This document shows positions 1-64,000 of a stretch of 64,000 bases of DNA, in pieces. The DNA is taken from positions 1-64,000 of the forward strand of contig CAMDMA010000011.1 in the NCBI GenBank assembly GCA_945902075.1, written 5' to 3'. A program made the translations under genes and the position numbers. The stretch's first letter is position 1, and the number at the start of each line of letters is the position of its first letter. The DNA is from Candidatus Kuenenia stuttgartensis. GTDB taxonomy: Bacteria > Planctomycetota > Phycisphaerae > Phycisphaerales > SM1A02. The notes under the pieces are model-generated. The model saw only the letters and a program-made list of their open reading frames with translations. It was not told the DNA's origin and searched no databases.

Positions 1-253
1 CGCGCCCGGCCGCCGACGCTCCATGAGCGACGGCACCACGGCCTGGCACGTGCGAGAGAAAGCCACGACCACGAGCGCCGTGCAGGATCCCGACGAAAAG
101 TCCGATCGCGAGAAAGAACGCCAGCGACGCTCCCGCCCTCGGGCTGAGCGCATTGGTGGCCGGGACTTGTGAGCCGCGCTTCCCCTCCTCCGCGCCCCAT
201 CGCTCCCCAAGCCGCCTCCGAGCCCCGGCGTCAAAATCAACCCGCCTGCTCAT
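1..253 (-). CDS. Partial CDS (C-terminus beyond left edge), putative membrane protein with one hydrophobic segment
   Basis: Reverse-strand frame open from ATG at 253 to position 1: MSRRVDFDAGARRRLGERWGAEEGKRGSQVPATNALSPRAGASLAFFLAIGLFVGILHG... Start overlaps the stop of the upstream sigma-like gene (ATGA). Not in ORF track because there is no stop in the window. Confidence 0.55.
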   Translation of the reverse strand, partial: MSRRVDFDAGARRRLGERWGAEEGKRGSQVPATNALSPRAGASLAFFLAIGLFVGILHGARGRGFLSHVPGRGAVAHGASAAGR

Positions 254-945
254 CGCGCAAGCAACCTCTCGAGCGCCGCAAGTTCCGAACCAATCTCGGC
301 TTCGGGCGTGCCCTCCTGCAGCAGCAACTCGCGCAGCGTCCGGCGCACCCGCATCGACACCATCCGCGTCACGGTGCGCCCGTCGTCGACCGTGTAGCCA
401 AGCGGCGGGCAGCACACCGCGTATGCCTCGCCGTTCACGATGTGGCGACGAAAGACCTCCCACGCCGCCGACCGCCCCTCGGCGACAAGTTCCGCCTGCA
501 CCGCCGTCGCCGCATCGGACAAGAGCGACCGTGCCCACGCAGCCTCAAACGCAGCCTCGGCGTCGGGCGTCCCCGCCGCCCGTGCGGCGAGCACATCCAA
601 TACGCCCGTCTCGCGGTTGCGCGCCGCATCGCGTCGCAACCCGCGTGCGTGCAACACAAGCCCGTTCATCATCCATCGCCGCAAGCGCGTACCGCTCTCC
701 GCCCACCGCTCGAGATTGCGGAGATCGCTGAAGAAATGTGCAAAGAACCCGTGCACAAGTTCGTCTGGCTCGGCGATCGTGCGCAAGGTTGACCCGCGCG
801 CGTAAATCAACAACGGCTCGCGGTAACGCTCCATCAGCGTCTCGCGCAGTCCGGGCGCACCGACAGCGCCCTCCGCCAAGCGATCAAGGATCCAAGTCTG
901 CTGTGTGGTTGGGAAGTGATCGGCCGTCGACATGCTGATCGCCAA
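250..945 (-). CDS. ECF-like RNA polymerase sigma factor (planctomycete type); start may be 933
   Basis: 231 aa; layout of sigma-70 region 2/4-like helices (LMERYREPLLIYARG...DELVHGFFAHFF...; C-terminal VSMRVRRTLRELLLQEG), resembling ECF-like sigma factors of planctomycetes. Confidence 0.6.
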   Translation of the reverse strand: MAISMSTADHFPTTQQTWILDRLAEGAVGAPGLRETLMERYREPLLIYARGSTLRTIAEPDELVHGFFAHFFSDLRNLERWAESGTRLRRWMMNGLVLHARGLRRDAARNRETGVLDVLAARAAGTPDAEAAFEAAWARSLLSDAATAVQAELVAEGRSAAWEVFRRHIVNGEAYAVCCPPLGYTVDDGRTVTRMVSMRVRRTLRELLLQEGTPEAEIGSELAALERLLAR

Positions 946-998
946 ATAGCCATCAAACTGAATTTCGTGCGCAACGATCCGGCTCGATTTGTGTCACT

Positions 999-1700
999 TC
1001 AATCCCCGCCCGAGCCGCGCTGGAAATACACCTCTTCCTTCGGCTGAATCACCACAAACCCCTGCCCTTCAAACTTCAGCTGGATCGACTCGCCGCTCCC
1101 ACGACCGAGGAAAGTCTTGAGGCTCAGATCGGTGTGAATCGACGGCGAGAGCGTGCCCGACCATGCCACCGTCGCGTTCGGATCGGTGAAGACTGGCTGC
1201 CCCGGATTCACCGCAAGGGCAAGTGGATCAAAGTGCGTGGTGATCGCGAGCATGCCCACGCCAGTGAAGCGCATATTGAAAAGCCCACCGGCGAACATAC
1301 CAGCCATCTTCCTCATCATTTTGACGTCCCATCGGAGGGTCGACTCGAAGGCAAGTACATCATTCCCGTTGACAAAGATGTCTTCGTTTTGGAGGTTGAG
1401 GATGGTGACTTTCTTGCCCTCGTCGGCGAGGTAGAGCTTGCCGCTGCCCTCAGCTTTTGTGAGTTGCGTGCCCTCACCGCTCACGGCGCGCTTCAGGAAT
1501 CGGCCAAGCCCATGCTCAAGTACGCCTTCGCGCGTAAAGCGAATGCCGCCGGTGTGGGCGACCATCGAGCCCGTCTTCGTCCAAACATGCCCCTGCAGGT
1601 TGACCTCAAGCATGCGGTCACTCTCAAGCTCGAAGAAGCCTTCGCCTCGATCGCGCTGGGCGGCGGAACGAACGAAGTCAGTCATGCTGTATCGCGCCAT
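999..1700 (-). CDS. AIM24 family protein
   Basis: MARYSMTDFVRSAAQRDRGEGFFELESDRMLEVNLQGHVWTKTGSMVAHTGGIRFTREG... typical AIM24/TIGR00266-like pattern; start placed at internal ATG. Confidence 0.75.
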   Translation of the reverse strand: MARYSMTDFVRSAAQRDRGEGFFELESDRMLEVNLQGHVWTKTGSMVAHTGGIRFTREGVLEHGLGRFLKRAVSGEGTQLTKAEGSGKLYLADEGKKVTILNLQNEDIFVNGNDVLAFESTLRWDVKMMRKMAGMFAGGLFNMRFTGVGMLAITTHFDPLALAVNPGQPVFTDPNATVAWSGTLSPSIHTDLSLKTFLGRGSGESIQLKFEGQGFVVIQPKEEVYFQRGSGGD

Positions 1701-1762
1701 ACAAACTCCTCTACGACCTCTATGCGACAAACGCAGCGGAACGCGCACGAACAGCGCGATAC

Positions 1763-2245
1763 TCAAGCACCGCCGGTCAATCCAATGGTGATTTCAACGA
1801 GTGGATGAAGCGTACCTGTTCCCATGCCTGGGCAAGGCGTGCGTCGCTTGGTGTCTTCCCAAGTGGCCGGGCTCTCGACGACCTCCGGCCACCATGGCCA
1901 GGTGCGGCACTGCTGCGGTCGCGCTTTGTAAATTGAACAACCTGCTTTCCCGGGACGCGACTCGCGATCAAGAAAGATGCAGTCATGCTTGCCGTCCCGG
2001 ACGAGCTCTTTGAGCGAACGCCGCGCTCCAATGCGCCTCGTGTAGCGGGCCATGAAGACCTCGAGCGAGACGCCGACTGCGCCCGCCATCGACACCGCTT
2101 CTTCGGGCGTAAACCACACCGCACCCGGTCCGCCCGTGCAGCAGTTCCCGCATTGGGTGCAAGAAAATCGAAGCCCCTCCGCATACCACGGCGCTTCGCC
2201 ACCGGACGGGGAATCAGTTGTTGGCACCGCTTCCTCCGCTGTCAC
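1763..2245 (-). CDS. YkgJ family cysteine-cluster protein (zinc/iron-chelating domain)
   Basis: FSCTQCGNCCTGGPGAVWFTPEE...DCIFLD...GCSIYKARPQQCRTWPWWPE: CxxCGxCC plus C..Y..RP..CR. GTG start at 2245 is a guess. Confidence 0.8.
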   Translation of the reverse strand: MTAEEAVPTTDSPSGGEAPWYAEGLRFSCTQCGNCCTGGPGAVWFTPEEAVSMAGAVGVSLEVFMARYTRRIGARRSLKELVRDGKHDCIFLDRESRPGKAGCSIYKARPQQCRTWPWWPEVVESPATWEDTKRRTPCPGMGTGTLHPLVEITIGLTGGA

Positions 2246-3251
2246 CGCCACCGAAGTTTGGCGGCGGTGGCTGATCCTCGCCCCACGGCTCGATCTCGAG
2301 TTCGTGCATCGCCGCGCGGCGGCGCGTCGGCGGAAGATGAGAGAGCGATGGTGGGCGATCGTCGAAAGCGACACGGTCCATCGTGTAGACCGACTCAAAC
2401 ACCCACTCTGGATGATCGAGTAGCGCATCTTCGAGAAGTTCCTCGGCTTGCGCGAGGCTCCCCGCGGTCATCCACACCGTGATGTAGGCACCGCGATCAG
2501 GCTCACCTTCGGAGTTGGTCGCGAGCACAATCGCATGCCACAGCGTCATACCAAGATGGCGACCCGCATCGTCGACATTGGTCTCGCGATCGACGTTGAG
2601 TTCAAGCAGCCACTTTTCCCGCAAAATCAACAGGAGTTCGTCGAGGTCTGGTGAATGATCGTCGACAATCTCAAGCACATCACGGGTCACGAGCGTCTCA
2701 TCGTCACTCCCGCGCGACTCTGGAAGGTCTTCGTCCCAAGTCGACATCACCTCTGTAAGTCCGTGGGCGTTGAAGAGTGCCTCGACCTCATCGCGCAGCT
2801 CGACCGGTACGGAGATCAGCACGCCCTTCCAACTGTCGACGAAGATGTCGACCCACGGGTCCTCTGCATTCGCACCCACACCGATGGTCACGTCCTCGAG
2901 GAGCACATCTTCGAATTCGTACCAACTGCGGAGAAACTCAACGAGCGGCATCGGCTCCTCGCCGAGGTAAATATCCACGGTGCGATAGGCATCGCGTGAA
3001 CCGATCTCGACAACCGGCGTGACTTCCTTCGGGAGCAGGTTGAACGCGGCATCAACAAGCGGCCTCAACTTGTCATGGCTCATGACAGCGTGAAACACAT
3101 ACGTGTCCGGCTCTTCCTCGGTGCCCTCCTGGAAACGAACCGTGAACCCTTGGGTGGGCTCCTTGAGGTTCGTCTCAGCGACGCCGAGGGGAAGTTGATA
3201 CGCACCAAGCGACAGCCGCTTGATATCCGGTCCGAGTCTGAACTCACGCAT
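2214..3251 (-). CDS. Hypothetical protein, acidic, Gly/Pro-rich tail
   Basis: 345-aa ORF fitting between neighbours on the same strand; no family recognised. Confidence 0.7.
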   Translation of the reverse strand: MREFRLGPDIKRLSLGAYQLPLGVAETNLKEPTQGFTVRFQEGTEEEPDTYVFHAVMSHDKLRPLVDAAFNLLPKEVTPVVEIGSRDAYRTVDIYLGEEPMPLVEFLRSWYEFEDVLLEDVTIGVGANAEDPWVDIFVDSWKGVLISVPVELRDEVEALFNAHGLTEVMSTWDEDLPESRGSDDETLVTRDVLEIVDDHSPDLDELLLILREKWLLELNVDRETNVDDAGRHLGMTLWHAIVLATNSEGEPDRGAYITVWMTAGSLAQAEELLEDALLDHPEWVFESVYTMDRVAFDDRPPSLSHLPPTRRRAAMHELEIEPWGEDQPPPPNFGGGDSGGSGANN

Positions 3252-3320
3252 GGAGTCATGGTAGCCGAAGCCAAGGATCGCCTCAGGACAACTGCATCAA
3301 TCGGCGTGATGCGTCCTGGA

Positions 3321-4079
3321 CTACTCGCCGAGATAGGACTCGCGCACGCGCGGATCGTCGAGAAGTCTCTTTGCGTCGTCCGCGAGAATCACGCGGCCGG
3401 TCTCGAGTACGGATCCCCTGTGCGCCAACTTGAGTGCTGCGCGGGCATTCTGTTCAACGAGGAGGATGGTGAGGCCTCCACGATTGAGTTCGCGGACCGC
3501 TTCGAAGATCTTCGCAACTAAGAGCGGCGCGATCCCCATCGACGGCTCATCCATCATGAGCAGACGTGGCCGCGAGAGAATCGCTCGGCCAATCGCGAGC
3601 ATCTGCTGCTCGCCACCCGAAAGCGTGCCACCAAGCTGCGCCGATCGCTTCTTGAGGATGTCAAACAGCGTGTAGACGCGTTCGAGGTCGTGTGCGATCG
3701 CAGCTTTGTCATTGCGTGTGTACGCACCCATCATGAGGTTCTCAAGCACCGTCATGCGTGGAAAGATGCGGCGGCCTTCTGGAACTTGTACCAGCCCTCG
3801 GCTGACGAGCCGATCCGCACGAATTCCGCCATCTGCGGCCGCGATACGCTCACCAGCGAAGTGAATCTCTCCCGCACGCAATGGCACGATGCAGGAAATA
3901 CACATCAGCGTGGTCGACTTGCCAGCACCATTGCCGCCGATGAGCGTGACGATCTCGCCCTCGCGAACATCGAGCGAAACCTGATGCAGCACTTCCACCG
4001 AACCATAACCAGCAACAATTCCGCGCACAGTGAGGAGCGATGCAGCAGGAAGAGTGGCGGAGTCCGCGGTGGCACTCAT
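3321..4079 (-). CDS. livF: High-affinity branched-chain amino acid ABC transporter ATP-binding protein LivF
   Basis: GGNGAGKSTT Walker A, LSGGEQQMLAIGRAI signature, LLMMDEPSMGIAP Walker B; adjacent to livG. Confidence 0.93.
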   Translation of the reverse strand: MSATADSATLPAASLLTVRGIVAGYGSVEVLHQVSLDVREGEIVTLIGGNGAGKSTTLMCISCIVPLRAGEIHFAGERIAAADGGIRADRLVSRGLVQVPEGRRIFPRMTVLENLMMGAYTRNDKAAIAHDLERVYTLFDILKKRSAQLGGTLSGGEQQMLAIGRAILSRPRLLMMDEPSMGIAPLLVAKIFEAVRELNRGGLTILLVEQNARAALKLAHRGSVLETGRVILADDAKRLLDDPRVRESYLGE

Positions 4080-5116
4080 CCGAGCTCGTCCTTTCCGAGG
4101 TATGCCTCGATGCACTTCGGATCGTTCTTAATCTCGGCAGGTGAGCCTTCTGCGATTTTCTCACCGTACTGAAGCACGGCGATGCGATCAGAGATTCCCA
4201 TTACGACACGCATGTGATGCTCAATCAAAACCACCGTCGTTCCTCTCTCGCGAATTGCCTTGATCAGCCGCATCAAATCGACCGTCTCGGTTGGGTTCAT
4301 GCCCGCTGCAGGTTCATCGAGCAGGATGACGTCCGGGCGCGATGCGAGTGCACGCGCAATCTCAAGGCGCCGTTGATGGCCGTAGGGAAGGTTGCCCGCG
4401 GCACTCTCGGCCTTGTCTTGAAGCCCAACGAACTCGAGCAATTTGAACGCATCGCCCCTCGCGCTCGCCCGCTCTCGCAGCGCGGAGGGAAGCCGAAACA
4501 CCGCCTCGAGAAAGCCAGTCACGAGCCGCCGATCCATCCCAACGGTGACATTCTCGATGAGCGAAAGCTCGGGGAAAAGGCGGATGTTCTGAAAAGTGCG
4601 CGCGACACCTGAGGAAGCGATGACATCTGGCGTTCGCCGCGTTCGCGACCAGATGACGAAACGGCCGCTGGTACCGACAATGAACCCGAGGATCAGAGGG
4701 AGCCACATGCCGAGGAATCCGCCGGCGAGAAAGGTGGACCAAAACGTCGTCACCGCGTTGCGCCACGGAAACTCTTGCTGAAACTCGTAGAGATCGACAA
4801 CCGACGCTTGCCAAAGCGGCTCAATGCGAATGAGCACCGCAAGAAAGATCGCAGTCAGTATCCCCGACGCGATCGCTCCGGCGACAAACGACCGACTCAT
4901 CTGCCGTCGCGGATCGTTTCCAGCGACGAGCACGCGCCCCTCGGTTGGCTCGTAGACCCCAGTAATCGCGTTGAAGAGCGTGGTCTTCCCCGCGCCGTTT
5001 GGGCCAATCACCGCAGTGATCGATCCTTTGGCGACCTCAAGCGAGACATCCTTGACGGCGACCAGGCCACCAAAGCGCATCGTCACGCGCTCAACCGAGA
5101 TCAGCGAACTGCTCAC
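4076..5116 (-). CDS. livG: Branched-chain amino acid ABC transporter ATP-binding protein LivG with hydrophobic insertion
   Basis: IGPNGAGKTTLFNAITG, GVARTFQNIRLFPELSLIENV, VILLDEPAAGMNP; 346 aa because about 90 aa with two hydrophobic stretches are inserted between Walker A and the Q-loop. Confidence 0.92.
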   Translation of the reverse strand: MSSSLISVERVTMRFGGLVAVKDVSLEVAKGSITAVIGPNGAGKTTLFNAITGVYEPTEGRVLVAGNDPRRQMSRSFVAGAIASGILTAIFLAVLIRIEPLWQASVVDLYEFQQEFPWRNAVTTFWSTFLAGGFLGMWLPLILGFIVGTSGRFVIWSRTRRTPDVIASSGVARTFQNIRLFPELSLIENVTVGMDRRLVTGFLEAVFRLPSALRERASARGDAFKLLEFVGLQDKAESAAGNLPYGHQRRLEIARALASRPDVILLDEPAAGMNPTETVDLMRLIKAIRERGTTVVLIEHHMRVVMGISDRIAVLQYGEKIAEGSPAEIKNDPKCIEAYLGKDELG

Positions 5117-6144
5117 TTTCGTGTCGCCTTTCTCGTTTGAATAATGCCATCGGGTCGGTAGCGCATCATGAGTACCAGCGCGAGGCCAAACAGCAGGTAC
5201 TTGTAGTTGTCAGGTGACGTGAGCACATTGCCCGTCGAGCCGATGCCGTTGCGCTGAAGAGTCTGCGTCAAGAGCGGCAGGAGAATCACATTGAGTCCGA
5301 CCATCACGATCGAGCCGATCAGGACACCAGTGATCGAGCCGATGCCTCCGACGATCACAATGCACAGCGCCAGAATAGAAACCTGAAAGTCGTAGTTTCC
5401 TGGTTCTCCCGTTGAGGAGAGCAGGCTTGCTCCGAGCGCGCCGGATACCGCCGCCAACGCTGCACCCGCAGCGAACGCCTTCAACTTTGCTTTGTCGGGC
5501 TCGATTGCCATGCATCGCGCGGCAAGTTCGTCTTCGCGCACGGCGAACCACTGACGACCGAGCCGACTGAACTCAAGGTTTCGACAGAGAAAAACCACCA
5601 CCGCGAGAATCGCGAGGTAGAGGTAGAACCATCGCACGTGTGTCTCGCTTGAGAACTGTAACCCCGGAAGCGTTGGTGCCGGCAACGGATTGATGCCCTG
5701 CGTTCCCTTCGTGACGGCCTCTAGGTTTTTGAGTGCATCCTGCACAATCTCGCCAAAGCCCAGCGTGACAATCGCGAGGTAATCGCCGCGGAGGCGAAGC
5801 GTGGGCGCACCAAGTAACCAGCCCGCGAAAGCACCGAATGCCCCAGCCAGCAAAACACCCCACCAGAATCCGACTTGAAACGGATAGATCTCGCAGGTGA
5901 GGATTCCAAACGCATAGGCACCCAACGCCGTAAATGCCGCGATCCCGAGATTGAGGAGCCCCGTCCAACCTACAACGATGTTGAGCCCCAGTGCCATGAT
6001 TGCAAACACAATCACAGTGCGTGACGGAGCGGCAAACTGGAGCGATGGAAAGACAAGGTCGACCACCGGAAGCAGCGCGAGACCCCCGAGTACGAGCAAC
6101 TGGCCCAGGGAAAACAAGGCGAATCGCGCTGAGGCAAGTTTCAT
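5113..6144 (-). CDS. livM: Branched-chain amino acid ABC transporter permease LivM
   Basis: MALGLNIVVGWTGLLNLG, LAIVTLGFGEIVQ, GGIGSITGVLIGS; start at ATG 6144 overlapping livH stop. Confidence 0.93.
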   Translation of the reverse strand: MKLASARFALFSLGQLLVLGGLALLPVVDLVFPSLQFAAPSRTVIVFAIMALGLNIVVGWTGLLNLGIAAFTALGAYAFGILTCEIYPFQVGFWWGVLLAGAFGAFAGWLLGAPTLRLRGDYLAIVTLGFGEIVQDALKNLEAVTKGTQGINPLPAPTLPGLQFSSETHVRWFYLYLAILAVVVFLCRNLEFSRLGRQWFAVREDELAARCMAIEPDKAKLKAFAAGAALAAVSGALGASLLSSTGEPGNYDFQVSILALCIVIVGGIGSITGVLIGSIVMVGLNVILLPLLTQTLQRNGIGSTGNVLTSPDNYKYLLFGLALVLMMRYRPDGIIQTRKATRK

Positions 6145-7121
6145 CAGACCTTCTCCCGCTGCTTGAGGCCGAGAAGCCCGCTTGGACGGAAGATCAGAAT
6201 GAGAATGAGTACTCCGAAGACAACAACATTCGTCCAACGCGTCTCGATGTACTGATCGCTCATCGCGCGAATGAGACCGATGAGCACACCTCCCACCATC
6301 GCACCCGGCATGCTGCCGATGCCACCAAGTACAGCGGCGGTGAACGCGTCCATGCCTGCGCGGAATCCCATCTGAAACGAGATTGTGTTGTTGTAGAGCG
6401 ACCACATGACGCTCGCGGCGCCACCGAGAAATCCACCAATCATGAAGGTCGCAGCTATGACACGATCGGTGTCAATTCCCATCAACTTCGCAGCCACGGG
6501 GTTCTGCGCCGTCGCCCGCATGCCGCGGCCAAGTCGCGTGGCTTTCACGAAGACGGTGAGCGCGATCATCAGCGGGATCGTAATGATGAAGATCGACACA
6601 TCCTCAAGTCGCAGGACGACGTTCGAGTCTTCACCGAGAAGATTCCGCCCCTCGAGGAGTTCAGGAAAATCCTTACTCGCCGCAGCCGCGTTGCCGCCGC
6701 CGAAGACCTCCATCGGCGCGCCGCCCCAGAAAAGCGCGAGATTGACCAGGATGAAGCTCACGCCGATCGCCGCCACCAACTGCGTCAGCTTGGGCGCTCG
6801 TCGGAGAGGTTTGTACACAACGCGATCAATCGCAACGTTCAATCCGCCGCAAAAGATTCCTGCGCCGATGACGAGTGCAAAGAGCAGCAGCCAATGCGAT
6901 GAATCACCAAGATTCGCAGGATCAATGATCGCTGCTGCGCCGAGTGCGCCGACGATGGTGAGCGTCAGAAATCCACCAAGCGTGAACACGTCGCCGTGCG
7001 CGAAGTTAATCAACTCCACGATGCCGTAGACCATCGTGTACCCAAGAGCCACGAGGGCGATGATCATGCCATTGGACAGGCCATAGATGACCTGCTGCAT
7101 GAAGACTTCGGTCTCGGTCAT
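6144..7121 (-). CDS. livH: Branched-chain amino acid ABC transporter permease LivH
   Basis: GLSNGMIIALVALGYTMVYGIVELINFAHGDVFTLG; AVLGGIGSMPGAMVGG. Confidence 0.94.
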   Translation of the reverse strand: MTETEVFMQQVIYGLSNGMIIALVALGYTMVYGIVELINFAHGDVFTLGGFLTLTIVGALGAAAIIDPANLGDSSHWLLLFALVIGAGIFCGGLNVAIDRVVYKPLRRAPKLTQLVAAIGVSFILVNLALFWGGAPMEVFGGGNAAAASKDFPELLEGRNLLGEDSNVVLRLEDVSIFIITIPLMIALTVFVKATRLGRGMRATAQNPVAAKLMGIDTDRVIAATFMIGGFLGGAASVMWSLYNNTISFQMGFRAGMDAFTAAVLGGIGSMPGAMVGGVLIGLIRAMSDQYIETRWTNVVVFGVLILILIFRPSGLLGLKQREKV

Positions 7122-7241
7122 CCGTGGGTGCCTGCTTTTTTCACGATATCGGCCGACGCATGCGGGTGAAGGACGATGGATGAAGGAGTGCCGCCTGAGT
7201 CTGCGCTGCCAAATCAGCGGCGTCGCGAGGTTCGAATGCGC

Positions 7242-8456
7242 TTACTTCACAACTTTCAACTCTTCGAACTCGCCGTCCTTCACGCCGTTCACACTCATCG
7301 TGCGATTGGTGGTGTCACCGTTCTCGTCGAAACTCCATGTTCCGAGCGCGCCGACGAAATCCTTGGTCTTCGCGACCTCAGCACGGACGCTTTCGCGCGT
7401 GAGTGGCGTACCCGCCTTCGAGAGCCGTTCCATTGCGGACAGCACCACCTTCGCCGCTTCGTAGCCGTACACGGCGTAGCCCTCAGGCTCACCGCCATAG
7501 GTCTTCTTGTAGCTCTCGTAGAACTCCTTGCCCTTGCCTTGGAGCTTCTTTGGGTCTTCGCCACCAAAGGTGATGAACGCGCGGCCTTCAAGTGCGCGCG
7601 AACCGGCCGCCTCGATGAAGGCCTGCTCGTAGCAACCGTCCGGAACCATAAACTTCGCCTTAAGCCCGCCAGACACGATGTCCTTCGCGAGCTGGCCGGC
7701 GTTGGTCTGCGTGGTTCCGCCGAAGTAGACGAGGTCTGCGCCGGACTGCTTGATCTTCGTGACGATGCTCTTGTAGTTCGACGCCTTGGTGTCGATTCCA
7801 TCCGTACCAACGACTTCAAGGCCGATGTCCTTCGCGCGCTTCTCGAACACCGCGGCAACGCCCTTGCCGTATACCTCGCGGTCGTTGAGGACAAAGACCT
7901 TCTTCGAGCCGATGTCCTTCGCATAGTCGGCAGCAACTGCGCCCTGCACGTCATCGGTTGGCACGACGCGGAAGTAGCTGATCTTGCCGCTCGGGCGGTA
8001 CACCGCCGGCTCATTTTGTTCGCCGAACCCCTGCTTGGTGAGCGACGGCGCAGTGTTCGCCGGGCTCACCATCACGAGGCCGGCAGCGTTGAGCTTCGGC
8101 ATCGAGATCTTCGAGGCTCCAGAGTTGTAGGTCCCGATGTAGGCGAGTACGAGCTCGTCCGAAATGGCCTTGTCCGCATTCGCGGCTTCAACCGCCGGAT
8201 CCCAGTTACCGCGCTGCGGGCTCGCATCGTCCCAGTCTTCGTAGACGATTGTTGCGTCGCCGATCTTGCCGCCGACGTCGGCGATCGCCATCTTGATGCC
8301 ATTCACCATGCTCGTCGTTTGCGCGTTGGCGCTTCCGGTGCGAGGCAGGCTCGACACAATCTTGATGGTTGATTCGGCGAGCGCCCCACCCACGCCGACG
8401 AGCGGTGCAAGGAGTGCGGTGAACACGAACGCGGAGCGGATAAGTTTGATCTTCAT
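7242..8456 (-). CDS. livK: Branched-chain amino acid ABC transporter substrate-binding protein
   Basis: Signal peptide MKIKLIRSAFVFTALLAPLVGVGGALA then STIKIVSSLPRTGSANAQTTSMVNGIKMA; periplasmic binding protein type I fold; at head of liv cluster. Confidence 0.9.
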   Translation of the reverse strand: MKIKLIRSAFVFTALLAPLVGVGGALAESTIKIVSSLPRTGSANAQTTSMVNGIKMAIADVGGKIGDATIVYEDWDDASPQRGNWDPAVEAANADKAISDELVLAYIGTYNSGASKISMPKLNAAGLVMVSPANTAPSLTKQGFGEQNEPAVYRPSGKISYFRVVPTDDVQGAVAADYAKDIGSKKVFVLNDREVYGKGVAAVFEKRAKDIGLEVVGTDGIDTKASNYKSIVTKIKQSGADLVYFGGTTQTNAGQLAKDIVSGGLKAKFMVPDGCYEQAFIEAAGSRALEGRAFITFGGEDPKKLQGKGKEFYESYKKTYGGEPEGYAVYGYEAAKVVLSAMERLSKAGTPLTRESVRAEVAKTKDFVGALGTWSFDENGDTTNRTMSVNGVKDGEFEELKVVK

Positions 8457-8606
8457 GTGAGGAGTCCGGGAGCGATGGAGTCTACAGGAAACAGTTCGGA
8501 ATGGCTGTCGTTGGACGCGGTCGGATCGTGCCAATTCCGCACTTCGATGGAATGCCGTACGAACGACCTTGATGGACGCTCTCTGAGCGGCGCGGACTCG
8601 CAGTAT

Positions 8607-9827
8607 TCACCAGGAAACGTCAGGAGAGCTGGTGCCTGATTCGACGATCGCATCGAGTTCGGCGTTTCCCAATCGCTCGCCGAGCGCGGAGCGGAAGGCG
8701 ACCTCAGAAGCGATGCGTGCAGGGTCACGGCCTAAGAAACTCGCCGCGACAACCCGGAGGTCCGCCGAGGTCCGCGCGAGACGTTCCGGATTCTCGAGCA
8801 TCGCAAGAGCGCAATCCGTGATTTGGCCAGCGCGCCCCGCGAACGGTACGAACTCCGGCACGATCCTTCGGCCGGCAATGATGTTTGGAAGGAGAAGGTG
8901 CCTCGCGCGAATCACAAGTTTCGCGCCGAGCGCCTCAAGTCGGCTCGTGCGGTAGACGCCGATCATCGGTTTACCTTGCCGGGTGCAGTCGAGGCTCACG
9001 GTCCCGGACACCGCGAGGGCAAGATCACTCCACCGGATCGCCCCCTCAATTGTCCCGCCTTGTCCCGCGACGAACATGGAGATTCCCGCAGGAAGTTCCC
9101 CACCAATCGCGAGAAGAAAGTTTCGAGCATTCGCCTCGTTTGATGCGACGACCACCGCGAGTGCGCCTGGGAGCCGCGTGCGTACACCCGCAAACGCGTC
9201 CGCGAGCAGTCGCCCGTTCGCGCGAACCTCGGATGATCGCGAGCCTGGAAGCAGCACGATTCGAGGAGCGCCTGTTGGAAGCGCCGCCGCCTCGCGCTCG
9301 ATACGCATCTCGTCGAGCGCGTGCGAGAGCACAGGGTGGCCAACATATTTAGCCACGACGCCGCGAGAACGAAACCAGTCCTCTTCGAATGGGAGTAAGC
9401 AAAGCAGAATGTCCGAGATCCGACGAACCTTCCGAATACGCCAGGGTGCCCACGCCCAAAGCTGCGGGGCCACGAGGTTCACAATCCGCGCACCCATCGG
9501 CTTGAGCCGCGCTGACAGCGGGAAATTAGCGCTCGGCGAATCGACCGGCATGTGCACCGCAACGGGATTTCGGCGAGACCACGCAACGATCTCGTCATGA
9601 AGCGCCTTGACCTGCAGGACCTTCGAAACCCCAGCAAGTCCCATCACGCCGTCGTCCGCTGTGCGCCCCAGCATGGTCGCTCCAGCCGCCTCCATCTTCG
9701 GTCCACCCCAGGCAACGAGCTCGACCTCTGGATGGTCGCGGCGCAATCGAGCGATCACGGGCGCCGCATGCGCATCGCCAGACGGCTCCTGTGCCGTAAA
9801 GAGAATGACCTTGCGCGCAGGAGCCAT
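8607..9827 (-). CDS. lpxB: Lipid-A-disaccharide synthase
   Basis: EPSGDAHAAPVIARLRRDHPEVELVAWGGPKMEAAGA, APQLWAWAPWRIRKVRRISDILLCLLPFEEDWF, YVGHPV, LLPGSRSSEV. Confidence 0.93.
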   Translation of the reverse strand: MAPARKVILFTAQEPSGDAHAAPVIARLRRDHPEVELVAWGGPKMEAAGATMLGRTADDGVMGLAGVSKVLQVKALHDEIVAWSRRNPVAVHMPVDSPSANFPLSARLKPMGARIVNLVAPQLWAWAPWRIRKVRRISDILLCLLPFEEDWFRSRGVVAKYVGHPVLSHALDEMRIEREAAALPTGAPRIVLLPGSRSSEVRANGRLLADAFAGVRTRLPGALAVVVASNEANARNFLLAIGGELPAGISMFVAGQGGTIEGAIRWSDLALAVSGTVSLDCTRQGKPMIGVYRTSRLEALGAKLVIRARHLLLPNIIAGRRIVPEFVPFAGRAGQITDCALAMLENPERLARTSADLRVVAASFLGRDPARIASEVAFRSALGERLGNAELDAIVESGTSSPDVSW

Positions 9828-9945
9828 CCGCGAAGACTACACGCCGGAAGGTCTCGCTGGGGAAATGCACGTCGTAAGAAGCGCGCGTACCCGGCCGATT
9901 GCTCGCGCCAATCGCCGCGGCGAATCGGTACCATCCCGCGCTCTT

Positions 9946-11748
9946 ATGCTCAAGCGAACGAACATGTGTGGCTCGCTCCGAACGGGCCATGTGGGACAGA
10001 CCGTCACCGTCTGCGGTTGGATCAACACCTATCGCGACCAGGGCCGTGGGCTCATTTTCACCGATCTCCGCGACCGCGAAGGACTTTGTCAGGTCGTGTT
10101 CGACCTCGAGCAAGCCCCCGCGGATCTTGTGGGGCTCGCGAAGACCTTGCGCCGTGAATATGTGATTGCCGTCACCGGCACGGTGCGTATTCGCGCGGGT
10201 GGGGCCAACCCGAAACTCGCAACCGGCGAAGTTGAGATCGTGGCCGAGAAGCTTGAACTCCTCAATGCTTCTGAGGCTCCGCCGATCCTCCCAGACGATC
10301 ACGAAGCGGAAAAGATCAATGAGGAGACGCGCCTCAAGTATCGCTACATCGACCTCCGTCGTCCGCGGATGCAGCACATCCTGCACACCCGCTCGCGGAT
10401 CACGAAGTTCGCCCGCGACTACTTCAGCGGCAACGGCTTCATGGAGATCGAGACTCCGCTCCTGATCAAGACGACGCCAGAGGGAGCGCGCGACTTCATC
10501 GTGCCAGCGCGACTTCACCCCGGAAAGTGGTACGCGCTGCCGCAAAGTCCGCAGCTCTTCAAGCAGATTCTGATGGTCGCCGGCTGCGACCGCTACCTTC
10601 AGATCTGTAAGTGCATGCGCGACGAAGACCCGCGTGCTGACCGTCAAGCGGAATTCACCCAGATCGATCTTGAGATGAGTTTCGTCGAGCGCGAAGACGT
10701 CATGGAAATGATGACGGGCTTCGTGCGCGGACTGTGGAGCGAACTCTTCAACTACGACATCGGCACCGTTCAACGCATGACCTACTGGGACGCGATGGAG
10801 CGCTACGGCATTGACCGCCCCGACACGCGTTATGGTCTTGAAATCACTGATGTTTCGGACATCGCAGCAAACACGGAGTTTGCAGTGTTCAAGGATGCGC
10901 TCGGGCTCACGAAGGCTGGACGCAAGGGCGTCGTGAAAGCAATCCGCATCCCGACTCCAAATGAGAAACTTACCCGCAAGGTGCTCGACGGTTACAGCGA
11001 GTTTGCCAAGACGTTCAAGGCTGGCGGCGTTCCGTTCACCAAACTCGGTGCCAACGGTTTTGAGACTGGCGTTGCCAAGTTCTGCGAGCCGGTGAAGGCC
11101 GAGCTCATCGCGAAACTCGGACTCGTTCCCGGTGACATCATCGTCTTTGCTGCCGACCACTACGACATCGCCACCAAAACGCTTGGTGAGCTTCGCCAGA
11201 AGATCGCTCGCGACCTTGACATCGTTCCCGCCGGCAAGTGGAACTTCCTTTGGGTCGTCGACTTCCCGATGTTTGACTGGGACGATGACAACAAGCGATG
11301 GGTTGCACTGCATCACCCCTTCACCAGCCCGAATCCGGACCAGTTCGGCATCCTTGAAAGCGATCCTGGCGTCTGTCTCTCGGCGGGTTACGACCTCGTG
11401 CTCAACGGCAGCGAAGTCGCCGGCGGCTCGATCCGCATCCACAACATGAAGGTGCAGGAGGCCGTGTTCCGCCTCATCGGCCTCACCGACGACGATGCCA
11501 AGATGAAGTTTGGCTTCCTCCTCGATGCATTGCGACTTGGTGCGCCGCCGCACGGTGGTGTCGCGTTCGGACTTGATCGCTTGGTGATGCACATCGTGGG
11601 TACGGACAATATTCGCGACGTGATTGCATTCCCGAAAACGCAGTCCGGGATGGATCTGATGACCGAGGCACCCGGCCCAGTCGATCCAGAGCAACTCGTC
11701 GAGACGCATGTTCGTTCGACAGCGGTCGTCGAGCCAGCAAAGCACTGA
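9946..11748 (+). CDS. aspS: Aspartyl-tRNA synthetase
   Basis: MLKRTNMCGSLRTGHVGQTVTVCGWINTYRDQGRGLIFTDLRDREGLCQVVFD; class II motifs YRYIDLRRP, RDEDPRADRQAEFTQIDLEMSF, GGVAFGLDRLVM. Confidence 0.97.
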   Translation: MLKRTNMCGSLRTGHVGQTVTVCGWINTYRDQGRGLIFTDLRDREGLCQVVFDLEQAPADLVGLAKTLRREYVIAVTGTVRIRAGGANPKLATGEVEIVAEKLELLNASEAPPILPDDHEAEKINEETRLKYRYIDLRRPRMQHILHTRSRITKFARDYFSGNGFMEIETPLLIKTTPEGARDFIVPARLHPGKWYALPQSPQLFKQILMVAGCDRYLQICKCMRDEDPRADRQAEFTQIDLEMSFVEREDVMEMMTGFVRGLWSELFNYDIGTVQRMTYWDAMERYGIDRPDTRYGLEITDVSDIAANTEFAVFKDALGLTKAGRKGVVKAIRIPTPNEKLTRKVLDGYSEFAKTFKAGGVPFTKLGANGFETGVAKFCEPVKAELIAKLGLVPGDIIVFAADHYDIATKTLGELRQKIARDLDIVPAGKWNFLWVVDFPMFDWDDDNKRWVALHHPFTSPNPDQFGILESDPGVCLSAGYDLVLNGSEVAGGSIRIHNMKVQEAVFRLIGLTDDDAKMKFGFLLDALRLGAPPHGGVAFGLDRLVMHIVGTDNIRDVIAFPKTQSGMDLMTEAPGPVDPEQLVETHVRSTAVVEPAKH

Positions 11749-11781
11749 CCACATCCCGCACAGGCGGAGAAGGGTGACCCT

Positions 11782-13128
11782 ATGCGCGGCAACCAAAGCG
11801 ACAGCGGACGACGCGGATTCCGCGCGCGTCGTGTGCAAACCGTCGCGCTCTTCGCAGCACTGCTTTTCGGCGTCGCGGTTGGGCAATGGCTGCATGTGTC
11901 GTATGGCGCTGACGGCGTCGGTGCCTGGTGGGGGACCGCTGGCGAGTTGCTTCTGCTGCGGCCGCTGCAGATGATCGTGGTTCCACTTGTTGCGCTCTCT
12001 GTCATCAGCGGGATTGCTTCGATCGGCGACCCTTCGAAACTCGGATTGATTGGCGGAGCGACGGTCGCGTTTTATGTCGGAAGCATGCTTGTCGCGGCGA
12101 CCCTTGGCGCCACTGCCGTTGGCTTTTTCCAACCGGGAGCAGGGCTTGATCCTGCGCAACTCAACTCGCTCGTGCAAGCGGGCGGTGAGGTCTTTCGGTC
12201 GGACACGGTGCGCGCGCAACGCATGGAAGCTGGCGAATCGCTTGGGATCGGTGGCGCGTGGCAATCGATTCTTTCGCAGATCCTTCCCAAGAACCCGCTT
12301 GCGGAAGCTGCTGGTGGAAACACCGTCGGAGTCATCGCATTCTCGATTCTCATTGGTCTCGGCCTTGCCGCGGCGCGCGATTCCGCTCGCGTGGCGCGCG
12401 AAGCGCTTGACGGCCTGCTCGCCGCGCTACTTGCGGTGATTCAGTGGATCCTGTGGCTCATGCCGATCGGGCTATTTTTCTTCGTCACGAGCGTCGTCGG
12501 GAAGATCGGCCTCGCCTCCACAGCTGGCCCTGTCGGAAAGTACTTTCTCGTCACCGCGGGCGCACTCCTCGTGCATGGATTTGTCTTACTTCCACTGATG
12601 GGGCTTCTGCTTGGCGGAGGCAACTGTTGGGCGCTCCTTTGGCATGTGCGACGCGCGCTACTGACGGCATTTTCGACAAGCTCCTCGAACGCCACACTTC
12701 CAGTGACGCTCGAAGTTTGCTCGACAGATGGCGGCTGCTCAAAGCGTGCGACAAACTTCGTCGTGCCGCTCGGTGCCACACTCAACATGGACGGCACAGC
12801 GCTCTACGAAGCCGTTGCGGCGCTCTTCCTCTTCCAACTCTTTGGCGTCGATCTTACTTTTGGCGACACGGTAATCGTGGTCTTGACTGCGACGCTCGCG
12901 GCGATCGGCGCCGCGGGAATTCCTTCTGCGGGATTGGTCACGCTTGTCATCGTGATCACCGCCGTCAACACGAGTCTCGCGGGCCGCGGACTTGCGCCCA
13001 TTCCAATTGCAGCAGTGGGCATCATCATTGGTGTCGACAGACTGCTTGATATGATCCGCACCACGGTGAACGTCTGGGGCGACATCGTCGCGGCAAAGCT
13101 CATCACGCGCCTCGCTCCCGACGGGTAA
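11782..13128 (+). CDS. Dicarboxylate/amino acid:cation symporter (SLC1/GltP-DctA family)
   Basis: LLRPLQMIVVPLVALSVISGIASIGD; FSTSSSNATLPVTLEV; PLGATLNMDGTALYEAVAALFLFQ. Confidence 0.93.
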   Translation: MRGNQSDSGRRGFRARRVQTVALFAALLFGVAVGQWLHVSYGADGVGAWWGTAGELLLLRPLQMIVVPLVALSVISGIASIGDPSKLGLIGGATVAFYVGSMLVAATLGATAVGFFQPGAGLDPAQLNSLVQAGGEVFRSDTVRAQRMEAGESLGIGGAWQSILSQILPKNPLAEAAGGNTVGVIAFSILIGLGLAAARDSARVAREALDGLLAALLAVIQWILWLMPIGLFFFVTSVVGKIGLASTAGPVGKYFLVTAGALLVHGFVLLPLMGLLLGGGNCWALLWHVRRALLTAFSTSSSNATLPVTLEVCSTDGGCSKRATNFVVPLGATLNMDGTALYEAVAALFLFQLFGVDLTFGDTVIVVLTATLAAIGAAGIPSAGLVTLVIVITAVNTSLAGRGLAPIPIAAVGIIIGVDRLLDMIRTTVNVWGDIVAAKLITRLAPDG

Positions 13129-14646
13129 ATGCATCGAGTGCGTCTCCTCCGCCGCCCACTTCTTACGCTCCTCGTGACCGTCGGCATCGCCGCGTGCGAT
13201 CGGTCGTCACCCGTGACGAACGACCCCTCGAGCGGTACACCCTCCGCTCGCACACCGCCGCCCGTCACGCGCTCACCCGCCAAAGTTGGAGGTCGTACCA
13301 ATGTGCTCCTGATCGTCGCCGATGACCTCGGTTGGGGCGATCTGAGTTGTTACGGCAATGAGCGATTCAGAACGCCCGCGCTTGATCGACTCGCGGCGGA
13401 AGGCATCCGATTCACCCAGGGCTACCAAGCTGCCAGTACATGCAGCCCCGCGCGCGCGGCAATGCTCACGGGTCGGTGGCCGGCGGAACTCGGTATTCAC
13501 GCGCCGCTCATGCATCAACGCCCCGACAACAGTGGCACAAGTGGACCGAGGCTCGCGCCCGACACCCCCACCATTGCTGATGTGCTCCGTGCTGAGGGCT
13601 ACGAAACGGTTCATATTGGAAAGTGGCACCTGAGTCTCGACGCGACACGCGCCACGCTCGCGGACTACGGCTTCACCACCGCGCATTGGGTCGAGGGTAA
13701 GGAAGATGGCGCGAATGCCGTTGGCGCGCGACGCAATCTCTACGCGATTGCTGAACGGCCAACCAACAGTGCAACTCTGGTCGACGCGACGCTTGCCGCG
13801 ATCGACGCGACAGGCACGACACCGTTTTATTGCCAATTGTGGTTGAGCGATGTCCACGCACCGGTCGCGCCCTCCGCCGAACAGCGGATGCCATTTCGAG
13901 TTGGCGTACCCGATGGATTTACGGCGCCGATCGAGGTCTACGCCGCTGCCGTGACCGAAATGGATCGTCAAATCGGTCGACTCCTCGACGGCATCGATGC
14001 GCGTGGACTCACGGAAGACACCATCGTCATCTTCACATCAGACAATGGTCCGGCGAGCGATGTGATGTCTACCGTCGCGTGGTCGGCGGCTGGGAGTGCT
14101 GGTCCGTTTCGCGGAATGAAGCGAAGCCTGTACGAGGGCGGTGTGCGTGTGCCTTGGATCGTGCGCTGGCCTGGGCATGCGCCGGCAGGAACGGTGAATC
14201 GCTCAGGGGTTGTCTGCGGAATCGATCTCCTCCCGACCATCGCCGAGTGCGTGCGCGCGCCGCTTTCCGCAGAGCTTACCGCGTCACTTCGTGGTGAAAG
14301 TGTGGCGACGGAAATCACCGGCGCCGACGCGGGTCGAACGCATCCACTCTTCTGGGAGTGGCGATCCCCACCCAGAGGTCCCATGGTCTCGCGCAGCCCG
14401 TCACTTGCGATGCGCGAGGGCAAGTGGAAATTGCTCGCAAACCCGGATGACGCGCGACTTGAACTCTTCGACCTTGAGTCAGATCCGAGCGAACTCGACA
14501 ATCTCGCGCGCGTTGAGCCGATGCTCGCGGCACGACTTCGTTCTCAATTACTCGCTTGGTCGAGGGCGCTTCCACCGCGAGAGACGCGCGTGGATCACAC
14601 TGACACACACGACTCGAACGGCTCGAACGCTTTGAACGACGATTGA
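13129..14646 (+). CDS. Cys-type sulfatase, predicted lipoprotein
   Basis: N-terminal lipobox-like TVGIAACDR; LLIVADDLGWGDLSCYGN; CSPARAAMLTGRWP (C/S-x-P-x-R sulfatase signature, Cys codon 13441-13443); IFTSDNGP. Confidence 0.93.
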   Translation: MHRVRLLRRPLLTLLVTVGIAACDRSSPVTNDPSSGTPSARTPPPVTRSPAKVGGRTNVLLIVADDLGWGDLSCYGNERFRTPALDRLAAEGIRFTQGYQAASTCSPARAAMLTGRWPAELGIHAPLMHQRPDNSGTSGPRLAPDTPTIADVLRAEGYETVHIGKWHLSLDATRATLADYGFTTAHWVEGKEDGANAVGARRNLYAIAERPTNSATLVDATLAAIDATGTTPFYCQLWLSDVHAPVAPSAEQRMPFRVGVPDGFTAPIEVYAAAVTEMDRQIGRLLDGIDARGLTEDTIVIFTSDNGPASDVMSTVAWSAAGSAGPFRGMKRSLYEGGVRVPWIVRWPGHAPAGTVNRSGVVCGIDLLPTIAECVRAPLSAELTASLRGESVATEITGADAGRTHPLFWEWRSPPRGPMVSRSPSLAMREGKWKLLANPDDARLELFDLESDPSELDNLARVEPMLAARLRSQLLAWSRALPPRETRVDHTDTHDSNGSNALNDD

Positions 14647-14688
14647 AGCGCGCAGTGACGCGCTTGTCATCCGCGCGGCTGCGTAGAT

Positions 14689-15672
14689 TCAGTGGATGCC
14701 GCGTTCTGCAAGCCACCGCTCTGCATCCATCGCAGCTTGGCAACCCATTCCACTTGCCGTGATTGCCTGTCGATAGGCGCTGTCCGCGACATCGCCGGCC
14801 GCAAAAACGCCTTCGATGTTCGTGTGGCTCGAGCGATTTCGCAGGAGCACATAGCCCTTCTCGTCAAACTCGATGCCGGCGCCCTGGAGAAACTTCGTCG
14901 CGGGCGAGTGGCCGATCGCAATGAAGAGCCCCTTGACTGGCAGCGTTGAAAGTTCCTTCGTCACGACATTTTCGAGAACGATTGCTTCGATAAAGTTCTC
15001 ACCAACCACATCGACAACGACCGAGTTCCACACGGGCACGGCCTTTGGATTGTCAAGCACTCGCGATTGCATGGTCTTCGAGGCGCGGAATGAATCGCGG
15101 CGATGGATCACATAAACCTTCGACGCAAACTTCGTGAGGTAACTCGCCTCTTCCATCGCAGTATCACCGCCACCGACAACTGCGACCTCTTGGTCGCGAT
15201 AGGCAGGCAGCGCGCCATCGCAAACCGCACACGCACTCACGCCGCCACCATTCATCGCAAGACGCAGTTCATTCGGAAGTCCCACCCAGTTTGCTGTAGC
15301 ACCGGTTGCGATGACCACCGAATGCGCGCGAACCGTCTCACCTTCGCTCGTTTCCAATGCAAACGGGCGCTGCGTGAAGTCACATCTCATGACATCCGCG
15401 TGCGAAATGCGCGTCCCAAACCGCTCGGCTTGCTGTTGAAAGAGCGCCATCATGTCGGGGCCGGAAACGCCGTGCGGAAATCCGGGGTAGTTCTCGACTT
15501 CGGTTGTCAACATCAGTTGACCACCCGGAAGCACCGGCGCGGGATTTGCCGCTGGGACGCCGATGATCGCAAGCGGCGCGAGGTTTGCGCGCGCACCGTA
15601 AATCGCGGCCGTCCAGCCTGCTGGGCCAGAACCGATGATCACCATTTTTTCGACGCCGTTCGAACCGCTCAT
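14689..15672 (-). CDS. trxB: Thioredoxin-disulfide reductase
   Basis: GSGPAGWTAAIYGARANL; CAVCDGALPAYRDQEVAVVGGGDTAMEEA (CxxC); GVFAAGDVADSAYRQAITASGMGCQAA. Confidence 0.95.
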   Translation of the reverse strand: MSGSNGVEKMVIIGSGPAGWTAAIYGARANLAPLAIIGVPAANPAPVLPGGQLMLTTEVENYPGFPHGVSGPDMMALFQQQAERFGTRISHADVMRCDFTQRPFALETSEGETVRAHSVVIATGATANWVGLPNELRLAMNGGGVSACAVCDGALPAYRDQEVAVVGGGDTAMEEASYLTKFASKVYVIHRRDSFRASKTMQSRVLDNPKAVPVWNSVVVDVVGENFIEAIVLENVVTKELSTLPVKGLFIAIGHSPATKFLQGAGIEFDEKGYVLLRNRSSHTNIEGVFAAGDVADSAYRQAITASGMGCQAAMDAERWLAERGIH

Positions 15673-15723
15673 TGCAACTCCAGTCGGAATCTAAACCCTA
15701 CTTTCCAGACGAAAGCGCGATGG

Positions 15724-17226
15724 TCATTGCGCCTGACCGCGCGAAATGGCGCGCAGCGCGGGCCACAGCACAAAGTCATCCGACTTCCCACCCACCGCAT
15801 GGCGTACCGCCTTGTTCGACTCGCCGTCGCCATTGCGCGCGAAGAGCACGCAACCGCGAACCTCAATTCGACCGAACTCACTTTCGATGCCCTTACTGCT
15901 CGAGCTAAGGAAATCGTAGATGAAACTGCCGTAGTCCTTGTCGTACGAATCAAAATCGAAGCGCTTCGGCATGAACTGTGCGTAGGCCATTTCAATGTTC
16001 TTCGGCCAATCGCCGAACTCCAACTTGTAACCCGCGAGGCCCGCTGAGATAACTGTGCCGCAGAGTTCGCATGCGAGCCGTCGGCGCAGTTCAAACAACG
16101 ACTCGATGTCGCGCGCAACAAGAACGACTGCCGCGTAGCGCACAGGATTTGCACGACTCAGTTCTGTTGGAATTGCCATCATCGGATCAAACGGGCGCAT
16201 GCGCCAACGACGCCACCAGTCGTCGTAGATATCAGTGAGTTTCTTGTTGCTCGCCTCGAGGCTGCCATGCACGGACGCGATCCTCGACCAACGCTTCGCT
16301 GCGCCGAAACCCGTGAGCGGCTCGCCGGCAGCTTGAAGCCCTGAAAACGCTTGGGCAAACTTCTCAAGATTCGGCTGACCATCGCTGTCGAAGACCGACT
16401 CGAGCATCGCGGTGCCCACGATGAGATCACCCTCTGGCATGGCGATGCGCTTCAGGCGCTCGTTGTCACTCGGCTTCAGAAAGGGATATTCGTTCTTTGC
16501 AAGGCGCTGAAGGAGCGCAACGCTCATCTTCGGCGAGTAGACCCACAACATGTCACGATGGACCGAGAGCGCGTCGCTCAACATCGTCATCGCGGCAAAC
16601 TTTTCGTCGAACATCGTTGCCTCGATCGCCTGCCGAAGCACGCGCGCGTGGGCAACGCCGAGGTTGAACGCATCGTCAAACTTCCCGGCCTCGCAAAGCC
16701 GATACATGTCGGCGGCAACGTAGGCGTTGATCGCCTCGATCGCGTCGAGGTACGGAAACGACATGCGCGCCAGATCACCGTCTGCACTGAGCTCGGCAAC
16801 GAGCTTGCGTTCCACGAAGCGCGCGTCCACCCCATCTGTTCCGTAGGGCACACCAAGAACCTGGCAATTCTGCACTTCAAGCAGTGTTTTGCCCATGTTG
16901 GCATTGGCTTCCGCCCATTTCGCAACCTCGTCGAAACCCTCCATGCCGGGATAGATGGTGGTTTGATTGAAATCAGCACCGACTTCTCGTGGTGCCTTGG
17001 TCATATCGAGGTACGCGGTGAAGATGCGCGTCGCGCTCTTGCCCTGCTCGGTCACAAGTGCCCAGGGAGCGTTGAGTTTGCCGAGCAACTCGCTCGACTG
17101 CGCCAGCGTTGCAGTCGAAGTCGCAAGCGCGACGACCGCTGCAATAGAACGCGCGGCGCGCCCTAGGAATGGTGAGCGGAGGATTTGTGAGAGATCGGCG
17201 AGGGTGGTGATTCGTTCGCGGGTCAT
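15724..17226 (-). CDS. Hypothetical secreted protein
   Basis: 500-aa ORF with hydrophobic N-terminal segment (SIAAVVALATSTATLAQS); no family recognised. Confidence 0.65.
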   Translation of the reverse strand: MTRERITTLADLSQILRSPFLGRAARSIAAVVALATSTATLAQSSELLGKLNAPWALVTEQGKSATRIFTAYLDMTKAPREVGADFNQTTIYPGMEGFDEVAKWAEANANMGKTLLEVQNCQVLGVPYGTDGVDARFVERKLVAELSADGDLARMSFPYLDAIEAINAYVAADMYRLCEAGKFDDAFNLGVAHARVLRQAIEATMFDEKFAAMTMLSDALSVHRDMLWVYSPKMSVALLQRLAKNEYPFLKPSDNERLKRIAMPEGDLIVGTAMLESVFDSDGQPNLEKFAQAFSGLQAAGEPLTGFGAAKRWSRIASVHGSLEASNKKLTDIYDDWWRRWRMRPFDPMMAIPTELSRANPVRYAAVVLVARDIESLFELRRRLACELCGTVISAGLAGYKLEFGDWPKNIEMAYAQFMPKRFDFDSYDKDYGSFIYDFLSSSSKGIESEFGRIEVRGCVLFARNGDGESNKAVRHAVGGKSDDFVLWPALRAISRGQAQ

Positions 17227-17519
17227 GAAGGCTGTCCGATGAAAGTTCTCTGCTCAGTGCCAAGTTGGACGCGCATCAATCGGCGGTCGTTTCGGCCCAA
17301 GATCAAGCTTGATGGATGGCTGATCTGGGATTCAAATCGACAGTCCTTCCAGCAGGACTGATTGAAGTTGTTGATCACGCGGCGGCACATTGTCCGTCGC
17401 GCATTCTGCGAGTCTCCAGGCGTTCCGTCCGAGTTGTAATCCGATCGCAATGACCAACTGAGTCCTTGCCGGCCGGGCCGCGCAATCTATCAGGATTGCC
17501 CGATACAGTACGCGTCCCC

Positions 17520-18839
17520 ATGGCCCGCTTCCGATGCCCCGAAACCGTCAATGTCCTTCTCCTTGGAACCGGAGGGCGCGAACATGCGCTCGCTTGGAGG
17601 CTGAAGAAAAGCAAGCGCATCGGAACCCTGTGGGTTGAGGCGGATGCGAACGCCGGGCTCCAGGAAATTGCGCGCGTCTGCCCGGAGCCTGTTGGTGATG
17701 TCTTTCGCCTCGCACGCTGGTGCGAGCGCGAGGATATTGCGCTGGTCGTGATCGGCCCGGAGGGACTGCTGCATGCGGACATCGCGACGAAACTCTCTGA
17801 TCCGCCCAAGCGATTCGTCTTCGGCCCAAACCGTGCCGGCGCACAACTCGAGTGGGACAAGGCGTTCGCGAAACAGGTGATGCGCGCGGCCACCGTGCCG
17901 ACAGCGGATGCGCGCGTGTTTACCGATGCGGAACAGGCGCTCGCCTATGTCGCGACGCGCGTGGATGGCTGCGTCGTCAAAGCAACTGGCCTGTGCGCGG
18001 GGAAAGGCGTGGTCGTCTGCAAGACCATCGACGAAGCCACGCGCGCCGTTGAGGATTGCCTGGTTCGCAAGGTTTTCGGCGACGCCGGTCTCACCATTTT
18101 GATTGAAGACCTTCTCGAAGGACCTGAGGTAAGCGTGCTCGCGCTGTGCGACGGGCAGTCTTTTTGGGTGCTTGATGCCGCCCAAGACCACAAGCGGGTT
18201 GGAGATGGGGATACCGGACCGAATACCGGCGGCATGGGCGCGTTCAGTCCGACTTCCAAGGCGACACCCGAGTTACTCCGTGTCGTCGAGCGCGACGTAC
18301 TTGTCCCCACGGTCGACGCGCTCAAGCGGATGGATATCCCCTTCCGAGGTGTTCTTTATGCCGGAATGATGGTGACGCCAGCCGGGCCCAAAGTGCTCGA
18401 ATTCAACACCCGGTTCGGCGATCCTGAGACGCAGCCCATTATGGCTCGGCTCAAGGCCGATCTCGTCGAACTTTGCTGGGCAACAGCAACCGGCCAACTT
18501 GCCGAAGTCGAGGTATCGTTTGACCGTCGCGCAGCCTGTTGCGTCGTTGTGTGCTCAAAGGGATATCCCGGTTCCTATGCAAAGGGGCTTGAGATCACCG
18601 GCCTCGACGACGCGCGTTCGATCGAGCGTGCACCCGACGAAGAGGTCCTGATCTTTCACGCCGGAACAATGCGAAAGCATGGCAAACTTGTGACAAATGG
18701 TGGCAGAGTCATCGGTGTGACCGCACTCGCGGCAACCGTTCGGAGGGCAAGTGAACTCGCGACGGCCGCTGCGGCAAAAATCCGTTTCGAAGGCGCGTTT
18801 TTCCGCCGCGATATTGGGATCAGTGAGCACAGCAGCTGA
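17520..18839 (+). CDS. purD: Phosphoribosylamine--glycine ligase
   Basis: NVLLLGTGGREHALAWRL, VVIGPEGLLHADIATKL, GPNTGGMGAFSP, KVLEFNTRFGDPETQPIMARL. Confidence 0.95.
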   Translation: MARFRCPETVNVLLLGTGGREHALAWRLKKSKRIGTLWVEADANAGLQEIARVCPEPVGDVFRLARWCEREDIALVVIGPEGLLHADIATKLSDPPKRFVFGPNRAGAQLEWDKAFAKQVMRAATVPTADARVFTDAEQALAYVATRVDGCVVKATGLCAGKGVVVCKTIDEATRAVEDCLVRKVFGDAGLTILIEDLLEGPEVSVLALCDGQSFWVLDAAQDHKRVGDGDTGPNTGGMGAFSPTSKATPELLRVVERDVLVPTVDALKRMDIPFRGVLYAGMMVTPAGPKVLEFNTRFGDPETQPIMARLKADLVELCWATATGQLAEVEVSFDRRAACCVVVCSKGYPGSYAKGLEITGLDDARSIERAPDEEVLIFHAGTMRKHGKLVTNGGRVIGVTALAATVRRASELATAAAAKIRFEGAFFRRDIGISEHSS

Positions 18840-19073
18840 CCTTCGCGCGCGCCCTTCCGCAACCCGAATGTCCAAACCGAGATGCGTCAAGCGATCGCAA
18901 ACTTTGTTTCTTCGTGACATGCCAACCGATCCGCAAACTTCGTATATTGGTCAAGTCTGTCCCGACACTTCGGTCGCCAGATCCGTGTTGAACGTTGAGA
19001 TGCGTTTCGAGTGGTGACCCGCATGCGTGTCACCCTTCACCAGCTAGGTCTCTAGACAGGTTGTAATCCGATC

Positions 19074-22000
19074 ATGCCCCAAATCATGACACAGAATCCC
19101 ATCGCCGCTTCCGCCTCTGCTCCCGCGGCTCCCCGCTCTCAGTCGACCGTCGCGCAGAAGTGGCTGTTGAACTCAGTGCTTGCGACTGCGCTGTCCGTTG
19201 GCTTCTTTTCGGAGGCGCTTACCGCGTCTCCGTCCGAAGCTGCAGGGGCACCGATCGCTGATTCAAACACCAAGTCAGCCTCGCTCGCGCTGCGCGCGCG
19301 GCCGCTTGGAACAAAGCGCGATCCGGTTGAGGCGCTCGTGCCCCGCAATTTGCGCGGTACCGGTGTTGAGCCAAGCGCTCATGATTTCCCCGGCACCTTC
19401 GTCGTGAAGTTCCGCGATGAAGTCAAGGCACGCGTGATCACCAGCGATTTCTCCTTCGAAGGCGCTGAAATTACGAGCCTCTCAGGCCGCGACATCACGC
19501 TTGCCCAATCGCTCATTCGCTACTTCGGCGGTGAAACACGACAGTGGATCCGCAAATCGCAGAGTGAACTCGCGAACCTTGAAGTGCGCGCAAGCACCAT
19601 GAGTGGCCGCGCACAGCCTGACCTCGCGGGCATGATCCTTGTGTCGGGTGTTGCCACTGAGCAACTCTTCGAGGCCGCGCGTACTCTCAATGAACTCGAT
19701 GTAATTGAGTTTGTTTCGATCAGCCGGCACCATGCAAACCTTCAGTGCGATCCGGCGAACCCCGCCGACTGCAATGTGCCGTCGCCATCCTGCACGAATC
19801 CATTCCCGGGCACAGACGCAGAGAATCGCACCGACTGCAATCCCGATCCGGGCGGCGACAATCCGCTCTACGGCTGCAACAACCCTGACTGCTGTACACA
19901 GGTTGCTGCATTCGACCCACTCTGCAGCGACCCCGACGACGGCAATGGCTGGGACGTCTACTGCGCCGCGTATGCGAACATGCTCTGCGGTGGATCCGTG
20001 TATGCGCCAGCACCGGACACCGGCGACTTCGACCCGTGCTTCTTCGATCCCACTGCGCCTGACGACATCAACCCAATCTTCGAACCCGTGTTCTCACAGT
20101 TTCAAGCGGGTAGCTGCGTCACACCGCACAACGGCGCGGGTTGTAATCAGCCTGCCTGCTGTGCCGCGGTCTGCACCATCGACCCGACCTGCTGCTCGCT
20201 CAACGACGGCGCGTGGGACTCGAGCTGCGCCAATCTGGTTCTTTCGGGCCAGGTCTCGACCTGCGTGATCCCGACCCCGACGTCGGACGACTCGCCGGAT
20301 CTCACAGTCCAGCAGACCCCCACAGGCCTTCAGGGCTACCAGTACTACACGCAAGGTGGACCGCGCTCGGCAGAACTCGTCGACTACGCGAATCTCGGAG
20401 AGACTTGGCTTGGTGCGCTCGGAACGGGCGCCCTTGGCTTCTCCGGTCACGGCCTTGCGCTTGAGGAGATGGACGAGTTCCAAAACCTCATCTGGCAGTT
20501 CTATCAGGGCGGTGTTGCTGGAACCAATCCCTACTTGCGGGGCGCCGGTGTTCGCATCGGTATTCTCGAATCCTCGGGCTACACCCTGCACGAGGACTTC
20601 ATCCTCGCAGGTCCGGCAAAGAATCCGACTCGACCGTGGGATGGCCCGCTGCTCGGGCAGTCCAAGATCATTGCTGAGGCTGGGCAGTCTCCGCTCTTTA
20701 TCGAGGCAGGCAACATCAGCGCAAACCACGGTACAAACGTGATGGGCGTGCTGCTCGCGGCTGACAACGGCTTCGGCGTGACCGGCGTCGCGAGCGGCGC
20801 GCAGGGTTACTTCTATCCAATCGTTTCTGCTGAGAACGGCTTCCGCGCTCAGGATGCGCTGGTGTCGTGCCTGAGCGAGTTCGAAGGAGGAGATGTCATC
20901 AACTTCTCCTGGGGTTTTGTTGGTGGTACGACCTACTTCCCGACATCAACCGCCGGTATTCCCGTGAATCCGGTCACCTCGGATATCGCCTACTCCGTGC
21001 TTCTGACCCTTGGCTCAGACCTCGGCGTGACCTCGGTTGTTGCAGCAGGATCCGGAGCCCGCGCAATCGAGGGTTCAACCGAAGTCGACCAGGGAGCGAT
21101 CATCTGTACGGCGATCTACCCTGGCAATCTTCTCGAAGGTTCTGCGCAGCTTCCCGGCTACCGAACATGTGAGGTTGCCTTCGACCAAGAGAATCTCAAC
21201 CTGATCCGCTACCCCGGAAGCAATTTCCAGGGTGAGGACACTGAGAATGCGGATCAGGTACCCACGGCCTCGGGTTGGGGCTACGCGGTCGCGACGACAG
21301 GCGCGTCGACCAACTACGACAACACCACTGTGCCGAACCCCGAGTCCTTCTTGTTCCAAGGACTCAATGATCAGCCGCCGACGGATGTGGCGGCTGGCCT
21401 CCAGGTCGACCGTCTCCGCACCTACACCCAGAATTTTGGCGGCACCTCCGCAGCCACTGCAATGATCACCGGCGTCGTCGCTCGCATGCAGGCAGCAGCG
21501 AAGCAGTTCTACGGGACGCCGATTTCTGCCGGCTCGATCCGACGGATCATGATCGACACTCCGAGTTCCTTCGGGCAGTGCCCATGCTCGCTCGCAGCAT
21601 GGCGCGACGCCCCGTGGGGTGAAGGCCCGCCGTTCGAAGCTGACAGTTGCGCCCCCCCCGAATGCACCGGTGCAGACGAGTGCATTCCGATCGGTTGCGC
21701 ATGTGAGCGGCGTTCCGTGGCTCGTTTCCCAAACCTCCAGCAGCTCCCCGCCACGCTTCTTGGCGCCGACCTCTTCGACGGCAACCAAGCCAATGTCGAA
21801 GTCATCACCGGTGGACAACTCATCGGATACTCCTGGAGTTCTTTCCAGATCCGCGTCGAGGACAACAACTTCCTGCGTATCGCGCCGGAGCGCGTAACAG
21901 CCGGAACAACTCGCCAAGGATTGACCTACCTCGCAACTGGTCCGTCCACAGATGTTCGCGTGAAGTTGAAGGCACCCTTCTCAGATCCCCAGGCTGAGAT

Positions 22001-22301
22001 CAACTCGCTTGGACTTCGACTTGTTTCGCGAGCCACGAAGAACTTTGTGCTCGCTGGTGCATTCGTCTACAACTTTGGCACGGGACGATACGAGTTCTTC
22101 GGTTCTGATTTCTTGACCACCATCTCGAACACGCTTCAGTTCCAGCTTCCTGATACCGGTTCGTATGGTCAGTACCTCGACCCGGCGACCGGTGAAATCG
22201 TGATGCGCGTCTGGACTTGTGCCCTCGGAGCGACGGGTCGCCATCAGGTTGCCCACGATCTGATTGAGATCGTCATCAACAACCCGTTTATTCCGCTTTG
22301 A
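19074..22301 (+). CDS. Secreted S8 (subtilisin-like) family peptidase with two Cys-rich modules
   Basis: VRIGILESSGYTLHEDF / ANHGTNVMGVLLA / FGGTSAATAMITGVVARMQ triad regions; Cys-rich modules at residues ~260-310 and ~345-400. Confidence 0.85.
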   Translation: MPQIMTQNPIAASASAPAAPRSQSTVAQKWLLNSVLATALSVGFFSEALTASPSEAAGAPIADSNTKSASLALRARPLGTKRDPVEALVPRNLRGTGVEPSAHDFPGTFVVKFRDEVKARVITSDFSFEGAEITSLSGRDITLAQSLIRYFGGETRQWIRKSQSELANLEVRASTMSGRAQPDLAGMILVSGVATEQLFEAARTLNELDVIEFVSISRHHANLQCDPANPADCNVPSPSCTNPFPGTDAENRTDCNPDPGGDNPLYGCNNPDCCTQVAAFDPLCSDPDDGNGWDVYCAAYANMLCGGSVYAPAPDTGDFDPCFFDPTAPDDINPIFEPVFSQFQAGSCVTPHNGAGCNQPACCAAVCTIDPTCCSLNDGAWDSSCANLVLSGQVSTCVIPTPTSDDSPDLTVQQTPTGLQGYQYYTQGGPRSAELVDYANLGETWLGALGTGALGFSGHGLALEEMDEFQNLIWQFYQGGVAGTNPYLRGAGVRIGILESSGYTLHEDFILAGPAKNPTRPWDGPLLGQSKIIAEAGQSPLFIEAGNISANHGTNVMGVLLAADNGFGVTGVASGAQGYFYPIVSAENGFRAQDALVSCLSEFEGGDVINFSWGFVGGTTYFPTSTAGIPVNPVTSDIAYSVLLTLGSDLGVTSVVAAGSGARAIEGSTEVDQGAIICTAIYPGNLLEGSAQLPGYRTCEVAFDQENLNLIRYPGSNFQGEDTENADQVPTASGWGYAVATTGASTNYDNTTVPNPESFLFQGLNDQPPTDVAAGLQVDRLRTYTQNFGGTSAATAMITGVVARMQAAAKQFYGTPISAGSIRRIMIDTPSSFGQCPCSLAAWRDAPWGEGPPFEADSCAPPECTGADECIPIGCACERRSVARFPNLQQLPATLLGADLFDGNQANVEVITGGQLIGYSWSSFQIRVEDNNFLRIAPERVTAGTTRQGLTYLATGPSTDVRVKLKAPFSDPQAEINSLGLRLVSRATKNFVLAGAFVYNFGTGRYEFFGSDFLTTISNTLQFQLPDTGSYGQYLDPATGEIVMRVWTCALGATGRHQVAHDLIEIVINNPFIPL
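19840..19995 (+). repeat. Cys-rich module copy 1 (divergent) inside S8 peptidase
   Basis: GCNNPDCCTQVAAFDPLCSDPDDGNGWDVYCAAYANMLCGG. Confidence 0.6.
20115..20265 (+). repeat. Cys-rich module copy 2 inside S8 peptidase
   Basis: CVTPHNGAGCNQPACCAAVCTIDPTCCSLNDGAWDSSCANLV. Confidence 0.75.
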
Positions 22302-22308
22302 TCTTCTT

Positions 22309-22347
22309 GCAGGCCGTTCGTGAAATCCGCGAACGGCCTGCTTGTTT
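22309..22347 (+). terminator. Rho-independent-type terminator after the S8 peptidase gene
   Basis: GCAGGCCGTTCG-(9 nt)-CGAACGGCCTGC, perfect 12-bp stem (22309-22320 / 22330-22341) followed by TTGTTTG, 7 nt after the stop. Confidence 0.75.
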
Positions 22348-22554
22348 GAATCGTTTCGCTCTCCACCGTGGTGGGGAGAACACGATGTCTGCGAGCACCC
22401 CAAGTATTACGCCGCACCTCGCTCCCAGATGTTGACGTCCGTAATCGAGTTGTATTCGGGCGGCCCCGAAGCGCACTCTGTTCAGAATCTCGATTGTCGC
22501 GTTTGGGCCATCCAGACCTTGCCAACTGTTTGATTCAAACTCCAAGCGCTGAAG

Positions 22555-22645
22555 ACTTCTCAAGAATCAAGAATCAAGAATCAAGAGTCAAGCCTCACGC
22601 CTCAAGCCTCAGAATTTACGCCTCAAAACTCACGCCTCAAGCCTT
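22555..22645 (+). repeat. Heptanucleotide tandem repeat array, ~13 units
   Basis: ACTTCTC AAGAATC AAGAATC AAGAATC AAGAGTC AAGCCTC ACGCCTC AAGCCTC AGAATTT ACGCCTC AAAACTC ACGCCTC AAGCCTT: unbroken 7-bp register. Confidence 0.9.
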
Positions 22646-22676
22646 CGTGCTTGAGTGCCGGTTCCAGGAGCACTCC

Positions 22677-25454
22677 ATGCAGTTTCCGTCCATTGCCCTT
22701 GTTCTTGCCCTGCCGATCTCGGTTGTAGTCGCTGCACCGGTCGCGGCGCAGTCCCCATCGCTTGGCGAGCGATCCGTGTTTTTGTCGCCTTTCCTTCCAG
22801 CATCGACCCCGACGATTCGGTTACCAAGAGGGGCGCGAGAACTCGAGTTCCTACCCGAGCTCGTCGACATGATCCCGATTGGCGGCGTCTTTGACATCGT
22901 TCAATTCCCGATGCCAGACGGCACACTCCGCGACATCTGGATGACGGAGTTCAACGTCGTCGACGATGACGCGACCATTGCGGTCATGCAGGCCGGAGCC
23001 GAAGGAACTGCCGCCGCCAACTACGGTCTGATGCCCCAGGTGCGCACCTTCCGAGGACGCGTCACTGGCGTGGACAATAGCCTCGTCTATCTCGCGTTCT
23101 CACCCGACGCCATCTCCGGAATGATCCGGGTTGACGGCACGATGTACAGCATCTCGAACGGCCCGCGCGGCGACATGCCCGTGGTGATCAGCGACATCTC
23201 AAACCTGCCCGAAGGCGCCATCAACTGGGCGGAGTACACCTGCCAAGTGCGCGGCGACCTGCATGGAGAGGGAGTTGCGCCCGGCGAAGGTGGCATCGCC
23301 GCTCTTGGAACGTGTAAGAAGATCGAACTCGCCTTCGAGACCGACAACGAGTTCCGCGGGCTGTTCTCGACGAACCAGGCCGCGATCGACTACGCCACGC
23401 AAATTGCGGGCGGAATGAACGTGATCTATTACGAGGAAGAGAACCTCTACCCGGTTGTCAGCTTCCTCCGCATCTGGTCGCCGGGGGTGACCGATCCCTG
23501 GACCGCGGGAAGCTCTGGTGCCCAGTTGGATCAGTTCGTCGGAGCATGGGCAGGCGGACAGGGTCCCGCGGGATCGAACCCGCGCGACCTTGCCCACCTC
23601 GTTTCAGCCCGTGACCTTGGAGGCGGCGTTGCCTACCTCAACGCCGTGTGCAACCCAAATATTGGTTTCGCGGTGTCGGGCAACATCTCTGGCTTCTTCC
23701 CGTTCCCGCTTGAAAGCAACAGCGCGCAGAACTGGGACATCATGGTCACCACCCACGAGATGGGCCACAACTGCGGCTGCAACCACACACATGACCTCGG
23801 CGTCGACAACTGCGTCGGTGGTGCGTGCATTAGTAACGGCACGATCATGAGCTACTGCCACCTCTGCCCAGGTGGCCTTGCGAACATTGTGCTCAACTTC
23901 GCGTCGGCGAATAAGGCGCAAATGGATGCCCACCTCGGGGGCGTTGCATGCCTTTCGACCCCCTGCCCGATTTATGACCCCTCCGCTTTCCGAGCATCGG
24001 ACGGCAGTTTCATCGATGCCGTCGTCCTGACTTGGAACGGACCAGCCATTGCTGCCGCGCGATTTGAGATTGAACGCCGAGTTGTGGGAACTGTTCCCTA
24101 CAGCTCGCTCAATGCGAATGTCGATCCGTCACTTCTCTCCTATAACGACACCTCGGCCGCAACAGGCGTGAGCTACGACTACCGCATTCGATCGATCCGC
24201 GTGGACGACGGAAATCCTTCTGACTGGATCGGTCCGGACTCTGGCTTCCGCGGTGCCGTTGGGCCGACCAACCTCTCTGCATCGGATGGCGAATTCTCCG
24301 ATCGTGTCGCGCTCGTTTGGGAGGCCCCCATCGGCTACACCCCAATCAAGTATCGCGTCTACCGAACCACGCTCGGTGGTGGTGCGCTTCAGATTGACGA
24401 GACCACCAACACCACCTACCTCGACTCTGGGACCTACACCACGCCAGATCCGGCGTATCCCGACACTGACGGCGACGGTACACCCGGGCCCGTGGAGCCG
24501 ACCAATCCCGGCGCTGTCTATCAGTACGAGGTTCGTGCACTTGCGACCGCAACCATTCTGAGTGCACCATCAACCGACACAGGCTTCCGCTCGATTCCTG
24601 GGCCGTCGAACCTCTCTGCAACCGGCTCCATCAACGGAACCCTTGCGCCAATGACCGATCGTGTGCGACTCTCTTGGAGCGTGCCGGGCGGGATGAACCG
24701 AATCTACGTCTACCGCTCATCGTCAGGTGGCGCCTACGTGCAGGTGGCCTCCCTATCCGGCGGTTTCTCGGCCTGGTCCGATTTGAATGTGGCATCCAAC
24801 GTCTCCTACAACTACAAGGTCCGCGGCTTCTCAAACCTTCAGGGAATGACAGCGCCTAGCGAGCCAGATCTTGGCTTCAAGCTCGAGGCTCCGCGGGTGG
24901 CGTCCGCCTCGGACGGTGCTGGTGCGAATGTCGTCGTTGTCTGGTCTGCTCCGGCAACCTGGACACCCTCCGCCTACTCGATCTGGCGCAAGCCGTCAGG
25001 GCGCGACCCGTGGCCAGCGTCGCCGCTCGCCGCGAATGTTGCGGCGGGAGGCTTCAACACCTACGTTGACACGACTGCCACTCCAGGTGTGGTGTATGTG
25101 TATGCGGTCACCGCGAAGTCCGCACAGTTCAACACCTTTAGCACGCGTGGGTCAACCAATACCGGCTACGCAACAGTACTGCCGCCAATCAACGTCGCGG
25201 CGTCAGACGGAACCTTCCCTGGCTTTGTCGAGTTGACTTGGACCCCGGTGGGTGCCTCGTCTGGAGTGTTCTTTGACGTGTATCGCCGTCGGGCGAACAC
25301 CAACGAAACTTACGTTCTGTTGACGTCGGCACTTCAGGCATCCACGCTCGACCAAACTGCAGTGTCGGGCGTTGTGTACCAGTACTACGTCCGCACGCGC
25401 ACAACGAACGGCGCAACTTCGCTTCCAAGTGCGACCGACACTGGCTTCCGCTGA
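22677..25454 (+). CDS. Secreted zinc metalloprotease (metzincin, M12B/reprolysin-like) with C-terminal fibronectin-III-like repeats
   Basis: Signal peptide MQFPSIALVLALPISVVVAAPVAAQ; HEMGHNCGCNHTHD zinc motif (23754-23795) with downstream TIMSYCH Met-turn; five ASDG..(D)xVxLxW..P repeats. Confidence 0.88.
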   Translation: MQFPSIALVLALPISVVVAAPVAAQSPSLGERSVFLSPFLPASTPTIRLPRGARELEFLPELVDMIPIGGVFDIVQFPMPDGTLRDIWMTEFNVVDDDATIAVMQAGAEGTAAANYGLMPQVRTFRGRVTGVDNSLVYLAFSPDAISGMIRVDGTMYSISNGPRGDMPVVISDISNLPEGAINWAEYTCQVRGDLHGEGVAPGEGGIAALGTCKKIELAFETDNEFRGLFSTNQAAIDYATQIAGGMNVIYYEEENLYPVVSFLRIWSPGVTDPWTAGSSGAQLDQFVGAWAGGQGPAGSNPRDLAHLVSARDLGGGVAYLNAVCNPNIGFAVSGNISGFFPFPLESNSAQNWDIMVTTHEMGHNCGCNHTHDLGVDNCVGGACISNGTIMSYCHLCPGGLANIVLNFASANKAQMDAHLGGVACLSTPCPIYDPSAFRASDGSFIDAVVLTWNGPAIAAARFEIERRVVGTVPYSSLNANVDPSLLSYNDTSAATGVSYDYRIRSIRVDDGNPSDWIGPDSGFRGAVGPTNLSASDGEFSDRVALVWEAPIGYTPIKYRVYRTTLGGGALQIDETTNTTYLDSGTYTTPDPAYPDTDGDGTPGPVEPTNPGAVYQYEVRALATATILSAPSTDTGFRSIPGPSNLSATGSINGTLAPMTDRVRLSWSVPGGMNRIYVYRSSSGGAYVQVASLSGGFSAWSDLNVASNVSYNYKVRGFSNLQGMTAPSEPDLGFKLEAPRVASASDGAGANVVVVWSAPATWTPSAYSIWRKPSGRDPWPASPLAANVAAGGFNTYVDTTATPGVVYVYAVTAKSAQFNTFSTRGSTNTGYATVLPPINVAASDGTFPGFVELTWTPVGASSGVFFDVYRRRANTNETYVLLTSALQASTLDQTAVSGVVYQYYVRTRTTNGATSLPSATDTGFR

Positions 25455-25483
25455 GTTGCCTAAGTCATCCGAAACGATCTCCC

Positions 25484-25513
25484 AAGAGCCCCGGCCATCG
25501 GCCGGGGCTCTTT
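25484..25513 (+). terminator. Rho-independent-type terminator after the metalloprotease gene
   Basis: AAGAGCCCCGGCC-ATC-GGCCGGGGCTCTT perfect 13-bp stem (25484-25496 / 25500-25512) followed by TTT. Confidence 0.85.
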
Positions 25514-25551
25514 GCCTAGACCGGTTCAGGCTTGGATGAATTTGAGCAACT

Positions 25552-25577
25552 GAACTTTCAGCGGTTTCTGAAAGTTC
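25552..25577. promoter_or_regulatory. Perfect inverted repeat, candidate operator of the adjacent regulator
   Basis: GAACTTTCAG-CGGTTT-CTGAAAGTTC: 10-bp arms, 6-bp spacer, ending 37 nt before the ATG at 25615; additional half-site TGAAAGT at 25597-25603. Confidence 0.75.
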
Positions 25578-25614
25578 GATTGCCTTTGTAGTCTTGTGAA
25601 AGTATTCTTCGCGC

Positions 25615-26202
25615 ATGCCCGGTGCTCTGAAGGCAAGTAAACCAATCGCGCCCGCTGCGCTGACCGCGCCCGACGAGGTCCGTCTCGCTCAAGATCGCTT
25701 TATCGCCTTCTGGGGTGAGATGGGTACGCGTTGGGGCGTGCAACGCAACATGGCCGAGGTACACGCTCTTCTCTTCATCGCCGGCGAGCCGCTTGCTGCG
25801 GAAGACATCATGGAGCGTCTCTCCATTTCTCGGGGAAGCGTCTCCACCACTCTCAAGCAGCTCGTCGAGTGGGGATTGGTTCAGCGTGTGAAGTCAAGGA
25901 TCAAGACGGATCGCCGTGAGTATCACCAAGCTGAGCAGGATGTCTGGAAACTTTTCTACACGATTCTCCGCGCTCGCAAGCGCCGCGAGTTTGATCCTCT
26001 CCTTGAGCAACTCGGCGGATGTCGCGCGACTACGAAGAGCAGCCGCCGAAGCGACCGAGAAAAACAACACGATCAGAAGATTGACGATCTGCTCGCGCTG
26101 TGCGTGTTCTTTGATGGACTCGCCAACACGATTTCAAAGTCAGGCAAAAGCATCGAGCGTGCGAGCAAGATCCTTGCCCGCTTGATTGGGGCACCACGAT
26201 GA
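25615..26202 (+). CDS. GbsR/MarR-family winged-helix transcriptional regulator
   Basis: FIAFWGEMGTRWGVQRNMAEVHALLFIAGEPLAAEDIMERLSISRGSVSTTLKQLVEWGLVQRVK: wHTH with GbsR-like N-terminus. Confidence 0.85.
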   Translation: MPGALKASKPIAPAALTAPDEVRLAQDRFIAFWGEMGTRWGVQRNMAEVHALLFIAGEPLAAEDIMERLSISRGSVSTTLKQLVEWGLVQRVKSRIKTDRREYHQAEQDVWKLFYTILRARKRREFDPLLEQLGGCRATTKSSRRSDREKQHDQKIDDLLALCVFFDGLANTISKSGKSIERASKILARLIGAPR

Positions 26203-26717
26203 CCAGTATCGAGACGACACGAATCAATGCTGCTCGATTCGCCCGGGCCCAGAAAGGCAGCGGCCGGCGCGATGTGCAGGTTGAAACGCCGCGTCAAGCG
26301 CATCGCGAGCGCGCGGTTCTGACAGTGAACTGGCGAACCGGCGATGGTGGCTCACTGATGTGCGAGGTTCACTTGCGCGGCGAGCCGAGTTCAGACTGCG
26401 GAGATGTCAGCCTCGTCGCATCGTTTGTCGAAGGCTCGCGCCCGGGCCGATTGAGCATCTTTGCTGCTGAGGGGCAACACTTTCCGAAGTGCGGAGTTTC
26501 ACTGCGTGGCCGATGGCGATTGACCGACTTCAATGAAGTCACAGAGTGGGCCATCAACCTCTCCGGCTCCCTTGCGGAAACGGAGTTGGCAATCATCGAT
26601 CGCGGCGAGAACACCCTCGCCAGCGACCGCTTGCTTCTGCTCACCGATTTGCCTCAGAAGCTTGGATTTCGCGGCGGCACCTATGTGCTCATTTCCACGC
26701 ACTTGATTCGAAACTGA
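26199..26717 (+). CDS. Hypothetical protein, translationally coupled to the GbsR-like regulator
   Basis: 172 aa; ATGA overlap with the preceding gene's stop; no family recognised. Confidence 0.65.
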   Translation: MTSIETTRINAARFARAQKGSGRRDVQVETPRQAHRERAVLTVNWRTGDGGSLMCEVHLRGEPSSDCGDVSLVASFVEGSRPGRLSIFAAEGQHFPKCGVSLRGRWRLTDFNEVTEWAINLSGSLAETELAIIDRGENTLASDRLLLLTDLPQKLGFRGGTYVLISTHLIRN

Positions 26718-26743
26718 AGAGTTGATGCCCTCAATCTGACTCG

Positions 26744-27511
26744 TCACGGAAACTTCGCTGGGGTCTTCCGCTGCTTCTCGACGACGACGATGGTGTTGGT
26801 TTCGGTCCGAATCTCACCCACCACGCTCGCGTGGAGTTCATAGAGCGGCTGCTTCGCGGACGCGACCTCTTCGCTTGCCCGCTCACCCTTGATCGCCATC
26901 ATCAGTCCACCAACCTTCAGAAAGGGAATGGATGCCATCGCGAGATCGCCAAGCGCGCCGACAGCGCGTGATGTGGCGACATCGAAATGCTCGCGGAGCG
27001 CGGTGCGCGCCGATTGCTCGGCGCGTGCATTGACGACGGTGATATTGGTCAGTCCAAGTCGCTTCGAGACCGACTCGAGAAATCGCGCCTTCTTTCCCGT
27101 CGCCTCGACGAGTGTCCAATGGATGTCGTTGCGAGTGATTGCCAATGGGATCGCCGGTAAACCGCCACCTGAACCGATATCGATCGCGCGCTCGACGACG
27201 TCGATTGAGGCCAACGGTGCAAGGAGCGTCAAACTGTCGACTACGTGCCGACGCCACGCGCTCTCGCGATCGATACGCGTGAGGTTGATGCGTTCATTGG
27301 TCACAAACAACATTCCGAGGTAACGGCTAAGTAGTGTCTCTTCATCGACGGAGACGGAGATTCCAAGCCGAGCCAACATTTCCCGCGCTTCAAGATCGCA
27401 CGGAATCGGCGCCGGTTCGGGATCAAACGAGAGCCACAACGCCAACTCCGCCTCGCGCTGGGCGTCTCGATGTCGGGTGCTGCCTGCGGATGAATTGGCG
27501 CGTTCAGCCAT
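26744..27511 (-). CDS. rsmG: 16S rRNA (guanine(527)-N(7))-methyltransferase RsmG
   Basis: NLTRIDRESAWRRHVVDSLTLL, AIDIGSGGGLPAIPLAI, VEATGKKARFLESVSKRLGL, VVNARAEQ. Confidence 0.93.
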   Translation of the reverse strand: MAERANSSAGSTRHRDAQREAELALWLSFDPEPAPIPCDLEAREMLARLGISVSVDEETLLSRYLGMLFVTNERINLTRIDRESAWRRHVVDSLTLLAPLASIDVVERAIDIGSGGGLPAIPLAITRNDIHWTLVEATGKKARFLESVSKRLGLTNITVVNARAEQSARTALREHFDVATSRAVGALGDLAMASIPFLKVGGLMMAIKGERASEEVASAKQPLYELHASVVGEIRTETNTIVVVEKQRKTPAKFP

Positions 27512-28700
27512 CAAATGGGTCCTTGTCCCCGCCAAGTGGCGGCCTTGCTCCAATGCCGACAAGAAGTCCAACAAGCGTCCAACACGCGACGAGACTGCTG
27601 CCGCCATAACTCACAAAGGGTAACGTTACCCCAGTGATTGGGAGTAACCCAATCGTCATCCCAATATTGACAGTCGTTTGAGCAAAGATCAGCGCGCCAA
27701 TCCCGACCGCCACGAGTTTGGCAAAACCGTCACGCGCCACCAGGCCCACGGTAAGTGCGCTTGCTGCGAGGATGGCGGCAGCCCCGAGCGCAACCATGCC
27801 GCCTACAAAGCCGTAACGGCAGCCGATGACAGCGAACACCATGTCATTGTGCTCCTCGGGCAGAGCGTTGTATCGGATCAGTGCGCGCGCGTGCGCTGCG
27901 TCATTTCCGAACACTCCGCCCGCACCTACGAGGCGCATCGCGCGCCATCCCTGAAATCCGATGTCGCGTTCGAAGCGCGTATCGCCGCGAACCTGCGCCA
28001 CAATCGCGTCAATGCGCGCACGCTGATAGGGCTTTAGGACGGCGAAGTACGCCACGGGCGCAACAATCGCAGCGACGAGAAGGGCCGTCAGCACATGTCG
28101 CTTCCGCGCGCCTGCCGCGACGAGCATTGCGAGGGTCGTGGGCAAGAAAAGAAGCGCGGAGCCGAGGTCAGGCTCAAGCACGATGAGCGTGACCGGTATC
28201 ACAAGAAGAACCATCGGTACGACAAGTGATCGAAGCGTGCGCGGGCTCCCACGCATAGCGAGCCACTGCGAGAGACAGAGGATGAAGGCGATCTTCGCGA
28301 GTTCCGATGGCTGAAAGTCCGCTGCGCCGAGATTGATCCACGCACGTGCGCCGTTTCTCGGCGTGACGATTGATCGTGGCACAAACGGCAACAACACAAA
28401 CACCAAGAGCAAGATTGATCCAGCCAGGACAAACCAACAGGCCACGCGGAGCGCGCGCGGAGGAAGCATTGTTGCGATCGTCGCGCAGGCGATCCCAATC
28501 AGTAGAAAAGCGCCCTGCCGCACCGCGAGTTCGGGACGCGTCAATCCAATCGCAGAGAGTCCAATGAGTGAGAGCGTGAGTGCTGCGATCACCGCTAGCC
28601 ACGCTGGAGTGAACCACTGCACCCGCCGCCGACCGCCCGCGTCCGTTCCACGGTAGAGCGACCCGGATGTGTAGGCAGTTCGTCCGGTTTGAGTGCTCAT
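27504..28700 (-). CDS. rodA: Rod shape-determining protein RodA (SEDS family)
   Basis: NGARAWINLGAADFQPSELAKIAFILCLS; LVLEPDLGSALLFLPTTLAML; EEHNDMVFAVIGCRYGFVGG; LLPITGVTLPFVSYGGSSL. Confidence 0.92.
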   Translation of the reverse strand: MSTQTGRTAYTSGSLYRGTDAGGRRRVQWFTPAWLAVIAALTLSLIGLSAIGLTRPELAVRQGAFLLIGIACATIATMLPPRALRVACWFVLAGSILLLVFVLLPFVPRSIVTPRNGARAWINLGAADFQPSELAKIAFILCLSQWLAMRGSPRTLRSLVVPMVLLVIPVTLIVLEPDLGSALLFLPTTLAMLVAAGARKRHVLTALLVAAIVAPVAYFAVLKPYQRARIDAIVAQVRGDTRFERDIGFQGWRAMRLVGAGGVFGNDAAHARALIRYNALPEEHNDMVFAVIGCRYGFVGGMVALGAAAILAASALTVGLVARDGFAKLVAVGIGALIFAQTTVNIGMTIGLLPITGVTLPFVSYGGSSLVACWTLVGLLVGIGARPPLGGDKDPFDG

Positions 28701-31024
28701 TGCGCGTCACCCGTTTTTGCAGCGCTACGGCCCGCCGAGATTTGCGCCTGCGATCCGAGGTAACCCTCCGCAGCAAGCGCACGCATCGACTCAGCTGCCA
28801 CGGGACCAGCGACCTTTCCGCCCGATCCACCATACTCAAGAATGACGGCGATCGCATACTTCGGGCTCGACCCGCGCTCGCTCACAAGTCCGACGAACCA
28901 CGCATGATCGGTCTGCACCAGTGTGTCGCCAATGCGGAGTTTCGGAGCGGTCGCCGTACCTGTCTTCCCCCAGATATCAAGGTCAGGAATCTCGAACAAC
29001 TCCTCTCGAACTCCGTCACCAAACGTGATGTGATGGCCGGTGCCGTAACTCTCGCGCACGCTCCCACGAAGCCCATCAAGCGACGCTTCGATCGCCGCGC
29101 GCGGAATGCCGAGGTCGATCGCATCCGGTGGCGCGGAACCAGCAACGCTGTTCATCACCCGCACAAAGCGCGGCGGAAGCACGCGCCCTCCGCGCGCGAT
29201 CGTCGCAAAACTCTGTGCGGCCTGAAGCGGTGTCCACGTCATCGGACCTTGCCCAATTCCGAGAAGTACTGGACTCACGCGATCGCGATTTGCGCGAAAG
29301 CTTGCGATCATCTCCGTATTCGGAAGTTCGCCAGCTGCCTGGGCACCCACATCGGGCGAGGCGACTGCACCAAGTCCAAATCGCTGAAGCCACGAGACAA
29401 GTCGCTCCGGACCAAGTCGCTGCGCGAGCGTATAAAAGTACACATTACAACTGCGAGCGAGCGCCTCTGAAGCGTTGAGCGAGCCATGCGTACCGGTCCG
29501 ACCCTCCGTCGGGCGATAGATCCAACAGCGGACCGCATCCTTCTGATCCTCGAAGAAGTGCCCGTTGCAATCAATCATCTCGCCGGCCCGGACAACGCCC
29601 TCGGCGATTGCCGCGCACAGCACGAGTGGTTTCAAAATCGAACCGGGTGGATAGGTCGCAGCCGTTGGTCGAAAGATCTCCGGATGCTCCCGAGCACGAT
29701 CCTCGGGCGTCATCGCCGCGCCCTCCGAGAGCGATGGCGAACTCACCGCGGCGAGGATTTCGCCGGTCGCGATCTCAAGGACGACGATTGCGCCGTCGAG
29801 ATGCCATCCGACTGGAAGCGGACCACCCCGCGGTGAGCCCTCCGGGTCATATCCGCGCTGGTACTGCTGAATCTCGGCGAGCCGCGATTCCGGCTCGAAC
29901 AGCGCCTGGAGCCGCGCCTGCAGGCGCACATCAATCGTGAGTTGCACATCCGCGCCGTCGCGAGGTGCAAGCCTTGACTCGGTTCCATCCTCGAGATCAC
30001 GCTCGATGACACCGCGCGTGCCTCGCAATGCATCCTCGAACTGTCGCTCGAGCCCACTCGAACCAATGACATCCCGATCCGCGCGGTATCCGCCGAGATC
30101 GGCGATGCGACCTGTCGCCGGATCAATCAGAGGTCTGCGCGCGAGATCGTCGGGAAAAACCTGCGATCGCGTCGTACCTAAGAGATGGTCACCGACACCA
30201 TCAACGGTGACTTTGACTGGTTTTGATGACCGAATAGGCGACGGCATCGTTGCGCGCGAAAGTTCAAAAACAACCTGCTCCCAAGGTCGCCAGCGACGTG
30301 TCGACGGCTCGACGACGACCGTCCCCGGAGATTCTTCGGCGAGTCGCTGAAAGTAAAACGCCGTCTCCTCAGAGACATCCGCGAGCACGACATGCGCGTC
30401 GAGTTGCGCGCGAACACGCTCGCGATCAATGTCCTCCAGCCGCGCATCCTCGCCGTAGAGCCGCAACTCGCGCGCAACAAGTGCCTCCTTGCGCGACTTC
30501 GATTCTCGTGCGGTACGCCGCATCACATCATCGAGGCGACGATCGAGCTCAACTCGATCAAAGCGCCCCGCCTCCGCAATACGCGAACAAATCTGTTCAA
30601 AGCGTTCGTCAAACAGTTGCTGGCGCTGCAGTGTCGCCTCCGCACGCTCAGCACTCGAAAGTTCGAGCCACGCGGATCGACCCATTTCCTGTTGCAACGC
30701 GCGTTGCGCCATCGAAGTCGCCCATCGCCCGGCGATCGCGTCGTACTCGAGCAGTACATCCCAACTCGCTCGATCGGTGGCAAGCACTTCGCCACGACGA
30801 TCCAAAATACGGCCGCGCGATGCAGGTAGCAGTCGGCGATTGACCAAATAGCGCTCGACATTCTGCGCGTGCGTCTCGTGCTCTACCAGACTCAATCGCG
30901 CAAGTTGAAGCGCAAGCGCGCAGAGGCAGAAGAGCGCGGTCAGACCGAGCACCCCAAGTCGACGATCGAATCGGCTCACACCGCGACCGCCGGAAGCTCT
31001 CTTCGAATCGGGCGTCCTTGCCAT
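28697..31024 (-). CDS. mrdA: Penicillin-binding protein 2 (class B transpeptidase)
   Basis: NRRLLPASRGRILDRRGEVLA; transpeptidase motifs YPPGSILKPLV (SxxK), SCN, GKTGTATAPK; immediately upstream of rodA. Confidence 0.9.
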   Translation of the reverse strand: MARTPDSKRASGGRGVSRFDRRLGVLGLTALFCLCALALQLARLSLVEHETHAQNVERYLVNRRLLPASRGRILDRRGEVLATDRASWDVLLEYDAIAGRWATSMAQRALQQEMGRSAWLELSSAERAEATLQRQQLFDERFEQICSRIAEAGRFDRVELDRRLDDVMRRTARESKSRKEALVARELRLYGEDARLEDIDRERVRAQLDAHVVLADVSEETAFYFQRLAEESPGTVVVEPSTRRWRPWEQVVFELSRATMPSPIRSSKPVKVTVDGVGDHLLGTTRSQVFPDDLARRPLIDPATGRIADLGGYRADRDVIGSSGLERQFEDALRGTRGVIERDLEDGTESRLAPRDGADVQLTIDVRLQARLQALFEPESRLAEIQQYQRGYDPEGSPRGGPLPVGWHLDGAIVVLEIATGEILAAVSSPSLSEGAAMTPEDRAREHPEIFRPTAATYPPGSILKPLVLCAAIAEGVVRAGEMIDCNGHFFEDQKDAVRCWIYRPTEGRTGTHGSLNASEALARSCNVYFYTLAQRLGPERLVSWLQRFGLGAVASPDVGAQAAGELPNTEMIASFRANRDRVSPVLLGIGQGPMTWTPLQAAQSFATIARGGRVLPPRFVRVMNSVAGSAPPDAIDLGIPRAAIEASLDGLRGSVRESYGTGHHITFGDGVREELFEIPDLDIWGKTGTATAPKLRIGDTLVQTDHAWFVGLVSERGSSPKYAIAVILEYGGSGGKVAGPVAAESMRALAAEGYLGSQAQISAGRSAAKTGDAQ

Positions 31025-31091
31025 AAGCAGAGCGTACGCGACCTCCCGCCGCGACGAAAGCACTTCAACCACGCATGGATGACGAAGCCGA

Positions 31092-32279
31092 TCAACGGAG
31101 CTTGATTGAAACAAGCGCGATCGCACCGAGAATTGCGGTGATGATCCAGAAACGGACGACCACCTGACCCTCGCTCCATCCCCCGAGGTGGAAGTGGTGA
31201 TGAATCGGCGCGCAGCGGAAGATGCGCTTTCCTCGGGTCAATTTGAAATAGCCGACCTGAAGCGCCGTACTCCCGAGTTCGAGATAGAAGACGCCTGCGA
31301 TCAGCGGAAGGAGGAACTCCTGACGGATCGCGAAGACCACATACGCCAGCAACCCGCCGAGGGCGAGCGAGCCAGTATCGCCCATGAAGACACGCGCTGG
31401 ATTACAGTTAAACCACAGAAACCCAAGGCATGCGCCAGCCATCGCACCGGTCACGACCGTCAGTTCACGCCCACCAGGGACATGCGGCACGAGAAGATGT
31501 TGGGCCAGATCTTGACGCCCGGCGACGAAACAAAGGACCATGACGACGATGCACGCGATTGCCATCGTCCCCGCAGCAAGTCCGTCCATACCGTCAGCGA
31601 TATTGACTGCGTTAGACGTACCCGCGATCGCAAGCATGCCTATGACGACGTAGACCAATCCACCGAGAACAAAGACTGAGGGATTCATCTCGACCAGAGA
31701 GACTGCATTGAGCGCCTCGGGGAGATAGGTGCGTTGGAACGGAATATTCAGGCTCACCGCAGCTGGATTCTGCGATGGGTCCGCGGCCTGGTAAAGAAAG
31801 ATCGCCGCCAGAGCGCCACATCCAAGTTGAAACAACAACTTTTCCCAAGCAAAGAGCCCTTCACGCGTTCCAGACTCCCGACGCGCCGCCGTCAATTTGA
31901 GCCAGTCGTCGAAACTCCCGACGAGCGCAAGCCAGACCAGCACCATCACCGACAAATGTGTGTACCGCGAGGTCAGGTCAGCAAATAGAACGATCGAAGC
32001 CAAAATCGAGGCACAGATGAGGAGTCCCCCCATCGTGGGCGTGTCTTTCTTGCCCTGATTCAGTGTGTTGAGCTCGGCATTGTAGAACTCAGGATTGTCA
32101 CCAACCTTCGTTCGTCGAAGCCACGCGATCATGCGCGGACCGAAGACAATCACGAAGAGGAACGAAAACAAAGCCGCCGCAAGCGCCCGAAACTCGAGCT
32201 GCGTGAACACTTGCACGACGCGGTAAAGACCGATCGAGTCAAGCCATTCTTCGAAGCGGGTTGTGAGAACGTAAAACAT
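31092..32279 (-). CDS. mraY: Phospho-N-acetylmuramoyl-pentapeptide-transferase
   Basis: KKDTPTMGGLLI; NAVNIADGMDGLAAGTMAIA; FMGDTGSLALGGLLA; APIHHHFHLGGWSEGQVVVRFWI. Confidence 0.96.
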   Translation of the reverse strand: MFYVLTTRFEEWLDSIGLYRVVQVFTQLEFRALAAALFSFLFVIVFGPRMIAWLRRTKVGDNPEFYNAELNTLNQGKKDTPTMGGLLICASILASIVLFADLTSRYTHLSVMVLVWLALVGSFDDWLKLTAARRESGTREGLFAWEKLLFQLGCGALAAIFLYQAADPSQNPAAVSLNIPFQRTYLPEALNAVSLVEMNPSVFVLGGLVYVVIGMLAIAGTSNAVNIADGMDGLAAGTMAIACIVVMVLCFVAGRQDLAQHLLVPHVPGGRELTVVTGAMAGACLGFLWFNCNPARVFMGDTGSLALGGLLAYVVFAIRQEFLLPLIAGVFYLELGSTALQVGYFKLTRGKRIFRCAPIHHHFHLGGWSEGQVVVRFWIITAILGAIALVSIKLR

Positions 32280-32347
32280 TCCGAAGTAACGCTTGCTATC
32301 GGAGTTTTCGCCTTGGACTCTTCAACGCAATTCGAATCGCGGCGCGA

Positions 32348-33844
32348 TCAACCAGCCCCAGCAAAAGCAGTCTTGATTGGTGCAAGAAATCGCTCCATAC
32401 GGGCGCCGCGACTGCCCTTGAGTAAGATCGCTGTTCCTGGATCGGCGAGCGCAGCGGCTTCGAGTGCGATCGGCTCACTGAAGGCCTCCGCAGCGAGCGT
32501 CACGCCGCGGAAGCCAGCGCCGCGCGCCGCATCCGTGAGCGCGGCGGCGTGGGGACCAATCGCGACCAGCGCATCGACGGCCCCGAGGTGCCCCGCCGCA
32601 TGAACGCCAACCTCTTCGTGCAGCGCGCGCGCCGTTGGCCCGAGCTCTCGCATTTCGCCAAGGATCACGACCCGCCGGGGCGCGTGACTCGCGAGCTCAG
32701 CAAACGCGCGAAGTGATGCGATCATCGCATCGGGATTCGCGTTGTATGCATCGTTGTAGACCGCGCGCCCTGCAATGTCACAACGTTCGAGCCGCATATC
32801 CGATGCCTCGACCTTCGCGAGCCCGCGCGCAATCGTCTCGCGATCGATTCCCATCTCAGTCGCGAGCGCGATCGCGGCGAGCGCATTTCTCGCGTTGTGT
32901 TCGCCAGCCATGCGCAGGAGAAACTCATGTGTCCGCTCAAACTCGGGAGCCTCGGAATCATCGCCCACCGCACGCGCCGCACGCGGAAATCCAACCGTCA
33001 TCGCCTGCGTACCGCCCTCGATACGCCGTCCGAGCAACCGATACGCACAGGAAGGACCCACGCCGAAAGTCACGATCCGCTCGGGCGCTCGACCGTTGTC
33101 GACAAGCACGCGCACGGCGTCGAGCAGCGGCGGATTGTCGCCATTCACAACACCGATCCCATGCACACCGACTCCCTCGAGAATCGATGCTTTCTCGCGC
33201 GCGACCGCTTCAATCGAACCCATTCCTTCGAGATGCGCACGTCCGGCGAGCGTGATGATCGCCGCTTCTGGTTCTGCGATTTCCGCGAGAGGCAAAATCT
33301 CGCCAGGATGATTCATACCGATCTCGGCGACGAGAAACTTCGCATCATCGGGCGTCGAAAGGAGCGTGAGCGGCACGCCGATGTCGTTGTTGAAACTCTT
33401 GGGACTCGCGTGGGTCAGACCAACTTCCGCGAGTACACCCTCGAGAAGTCTCCGTGTTGTGGTCTTTCCCGCACTTCCGGTGATCGCTACGACACGTAGT
33501 CGAAGAATGCTCTTGCGCCAAGCATGTGCAATAAGCCCGAGGGCCGCGCGCGTGGACTTGACACGTAGGACTCCAAATCCATCGGGTAATGCGGCAAGTT
33601 CATCATTGCTGGGTGTGCGTTCGACAATCGCAAGTGCCGCGCCGCCACGAGCGGCTGTCGCGACAAACGCGTGTCCATCAAACGCCTCGCCGCGCAGCGC
33701 CACGAAACAAGCGCTCTGCAAATCGTCGCGCGTGTCCGTCGTGAGTGATGTCGGCTCATGGACGGGACGCCGCACGACCTCCGCGCGAGTCGCGAGAACG
33801 ATCGATTGAAACGATGGGCAATGCACGCGAAAGACGCTGGCCAT
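32348..33844 (-). CDS. murF: UDP-N-acetylmuramoyl-tripeptide--D-alanyl-D-alanine ligase
   Basis: VVAITGSAGKTTTRRLLEGVL, KSFNNDIGVPLTLL, NDAYNANPDAMIASL, ILGEMRELG. Confidence 0.95.
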   Translation of the reverse strand: MASVFRVHCPSFQSIVLATRAEVVRRPVHEPTSLTTDTRDDLQSACFVALRGEAFDGHAFVATAARGGAALAIVERTPSNDELAALPDGFGVLRVKSTRAALGLIAHAWRKSILRLRVVAITGSAGKTTTRRLLEGVLAEVGLTHASPKSFNNDIGVPLTLLSTPDDAKFLVAEIGMNHPGEILPLAEIAEPEAAIITLAGRAHLEGMGSIEAVAREKASILEGVGVHGIGVVNGDNPPLLDAVRVLVDNGRAPERIVTFGVGPSCAYRLLGRRIEGGTQAMTVGFPRAARAVGDDSEAPEFERTHEFLLRMAGEHNARNALAAIALATEMGIDRETIARGLAKVEASDMRLERCDIAGRAVYNDAYNANPDAMIASLRAFAELASHAPRRVVILGEMRELGPTARALHEEVGVHAAGHLGAVDALVAIGPHAAALTDAARGAGFRGVTLAAEAFSEPIALEAAALADPGTAILLKGSRGARMERFLAPIKTAFAGAG

Positions 33845-33874
33845 GATGACTCCTGCTTCCAATCAAGATCCGAA

Positions 33875-35359
33875 CTATTTTGCCGACCGCACGCGCAACG
33901 CCGCCTCGGCCTCACGACGATCGTCGAACTGCCGCTTCTCCGTCCCGATGATCTGGTAGTCCTCGTGTCCCTTGCCTGCGATCAAAATGATGTCGCCCTC
34001 TCGCGCGCTCGATACTGCGAACGCGATTGCACGCGCGCGATCAGACTCGACAGCGACGCGTCCGCGCGCCTCCGCGGGAACACCACTGAGGATCTCCGCG
34101 ATGATCTCATCCGGCTGTTCCGTGCGGGGATTGTCACTTGTCACGATGACTTCGTCCGCACCGTCGCACGCAACCTTCGCCATCCGTGGCCGCTTGGTTC
34201 GATCGCGATCGCCGCCGCAACCAAACACCACGCGAAGTCGGCCACCCGCAGGAACAGTTGGTCGCAGTGCCCGCAAGACGTTCGCGAGCGCGTCGTCCGA
34301 ATGTGCGTAGTCGACGAGAACGCTAAATCCTTCAGCACCCACTGAAACGGGTTGGAGCCGCCCCGGTGGCGCATGGCAGGTAGAGAGGCCACGCGCGAGG
34401 CGCTCACCATCGACACCATGCAACCACGCAGCCGCTGCGGCTTGGAGTGCGTTCATCGCGTTGTGCGTTCCGACGAGAGGCAGTTTGAGTTCCATGATCC
34501 CCCACGGCCCGCGAAACGTGACATCCATCGACTCTAGGCCCATGCGATGCACCGTCGCGAGACACTCAGCCGATACATCGCGCAGGCTTGTGCGCAACAG
34601 TTTCGCACGCGGAGGCAGCATCGCCACATGCCATGGGTCATCGATGTTGATCACCGCGGTTCCATCGGCGTCAAGCATCCGGAAGAGCGTCGCCTTCGCA
34701 TCGGCGTAGCGCTCCATCGTGCCGTGGTAATCGAGATGGTCACCCGTGAGATTGGTAAAGATTCCCGTTCGAAAGGCAAGTGCGCCAACGCGCTTCTGAT
34801 CGAGCGAGTGGCTTGAGACTTCCATCGCAGCAGCGCGGCAACCGTTGTCAACCATGCGGGCAAACAGCTCGGAGAGTTCGATCGCAGGTGGCGTTGTGAG
34901 TGAGGATGGCACACGCTTCGCGCCATCGTCGATCTCGACCGTTCCGACGAGACCGCAGCGCATGCCTGCACCGGCGAGCAGCTGCTGGACGAGGTACGCA
35001 ATGGTTGTCTTTCCATTGGTTCCTGTGATTCCGACAAGCGCAAGTGTTCGCGAAGGTGATCCGAAAAAGCGTTCCGCAGCAATCGCTGCGACAAGAGGCG
35101 CATCCGTCGTCTCAACCCATGCGACGTTCGCGGGAAGCACCTCGGGAACTTCGGTGCCGATCGGCGCGACCACCGCCACGGCACCGGCCTGCACGGCATC
35201 AACGATGAAAGCACGACCATCCGACTTGGTCCCGGCGCGCGCAAAGAACATCGATCCGGGCTTGACGCGTCGCGAGTCCTCGCACAGGTTCCAGATGTCG
35301 GGATCATTCGAATCGACTCGACGCACATCGAGCCCGGCAAGCAACGTAGAGAGTTTCAT
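33875..35359 (-). CDS. murE: UDP-N-acetylmuramoyl-L-alanyl-D-glutamate--2,6-diaminopimelate ligase
   Basis: ALVGITGTNGKTTIAYLVQQLL; SSHSLDQKRVGAL; VTSDNPRTEQPDEII (DNPR meso-DAP specificity motif); GKGHEDYQ. Confidence 0.95.
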   Translation of the reverse strand: MKLSTLLAGLDVRRVDSNDPDIWNLCEDSRRVKPGSMFFARAGTKSDGRAFIVDAVQAGAVAVVAPIGTEVPEVLPANVAWVETTDAPLVAAIAAERFFGSPSRTLALVGITGTNGKTTIAYLVQQLLAGAGMRCGLVGTVEIDDGAKRVPSSLTTPPAIELSELFARMVDNGCRAAAMEVSSHSLDQKRVGALAFRTGIFTNLTGDHLDYHGTMERYADAKATLFRMLDADGTAVINIDDPWHVAMLPPRAKLLRTSLRDVSAECLATVHRMGLESMDVTFRGPWGIMELKLPLVGTHNAMNALQAAAAAWLHGVDGERLARGLSTCHAPPGRLQPVSVGAEGFSVLVDYAHSDDALANVLRALRPTVPAGGRLRVVFGCGGDRDRTKRPRMAKVACDGADEVIVTSDNPRTEQPDEIIAEILSGVPAEARGRVAVESDRARAIAFAVSSAREGDIILIAGKGHEDYQIIGTEKRQFDDRREAEAALRVRSAK

Positions 35360-35414
35360 GTTTTGATTTCCAGCAAAGCGCTGAGACGCATACGAAAGTG
35401 CGAGACAGCGCGGT

Positions 35415-36797
35415 TCAATCGGAATTGATCGGCAGCGGATCCGAAACACGTCCACTTGCCCAGTCCTTGACTCGAGGTAAAAGCAGTCGTCGCGCCGCGA
35501 TCTTTCCGCATGCCGCGATCGGGATCGCAAGCAGCATGCCGTAGATTCCGGCGATCGAACCACCAGCAAGAATCGCGACGACGATCGTCACAGGATCGAG
35601 ATTCGTCGCCTTTCCCGCGATGACGGGCGTGAGCAAGTAGCCCTCAATCGTCTGAACGACAAGAAACACCACGCTCGGCCAAAGCAGCATTTCCCACAAC
35701 GCCATACGCTGCGTCGGCTCTAACCCCATCTGATCGGCGACAAGCAGCAGCACCGCGAACGGAAGTCCGATGCCACCGAGATACGGCACAATCGAGAACG
35801 CGCCAGTCAGGATTCCAAGCGCAAGGCCGTACGGGACGCCGCAGAACTGCCAACCGATCGCAAACATCACGCCCATGATCACACAGATCACGATTCGACC
35901 GCGGACAAACCCTGCGACGGCGCGATCCATCTCGGCGACGATCTCAAAGACTTTCGATCGTCGTTCTTCAGGAACGAGGCTTCCAAAAAAGCCCACGATC
36001 GCCGGCCAATGCACACTGAAGTAGTAAAAGTAAAAGGGAATAAGAAAGGCAACGAGACCGAGTTGCAGGACCGTGAGGCCGATTGAGTACACCCGTCCCG
36101 CACCCGCTCCGAGGAGTGCGACAATCGGATTGTCGAGACTGACTTGCGTCACCGCCGATGGCAACTGCGGAAATGTTTCAGTCCGCGTTTCTGCGGACGC
36201 TGATGACGCGCGCTCTTTCTCACCGCGCGTCTCATTCGAAGCCGGTGGCACAACAGCAACGTGATCGGCGTCATGCTCAGTGGCCTCCTCTGGGGCGCGT
36301 TTCAAACTCGGATGGATGATTCGATCGGTCCAATGTCGTGCATCCTCGCGATACTCGTCTGGAACTTCTGCGAGCACGCGATCCACGAAGCCGTCGTACT
36401 TCCCACTACGAAGACTGTCCGCAAACGACAACGTCTGACCGATCGCAAGCGGAACCACAATCGCGATTGCGATCGCAAGAAGGCTCGCAAGCCCAGAGAG
36501 GATCAAGCCAACGGCAAGCGGCCGACTCATGCGGCGCCAGCGCGCCACTCGCACAACCAACGGCTCGATCAGATAGGCCAGCGCAATTGCGATAAGGAGC
36601 GGCACGGTGACCGTGCGCATCGCGTAGCCCACATAGACCGACCCTGCGACCAACGCGATGAGAAGGACGTCGCGCACCGACTGGATCTGCCACAAGTGAA
36701 GGCTGCGAAAACTCGCTGTCCCTCCCTCCGTGGACGGAAGGCCGTCGATCGTGGAACTCGGCTCCTGGCTCGCGTCCGTGCGTGCATCATCCGTCAT
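35415..36797 (-). CDS. AI-2E family transporter (PerM-like)
   Basis: Multi-TM protein with GIPYG/FGVPYGLALGILTGAFSIVPYLGGIGLPF and LTPVIAGKATNLDPVTIVVAILAGGSIAGIYGMLLAIPIAA. Confidence 0.88.
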   Translation of the reverse strand: MTDDARTDASQEPSSTIDGLPSTEGGTASFRSLHLWQIQSVRDVLLIALVAGSVYVGYAMRTVTVPLLIAIALAYLIEPLVVRVARWRRMSRPLAVGLILSGLASLLAIAIAIVVPLAIGQTLSFADSLRSGKYDGFVDRVLAEVPDEYREDARHWTDRIIHPSLKRAPEEATEHDADHVAVVPPASNETRGEKERASSASAETRTETFPQLPSAVTQVSLDNPIVALLGAGAGRVYSIGLTVLQLGLVAFLIPFYFYYFSVHWPAIVGFFGSLVPEERRSKVFEIVAEMDRAVAGFVRGRIVICVIMGVMFAIGWQFCGVPYGLALGILTGAFSIVPYLGGIGLPFAVLLLVADQMGLEPTQRMALWEMLLWPSVVFLVVQTIEGYLLTPVIAGKATNLDPVTIVVAILAGGSIAGIYGMLLAIPIAACGKIAARRLLLPRVKDWASGRVSDPLPINSD

Positions 36798-36999
36798 GGG
36801 GGAAAGGTAGCGGAAGGCACGCGCCTTGTCTGAAAGTCGTCCGCGCGTCGTCTGCGAGTTGGCCGACCGACGCGTTCGCGGGATGACTCCCCTGCAGGAG
36901 TTTTGTGGGCTTCGCCGATAGAGTTGTCGGTGCGGGTGGTCTGGCCCGGTACACTCGAACCTACAACCACAAACTCCATGTCGAGTATTCCACAAACGT

Positions 37000-37422
37000 A
37001 TGGACCCCTCAGACCTCACCGATCTCCCTGACTGGCCCGCGATTCTCGCGGCTGCGGGTCCGTACCCGATTGAGGCCTTTCAGTTCGTCCAAGACGGCCT
37101 TGGCCACACGGTTGACCGCGTTCTGCAGCACGCCCACTCTGGTGGCATGGCCATGCCCGACTCTCGCCACATCAGCGGCCAGCAACTCTCGCTTGGCCTC
37201 CGAGATTTCGCGATCGAGCGATACGGCATGCTTGCTCCAGCGGTGCTTCGGCATTGGAACGTGCTGCGGACCGAGGACTTCGGCAGAATCGTCTACGCCA
37301 TGATCGAAGCGGGATGCCTGTCAAAGACCGCGGAGGACTCGATCACCGACTTCGCCTCAGTCTTTGATTTCGAAGAGGCTTTCAGCCCTTCACAGTTGTC
37401 GACCCGCATCGGTCGAGAGTGA
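37000..37422 (+). CDS. Minf_1886 family protein (planctomycete/verrucomicrobia conserved)
   Basis: AFQFVQDGLGHTV... HISGQQLSLGLRDFAIERYGMLAPAVLRHWNVLRTEDFGRIVYAMIEAGCLSKTAEDSITDFASVFDFEEAF. Confidence 0.85.
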   Translation: MDPSDLTDLPDWPAILAAAGPYPIEAFQFVQDGLGHTVDRVLQHAHSGGMAMPDSRHISGQQLSLGLRDFAIERYGMLAPAVLRHWNVLRTEDFGRIVYAMIEAGCLSKTAEDSITDFASVFDFEEAFSPSQLSTRIGRE

Positions 37423-37579
37423 CCGATTCCCCGGCCGACGTCCCACATTTGAGCGGGAGTCTCTACAATCCGACCCGCGCGCGGAACTCGTTTCGAGCGC
37501 GTCACTCGCCGTGAGTGCTCCGAATCGGCGTCGCGCGATGCCGACCTCCCTGCAGAACTTTTTCAGCTTAGGAAGCCAC

Positions 37580-38422
37580 ATGCGCTTTGCATTCATCGCC
37601 CTCTCTGGACTTGGCCTTCTCGCTCTTGGTGGTTGCGTTCCGCAGAACCAGTACGACGACTTAATGAACGCGTACCGCAGCAAGGAGCAGCAGCTCCTCC
37701 AGATGCAGAACGAATACACCACCTCGCGCGCGAACGAGGACATGCTTCGGAAGCAACTCGCTGAGGCTGCTGCAGATCTCGCGGCTGCTAAGAACATGGT
37801 CGGTGGTGATCGCGGCGCGCTTGAGGAACTCGAGAAGCGCTACCAGTCGCTGCTTGCGCAGCTTGGCAGCATGAATCCGCTTCCGGAGTCGGTGAATGAG
37901 GTGCTTGAGACGCTCGCCCGCGAAAATCCAGACATGTTTGAATTCGATGCGCGCCTCGGCATGCTTCGATTTAAGAGTGATGTGACGTTCGACCTCGGGA
38001 GCGCGAAGCTCACCTCGAAGGCTGAGTCGGTTCTGAAGAAGTTCGCTTCCATCCTCAACACCGGCGAAGCTCGCAACCTTGAGGTTCGCGTCGTTGGCCA
38101 CACTGATAATGTGCCGATCCGTCGCGGAAGCACTGCGGCGCAGCACCCCACCAACGTTCACTTGTCGGCGCACCGGTCCATCTCCGTGCGCGATGCACTT
38201 GTAGGCGACGGCGTAAACGCCACCCGCTTCATGGTTGCTGGCTACGGCGAGTTCCGTCCGATCGCCGAGAACACCGCACGGGGTAACGCCGACAACCGTC
38301 GCGTCGAGGTTTTCCTCGTTCCGATGGCGGGCTCTGCGATGGCAAGCGGATCCACCGAAAAATCTGTCCCAGCACCCACGCCTGCGAAGGCGACGACTGA
38401 GACCGAAGAGAACTACAAGTAA
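37580..38422 (+). CDS. OmpA/Pal-family lipoprotein
   Basis: Lipobox LALGGC; coiled coil; FDLGSAKLTSKAESVLKKFASIL...VVGHTDNVPI...NADNRRVEVFLVP. Confidence 0.9.
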   Translation: MRFAFIALSGLGLLALGGCVPQNQYDDLMNAYRSKEQQLLQMQNEYTTSRANEDMLRKQLAEAAADLAAAKNMVGGDRGALEELEKRYQSLLAQLGSMNPLPESVNEVLETLARENPDMFEFDARLGMLRFKSDVTFDLGSAKLTSKAESVLKKFASILNTGEARNLEVRVVGHTDNVPIRRGSTAAQHPTNVHLSAHRSISVRDALVGDGVNATRFMVAGYGEFRPIAENTARGNADNRRVEVFLVPMAGSAMASGSTEKSVPAPTPAKATTETEENYK

Positions 38423-38485
38423 GCCGATCCCTAGGGCTCCAGATCTCAGGCGGCCCGATTGCGCGGAATCCTCAAAAACCACCTC

Positions 38486-38519
38486 GATACGGGGGCCAAT
38501 AGGCCTCCGTATCGCTTTT
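38486..38519 (+). terminator. Rho-independent-type terminator after the OmpA lipoprotein gene
   Basis: GATACGGGGGCC-AATA-GGCCTCCGTATC (12-bp stem with one G-U pair) followed by GCTTTT. Confidence 0.75.
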
Positions 38520-38770
38520 GAGACGTTCTTCTCGGACCTTGGTTCGTGCCACAACGTCAAGATGCGGTCAAAACATGACCGATCCGCACGATTCGTTTCG
38601 ACTTCCGGGAATGTCGCATTACACTCGGCTTCGTCCCTCTGGGGAAGTCTGTTCACCCGGCAGTAGGTTGTGAGATCCGTGCCATAACGTTCGACGCGCG
38701 TCGCACATTGTGGCCAAGGGGCGGCCCTCTCTTCCCAAAGCCTCAATCTGAGATCAGGAGCAAGTTTCCG

Positions 38771-41734
38771 ATGCGTCGATTGGCTCTCTCGGCCGCGATC
38801 TGTATGCCGTCGCTCTGTGCAGCGGCCGCTTTCGCTGATGCCCCACTCCGTCTGAACGAACTCCGCCTCGAACAGCCAGGTGCTGACAATGATGAGTACA
38901 TCGAACTCGCCGGCGTCCCGGGCGAGAGTCTGAGCGGGCTCTCGATCATCGTCATCGGCGACGATGACTTCGGCAAGCCACCGCTGCAGAACGGCGTGAT
39001 CGAATCGGTCGTGAGCCTCGCGAAACAATCGGTCGCGTCAACCGGCTTCTTCCTCGTCGGTGAGCGCACGCTCTCGCTCGCGACCCCGAATCTGTCGACC
39101 TCACTCAATCTTGAGGGCGCGGACAACGTCACCATTCTTCTCGTCCGGAACTTCACCGGCTTCGACGGCCAAGATCTCGACACCAACGATGACGGCACGC
39201 TCGATGTCTCTCCGTGGACCGAAGTCGTCTCGAGCGTCGCGTTTGTTCAAAACGCCTCGCCAGACGGCATCACCAACGACTACTTCTACTCCTCCACCAC
39301 CGTTGGTCCAGAGGGTGGTCAGCAGCCCGCTGCTGCGTGGCGCTGCGCGAACACGACGCAGTGGATCGCTGGCTCGATCGACCCCTTCGCGGGCATCGAT
39401 AGCCCAGGCGCAATCAACCAAGTCTGCGCAGTCGAGGCGACACTGTTGCTCAGCGAGGTCCGCATCGACGAGACCGGCACCGACAACAGCGAGTATTTCG
39501 AGATCAAGGGCGTGCCCGGCACGTCGCTTGCTGATCTCACCTACATCGTGATCGGTGACGGATCAGCATTGCAGCTCTCCGGTGTGGTGGAAGCGGTTGT
39601 CCCCCTCACCGGCCAGACGATGCCCGGAAGCGGATACTTCGTTGCCGCAGAAACGACATTCCTCCTCGGCACGGCCAATCTCACCCTCGCTGCGAACGCA
39701 CTCAATTTTGAAAACCAGGACAACGTGACGCACATGCTTGTGCGGAATTTCTCCGGAACCATCAACACCGATCTCGACACCAACGACGACGGCGTCCTTG
39801 ATGTCACCCCATGGACCGAGATCGTCGACTCCGTCTCGCTCGTCCTCACCCCGGCGAATTTGTCCGCGCCGGCGACTGGTACCGAGTGGTGGTACTCGAG
39901 CAACCGCGTCGGACCGGACGGAACGTTTGTTCCGGGTCACGTCTACCGCTGCTCGCCGAGCAACACGTGGAGCATTGGTCCCTTCGCACCGATCGGTGGT
40001 AAGGACACGCCGGGCGCGGTGAATGCGATTTGCACCACCTGTGGCAACGGTGCTGGCAACTGCCACGCTGTCCATGCGACTCCTGGCTGCGTCGACACCG
40101 TGTGCTGCAACGCAGTCTGCGTCATCGACCCAACCTGCTGCAGCACTGATTGGGATCAAGCCTGCGTGGATCAGGCGCGCGCGTCGTGCCTCGCCACCGG
40201 CGCGGCTCCCGCGCTCGCGTTCAACGAGATCCGCATCGACGAGCCGGGTGGAGTTGATCCAAACGAGTATGTTGAAATCACCGGCACTCCCGGAACGAGC
40301 CTCAATGGCGTTTCGCTTGTGATCCTTGGCGACGGTGCCGATCTTGACGGTAACGTCGAGGCTGTGGTCTCGCTCAACGGCATCACTGTGCCGAAGGACG
40401 GCATCCTTCTTATTGCGGAGTCGACGTTCAATCTCGGAACTGCAGACGCAACGCGTTCGCTCAACCTTGAGAACGGCGACTCGGTGACCTACTTCCTCGT
40501 GTTCAACTTCCTCGGCCTCGCAAACACCGATCTCGATACCGAGAACGATTGCACACTCAACAGCACACCGTGGGATGCCGTCATCGACAGCCTCTCCATC
40601 AAGAGTAACGATGGGCGCTGCACGTATGCCACGGCCTCGGCTGGCCCCGACTACTCGGGCTTGCCGTCGCACGTTCTGAAGTGCCTCGACGGATCATGGG
40701 GCTTTGGCCGCTTCGATCCCGCCGATCCAACAGGCTTTAGCACGCCAGGAAGCGCCAACACCGTGTGCCCGCCGGCCTACGCCTGCGGTAACGCGAGCGG
40801 GCCATCCTGCTACTCCGCGCACGCGGAACCAGGTTGCGCAGACCGGAATTGCTGCGATGCAGTGTGCCGCGTCGATGTGACTTGCTGCGATGTGACTTGG
40901 GATGCAAGCTGCGCGGAATTGGCTGCGCTCAACTGCTTCGTGCCGGCTACTGCGCCAGTTGTTGGAATCAGTGAGATCCGCATCGATCAGGTCAGCTTTG
41001 ATACCGACGAGTACTTCGAACTCTACGGCGAAGCCAACACGCTACTCAACGGACTCACGTACATCGTGATTGGTGACGGTTCCACGACCCAAGGTTCGGG
41101 CGTTATTGAATTCGCGCAGAGCCTGCAAGGCAAGCGCATTCCAGCCGACGGGTTCTTCCTCGCTGGTCGCGCGACGCTCACACTCGGCGGTGCAACTCCA
41201 GACCTGCTCCTCCCGACATCGCCCGAGTTCGAGAACTCGGACAATGTGACCCACATGCTTGTGTTCGGATTCACCGGCGCCGTCGGCAACGATCTCGACA
41301 CCGACGACAACGGAGTATTCGATACGACTCCATGGGCGTCGGTGAACCAGATGGTTGCGTTTATCGAGAACGCTGCTGTTCCCCCGGTTGGAACGGAGTA
41401 CGCGTACGGCAAGGTTCGCGTCGGACCGGATGCGCTCGGCTTCGTCCCAAGCCAGATGGCCTTCTGCCCATCGGATGGCGTGTGGACCATTGGTGTGTTC
41501 GATCCGACGACTGCTCCGGGAAGCGATACCCCAGGTGTCGGCGTGCCGGGATGTGTCTACGAAACGAGCAACCCTTGCCCGGCAGATCTTGATGGCGATG
41601 GCGTCGTATCGGCGTCTGACCTCTCCACGCTCCTTGGTGCATGGGGAGCCGCTGGCGGCGATATCGACGGCAGCGGCTCCACCGATGCTGCCGACCTCTC
41701 AGCGCTCCTTGGCGCATGGGGCGCTTGCCCGTAA
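38771..41734 (+). CDS. Secreted protein with four tandem lamin-tail-like (LTD-like) repeats, two Cys-rich modules and a C-terminal dockerin-like domain
   Basis: Signal peptide MRRLALSAAICMPSLCAAAAFA; repeats starting LRLNELRLEQPG / LLLSEVRIDETG / LAFNEIRIDEPG / VGISEIRIDQVS; C-terminus CPADLDGDGVVSASDLSTLLGAWGAAGGDIDGSGSTDAADLSALLGAWGACP. Confidence 0.88.
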   Translation: MRRLALSAAICMPSLCAAAAFADAPLRLNELRLEQPGADNDEYIELAGVPGESLSGLSIIVIGDDDFGKPPLQNGVIESVVSLAKQSVASTGFFLVGERTLSLATPNLSTSLNLEGADNVTILLVRNFTGFDGQDLDTNDDGTLDVSPWTEVVSSVAFVQNASPDGITNDYFYSSTTVGPEGGQQPAAAWRCANTTQWIAGSIDPFAGIDSPGAINQVCAVEATLLLSEVRIDETGTDNSEYFEIKGVPGTSLADLTYIVIGDGSALQLSGVVEAVVPLTGQTMPGSGYFVAAETTFLLGTANLTLAANALNFENQDNVTHMLVRNFSGTINTDLDTNDDGVLDVTPWTEIVDSVSLVLTPANLSAPATGTEWWYSSNRVGPDGTFVPGHVYRCSPSNTWSIGPFAPIGGKDTPGAVNAICTTCGNGAGNCHAVHATPGCVDTVCCNAVCVIDPTCCSTDWDQACVDQARASCLATGAAPALAFNEIRIDEPGGVDPNEYVEITGTPGTSLNGVSLVILGDGADLDGNVEAVVSLNGITVPKDGILLIAESTFNLGTADATRSLNLENGDSVTYFLVFNFLGLANTDLDTENDCTLNSTPWDAVIDSLSIKSNDGRCTYATASAGPDYSGLPSHVLKCLDGSWGFGRFDPADPTGFSTPGSANTVCPPAYACGNASGPSCYSAHAEPGCADRNCCDAVCRVDVTCCDVTWDASCAELAALNCFVPATAPVVGISEIRIDQVSFDTDEYFELYGEANTLLNGLTYIVIGDGSTTQGSGVIEFAQSLQGKRIPADGFFLAGRATLTLGGATPDLLLPTSPEFENSDNVTHMLVFGFTGAVGNDLDTDDNGVFDTTPWASVNQMVAFIENAAVPPVGTEYAYGKVRVGPDALGFVPSQMAFCPSDGVWTIGVFDPTTAPGSDTPGVGVPGCVYETSNPCPADLDGDGVVSASDLSTLLGAWGAAGGDIDGSGSTDAADLSALLGAWGACP
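40031..40189 (+). repeat. Cys-rich module copy 1 in the LTD-like repeat protein
   Basis: CHAVHATPGCVDTVCCNAVCVIDPTCCSTDWDQACVDQARASC. Confidence 0.8.
40784..40936 (+). repeat. Cys-rich module copy 2 in the LTD-like repeat protein
   Basis: CYSAHAEPGCADRNCCDAVCRVDVTCCDVTWDASCAELAALNC. Confidence 0.8.
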
Positions 41735-41773
41735 TCCCTTTCCCCGCTCGCGGGGAATGACTCATGAAACTCT

Positions 41774-41809
41774 CCGGCGGCGGGACTTCCCGCCGCCGGT
41801 TTCTTTTTT
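41774..41809 (+). terminator. Strong Rho-independent-type terminator
   Basis: CCGGCGGCGGG-ACTT-CCCGCCGCCGG (perfect 11-bp stem) followed by TTTCTTTTTT. Confidence 0.9.
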
Positions 41810-41863
41810 GGCGAGTACCACGCCTGGAATCGACCGCGATCGACTGCGTATACCCTGCGTCTC

Positions 41864-42700
41864 ATGTCTGCTCCGGTGCAAGTCCTCAGTTCCGTTGGCT
41901 TATCCGCACTGATCGTGCTCGATGGCTTTGGCCGTTTTTCGCAGTACGTGCTCTACGTCTTCCGTATCGCGCTTACCGATCCACGAAGTTGGATGCGATG
42001 GCGACAAATTGGACCGCAGCTCTACTCAGTTGGCGCAGCGAGTGTGCTCGTTGTCGCCATCACTGGCGCATTCATCGGAATGATCCTTGCGCTCGAGGGA
42101 TACGACCAATTCGCAGCACTCGGGCAGGAGCAGCAGATGGGTGGGGTCATCAACTCTGCCGTCACGAAGCAGATCGGGCCGGTGCTGGCTGCCGTCATGC
42201 TTGCGGGCCGAGTTGGTGGTTCGCTCGCTGCAGAGCTTGGCTCGATGCGAGTGACCGAGCAACTCGATGCGATGCGCGCGATGGCGGCGGATCCGATTCG
42301 CACGCTTGTGGTGCCCCGCGTCGTTGCGTGTCTGGTCATGACGCCGCTTTTGACCATCTACTCTGATGTTGTCGGCTCACTGGGCGCATGGGCCATCGTG
42401 ACAGGTTACTTCGGTGTCACCAATGCGGACTACTGGCACTACACCAGCATCTTCGTTTCTGCGTGGGACCCGATCACGGGTGTTGCGAAGAGTGCGGCGT
42501 TTGGTCTCGCAATCGGACTGATCAGTTGTTACAAAGGTTTTCACTGTTCCGGCGGCGCGTCCGGCGTGGGTCGAGCGGCGACCGACAGTTTCGTTGCGAG
42601 TTTCCTCACAATCATCGTTCTCAATCTGGTGCTTGCGCAGTTCGTCAACGCGCTTCAGCACCTGATTGATCCTGCCAGTATGAAGAACCTACTTTCATAG
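41864..42700 (+). CDS. mlaE: MlaE family ABC transporter permease
   Basis: SVLVVAITGAFIGMILALEGYDQFAALGQEQQMGGVINSAVTKQIGPVLAAVMLAGRVGGSLAAELGSMRVTEQLDAMRAM. Confidence 0.92.
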   Translation: MSAPVQVLSSVGLSALIVLDGFGRFSQYVLYVFRIALTDPRSWMRWRQIGPQLYSVGAASVLVVAITGAFIGMILALEGYDQFAALGQEQQMGGVINSAVTKQIGPVLAAVMLAGRVGGSLAAELGSMRVTEQLDAMRAMAADPIRTLVVPRVVACLVMTPLLTIYSDVVGSLGAWAIVTGYFGVTNADYWHYTSIFVSAWDPITGVAKSAAFGLAIGLISCYKGFHCSGGASGVGRAATDSFVASFLTIIVLNLVLAQFVNALQHLIDPASMKNLLS

Positions 42701-42714
42701 CGAGCGAGTGACCA

Positions 42715-43953
42715 ATGCTTGGGTTGAAGAGCGCGTCTCTGATCGTGGCACTCTGGCTCTTCGCGCCGCAGCAGGTGCCTCAGCAAACTCCGCAAGCAAC
42801 TCCGGTGAGTGCGAGTGTCGCGATGGTGCGCTCGGATCCGAAACTCTCGCAGGTCCGACTCGAGATCTCGCTCTACGGATCGCGTGCCGCGAATCCCTCG
42901 TATCAAGGCCCACAATCAGCTACGGTCTATCCACCCTTCCGTCTCCCCTCTGGAGCGCAGATCGCGATACCCGTGATCACACGGACAAGTTGGTGCGACA
43001 CCGACTTCACCGTCCTTGATGCGCGGTTTGCGCTTGATGGGCGGGAAACTCGCCTTGAGGCCGGAAGAGCATTCACGCGCGCGTCGACGGGAGTCGAAGC
43101 CCTGGTTGTGCTTCCCATTCCGGCTACTCAATCGGCGTACAACGAAATCCGCTCCACCGTCGTCTTTATGACCCAACGCTGGGAACTCACGGTCGACGAA
43201 AGCATGGCCGCTCGCGCCACATGGCCGCGTAGTTGGCCGAGTAGCGTGGATCGCTTTCTTGCGAAGGAAACCGGTATCGATCCGAGCGATGCTGCGATCA
43301 AGACTTGTGCCGAACAGGCGACTCCGGGTGGCCCGCGATCGGTGTCGCCGTTCATCGCTGCGCGAAACGCAATCGTCGGAGTTGTGAAACGATGGAAGTC
43401 GCTCAGCGGCGGGACGAGCGAGTTTGGGCCGGATCAATCGCTTCGGGGAATTCGATTCTCAAGCGACGGGGTGTACGGGATCGGTGTAGGCCGCGGATCC
43501 AATGTTGAATTGGCCGTAACTTGCGTCTCGGCGCTTCGGTCTATTGGTCTTCCCTCACGTGTCGTGTATTGCCTCTACGAGGATGGCGAAAACGTCCGCG
43601 GGAAGTCGCGCACGAAGTTTCGCTTCATCTGCGAGTTCTACCTGCCTGATGTCGGTTGGGTACCTTTCGATCCCGCCGAAATGCGGCTTCAGGGCGTGAC
43701 CACTCGCGCTATTCAGGGGCCTGTGAAGGGCTTCGCAAATGTCAGCGACCTTGAGGACACGCTGCCCATCGCCTTCCGGCCAGTTCCGGAGGGATACGAA
43801 CAAGCGGACCGTATCGCTGCGTGGGGATGGAAGGCTCCCGGTGCCTCGATCGACTCTAGTTTCGCGATTTCCCGCATGTATCTCGACGAGTCAGGACGCG
43901 GTAACGGCAAGGTCAAATCGATGCCCGCACCGGTTGGAGACGATGCACCGTGA
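42715..43953 (+). CDS. Transglutaminase-fold domain protein, probably non-catalytic
   Basis: LAVTCVSALRSIGLPSRVVYCLYEDGE...FICEFYLPDVGWVPFDPAEM matches the transglutaminase core layout, but Cys and His positions look substituted. Confidence 0.7.
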   Translation: MLGLKSASLIVALWLFAPQQVPQQTPQATPVSASVAMVRSDPKLSQVRLEISLYGSRAANPSYQGPQSATVYPPFRLPSGAQIAIPVITRTSWCDTDFTVLDARFALDGRETRLEAGRAFTRASTGVEALVVLPIPATQSAYNEIRSTVVFMTQRWELTVDESMAARATWPRSWPSSVDRFLAKETGIDPSDAAIKTCAEQATPGGPRSVSPFIAARNAIVGVVKRWKSLSGGTSEFGPDQSLRGIRFSSDGVYGIGVGRGSNVELAVTCVSALRSIGLPSRVVYCLYEDGENVRGKSRTKFRFICEFYLPDVGWVPFDPAEMRLQGVTTRAIQGPVKGFANVSDLEDTLPIAFRPVPEGYEQADRIAAWGWKAPGASIDSSFAISRMYLDESGRGNGKVKSMPAPVGDDAP

Positions 43954-44050
43954 TTTCCGCTTGAAGCGACTAGATCGGCTGTGCCTGCCAGTTCCGCGGT
44001 AATCTCAATGTTCTCAAGACTCGCACCCTCTTCAGCCGATTCCGCAATCG

Positions 44051-44278
44051 ATGTTTGATTGCATGAATGAGATCACTCCGCTGCCCGAGCTGTCACACGA
44101 GCTGGATGGCGTAATTTTCCAAGATCTCATTCGAGAAGTACGCAGTCTTGCGGCATCAGCGGGTTACCCCTGCATGCTTGCGAATCCGCAGATCGTCTCA
44201 GCGATCGCCTCTGAGCGACTTCTCGCGCGACAGCGCGCAGCCGCCGAACTTTCAGCCCCCACGCGCAAATCTGCCTGA
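44051..44278 (+). CDS. Small hypothetical protein (75 aa)
   Basis: Only plausible ORF in the gap between flanking genes; slightly overlaps the end of the convergent HDAC-like gene. Confidence 0.4.
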   Translation: MFDCMNEITPLPELSHELDGVIFQDLIREVRSLAASAGYPCMLANPQIVSAIASERLLARQRAAAELSAPTRKSA

Positions 44279-45181
44279 GCCTAGCCACCGTTCGACCTCG
44301 CGGAAAACCACTGCGTGCAGTTCCGCAGTTCGCACCGGTGTGGGTGCGTAGCCCCCCGCGAGCACGATGCACAGCGGAATTCCTCGCCCAGCGACCTCCT
44401 TGATCACCAAGCGCTCGCGACGAGCGAGTCCGGCTTCTGTGAGTGCGAGTCGACCGAATCGATCTCCCGCTACCACATCGACCCCTGCGAGAAAGAAAAC
44501 GAGCTCAGGCCGAAAGTCGTCGAGCGTGCGCGGAAGATGGGTTGAGAGAAGCTCGAGATAACGATCATCGTTCGTGCCATCTTCAAGAGGGATGTCGAGT
44601 GACGATGGCGGCTTTCGAAGCGGAAAGTTTCGCGCGCCATGCATTGAAAATGTGAAGGTCCCGTCATCCGCGGCAAATGCGACAGCGTTCCCGTTTCCAT
44701 GATGTACATCAAGATCACAGACCAATGCGCGACCGATGAATCCCTCGCGGCGGAGCCAACGTACTGCGATCGACACATCATTGAGCGCGCAGTAGCCCTC
44801 ACCTGCATCCGGCAGAGCATGATGGGTTCCACCCGCGAGATTGCCAGCGATGCGGTGCGGGCTCTCTATCGCCATCACAGCCGCATCAATCGTTCCTTGC
44901 ACTGCAAGCCGTGCACGCCGCAAAAGTGCCGCTGACCAAGGGAAGCCGATGCGCCGCTCCTCAGCGATCGACAAGGTTCCATCACGCAGTTTCGCGACAT
45001 ACTCCGGGTCATGCGCGAGTGCGATCGACTCCCACTCTGCCTCCGCAGGTTCATGCACATCTGCATTCGTGATCACACGCTCAGCAACCAGCATTGCGTG
45101 CAGCAATGCATACTTCTGCATGGGGAACGCGTGTCCCTCAGGTAATGGAATGACATACTCGCGGTGAAAGGACACGCGCAC
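44252..45181 (-). CDS. Histone deacetylase superfamily (acetoin utilization AcuC/HDAC-like) protein
   Basis: NLAGGTHHALPDAGEGYCALNDVSIAVRWL; ALVCDLDVHHGNG; VFFLAGVDVVAGDRFG; LAGGYA. GTG start at 45181 inferred. Confidence 0.88.
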   Translation of the reverse strand: MRVSFHREYVIPLPEGHAFPMQKYALLHAMLVAERVITNADVHEPAEAEWESIALAHDPEYVAKLRDGTLSIAEERRIGFPWSAALLRRARLAVQGTIDAAVMAIESPHRIAGNLAGGTHHALPDAGEGYCALNDVSIAVRWLRREGFIGRALVCDLDVHHGNGNAVAFAADDGTFTFSMHGARNFPLRKPPSSLDIPLEDGTNDDRYLELLSTHLPRTLDDFRPELVFFLAGVDVVAGDRFGRLALTEAGLARRERLVIKEVAGRGIPLCIVLAGGYAPTPVRTAELHAVVFREVERWLGSGRFARGG

Positions 45182-45191
45182 GGAATGATCG

Positions 45192-46214
45192 TTAGAGGCG
45201 CTCAACCAGCGCGCGCGCGAAGTCCATGGTTCCGAGTGAGCCGCCGAGGTCACGCGTCGTGACGCCGTCAGCCAATGCGCGGTCGTAGGCGTGGCGGATA
45301 CGCGTTGCGCAGTCTTTGAACCGCGGCTCAGCGCGACGCACCGAGAGCCAATTCAGCATCATCACGCCGGACATGATGAGCGCCAGCGGATTGGCAACGC
45401 CCTTGCCTGCGATGTCGGGAGCCGACCCGTGAACCGCTTCAAAGACCGCGCCCTTTTCGCCGATGTTCGCGCCAGGTGTCACGCCGAGTCCGCCAACCAA
45501 ACCAGCACAAAGATCGCTCATGATGTCGCCGTAGAGATTCTCCGCGAGGATGACATCGAACTTCGTGGGATCCTGCACCATCCTCATACACGCAGCGTCA
45601 ATGATCATCTCGTCGTATTCAATATCCTGGTACGACGCGTCGTGGATCTCACGCGCACAGCGAATGAAGAGTCCGTCGGTCAACTTCATGATGTTTGCTT
45701 TGTGGAACACCGTGACCTTCCGCCGACCCCGTTCGCGACAGTAGCGGAACGCGTAGTCGGCAATGCGCCGCGAGGCCGACTCTGTCGCCACCTTGATGCT
45801 GGTGGTCACGCCTTTGGCAATCTCATTCTCGATGCCCGCGTACAACCCTTCCGTGTTCTCACGAATGATGACGAGATCGACATCCTCGTACCGACTCTTG
45901 ACACCGGGCATGGAGCGAATTGGGCGCGCAGCCGCGTAAAGATCGAGCGTCTTTCGGAGGAGCACGTTTACCGAGCGAAATCCACTTCCGATGGGCGTTG
46001 TGCAGGGCCCTTTCAACGCAACGCCGTACTCAGCGATGAGATCAAGCGTCGATTGCGGGAGCAACTGCTTTTCGCCCGCAGCGAGTGCTGCCTCCCCCGC
46101 ATGACGAAGCGTCCAGGTGATATCTGCACCAGAGGCATCGATCACATGCTGCGCGGCCTCCGCAACTTCGGGACCAATACCGTCGCCAGGAATAAGCACA
46201 ACAGGAGTCGACAT
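45192..46214 (-). CDS. Isocitrate/isopropylmalate dehydrogenase family, likely NAD-dependent isocitrate dehydrogenase
   Basis: VVLIPGDGIGPEVAEAA; DLVIIRENTEGLYAGIENE; VTVFHKANIMKLTDGLF; NLYGDIMSDLCAGLVGGLGVTPGANIG; AVFEAVHGSAPDIAGKGVANPLAL. Confidence 0.92.
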   Translation of the reverse strand: MSTPVVLIPGDGIGPEVAEAAQHVIDASGADITWTLRHAGEAALAAGEKQLLPQSTLDLIAEYGVALKGPCTTPIGSGFRSVNVLLRKTLDLYAAARPIRSMPGVKSRYEDVDLVIIRENTEGLYAGIENEIAKGVTTSIKVATESASRRIADYAFRYCRERGRRKVTVFHKANIMKLTDGLFIRCAREIHDASYQDIEYDEMIIDAACMRMVQDPTKFDVILAENLYGDIMSDLCAGLVGGLGVTPGANIGEKGAVFEAVHGSAPDIAGKGVANPLALIMSGVMMLNWLSVRRAEPRFKDCATRIRHAYDRALADGVTTRDLGGSLGTMDFARALVERL

Positions 46215-46399
46215 AGAAGAACTTTCGATCGGAAGTGGCATCGGGCGCGCAGAGCACGACCGGTCGTGGTGAAGTCGCGAAGGATAGCGCGTGCGAAAAA
46301 AGACGGAAGGCGCCCTTGCGAGCGCCTTCCATCAGTGTTCGATCAGACTGCGGGCTTTGCTCAAATCCGAACGCCGAGCCGCGCGAAACCCGCATGGGT

Positions 46400-47548
46400 T
46401 CAGTTGTCGGTTCGGCCGACGCCCTCAGCGCCTGCGACGGCAGTCTTCGCCGGAATCGAGAGCTTCTGCCCCACCTTGAGATTCTTCTCGGTGGTGCCCT
46501 TGTTGGCAGCGAGGATCTGCTTCCAGTACTTGTCCGAGCCGTAGTACTTCCGCGAGATCGAGGACGGGGTCTCACCCTTTGACACAACGTGAATCGAACC
46601 GCCGCTTGAGACAGTGCTCGAGGCTGCTGTCGTCGTCGCACGCGAGCCGATCGGGGCGTTGGTATCCGTGGTGGTCAGAGTGGCGTTTGCTGGAATGCGA
46701 ATCTTCGAACCGATCTTGAGTCGATCGGCGGCGACTAGCGGGTTGGCCTTTGAAATCAGCGTCCACTTGGTCGAATCGCCGAGATACTTTTGAGCGAGCG
46801 CTTCGAAGGTGTCGCCAGAAGCAATCACGTGGATGCGCTCACCGTTACTCGAAGCCGTGGCTGGAGGCGTAGCCGTTGGGCCGGTTGCGGTACCGAAACT
46901 GGTTGTGCCGTTCGGATTGTTCGCGCCGGTCGGAACTGGCCCACCTGCGAGCGAACCGGAGGGTAGAGCCGTGCCTGTGGTCGTGCCTGTGGTCGTGCCT
47001 GTGGCGGCTGTTGTCGCCGGTCCTCGCGCGATACCGTTCACCAACTTGGGTGCGCCGGTGGCTGAAGATGCGGTCGATGCGGTGCCGGTTCCGGTTGGCG
47101 CTGCAAAGTTGTCGCCTTTCCCGCTACCTGCCGGAGTGGAGCCGGATGGAACGAAGGGTGGCTGTGTTCGAACCGTGCCGTCGGCGCTGTTCGATGCGAG
47201 GCCAGTGCTGTTCGCGCCACTCGTGCCGTTGGTGCCAGTCACGCCAGTCGGCGTGGGCGTACTGGTTGTCGTCACTGGCGACGTTGTGGCCGAACCGGGA
47301 ACGGTCGGCGACAACGTGAGTGTCGGCGGCGTGATTACCGAACTGGAAGTCGAAGATGCGCCGGTCTCCTTCGCGGCAGTCGACTTCAAATTGTTGGGGG
47401 CGGTTGGTGCGGCAGACATGTAATACACGCCTGCTACACCAAGGAGAAGAACAAGGACGATCGCTGCGATCTTGGTACCGGTCGGCATATGAGTGCTCGA
47501 TTGAGTGCGACGGTATCGCAAGTGCGGACGGGTCTCGTGCTCCGGCAT
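46400..47548 (-). CDS. Membrane-anchored protein with two LysM domains and Thr/Gly/Ala-rich linker
   Basis: TM anchor IAAIVLVLLLGVAGVYYMS; LysM-like IHVIASGDTFEALAQKYLGDSTKWTLISKANPLV...LKIGSKIRIP and IHVVSKGETPSSISRKYYGSDKYWKQILAANKGT...LKVGQKLSIP. Start 47548 or 47488. Confidence 0.85.
   Translation of the reverse strand: MPEHETRPHLRYRRTQSSTHMPTGTKIAAIVLVLLLGVAGVYYMSAAPTAPNNLKSTAAKETGASSTSSSVITPPTLTLSPTVPGSATTSPVTTTSTPTPTGVTGTNGTSGANSTGLASNSADGTVRTQPPFVPSGSTPAGSGKGDNFAAPTGTGTASTASSATGAPKLVNGIARGPATTAATGTTTGTTTGTALPSGSLAGGPVPTGANNPNGTTSFGTATGPTATPPATASSNGERIHVIASGDTFEALAQKYLGDSTKWTLISKANPLVAADRLKIGSKIRIPANATLTTTDTNAPIGSRATTTAASSTVSSGGSIHVVSKGETPSSISRKYYGSDKYWKQILAANKGTTEKNLKVGQKLSIPAKTAVAGAEGVGRTDN
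46972..47007. repeat. 12-bp tandem repeat (3 copies) coding part of the Thr/Gly linker
   Basis: GTGCCTGTGGTC GTGCCTGTGGTC GTGCCTGTGGCG. Confidence 0.85.
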
Positions 47549-47585
47549 CCGTTCCGGCGAGAACCCGTGAAAGTGTTGGAGAAAC

Positions 47586-50500
47586 TCAAGCCGGTTGGGC
47601 GTTGCCCGCAGTCGGGACGATGGCGGCCTTCGCCCGCTCGAGCTCTTCTTCGCGCCGACTATAAACGAGAGGCGCAGCAATTGCCACCGAGCTGAACGTA
47701 CCTGCGATCAATCCGATGAGGAAGGTGTAGGCAAACGGGCGAATGCCCGTGCCGCCCAGAGCGATCAGAATGATCGCCGTTGCCAAGGTGCTGCCGCCGG
47801 TGAGAACGGTTCGACTGAAGGTCTGGTTGATCGAGAGGTTGACGGTCTCGCGGCTAATCCACGCACGCTTGCCGCGATTCTCGCGCACACGGTCGAGGAT
47901 GACGATGGTGTCGTTCAGCGAGTAACCGATGATGGTGAGGAGACCGGCGACGACGTTGAGATCGATTCGGTATTGCTCGATGTAGAGCGATGCGCCAAGG
48001 CCGGTTCCGGCAAGCGGAATCGAGAGCGCGAGGAAGCCGAGACAGATGATCACGTTGAAGGTCACGCCGACCACCGTGGCGGTTGAGAAGCGGAAACTTC
48101 CGAAGCGAACCCAGATGTAGGCAAGCATACCGATGAGGCTGAGGACAACGGCAACGACCGCGCTCGCCGCGAGGTTTTCTGCAACGATCGGGCTAAAACT
48201 CGATACCTGATCGAGACTTGCTTGTTGCGTGAGCGCTTGCTGAGCGAGGTTCCACTCCTTACTTGCGAGATTGCGATCCCACGTCTCAAGGTCGACCTTC
48301 AGGGCGTTGATCTCAGAATCGTTGACGAGGATCGCAAGCGACTTCTGCGGTCCGCTCGGATTCGTCGGATCCGCGGGCTCGAGGCCGATGACCTTCGTCG
48401 CGCGGCCCGCCGTCGCCGACCAGTCTGGCTGCGCCCGCATGCGGCGGATGCGATTCTCAATATCGCTTGTTGTGACGGGCGTGGTCAGATTGTCGACGAT
48501 GATTGCAACGCCGCCGCGGAACTCGCCAACCGGTTCTGACGACGCAGCAGGACGGCCGATGGAGGCTCCGACAAGCGCCTTCTCAAGCGGACGAGTGGAG
48601 AGCGTGTGGTCCTTGCTCTCTGAGTTGGTGAAACTGAGCGGCAGGCGGACGTCAAGATCCTTTGCGAACGCGACGACCACGCCGGCCTGGACGTCACGGC
48701 TGATGCGCGACTCGTCAAAGTCGACTGGCATATTCGGCGGGTTACCGACACGAATCTGGAAGCTCGATGCGAGGCCCTCCGGGGTCTCCTCTCCCACGGT
48801 GAGAACGTTTGCGTTTGCAAGTTGCGCGACGACGATGTCATCACCTGCCTGCTTCCCGATCTCGCGCACGCGCGCTTCGACGGACTCACGCGAAAGTCCA
48901 AGCCGACCATCACCAGCCTGCGGCTCGCCAGGTGCAGCGGGACGCGTCGACAATGTCATCGACACGCCACCACGGAACTCCGTCTCGAACATGTCGTTTC
49001 CGCGCGCGAGCACAACGACGAGCGAGAGGAGCGCGAGCGCACCGCTGCAACCGAAGAGCGTCGGCCGAAGCTGAATCCAGTCGACCTTCGGCAGCAGGAC
49101 CCGCGAGATCACCGGAATCACGGTCGGCAGCATCGGAAGCTTCTTGAGCCCCGCACCGAGCGCGACGTCAAACATCGCGCGTGTGACCCAGATTCCAGTG
49201 AACAGCGTCGTGAGGACGCCGATCGACATCGTCAGCGCGAAGCCCTTCACTTCAGTTGCGCCGACCTTATAGAGCACGACGCACACGATCAGGTTTGTGA
49301 TGTTTCCGTCGATAATGGCGCTGAGAGCTCGGCGATAGGCAGTCGCGATGGACGGCCTCAGCGGATTCCCCAATTCAAGTTCTTCTCGGATGCGCTCGTA
49401 GATCAGCACGTTGGCGTCAACCGCCATCGCCACCGAGAGCGCGACGCCCGCGAGACCTGGCAGCGTAAATGTTCCATCGACGAGCGCCATGATCCCGAAG
49501 ATCAAAAGCGTGTTGACCGCGAGGGCGATGTCTGCGACGAGCCCTGCGAGGAAGTAGTAAAAAAGCATGATCACACAGGTCACCGCCACCGAAAGCACGG
49601 TGGCCTCAAGACCCTTGGAAAGATTGTCGGCACCGATCGATGGGCCAAGGATGTTCACGGAGATCGGATCGCTCGAGACCTTTGCCTCGAGGCTTCCGGC
49701 TGTGAGCACGCGGATGAGGTACGCAATCTCCTCGTCGCTGAACTGCCCGGTGATAATGCCGTTGTCGCTGATCGTATCGTTCAAGTTTGGCGCGCTGAAG
49801 ACTTCGTCGTCGAGCACAATCGCCATCATCTCGCCGCGGTTGTTTCCGGTGAGCCGCGCCATGCGCTGGCCGCCAGCGGAATCAAGACGGAACGACACAG
49901 CCGCGCCACCAAGTCGCGGATCGGTTGTGCGATACGCGCCGGTCAGACCCCACGAGCCTGCGTCGTCGTGGGTCATCGTCTTCGCGGCCGCATCGGAGAG
50001 GAGAAGATAAATCTCCCCGCCGAACTCGCCCGCGATGAGGTCACGAGCAGCGAAGTACGCCACCGGGTCCGCGCGCAGCGCCTGCAGTTGCTCGGGCTTG
50101 TCGTACCACTGCTTCAAGTCGTTCACTGCGAACCAACGCGCGCGGCCAGGTTCACCAGCCCCCGGGCCCTTGGACGAGAGTTCCTGACGGAGCTCGTCTG
50201 GATTAACGCCGGTGGGGTTACTTGCGCGAATCGCGATGCGGAACTCAAGGACGCCCGCGCCACGCATCAATCGCATGAGATCTTCGGGGTCATCGAGGCC
50301 CGTGCGCTGGGCGATATACGCGTCGTTTGAAGCGACAAGCGCGTCGAGTTCGGAGGCAAGATTTGGGAAGTCGGACTTGATCGCAGCGAGTTCCTTCTCG
50401 CGCGGGCTCGGCCCGGTTTCCGGCTTGCCATCAACAGTCAAAACCGCATTGCCGTCCTTGTCCCGAATGATGCTCGGCGACTTCGACAGCTCGAGCGCCT

Positions 50501-51107
50501 TTGACAACTTCGAGGGAGGAAGTGTTCGAGAGAGAATCACGCCCTTGAGTGACTCGACCTTCAATTCCGCGTTTACCAATCGATCTTCGACTGGTCCGCG
50601 GAGTTCCGCTGAGGCGTTTTGCTGCTCAAGTGCGGCGAGTTCCGTTTTCGCCGCCTGCAGTCGTTGCCATTCCATCTCGAGTTCGGCGACGGCTGCGTTC
50701 AGCGTGCCGAAGCGCGCGACGGCCTTACCAGAGATGAGTGCCGACTCAAGTTCAGCAGGCGAGATTTGGGTTTTCGCGAGGAAGTCCTCGACGGCCTTCT
50801 TTGCACTCAGTTGGAGCGCACGAACCTCCGCCGAAGGAAGTGGCATGACGACTTCGATTCGGTCACGACCCTGCGGCTGCATTGCGATGTCGAGCACGCC
50901 TTGCGGATTGACGCGCTCTTTGAGCACCTCGATGACTTGCCCAAGCACCTCCTCAGGGCGCTGCGCATCGGGAATACTCACCGAGTACACAAGGCTTACT
51001 CCGCCCTGAAGGTCCTTGCCGAGGCGGATTCCCTTCTGCGAGAGTTCCCACGCACAAAATGCGCAGAGTGTGGCGACCAGAGCGAGCTTCAGCCAAGCGT
51101 TCTTCAT
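47586..51107 (-). CDS. secDF: Fused protein translocase subunit SecDF
   Basis: 1173 aa; GIRLGKDLQGGVSLVYSV; LAVNTLLIFGIMALVDGTFTLPGLAGVALSVAMAVDANVLIYERIREE; C-terminal SecF half with TVVGVTFNVIICLGFL..GYSLNDTIVILDRVREN and NQTFSRTVLTGGSTL. Confidence 0.94.
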   Translation of the reverse strand: MKNAWLKLALVATLCAFCAWELSQKGIRLGKDLQGGVSLVYSVSIPDAQRPEEVLGQVIEVLKERVNPQGVLDIAMQPQGRDRIEVVMPLPSAEVRALQLSAKKAVEDFLAKTQISPAELESALISGKAVARFGTLNAAVAELEMEWQRLQAAKTELAALEQQNASAELRGPVEDRLVNAELKVESLKGVILSRTLPPSKLSKALELSKSPSIIRDKDGNAVLTVDGKPETGPSPREKELAAIKSDFPNLASELDALVASNDAYIAQRTGLDDPEDLMRLMRGAGVLEFRIAIRASNPTGVNPDELRQELSSKGPGAGEPGRARWFAVNDLKQWYDKPEQLQALRADPVAYFAARDLIAGEFGGEIYLLLSDAAAKTMTHDDAGSWGLTGAYRTTDPRLGGAAVSFRLDSAGGQRMARLTGNNRGEMMAIVLDDEVFSAPNLNDTISDNGIITGQFSDEEIAYLIRVLTAGSLEAKVSSDPISVNILGPSIGADNLSKGLEATVLSVAVTCVIMLFYYFLAGLVADIALAVNTLLIFGIMALVDGTFTLPGLAGVALSVAMAVDANVLIYERIREELELGNPLRPSIATAYRRALSAIIDGNITNLIVCVVLYKVGATEVKGFALTMSIGVLTTLFTGIWVTRAMFDVALGAGLKKLPMLPTVIPVISRVLLPKVDWIQLRPTLFGCSGALALLSLVVVLARGNDMFETEFRGGVSMTLSTRPAAPGEPQAGDGRLGLSRESVEARVREIGKQAGDDIVVAQLANANVLTVGEETPEGLASSFQIRVGNPPNMPVDFDESRISRDVQAGVVVAFAKDLDVRLPLSFTNSESKDHTLSTRPLEKALVGASIGRPAASSEPVGEFRGGVAIIVDNLTTPVTTSDIENRIRRMRAQPDWSATAGRATKVIGLEPADPTNPSGPQKSLAILVNDSEINALKVDLETWDRNLASKEWNLAQQALTQQASLDQVSSFSPIVAENLAASAVVAVVLSLIGMLAYIWVRFGSFRFSTATVVGVTFNVIICLGFLALSIPLAGTGLGASLYIEQYRIDLNVVAGLLTIIGYSLNDTIVILDRVRENRGKRAWISRETVNLSINQTFSRTVLTGGSTLATAIILIALGGTGIRPFAYTFLIGLIAGTFSSVAIAAPLVYSRREEELERAKAAIVPTAGNAQPA

Positions 51108-51196
51108 AATCGAATCCAGTTTTCAATCGCGGTCGTTTGCGCCGACAGCCTGCGCGTCCATCGTAATGCGTCCATGCACGTTTTGCGCGATGCAGT

Positions 51197-51700
51197 TCAG
51201 GTTCCGGAAGCGGCAGTGTTGCGCGCGCCAGCGTCCGCCTTGTCGCTGATCTTCTCCGACTTTGTGTCGGACTCTTTGATCACAGCTTCAATCTTGCCGC
51301 GGGCGACAGTGATCTTTGTATTCGAGTTCTCATCGACTTTGAGTACCACGACATCGGGCTTGACTTCGACCACGCTGCCGATGATGCCACCAACGGTGCG
51401 CACCGAATCATGCTTCTTGATCGAAGAGAGCATCTGCTCGAACTTCTTCTTCTCGCGGCGTCCGCCGAAAATCGTCATGAGGACAAACAGAATCACTGCG
51501 CCGAAAAGGAGTACTTCGACGCCGAGACCACCTTGCGGCTTCGCGGCGGGTGTGCCGGTTGGATTGGTGGCGGTGGTCGCAGTCGTGCCATCCACGTTGA
51601 CCTGCTCGCCGGTCGCGCCGGTGGGCGGAGACTGAAGACCGAGGATTGTTGTGGCGGGGAAGGTGAGGGTGAAGGAAAGGTTTGAGGGAGTTTCGATCAT
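51197..51700 (-). CDS. yajC: Preprotein translocase subunit YajC
   Basis: VLLFGAVILFVLMTIFGGRREKKKFEQMLSSIKKHDSVRTVGGIIGSVVEVKPDVVVLKVDENSNTKITVARGKIEAV; upstream of secDF. Confidence 0.92.
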   Translation of the reverse strand: MIETPSNLSFTLTFPATTILGLQSPPTGATGEQVNVDGTTATTATNPTGTPAAKPQGGLGVEVLLFGAVILFVLMTIFGGRREKKKFEQMLSSIKKHDSVRTVGGIIGSVVEVKPDVVVLKVDENSNTKITVARGKIEAVIKESDTKSEKISDKADAGARNTAASGT

Positions 51701-51855
51701 GTGTGTACCTATCGTCCGAACATGCCTGGCAAGATGCTGCGGCATCGGTGCGCTTCGAGTTCGATTCCACGCGCTGCGAAAGTCTGACGCGCATCCCGCG
51801 TCGCGCCTTCGAGGCACGCGAATCGACCGACCATGCCGACGCGTTGCGCGATGCG

Positions 51856-53112
51856 CTACGCGTGTGCACCGCCGGCCGCATCGCCCTCCGCGAGGGCCGC
51901 AATGCCTGCGTTCGAGGATCCGACCGGTGCCGTTACCACGGGCCAGCGGGTCTCGAAAGAAGGCCACGCATCATGCACGATCGTGCCCCGAATGTCCACC
52001 ATCAGACGCTGGAAGTGGCGGATGTTGTGAATGCTGAGAAGCGTCGGCCCCAACATCTCATCGGCCATAAACAGGTGCCGCAGGTAGCCGCGCGAGAATC
52101 CCCCCGCGCAGGCGAGGCAATCGCAGGACAGTTCAATGGGTCCTTGGTCGAGCGTGTGGCGCGCGTTTCGGATTCGCAGCGGCCCGGTTGAGGTGAACGC
52201 GTAACCCTTTCGACCATTTCGCGTCGGCAGTACGCAGTCAAACATGTCGACCCCCGCCCGAACCGCCGCGACAATGTCGCGCTCGTAACCCACCCCCATG
52301 AGGTAGCGCGGCCGGGCATCGGGCAGCATCGGAGCGACGGCAGCAACGGTTTTGTGGATCTCGTCCGGACTCTCACCAACCGCAACTCCACCGATCGCAA
52401 AGCCCGGCAGATCGAACGCACAGATCTGCTCGACGGAGCGTCGGCGCAGGTCGAGATCGGTGCCCCCCTGCACGATACCGAAGAGCCCCTGCTCTGCCGG
52501 GCGTGCGTGCGCTGCGAGACAGCGGCCGAGCCAACGTGCGGTCCGATCGATTGCGTCCTCGAGGCGTCGGCGGTGATCTGCCGGTGTTGATCGACGCTTG
52601 CGCGAGAGTTGCGGATCGCTTGGCTCAACGTCCGGCCGAAGTGCGGGCGGGCAGTCGTCGAAGGCCATCATGATGTCGCTCCCGATCGCATTCTGAACAG
52701 CGATTGAGCGTTCGGGTGAGAGCATGACCTTCGAACCGTCGATGAACGAGCGGAACTCCACCCCTTCCTCGCTGATTTTTGTGCCGTCGGTCATCGACCA
52801 GGCCTGAAAGCCACCGGAGTCGGTCAGGATCGGCTTGCGCCAACGCATGAACGCATGGCTTCCACCGAAGTGTGCGATCCGCTCCGCACCCGGTCGAAGC
52901 ATCAGGTGGTAGGCGTTGTTGAGAATGATCTGTGAGCCGGTCGATTCGATTTGATCGGGCGTGAGCCCTTTCATCGTGGCAGCGGTCGCCACCGGCATGA
53001 ACGCCGGTGTTTCAAAGGTTCCATGACGCGTGGTCACCACCCCGCGACGAGCCTGCGTCGACGCGGAGCGGGCCGTGATCTCAAACCGAATCGCTTCAGT
53101 TCCGCCGGCCAT
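51856..53112 (-). CDS. tgt: tRNA-guanine transglycosylase (queuine tRNA-ribosyltransferase)
   Basis: TRHGTFETPAFMPVATAATMKGLTPDQIESTGSQIILNNAYHLMLRPG; LTDSGGFQAWSM; MAFDDCPP; GGVAVGES; LMGVGYERDIVAAVRAGVDMFDCVLPTRNGR. Confidence 0.95.
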   Translation of the reverse strand: MAGGTEAIRFEITARSASTQARRGVVTTRHGTFETPAFMPVATAATMKGLTPDQIESTGSQIILNNAYHLMLRPGAERIAHFGGSHAFMRWRKPILTDSGGFQAWSMTDGTKISEEGVEFRSFIDGSKVMLSPERSIAVQNAIGSDIMMAFDDCPPALRPDVEPSDPQLSRKRRSTPADHRRRLEDAIDRTARWLGRCLAAHARPAEQGLFGIVQGGTDLDLRRRSVEQICAFDLPGFAIGGVAVGESPDEIHKTVAAVAPMLPDARPRYLMGVGYERDIVAAVRAGVDMFDCVLPTRNGRKGYAFTSTGPLRIRNARHTLDQGPIELSCDCLACAGGFSRGYLRHLFMADEMLGPTLLSIHNIRHFQRLMVDIRGTIVHDAWPSFETRWPVVTAPVGSSNAGIAALAEGDAAGGAHA

Positions 53113-54283
53113 CGCGCTTCCTATGGTCGTCGGTCGCATTACGAAGCGTGTCACGCTCGCGCTCCGTCAAACTGCCAAGCCCCTTGTCCCGGATTTTATC
53201 GAGGATGCGATCGACCTCTCCTTCAACCGAAGAAGCCGTCCGCACGGCGGCACCAGCAGTTGGCTTTGCGTGGCGTCCGAAGAAATCGAAGAAGCCATCG
53301 AGCACCTGCGGATGCTGCGCTGCCCACCAACCCGCAAGCGCGCCGCCGAGATGGGCGGCCTCACCGCCAGCGTTGTTTCCCTGCTGAAGAAGCGTGTACA
53401 CAGAGACGCCGATCAGAAACACGGCGAGTAACTTCAGTCGCATCGGCACCACAAAGAGGAGCAGAATCTCTTCATTTGGCCGAAGCCACGCCGCCGCAAG
53501 AATGATGCCGTACACGCCACCACTCGCCCCGATGAGCGGGGTGTACGGATCATTCGAGAGGAGGCCGGGGACGCTACTCGCGGAACCCTGCCAACTCATC
53601 CACGCGATCCCGAGTCCGTTCAGCACCAGAAAGAGGCAGGCACCCGCGATCGTGCTCACGATGAAAAGTGCGATGAATCGGGTCCGCCCAAAACGATTCT
53701 CCACGATCGGGCCGAAGAACCACAGGCCCAGCATGTTGAGGGCGAGGTGGATCAAACTCACATGCAAAAAGCCGTAGCCGATGAAGCGCCAGAACTCGAA
53801 GCCCTGCACCACTCCCGTTGGACTAAATGCCCACACAGCTTGTGCAGTAGTGAATTGGAGGTACGCGCGCAGCGGTGAAACCCGAAGAAACTCGGCCTTC
53901 GCGAGCGGATCAACCATCCCAGGCGGTGTGTTCTGCCCGGGTAGCAGAAACACCGTACTTACGCCGTTTGGCAGCGGCTCAGTTGAAACGAGTGTGACCG
54001 GAACGCTGTTGGCGCGGAGATCGGCGAAGTCCTGTTCGCGGCCCGGCATCGGCTCCCATGCGCCAGACTGTACGAGCGTCTTGGGGAGCAGTTGGTCGAC
54101 GACGAAGACTGCGCAGCACACCACGATCAGAATCACGCAAGCGGACCAGGTTCTCCGTCCCCCGCCGAGAGCGCCAAAGAATCCGCTTCTACTCGCGCCA
54201 CCGCGCGAGCGGTTCACCTGCGCGTTGAAACCACCTTGCGCCGGGTTTTTCTCACGGGAATAGTCGCGGTCATCAAGGCCCAT
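53096..54283 (-). CDS. Rhomboid family intramembrane serine protease
   Basis: EFWRFIGYGFLHVSLIHLALNMLGLWFFG; LIGASGGVYGIILAAAWL (GxSG); GEAAHLGGALAGW (AHxxG). Confidence 0.92.
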   Translation of the reverse strand: MGLDDRDYSREKNPAQGGFNAQVNRSRGGASRSGFFGALGGGRRTWSACVILIVVCCAVFVVDQLLPKTLVQSGAWEPMPGREQDFADLRANSVPVTLVSTEPLPNGVSTVFLLPGQNTPPGMVDPLAKAEFLRVSPLRAYLQFTTAQAVWAFSPTGVVQGFEFWRFIGYGFLHVSLIHLALNMLGLWFFGPIVENRFGRTRFIALFIVSTIAGACLFLVLNGLGIAWMSWQGSASSVPGLLSNDPYTPLIGASGGVYGIILAAAWLRPNEEILLLFVVPMRLKLLAVFLIGVSVYTLLQQGNNAGGEAAHLGGALAGWWAAQHPQVLDGFFDFFGRHAKPTAGAAVRTASSVEGEVDRILDKIRDKGLGSLTERERDTLRNATDDHRKRDGRRN

Positions 54284-54315
54284 TCGGCGGAGTGTACGGA
54301 ATTTGGTGCACGGAG

Positions 54316-55437
54316 TCAGCCGCCGCGACGATCGCCGTCGCGTTTCTCATCGGTCGCTCGCTGCAAAGTTTCCCGCTCGGTGGGGCTCAAACTTCCTATG
54401 CCATCGCGGGCAATTTTCGCGAGGATCCGATCGATTTCTGCTTCCCGCGCACCATCGATATCCGAAGGCTTTGAGGCTGCTGTCCCGCGCACATCGGGAG
54501 TGGCCACCGACCGCCGCCCTGCACGCCGCGGAACCTCGCGGACATCGTCGTCGAGTTCATCCTCAACAGCTGCGAGTTCCGCGGGATCCGGATCAAATCC
54601 AAGATAGTCTCGCTCGCGATCCACTTGTTTCGATGTCGTAAAGCAGACGACTCCACCAAAGAGCGCGATGGCAAGAAGCGTGGTGCTTTCGATCGAGAGT
54701 GCCACAATACCGAGCAGCACCGCGCCAAAGAGCCCAGTCCGACACGCCAATCGCATCGACCGCGCATACCCAACGCGCTTCCACAAAATCGCCTGAAGAA
54801 TCCGGCCACCATCAAGCGGAAACATCGGAAGCAGGTTGAACAGCAGCAGTGCCCACGCGATGTAATTGGTGACGAGTAGGAGTAACCCAAGCCAATCGTT
54901 GTCCGCGACTCCCACGCGCTGGAGCATTCCGGTGAGGTCAAATGGATTGGGGATCGCGCAGCCGAGCCACTGTCCATAGGTGAGGCCAATCCACGGCGTC
55001 AGCACGGCGATGAAGAGCACATTGACCAGTGGCCCACCCACTGCGGTCCAGAAATGCGCCTCTGCCCGCTCAGGCGGATTGCATGTCGCGAGACCACCGA
55101 GTGGCCAAATCAAAATCTCGTCGGCGGTACCACCTCGCCAGCGACAGGCAATGCAGTGACCGAACTCATGCAACAGGATGACGGCAAAGAGCGCAGCCAA
55201 CCCGAGTGAGGCGAGCACCATGCTGAGCGAGTTGCCACCCAAGACGCTCGCCGACTTTGAGAGGCTTGCCAGCACGAAGACCAGGAAAAACAAGTGGACG
55301 CGAACTGTTATTCCCCAAACGCGAAACACGGGAAACGACCACGACATCGGATCGTCAAAGCTTGCGCGAGTACCACGCCAATCACCGCCGAAACCTGCAG
55401 GGCGCGCGCGCTCATCGGGCTCGTCCCACGCGCTCAT
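54316..55437 (-). CDS. Site-2-protease-like (M50) membrane metalloprotease
   Basis: FAVILLHEFGHCIACRWRGGTADEILIWPLGGLA (HExxH); LLFNLLPMFPLDGGRILQAI (NxxPxxPLDGG). Confidence 0.92.
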   Translation of the reverse strand: MSAWDEPDERARPAGFGGDWRGTRASFDDPMSWSFPVFRVWGITVRVHLFFLVFVLASLSKSASVLGGNSLSMVLASLGLAALFAVILLHEFGHCIACRWRGGTADEILIWPLGGLATCNPPERAEAHFWTAVGGPLVNVLFIAVLTPWIGLTYGQWLGCAIPNPFDLTGMLQRVGVADNDWLGLLLLVTNYIAWALLLFNLLPMFPLDGGRILQAILWKRVGYARSMRLACRTGLFGAVLLGIVALSIESTTLLAIALFGGVVCFTTSKQVDRERDYLGFDPDPAELAAVEDELDDDVREVPRRAGRRSVATPDVRGTAASKPSDIDGAREAEIDRILAKIARDGIGSLSPTERETLQRATDEKRDGDRRGG

Positions 55438-56045
55438 ACGCGGGCCTCGCCGACCGAAGTTGCGTTGCCAATTGTTGGGGCCAAACGATCTGATTCAGCC
55501 ACGGCTTGAGGCATGAGTGTCCAGAGGAGAAACGCACCGAGCGTCTTCCCGTCGGTGATCTCGCCAAGCGCGATGGCGCGCGCCAATTCAGCGCGACTCA
55601 TCGCCACGACTTCCAACTCCTCCCCCGGCTCAAGCCGCTGCGGAACTTGAGCGAGATCGGTCGCGAGAAATACGTGCATGATTTCATCGGTGAATCCAGG
55701 CGAAGTGAAAAACGACCCAAGTCGCTCGATTCGACCAGCTGCGTAGCCAGTTTCCTCTTCGAGTTCCCGTCGAGCGGCATCGGCTGGATCTTCTCCCCGC
55801 TCAAGCTTTCCCGCGCAGAACTCCACAAGCCACTGCGCGACCGCAATGCGCCGATTGCGCACAAGCACCAGAATGCCGTCATTGCGAACTGCAATCACGG
55901 TGACCGCACCGGGATGCCGCACCACATCGCGCACCAAAGGTGGTCGTTGGGTGCCATCGGGCGCGAGCGTCGACGCGAATTCGTGACGTTCCACCCGAAT
56001 GATCGGGCCAACATGGGTGACGGTGACTTGCGGATCGGGTCGCAC
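55434..56045 (-). CDS. NUDIX hydrolase (ADP-ribose pyrophosphatase-like)
   Basis: GKLERGEDPADAARRELEEETGYAAG matches Nudix box GX5EX7REXXEEXG. Start 56045 (GTG) preferred over 56129 because of the divergent mlaF start at 56063. Confidence 0.9.
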   Translation of the reverse strand: MRPDPQVTVTHVGPIIRVERHEFASTLAPDGTQRPPLVRDVVRHPGAVTVIAVRNDGILVLVRNRRIAVAQWLVEFCAGKLERGEDPADAARRELEEETGYAAGRIERLGSFFTSPGFTDEIMHVFLATDLAQVPQRLEPGEELEVVAMSRAELARAIALGEITDGKTLGAFLLWTLMPQAVAESDRLAPTIGNATSVGEARV

Positions 56046-56062
56046 GCGCCGATCATACGACG

Positions 56063-56932
56063 ATGAACGCCCAACCGGGTCAACATCCGACTGATTCGAC
56101 CGCGCCCAGCGCGGCCCCGTCGGACGCACCCGTGCGCGTCGAGGGCATCGTGAAAAGTTTTGCCCGCCTGCGGGTCCTTCGAGGGGTCACTCTCGCGTTT
56201 CCGCGAGGCCGAACCACCGTTGTCCTCGGGCCTTCTGGATGTGGCAAGAGCGTCATGCTTAAGCATCTCGTCGGCCTCTTGCGCCCCGAACGAGGTCGGG
56301 TCTTTTACGAGTCCGAGCGCATCGACACACTCTCCGAACGAAAGCTCGCGCCTATCCGTCGACAGTTCGGTTTTCTCTTCCAACAGGGCGCGCTGTTTGA
56401 TTCGATGAATGTTTATGAAAACATCGCGTTTCCCCTACGCGAACTTGAGGGCGAAGCTCCCTATGGCGAAGAAGATCGGGTCAGGCGGGTACTCCGACTC
56501 GTCGGGCTTGAGAATGTGATTTATAGCTCGCCCTCTGAACTCTCCGGTGGGCAACAAAAACGCGTGGCGCTCGCACGGGCGGTGGTACTCGAACCCAAAG
56601 TCGTGCTTTACGACGAACCGACCACCGGACTTGATCCGATTCGCGCGGATGTCATCAACGAACTCATTCTCAAACTCAAGCAAGAGCTTCGCGTGACGAG
56701 TATCGTGGTCACGCACGATCTCATCAGTGCTTTCAAAGTTGCGGACTACATGGTGATGCTTCACGAGGGTCAAGTCGTTCTCGAGGGCGAGCCGGAAGTC
56801 TTCCGGAATTCGCAAGATCCCATTGTCAGTCGCTTTCTCCGTGGAGAAGCAAGCGATGAGGAACTTCGCGCCATTCGCGAGGTGACTTCGAGTAACCGCG
56901 AAGGCGCTCGGTTTAGTGGAGGACTCCGATGA
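56063..56932 (+). CDS. mlaF: MlaF-type ABC transporter ATP-binding protein
   Basis: LGPSGCGKSVMLKHLVGLLRPERGRV; FGFLFQQGALFDSMNVYENIAFPLRE; LSGGQQKRVALARAVVLEPKVVLYDEPTTGLDPI. Confidence 0.93.
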   Translation: MNAQPGQHPTDSTAPSAAPSDAPVRVEGIVKSFARLRVLRGVTLAFPRGRTTVVLGPSGCGKSVMLKHLVGLLRPERGRVFYESERIDTLSERKLAPIRRQFGFLFQQGALFDSMNVYENIAFPLRELEGEAPYGEEDRVRRVLRLVGLENVIYSSPSELSGGQQKRVALARAVVLEPKVVLYDEPTTGLDPIRADVINELILKLKQELRVTSIVVTHDLISAFKVADYMVMLHEGQVVLEGEPEVFRNSQDPIVSRFLRGEASDEELRAIREVTSSNREGARFSGGLR

Positions 56933-57936
56933 GAGAGCGCGTGCGCAATGTGATGGTTGGGCTTTGCGCGATCGGCGCTCTCACCGGTGGCGCGGGGCTG
57001 CTGTTTTTCTTTGGTGAGCTTGAGCCATTCTTTACCTCGCGTTGGCAACTCCAAGTTGCGTTCAACGAGGCTGGCGGTCTGCGACGCGGAAGTCTCGTGA
57101 CGCTCAACGGCGTCCCCGTTGGCGCGATTGAGCGCGTCGAAATTTGGGAAGACCCGAACAAGCCCGTGCTTGTCACGGCCGCCATCGAAGATCACGTGCG
57201 GATCCCCGATCCAAGCACCCCTAGCGTGCAGGCATCGCTGCTCGGGTCCGGTGCGCGACTCGAGCTCACGGCTGAACTTCCGATCGCATCGCCGATGCGG
57301 AGCTATCCACTCGACCGAAAACTGGTTCTGCGCGGCATCGTCGAACCCATCGAAACTCGACTCGTCGATCGCGTAAGCAAGGAGCTCGCACCACTCATCG
57401 AGAACTTCGGTGAGATCGGCATGCTTGCTCGGAACCTGAATGATCTCGTCAAGCCAGGCGCGCCGGGTGCAGCGGAAGATCCAGAGAATGTTCGGACGGT
57501 GATCCGACGACTCTCGTCGACACTCGAACGCACCGACTCCGCGCTCGCGAGTGCGCGAAGTTGGCTCGAAGACGAACAACTGCGAACCGACATACGTGAC
57601 GCCGCCCACGGCGCGAGCGAGTTGATGGCCACAGCCGCACAAATGGCCCAGCGCATTGAGGCGCTCGCCGACAGCCTTGCCGCGGATGCCGGCGCGCTCC
57701 GAAATGGCGCACTGCCAGTGCTCGATCGCGCAAGCGTTGCACTTGAGGAGATGAACAGGTTGATTGTTGCTGCGCGCACAGGCGACGGCACCATCGGACG
57801 CATGATGAAAGATCCGGCGCTCTACGAGGGACTCGCAGATGCGGCCAAGCGCCTTGATGACGCGCTTGCGAAGCTCAATCTCCTGATTGAGAAGGTCCGC
57901 GCCGAGGGGCTTAACCTCGAGCTTATGCCGAAGTGA
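56929..57936 (+). CDS. mlaD: MlaD/MCE family protein
   Basis: N-terminal TM; VAFNEAGGLRRGSLVTLNGVPVGAIERVEIWEDPNKPVLVTAAIEDHVRIP = MCE domain; ATGA coupling with mlaF. Confidence 0.9.
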   Translation: MRERVRNVMVGLCAIGALTGGAGLLFFFGELEPFFTSRWQLQVAFNEAGGLRRGSLVTLNGVPVGAIERVEIWEDPNKPVLVTAAIEDHVRIPDPSTPSVQASLLGSGARLELTAELPIASPMRSYPLDRKLVLRGIVEPIETRLVDRVSKELAPLIENFGEIGMLARNLNDLVKPGAPGAAEDPENVRTVIRRLSSTLERTDSALASARSWLEDEQLRTDIRDAAHGASELMATAAQMAQRIEALADSLAADAGALRNGALPVLDRASVALEEMNRLIVAARTGDGTIGRMMKDPALYEGLADAAKRLDDALAKLNLLIEKVRAEGLNLELMPK

Positions 57937-57976
57937 ATCGCCGCCGCGAGTGGCAGGCGAAACGTTTCCCAAAACG

Positions 57977-58010
57977 AACAGGACGGCCCACTGGGCCGTC
58001 CTGTTTATTT
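57977..58010. terminator. Terminator between convergent mlaD and OmpA-like genes
   Basis: AACAGGACGGCCC-ACT-GGGCCGTCCTGTT perfect 13-bp stem, then TATTTT on + strand. Confidence 0.85.
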
Positions 58011-58029
58011 TGATCGAAATGCGGATCAC

Positions 58030-58695
58030 TCACTCGTTGACGATGGCGATCTCAACGCGACGCGATTCCTTCTTCGAGGACTTCGGCATCTCCGGTCCAA
58101 AGGACGAGTACTCGATCTTCGAGGTCGCGACGCCCTTCGTGTTGATGTACTGACCCACGCTGAACGCGCGTTCGAAACCGAGGTGATAGTTCGTCTTGAA
58201 GTTCGACTTCTTGATCGGATCCGTGTCGGTGAATCCCGCGAGGCGGAGATGCTTCTCGGGAAACTTCTTCTTGATCTCGCTCGCAACTTTGTCGAGCGTC
58301 TTCTTCGCCTCTGGGCGGAGCGAAGCCTTGCCAGAGTCGAAGAGCACGTCGCCTTCGATCGTCAGCGTGAGCACGCCGTTCTCCATGTCCGCTGTCACGC
58401 CCTCGGGCAGATCGAGCTTCGGCATGGTCTCCGTGGACTGCGTGTTTGCCGCGAGCGGAGCTTGCTCGGTTGACTTTGTCTGCAGCGATGCGATCTCTTG
58501 ATCGAGGCGGCGACGCTCTTGCTCACTCTGGTCGAGCGCGTTGCGAGCCTCGTCACGCTCAATGGTGAGTTGCGCGTTGGAATCCTTGAGCATGGTGAGC
58601 TCATCCTTCTGCGCGCTGTTGCAGCCGCCGAGGAATGATCCCGCGGCGAGCGCCGTGAGAAGGACGGTACGGAAACGAATAGTCGTGCCTGTCAT
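58030..58695 (-). CDS. OmpA-family lipoprotein with coiled coil
   Basis: Lipobox GSFLGGC; DVLFDSGKASLRPEAKKTLDKVASEIKKKFPEKHLRLAGFTDTDPI...SKKESRRVEIAIV. Confidence 0.88.
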   Translation of the reverse strand: MTGTTIRFRTVLLTALAAGSFLGGCNSAQKDELTMLKDSNAQLTIERDEARNALDQSEQERRRLDQEIASLQTKSTEQAPLAANTQSTETMPKLDLPEGVTADMENGVLTLTIEGDVLFDSGKASLRPEAKKTLDKVASEIKKKFPEKHLRLAGFTDTDPIKKSNFKTNYHLGFERAFSVGQYINTKGVATSKIEYSSFGPEMPKSSKKESRRVEIAIVNE

Positions 58696-58776
58696 GAGAG
58701 TGGCATCCCTTCCAGTGTGGAGGCTGCGCGGGCCGGTCGAGGCTCCATCCTCGGCTCATCGCCCGCGGCACGCATT

Positions 58777-60096
58777 TCACCGTTGGTCGTTCGGTTGTGC
58801 AAGTTGTGCGGGCGGTCGTCTTCGCAGATTTTCAGTTTCGACTCCCTCCCGCGGCGCGAGCAGGGAAACCGCCGATTCGATCCCAAGGGCGAATCCGTCG
58901 ATCGCCGCAACCACTGCACCGCGTGCCACGACGAAGAGAATCGCCGCGACTGCGAGGTGGGGACCGAAGGGAATTTCGCGTTGGAAAAACGTGTTGAACC
59001 GCCGCATTACAAGCGCCAGAATCGCCCAGAAGATGGCGATGAAAACCGCGACGAAAAACGCGAGAACTGCGACCTTCCATCCAAACGCAGCGCCAACCGC
59101 TGCCTGAAGATGCACGTCGCCAAGCCCCATCGCTTCCCGGCCAAAGCCAAGTGAGCCAAGGATTCGAACCGCCCACACCAAAGCTCCGCCAGCGATCCAT
59201 CCAATCATCGAGCCGCCGAGGAGCGTCATCGGTTGGCAAACGGTCTCCTGGGAGGTGTAGCCGAGAAGTCCAGCGAGCACGCATGCCACGCCCGCGCCGG
59301 CGATGCCAGGAAGAATGAAGAGGAGTTCAGCGACCATCTCGCGACGGGCATGCGGGTAGGCACCGCCATCGTCACCCTCTTTCACGAATTCGTTCCAGTC
59401 GGCGAAGCTCGCGCGCAGGCGACCGGTCGAGACGAGCCACCGCGAGACACCAAGACCGAGCAACATCCCCACTGCTCCGAACGTCACCGTCCAACTCGCG
59501 ACAGGAATGGGCACAAACTCCCGGAGCCCGCGCGATTCGGGAAGGAAGCCCTGCGCGAGCCAGCCGACGAAGGCGATGATCGTGACCGTCGTCGGAATCT
59601 CAACCGGGATCAGCATGGTCTTCGCATCAACAAGTGTCATGGCGACCAGTCCCGCGATTGCCAGAACGGTGAGCACAAATGCAGGCCACGAACGACCGAA
59701 CCCCTGAAGGTGCCACCACGGGCTCGCAGCATCGCCAAGCAGGGTGCCGGGGAAACGGTCGAAGGGAGCGTAAAACGCGAGAAAGGCCGCGAGAAACAAG
59801 CACGCGACCAAAAACTCAATCAGCGGATATTGGATGCTGATCTTGACGCGGCATGCGCGACAGCGTCCACGCAACAAGAACCACCCGATGATTGGAAGGT
59901 TCTCGCGCCATGAAAGCTGATGCCCGCAGCGCGGACAGCGCGAGGGCGGTGTCACCACCGACTGCCCGGTCGGCAACCGCCAGACGAGGACGTTGAGGAA
60001 ACTCCCAACGCAGGCACCGAAGAGAAAGACGAAAAGGCCGCCCATGAGCACGGGTGCCCAGATCGCAAATTGGAGTTGAGCGTCGGGATCAAACAT
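58777..60096 (-). CDS. Prepilin peptidase (type IV leader peptidase, A24 family)
   Basis: FGACVGSFLNVLVWRLPTGQSVVTPPSRCPRCGHQLSWRENLPIIGWFLLRGRCRACRVKISIQYPLIEF; LVDAKTMLIP; MGLGDVHLQAAVGAAFGW (GxGD). Confidence 0.92.
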   Translation of the reverse strand: MFDPDAQLQFAIWAPVLMGGLFVFLFGACVGSFLNVLVWRLPTGQSVVTPPSRCPRCGHQLSWRENLPIIGWFLLRGRCRACRVKISIQYPLIEFLVACLFLAAFLAFYAPFDRFPGTLLGDAASPWWHLQGFGRSWPAFVLTVLAIAGLVAMTLVDAKTMLIPVEIPTTVTIIAFVGWLAQGFLPESRGLREFVPIPVASWTVTFGAVGMLLGLGVSRWLVSTGRLRASFADWNEFVKEGDDGGAYPHARREMVAELLFILPGIAGAGVACVLAGLLGYTSQETVCQPMTLLGGSMIGWIAGGALVWAVRILGSLGFGREAMGLGDVHLQAAVGAAFGWKVAVLAFFVAVFIAIFWAILALVMRRFNTFFQREIPFGPHLAVAAILFVVARGAVVAAIDGFALGIESAVSLLAPREGVETENLRRRPPAQLAQPNDQR

Positions 60097-60114
60097 CGGC
60101 GTGGGTCAGCCGCG

Positions 60115-60399
60115 TCAGCGCGGCGAAGTGCTTCCTTGCTCGAGTTCGCCAAGCGACATCTCGCGCACCGTCGTCTCCGCGGTGTCTAGCAACGCCTTGC
60201 AATGTCGAAGCAACTGCTCGCCACGGCGGTAGGACGCGAGACTTGCCTCGAGACCAATGTCACCTTGCTCAATCGACTCGACAAGCGCCTCGAGTTCCCT
60301 CACCGCCTGCTCGTAATCCAACGCGGCAATCGCGGGATCGATCACTCCCGCGGCGCCGTCGCTTTTCTCCGAGATCGTTGCGTCTTTCTTCTTCGCCAT
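60115..60399 (-). CDS. xseB: Exodeoxyribonuclease VII small subunit
   Basis: LDYEQAVRELEALVESIEQGDIGLEASLASYRRGEQLLRHCKALLDTAE; next to xseA. Confidence 0.93.
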   Translation of the reverse strand: MAKKKDATISEKSDGAAGVIDPAIAALDYEQAVRELEALVESIEQGDIGLEASLASYRRGEQLLRHCKALLDTAETTVREMSLGELEQGSTSPR

Positions 60400-60454
60400 G
60401 GGGTTCCTTTCGCGCCAGCACGCTTGTTTGCGCGGGGGGTACTTGACGTTTGTA

Positions 60455-61990
60455 TCACGTTCCGAAGAGCGAATCCGCTGGACCGGGTGCATCAGCGCGT
60501 CGGATGCCGAGTTCAACCCGCACCGGCACCATCCCATCGACCACCTGCAAGTCGAGCCTTTCGCCATCACGCGCCGCTGCCATCGAGCGCACAAGGGTTC
60601 CGTCGGCAGAGGTCACGATCGCGTATCCACGTTGAAGGGTTTCTTCCGGGCCAGCGGAGCGAAGGCGCCGTTCAAGATTCGCGATCGCGCCGCGCTCGCG
60701 AACGATGCGCTGGGCACTCGCGCGCAAAAGGCGCGGACGGAGCGCAGCGAGTGACGCGCGGGCTGCGGCGGCGCGCGCGGCTGGCGCGTTGGAGGCGAGG
60801 CGGGCAGCGATGCGTTCGAGCGCATAGCGTTCGGAGGCGAGCGCATCGGCAGTCGCGCGACGAAGGCGATTGGCAAGACCGTGCACGGCCTGGCGTGCGC
60901 GCGCAATGCGGAGGGCAGGCGACGTAAGCGCGGGCGCGCGCTCGAGACGGGCGACGCCTTCGCGCTTTGACTGTATTGACCAACGCATCGCGTTGACCAG
61001 ATCGCGCCTCATGCGCTCACAGTGCTCGATGAGCGCAGACGTATCAGGTAAGAGCAGCATGACTGCCTGCGTCGGCGTGCTTGCGCGACGATCCGCGACG
61101 AGTTCGATCACACTCGTGTCCACTTCGTGACCGATGGCTGCGACGAGTGGAAGGTGCATAGCAAACGCAGCCTCAGCGACGATGCGTTCGTTGAAGGCCC
61201 AAAGGTCTTCGCGCGATCCGCCGCCGCGTGTCACGATGACAGCATCGAGCGCAAGTTCGGCGCGACGCGCATCGAGCGCCCGCAACGCGCGGGCAACCTC
61301 AATCGCAGCGCCCTCGCCCTGCACCCGAACATCGACAACAATAAACTCGACTCCCGCGCGTCGTTCCATCGCGGTTTTGAGGACATCTTGCAGTGCCGCA
61401 CCGTTGGCACTCGTCACCACCGCGACGCGTCGCGGATTGGCCGGCAGCGCCTTCTTCCGCTCGTCAAGAAAGTAGCCTCTTTCGCGGAGTTCCTTGACCA
61501 ATTGCTGGAACTTGAGTTCGAGCGCCCCAACGCCTTGCGGCTCAAGCCGGGTTGCGTAAAGTTGCGTACGCCCCTGTGCGGCGAAGTGCCCAATTTTCCC
61601 CGTAACCACCACCGCGTCGCCTTCGCGCGGATCGAATGCGACACGCGCGGCGTCGCTGGCCCACATGACACAGGACAGCACCGATTTCGCATCTTTTACT
61701 GAGAAATACCAGTGATTTCGCTTGGAGAGGTTCGCAATCTCGCCCTGCACGCGGAACGAACCGCGCATCCCATCTTCAAGCGTCCGCGCGACGAGTTCGT
61801 TGAATGCAGTAACCGAGATCTCGGAGGTTGCCACGCGCGTCGGTTGGGAATCGTGATCGATACGCTGCGGCGGTAGCTCGCTCGGCGCTGCGGGTTCCGT
61901 CGGCCGCGTCGGAGAAGGCGTGGGGTCGAACAACCCACCCTCGAACAGGTTGCCGCGCGCGCGATTCGGGTCGAAGGGTGGCCGTTTCAC
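60455..61990 (-). CDS. xseA: Exodeoxyribonuclease VII large subunit
   Basis: FRVQGEIANLSKRNHWYFSVKDAKSVLSCVMW; VAVVTSANGAALQDVL; VIVTRGGGSREDLWAFNERIVAEA; PLVAAIGHEVDTSVIELVADRRASTPTQA. Confidence 0.95.
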   Translation of the reverse strand: MKRPPFDPNRARGNLFEGGLFDPTPSPTRPTEPAAPSELPPQRIDHDSQPTRVATSEISVTAFNELVARTLEDGMRGSFRVQGEIANLSKRNHWYFSVKDAKSVLSCVMWASDAARVAFDPREGDAVVVTGKIGHFAAQGRTQLYATRLEPQGVGALELKFQQLVKELRERGYFLDERKKALPANPRRVAVVTSANGAALQDVLKTAMERRAGVEFIVVDVRVQGEGAAIEVARALRALDARRAELALDAVIVTRGGGSREDLWAFNERIVAEAAFAMHLPLVAAIGHEVDTSVIELVADRRASTPTQAVMLLLPDTSALIEHCERMRRDLVNAMRWSIQSKREGVARLERAPALTSPALRIARARQAVHGLANRLRRATADALASERYALERIAARLASNAPAARAAAARASLAALRPRLLRASAQRIVRERGAIANLERRLRSAGPEETLQRGYAIVTSADGTLVRSMAAARDGERLDLQVVDGMVPVRVELGIRRADAPGPADSLFGT

Positions 61991-62083
61991 AGATTCGTAT
62001 AGTACGGTCTGCCCTGCAACAGTGCGGCTCCGAGCGCGGGGTACGCGCGACGCGGAGAATCATGTGCAGCGAATCAAGCCTCG

Positions 62084-64000
62084 ATGGCATCCGACAACAG
62101 AGACATCCTCACAACATCAATCGAAGCGATTCCTGGAGTCACCGAACTCCGGAAGCGTGCGTTTGCTGAACTTGGTGTGCGAACCGTCGCGGACCTCTTG
62201 GGCCACTTTCCTTTCCGCATTGAGGCGGAGCACGGCGAAAACTCAATCGAATCGCACATCGCTGTACTTTCGGCGAAGCCGGACGCGGAGCAAAGTGCGA
62301 ACATCGCGATTCGAGGAACGATTGCCGCATCGAAAACGGCATTCGGACGGAGACCGCGTATCGAAGCCACACTCGAGGACGGCACCGGGACCGCACGACT
62401 TGTCTTTTTCAATATGCCGTGGATGCGCGGGAAGCTTCACCCTGGCCGCCAGGGCATTGTCGAGGGCAAGGCGAAACTTGAGCGCGGATACCTTGAGGTT
62501 GTCAATCCGAAGTGGAGCGATGTTGCTGAAGGTGCTGTCGTTCAAGCGCGGAGTGATCGCATGCGTGCGGTGTATCCGTCGTCAGAGGCACTTCCATCGC
62601 GCACGATTGAGCAGACACTCGGACGAGTGCTCGCCCACGCATGCGCCGCAATTGTGGAACTACTTCCTGAGGAATACCTCGCAAGCCGCGGATTGCGAGG
62701 ACTTCAGGATGCGTATCGCGGGATGCACGCGCCGCTCGATGATTCCGATTTTTCCTCGTCGCGAACGCGACTTGCCTACGACGAATTGCTGACGCTGCAA
62801 CTTGCGGTCGCTATCAAGCGGCGCATGCGAACGGCGCAGGGCGCACCCGCGCTTCCGATCGGCGCATCGGTCGAACGGGAGATTCTCACGCGCTTTCCCT
62901 TCGAATTCACACCTGACCAACTCAAGACCTTTCGTGAAATTGCAGGCGATCTCTCCGACACTCGACCGATGAATCGACTGCTTCAAGGCGATGTTGGTGC
63001 GGGAAAAACGGCAGTCGCACTTGCCGCCATGCTTGTTGCGGTCACCAACCGACATCAAGCCGCGATGATGGCACCAACGGAATTGCTTGCCGAGCAACAC
63101 TTCGCTTCGCTTTCGCGATTTCTTGTCGGAACAAATGTTCGTGTTGGCCTGTTGACCGGAAGTCTTCCCGCTGGTGAGCGAGCGCTCGTGCGCGATCTCA
63201 TTGAAAGTGGACAACTCGACATCGTGGTAGGTACCCACGCGCTTCTGACCGGCGATGTGCGATTCAACGCACTCGCGCTTGCTGTGATCGATGAGCAACA
63301 CCGATTTGGAGTCGCACAACGCGCCGAGTTGCGTGGCCGGGCGCCTGCTGGACAAACGCCGCACATGTTGGTCATGACGGCAACGCCGATTCCACGCACA
63401 TTGTCGCTTACGGTTTATGGCGACCTCGATATCTCGACGATCGCACATCGGCCGAAAAATAGGGCTCCCGTTCATACGCGCGTCCTCAGCGTGTCGCGTG
63501 CCGACGACGCATACATCTTCGCCAAGGAGCGCATTGATCGCGGCGAGCAGGTTTTCATCGTCGTCCCTGCCGTCGAGGAATCGGACATTGGACTTAAGGA
63601 TGTGGGTAGTCATCTCGAGGCCCTCCAATGCGGAGCACTCGCTGGAGCGCGTCTCGCTGGAATGCACGGGCGTATGAAGCGTGAAGAGCGCGATGCTGTG
63701 ATGGACCGCTTCCGCGCAGGCGAGATCGACGCGCTCGTTGCAACGGTCGTGATTGAAGTTGGTGTCGATGTCCCCAACGCAACGGTGATGGTGATCGAAC
63801 ACGCAGATCGCTTCGGACTCGCGCAACTCCACCAGTTGCGTGGACGTGTCGGCCGCGGTCCGAAGGGTGGTGTATGTGTTCTGATCGCTGATCCAACAAC
63901 AGACGATGGCCGAGCGCGGCTCGAAGCGATTCGTTCAACCGATGACGGATTCCGCATCAGCGAGCTCGATCTTGCTATACGCGGACCCGGCGAACTTTTC
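62084..64000 (+). CDS. recG: ATP-dependent DNA helicase RecG, 3'-truncated by the window edge
   Basis: Open + frame of 639 codons from ATG 62084 to 64000 (absent from the ORF track because no stop is reached): GVTELRKRAFAELGVRTVADLLGHFPFR; RLLQGDVGAGKTAVALAAM; MAPTELLAEQHF; VIDEQHRFGVAQR; VMTATPIPRTLSLTVYGDLD; GRVGRGPKGGVCVLI. Confidence 0.95.
   Translation, partial: MASDNRDILTTSIEAIPGVTELRKRAFAELGVRTVADLLGHFPFRIEAEHGENSIESHIAVLSAKPDAEQSANIAIRGTIAASKTAFGRRPRIEATLEDGTGTARLVFFNMPWMRGKLHPGRQGIVEGKAKLERGYLEVVNPKWSDVAEGAVVQARSDRMRAVYPSSEALPSRTIEQTLGRVLAHACAAIVELLPEEYLASRGLRGLQDAYRGMHAPLDDSDFSSSRTRLAYDELLTLQLAVAIKRRMRTAQGAPALPIGASVEREILTRFPFEFTPDQLKTFREIAGDLSDTRPMNRLLQGDVGAGKTAVALAAMLVAVTNRHQAAMMAPTELLAEQHFASLSRFLVGTNVRVGLLTGSLPAGERALVRDLIESGQLDIVVGTHALLTGDVRFNALALAVIDEQHRFGVAQRAELRGRAPAGQTPHMLVMTATPIPRTLSLTVYGDLDISTIAHRPKNRAPVHTRVLSVSRADDAYIFAKERIDRGEQVFIVVPAVEESDIGLKDVGSHLEALQCGALAGARLAGMHGRMKREERDAVMDRFRAGEIDALVATVVIEVGVDVPNATVMVIEHADRFGLAQLHQLRGRVGRGPKGGVCVLIADPTTDDGRARLEAIRSTDDGFRISELDLAIRGPGELF

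Follow-up and report, generated by a model that had tools for sequence, protein, structure and literature searches.

The spacer between the stop codon of a secreted subtilase gene (22301) and the ATG of a secreted metalloprotease gene (22677) contained a degenerate heptanucleotide tandem array. All positions refer to the window, which is the whole 64-kb stretch of DNA that was analyzed. The features of the locus are collected in Table 1. The initial annotation had placed the array after the terminator of the preceding gene and 31 nt upstream of the ATG of a secreted metzincin. These points could be confirmed, as a strong hairpin of the subtilase gene precedes the array, the distance to the ATG is 31 nt, and the downstream gene carries both the domain match and the zinc motif of such a protease. 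The translated N-terminus of the metalloprotease is signal-peptide-like.

Table 1. Features of the locus surrounding the heptanucleotide array (window positions)
Feature	Position	Strand	Evidence
Upstream gene, secreted subtilase (Peptidase S8)	19074..22301	+	PF00082, E 3.5e-13
Intrinsic terminator of the subtilase gene, 14-pair stem	22309..22341	+	
Degenerate heptanucleotide tandem array, 12-13 units, skeleton TCANGNN	22559..22645	+	TRF, pattern match, lag scan
Sub-array TCAAGAA, 4.7 copies, 96% match; perfect stretch 22560-22586 only	22560..22592	+	TRF and sequence
Sub-array TCAAGCC / TCACGCC, partly period 14, with two decayed units (AGAATTT and AAAACTC)	22588..22645	+	
Hairpin, last unit CTCAAGC pairing with GCTTGAG just 3', approximately -12.4 kcal/mol as RNA	22634..22658	+	
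Probable Shine-Dalgarno sequence AGGAG, 6 nt 5' of the ATG	22666..22670	+	Inferred from sequence
Gene, secreted M12B (reprolysin-like) metalloprotease	22677..25454	+	PF13688, E 4.7e-17; zinc motif HEMGHNCGCNH
MarR-like regulator gene, synteny anchor kept in the genus	25615..26202	+	

Period and composition of the array

TRF analysis of positions 22559-22644 revealed a period of 7 with 12.3 copies and 70% matches. Direct reading of the sequence reproduced the order and register of the 7-bp units that the initial annotation had listed for 22555-22645; the first of them, ACTTCTC, and the unit AGAATTT were found to be poor copies, so that the clear array extends over 22559-22645. All 13 units had A in column 1 and T in column 6, while column 7 was C in 11 units and column 3 was G in 10. 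The longest perfect tract covered approximately 27 bp (3.9 units). The register was evaluated by matching (TCANGNN)3TCA, allowing at most two mismatches, over the 64-kb window and over 100 shuffles. Eight matches could be observed in the window, every one of them within the array, compared to an expected number of 0.17, and none of the 100 shuffles reached eight. When lags 4-15 were scanned across the window, values of 0.68-0.69 were reached for lags 7 and 14 at the array alone, with lag 12 as the runner-up (0.60) elsewhere in the window. The TRF result, the shuffles, and the lag scan thus identify a tandem repeat with a unit length of 7 beyond chance.

Some functions could be discarded at this stage. 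A coding function of the array was rejected because seven is not a multiple of three and the complement reads TGA in most units, which places stops in all three frames of the minus strand of 22559-22645. Many TGA-type arrays in relatives likewise have stops in all three frames of the complement strand. The GTG-initiated ORF at 22368-25454, which reads through the array, looks like an over-extended call. A role as a structured RNA was rejected, since the 5' region (22545-22700) folded no better than its shuffles (z 0.93) and the Rfam search returned sub-threshold matches only. G-quadruplex formation was dismissed as no GGG run occurs on either strand of the array.

The locus in the genus and further arrays in the genome

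The purD-subtilase-marR gene order was kept in the genus. Nevertheless, the array was absent from the purD-subtilase-(protease)-marR locus in all five same-genus relatives compared (G015, G013, G012, G003, and G001). The protease gene is present in G015, with 57% identity over query residues 18-404, and its preceding spacer is approximately 134 bp long, compared to 375 bp here; this shorter spacer is free of repeats and has a terminator-like hairpin of its own. The protease was missing from the locus in G013, G012, and G003, while G001 gave a partial protease-like match only, and no heptad array could be found in the region in any of these four genomes. The array is lineage-specific; it either arose after the split from G015 or disappeared in G015. 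The initial annotation had named absence from all close relatives, joined with a lack of copy-number variation and of any effect on expression, as what would refute its proposals; of these, absence is what the syntenic locus shows in the five genomes. Of the relatives checked, G015 alone had a full-length metalloprotease gene between the subtilase and marR genes, as the source genome does; this gene has been gained or lost at a fixed site between its two neighbors.

A search of the rest of the genome, which had been proposed together with the initial annotation, revealed at least two further period-7 arrays with different units and several 14-mer arrays. The second heptad array of the genome, detected by a degenerate pattern search at C8:100563-100634 (L010:4564-4637), consists of GAAGCAC/GAAGCAT on the complement and has a related skeleton. 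It lies near a contig end, upstream of a minus-strand aldose-epimerase-like gene named from its translation alone. The third, with the units ATGTCCC/ATGTCGC, is located at C41:22485-22557 (end of L096, start of L016). The same contig, C41, also holds a 14-mer array at C41:26429-26485 (L016:3938-3985), which is situated at the end of an open frame and whose unit contains TCAAGAA. Two more 14-mer tandem arrays of this genome were observed at L250:4652-4730 and L079:13018-13073, and a 10-mer tandem array, TCACGATTCA, at G000 C15:67711-67753. Period 7 was not dominant among the arrays of the source genome in the sampled stretches (approximately 656 kb), a count which scores the window's own array as coding because of the long open frame running across it. 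The genome was also searched for a dispersed element with flanks in common, and none was found.

Heptanucleotide arrays in the family, the phylum, and beyond

At the family level, 22 of the 181 genomes matched five units of YGANNCN, some of them at many places, and each array-holding genome had its own favourite heptamer. At the phylum level, the TCANGNN skeleton was present at period 7 in 33 of 199 genomes and at period 8 in 7 of 199, although the skeleton had been derived from the window itself, so that the comparison of the two periods was not a blind one. When 600 kb from G027, G034, and G114 were scanned in an unbiased manner for intergenic arrays with periods of 4-20, 11 of 14 arrays had period 7; period 7 thus dominates the spacers of these three relatives, which were picked as array-rich in the family search, so that this share is not descriptive of the phylum. 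The initial annotation knew of no counterpart in planctomycetes, a statement that, as regards the genomes, does not hold given the heptad arrays in the same genome, the family, and the phylum. A literature search for heptad repeats in planctomycetes found no paper on them, and a broader search returned general planctomycete papers only.

Longer TCANGNN runs occurred in many phyla and in one archaeon, in at least 119 stretches overall. The titles of these stretches include Acidobacteria, Bacteroidetes, Chloroflexi, Cyanobacteria, Desulfobacterales, Verrucomicrobia, Actinomycetes, Spirochaetes, Pseudomonadota, a Planctomycetota bacterium, and a Methanophagales archaeon. Where arrays of the same skeleton elsewhere were placed relative to genes by a heuristic ORF call, a start codon lay downstream on the same strand in 26 cases and on the other strand in 35, while 14 arrays were placed between convergent genes. 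A further 26 fell within open frames, in every case on the strand left stop-free by the unit; these may be over-extended frames, so that the orientation counts are rough. Among genomes that were at least 90% complete, the array-holding ones were larger (median 3.6 versus 2.6 Mb; 14 versus 97 genomes; Mann-Whitney p 1.5e-5, a statistic that ignores phylogeny), as would be expected for tolerated spacer DNA.

Among the simple sequence repeats (SSRs) of many bacteria, heptamers are reported to be over-represented, with polymerase slippage as a proposed explanation (PMC4692102, PMC4679880). The array shares with the heptameric SSRs of Mrazek 2007, as cited in these two papers, the unit length of 7, the mainly intergenic position, and the occurrence in many genomes. 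Several loci per genome, another property of this class, are occupied here as well (the C8 and C41 arrays). The one specific difference found was the degeneracy of the copies in the array; planctomycete examples are not described in the two papers. The array can be counted among these 7-bp tandem repeats, a broad class that bacterial spacers contain in excess, and the surplus of heptamers known from other bacteria extends to this phylum. The comparison made in the initial annotation, to the STRR of heterocystous cyanobacteria, was correct insofar as these are 7-bp tandem repeats in non-coding DNA, but it was too narrow in view of the over-representation across many bacteria. In cyanobacteria, STRR mostly have a unit of 7 bp and no known function (PMC2670836); only the period is common to both, whereas the unit differs, as does the host phylum according to the planctomycete label of the initial annotation.

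Better-described heptads resemble the array in part. The GGGAATC repeats of Xanthomonas and the GGGGA(C/T)T repeats of Nostoc are similarly degenerate with some fixed positions and intergenic; they differ in length between relatives and occupy many loci per genome (PMC4692102). In contrast to the array, these heptads are G-rich and G-quadruplex-capable. The TAACTGA repeats known from Beggiatoaceae, Cyanobacteria, and Bacteroidetes are heptamer direct repeats near start codons (PMC4679880), yet their heptamer is fixed and Maribeggiatoa carries it in 169 sets with 2-6 copies each, while a single long degenerate array occurs here and none of its units reads TAACTGA. The 7-bp ATCTTTC repeats of hmwA in Haemophilus influenzae, a proven heptad rheostat (PMC8262952), likewise form an array 5' of a gene for a secreted or surface protein; the hmwA tract is longer and was shown to vary and to control expression, whereas the array in this locus is imperfect.

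Origin of the array and its possible effect on the protease gene

The array is likely to be a recent, near-neutral heptanucleotide minisatellite which was produced by replication slippage and came to lie in the 5' region by chance. A short 7-mer seed in the non-coding spacer may have been expanded by slippage at least twice. The first expansion would have produced the TCAAGCC/TCACGCC type, which is now decayed, and the second the less decayed TCAAGAA type, with point mutations picked up since. The two sub-families and successive expansions suggested in the initial annotation fit the sequence. Of its three options (a length-variable spacer affecting protease expression, a multi-site protein or sRNA binding array, and neutral slippage), the last is the best supported, and the regulatory ones could not be supported owing to the absence of the array in the five relatives and the lack of a consistent gene orientation among the arrays elsewhere. 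The protease gene is probably affected little by the array, if at all. Regulation by the array is possible, the evidence for it being the position and the unstructured sense strand; closeness to the start codon, together with the unstructured sense RNA, the hairpin, and a good Shine-Dalgarno sequence, makes an effect within the 5'UTR conceivable.

Since the array is interrupted outside its short perfect tract, slippage at a high rate is unlikely at present, and the hmwA tracts considered in PMC8262952 are 13-24 repeats long. An expression rheostat, in which slippage would change the number of units and thereby tune transcription or translation of the protease gene, is therefore an unlikely reading, although the array does follow the preceding terminator and stand before the start codon of a gene for a secreted protein, has a period of 7 in a 5' region, and finds a precedent in hmwA, where more repeats give less transcript (PMC8262952). 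The array is also missing at the syntenic locus in the relatives, including the gene-bearing G015, and a Sigma-70 promoter scan of the locus found no promoter. Alternatively, the G-poor, unstructured repeat RNA could act 5' of the hairpin and the Shine-Dalgarno sequence as a ribosome standby or as a binding stretch for S1 or cold-shock proteins. The sense RNA of the array folded less well than all 200 shuffles (-2.1 versus -8.6 kcal/mol, z +2.70), while the antisense RNA was not less structured than its shuffles (z 0.05), and for TAACTGA repeats close to start codons, MacGregor suggested S1, Csp, or Csr as the binding partners (PMC4679880). However, a repeat of a non-self-complementary unit is expected to be unstructured anyway, and the array is not conserved at the locus. 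Furthermore, arrays of the same skeleton occur in both orientations and also between convergent genes, which does not fit a strand-specific 5'UTR role. Such an element is thus very unlikely.

One heptamer tended to be reused at many separate loci within a genome, as could be observed in the relatives G239 (TCAGGCT), G263 (TCAGGTG), G026 (TGATACC), G034 (CGAACCG), and G329. Slippage alone does not account for this reuse. The spread of heptad arrays between loci by recombination, template switching, or a mobile carrier would explain the genome-specific units, and the TCAAGAA within the 14-mer of C41 is consistent with it. For the present array, an origin as a dispersed copy is hardly probable, since the spacer at 22342-22676 was not significantly matched anywhere else in the genome (best 38 bp, E 0.08), which argues against a shared carrier sequence, and the search patterns restrict which units are seen. 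A phylum-wide active dispersal and homogenisation, where a trans-acting process fixing the unit at seven bases copies the heptamer of each genome to many spacers and the present array is a recent insertion that happens to retune the protease, would be highly improbable. The array itself is ordinary, while G027, G114, G026, and G034, each with dozens of array matches, are suited to asking why the unit has seven bases and why one unit prevails per genome.
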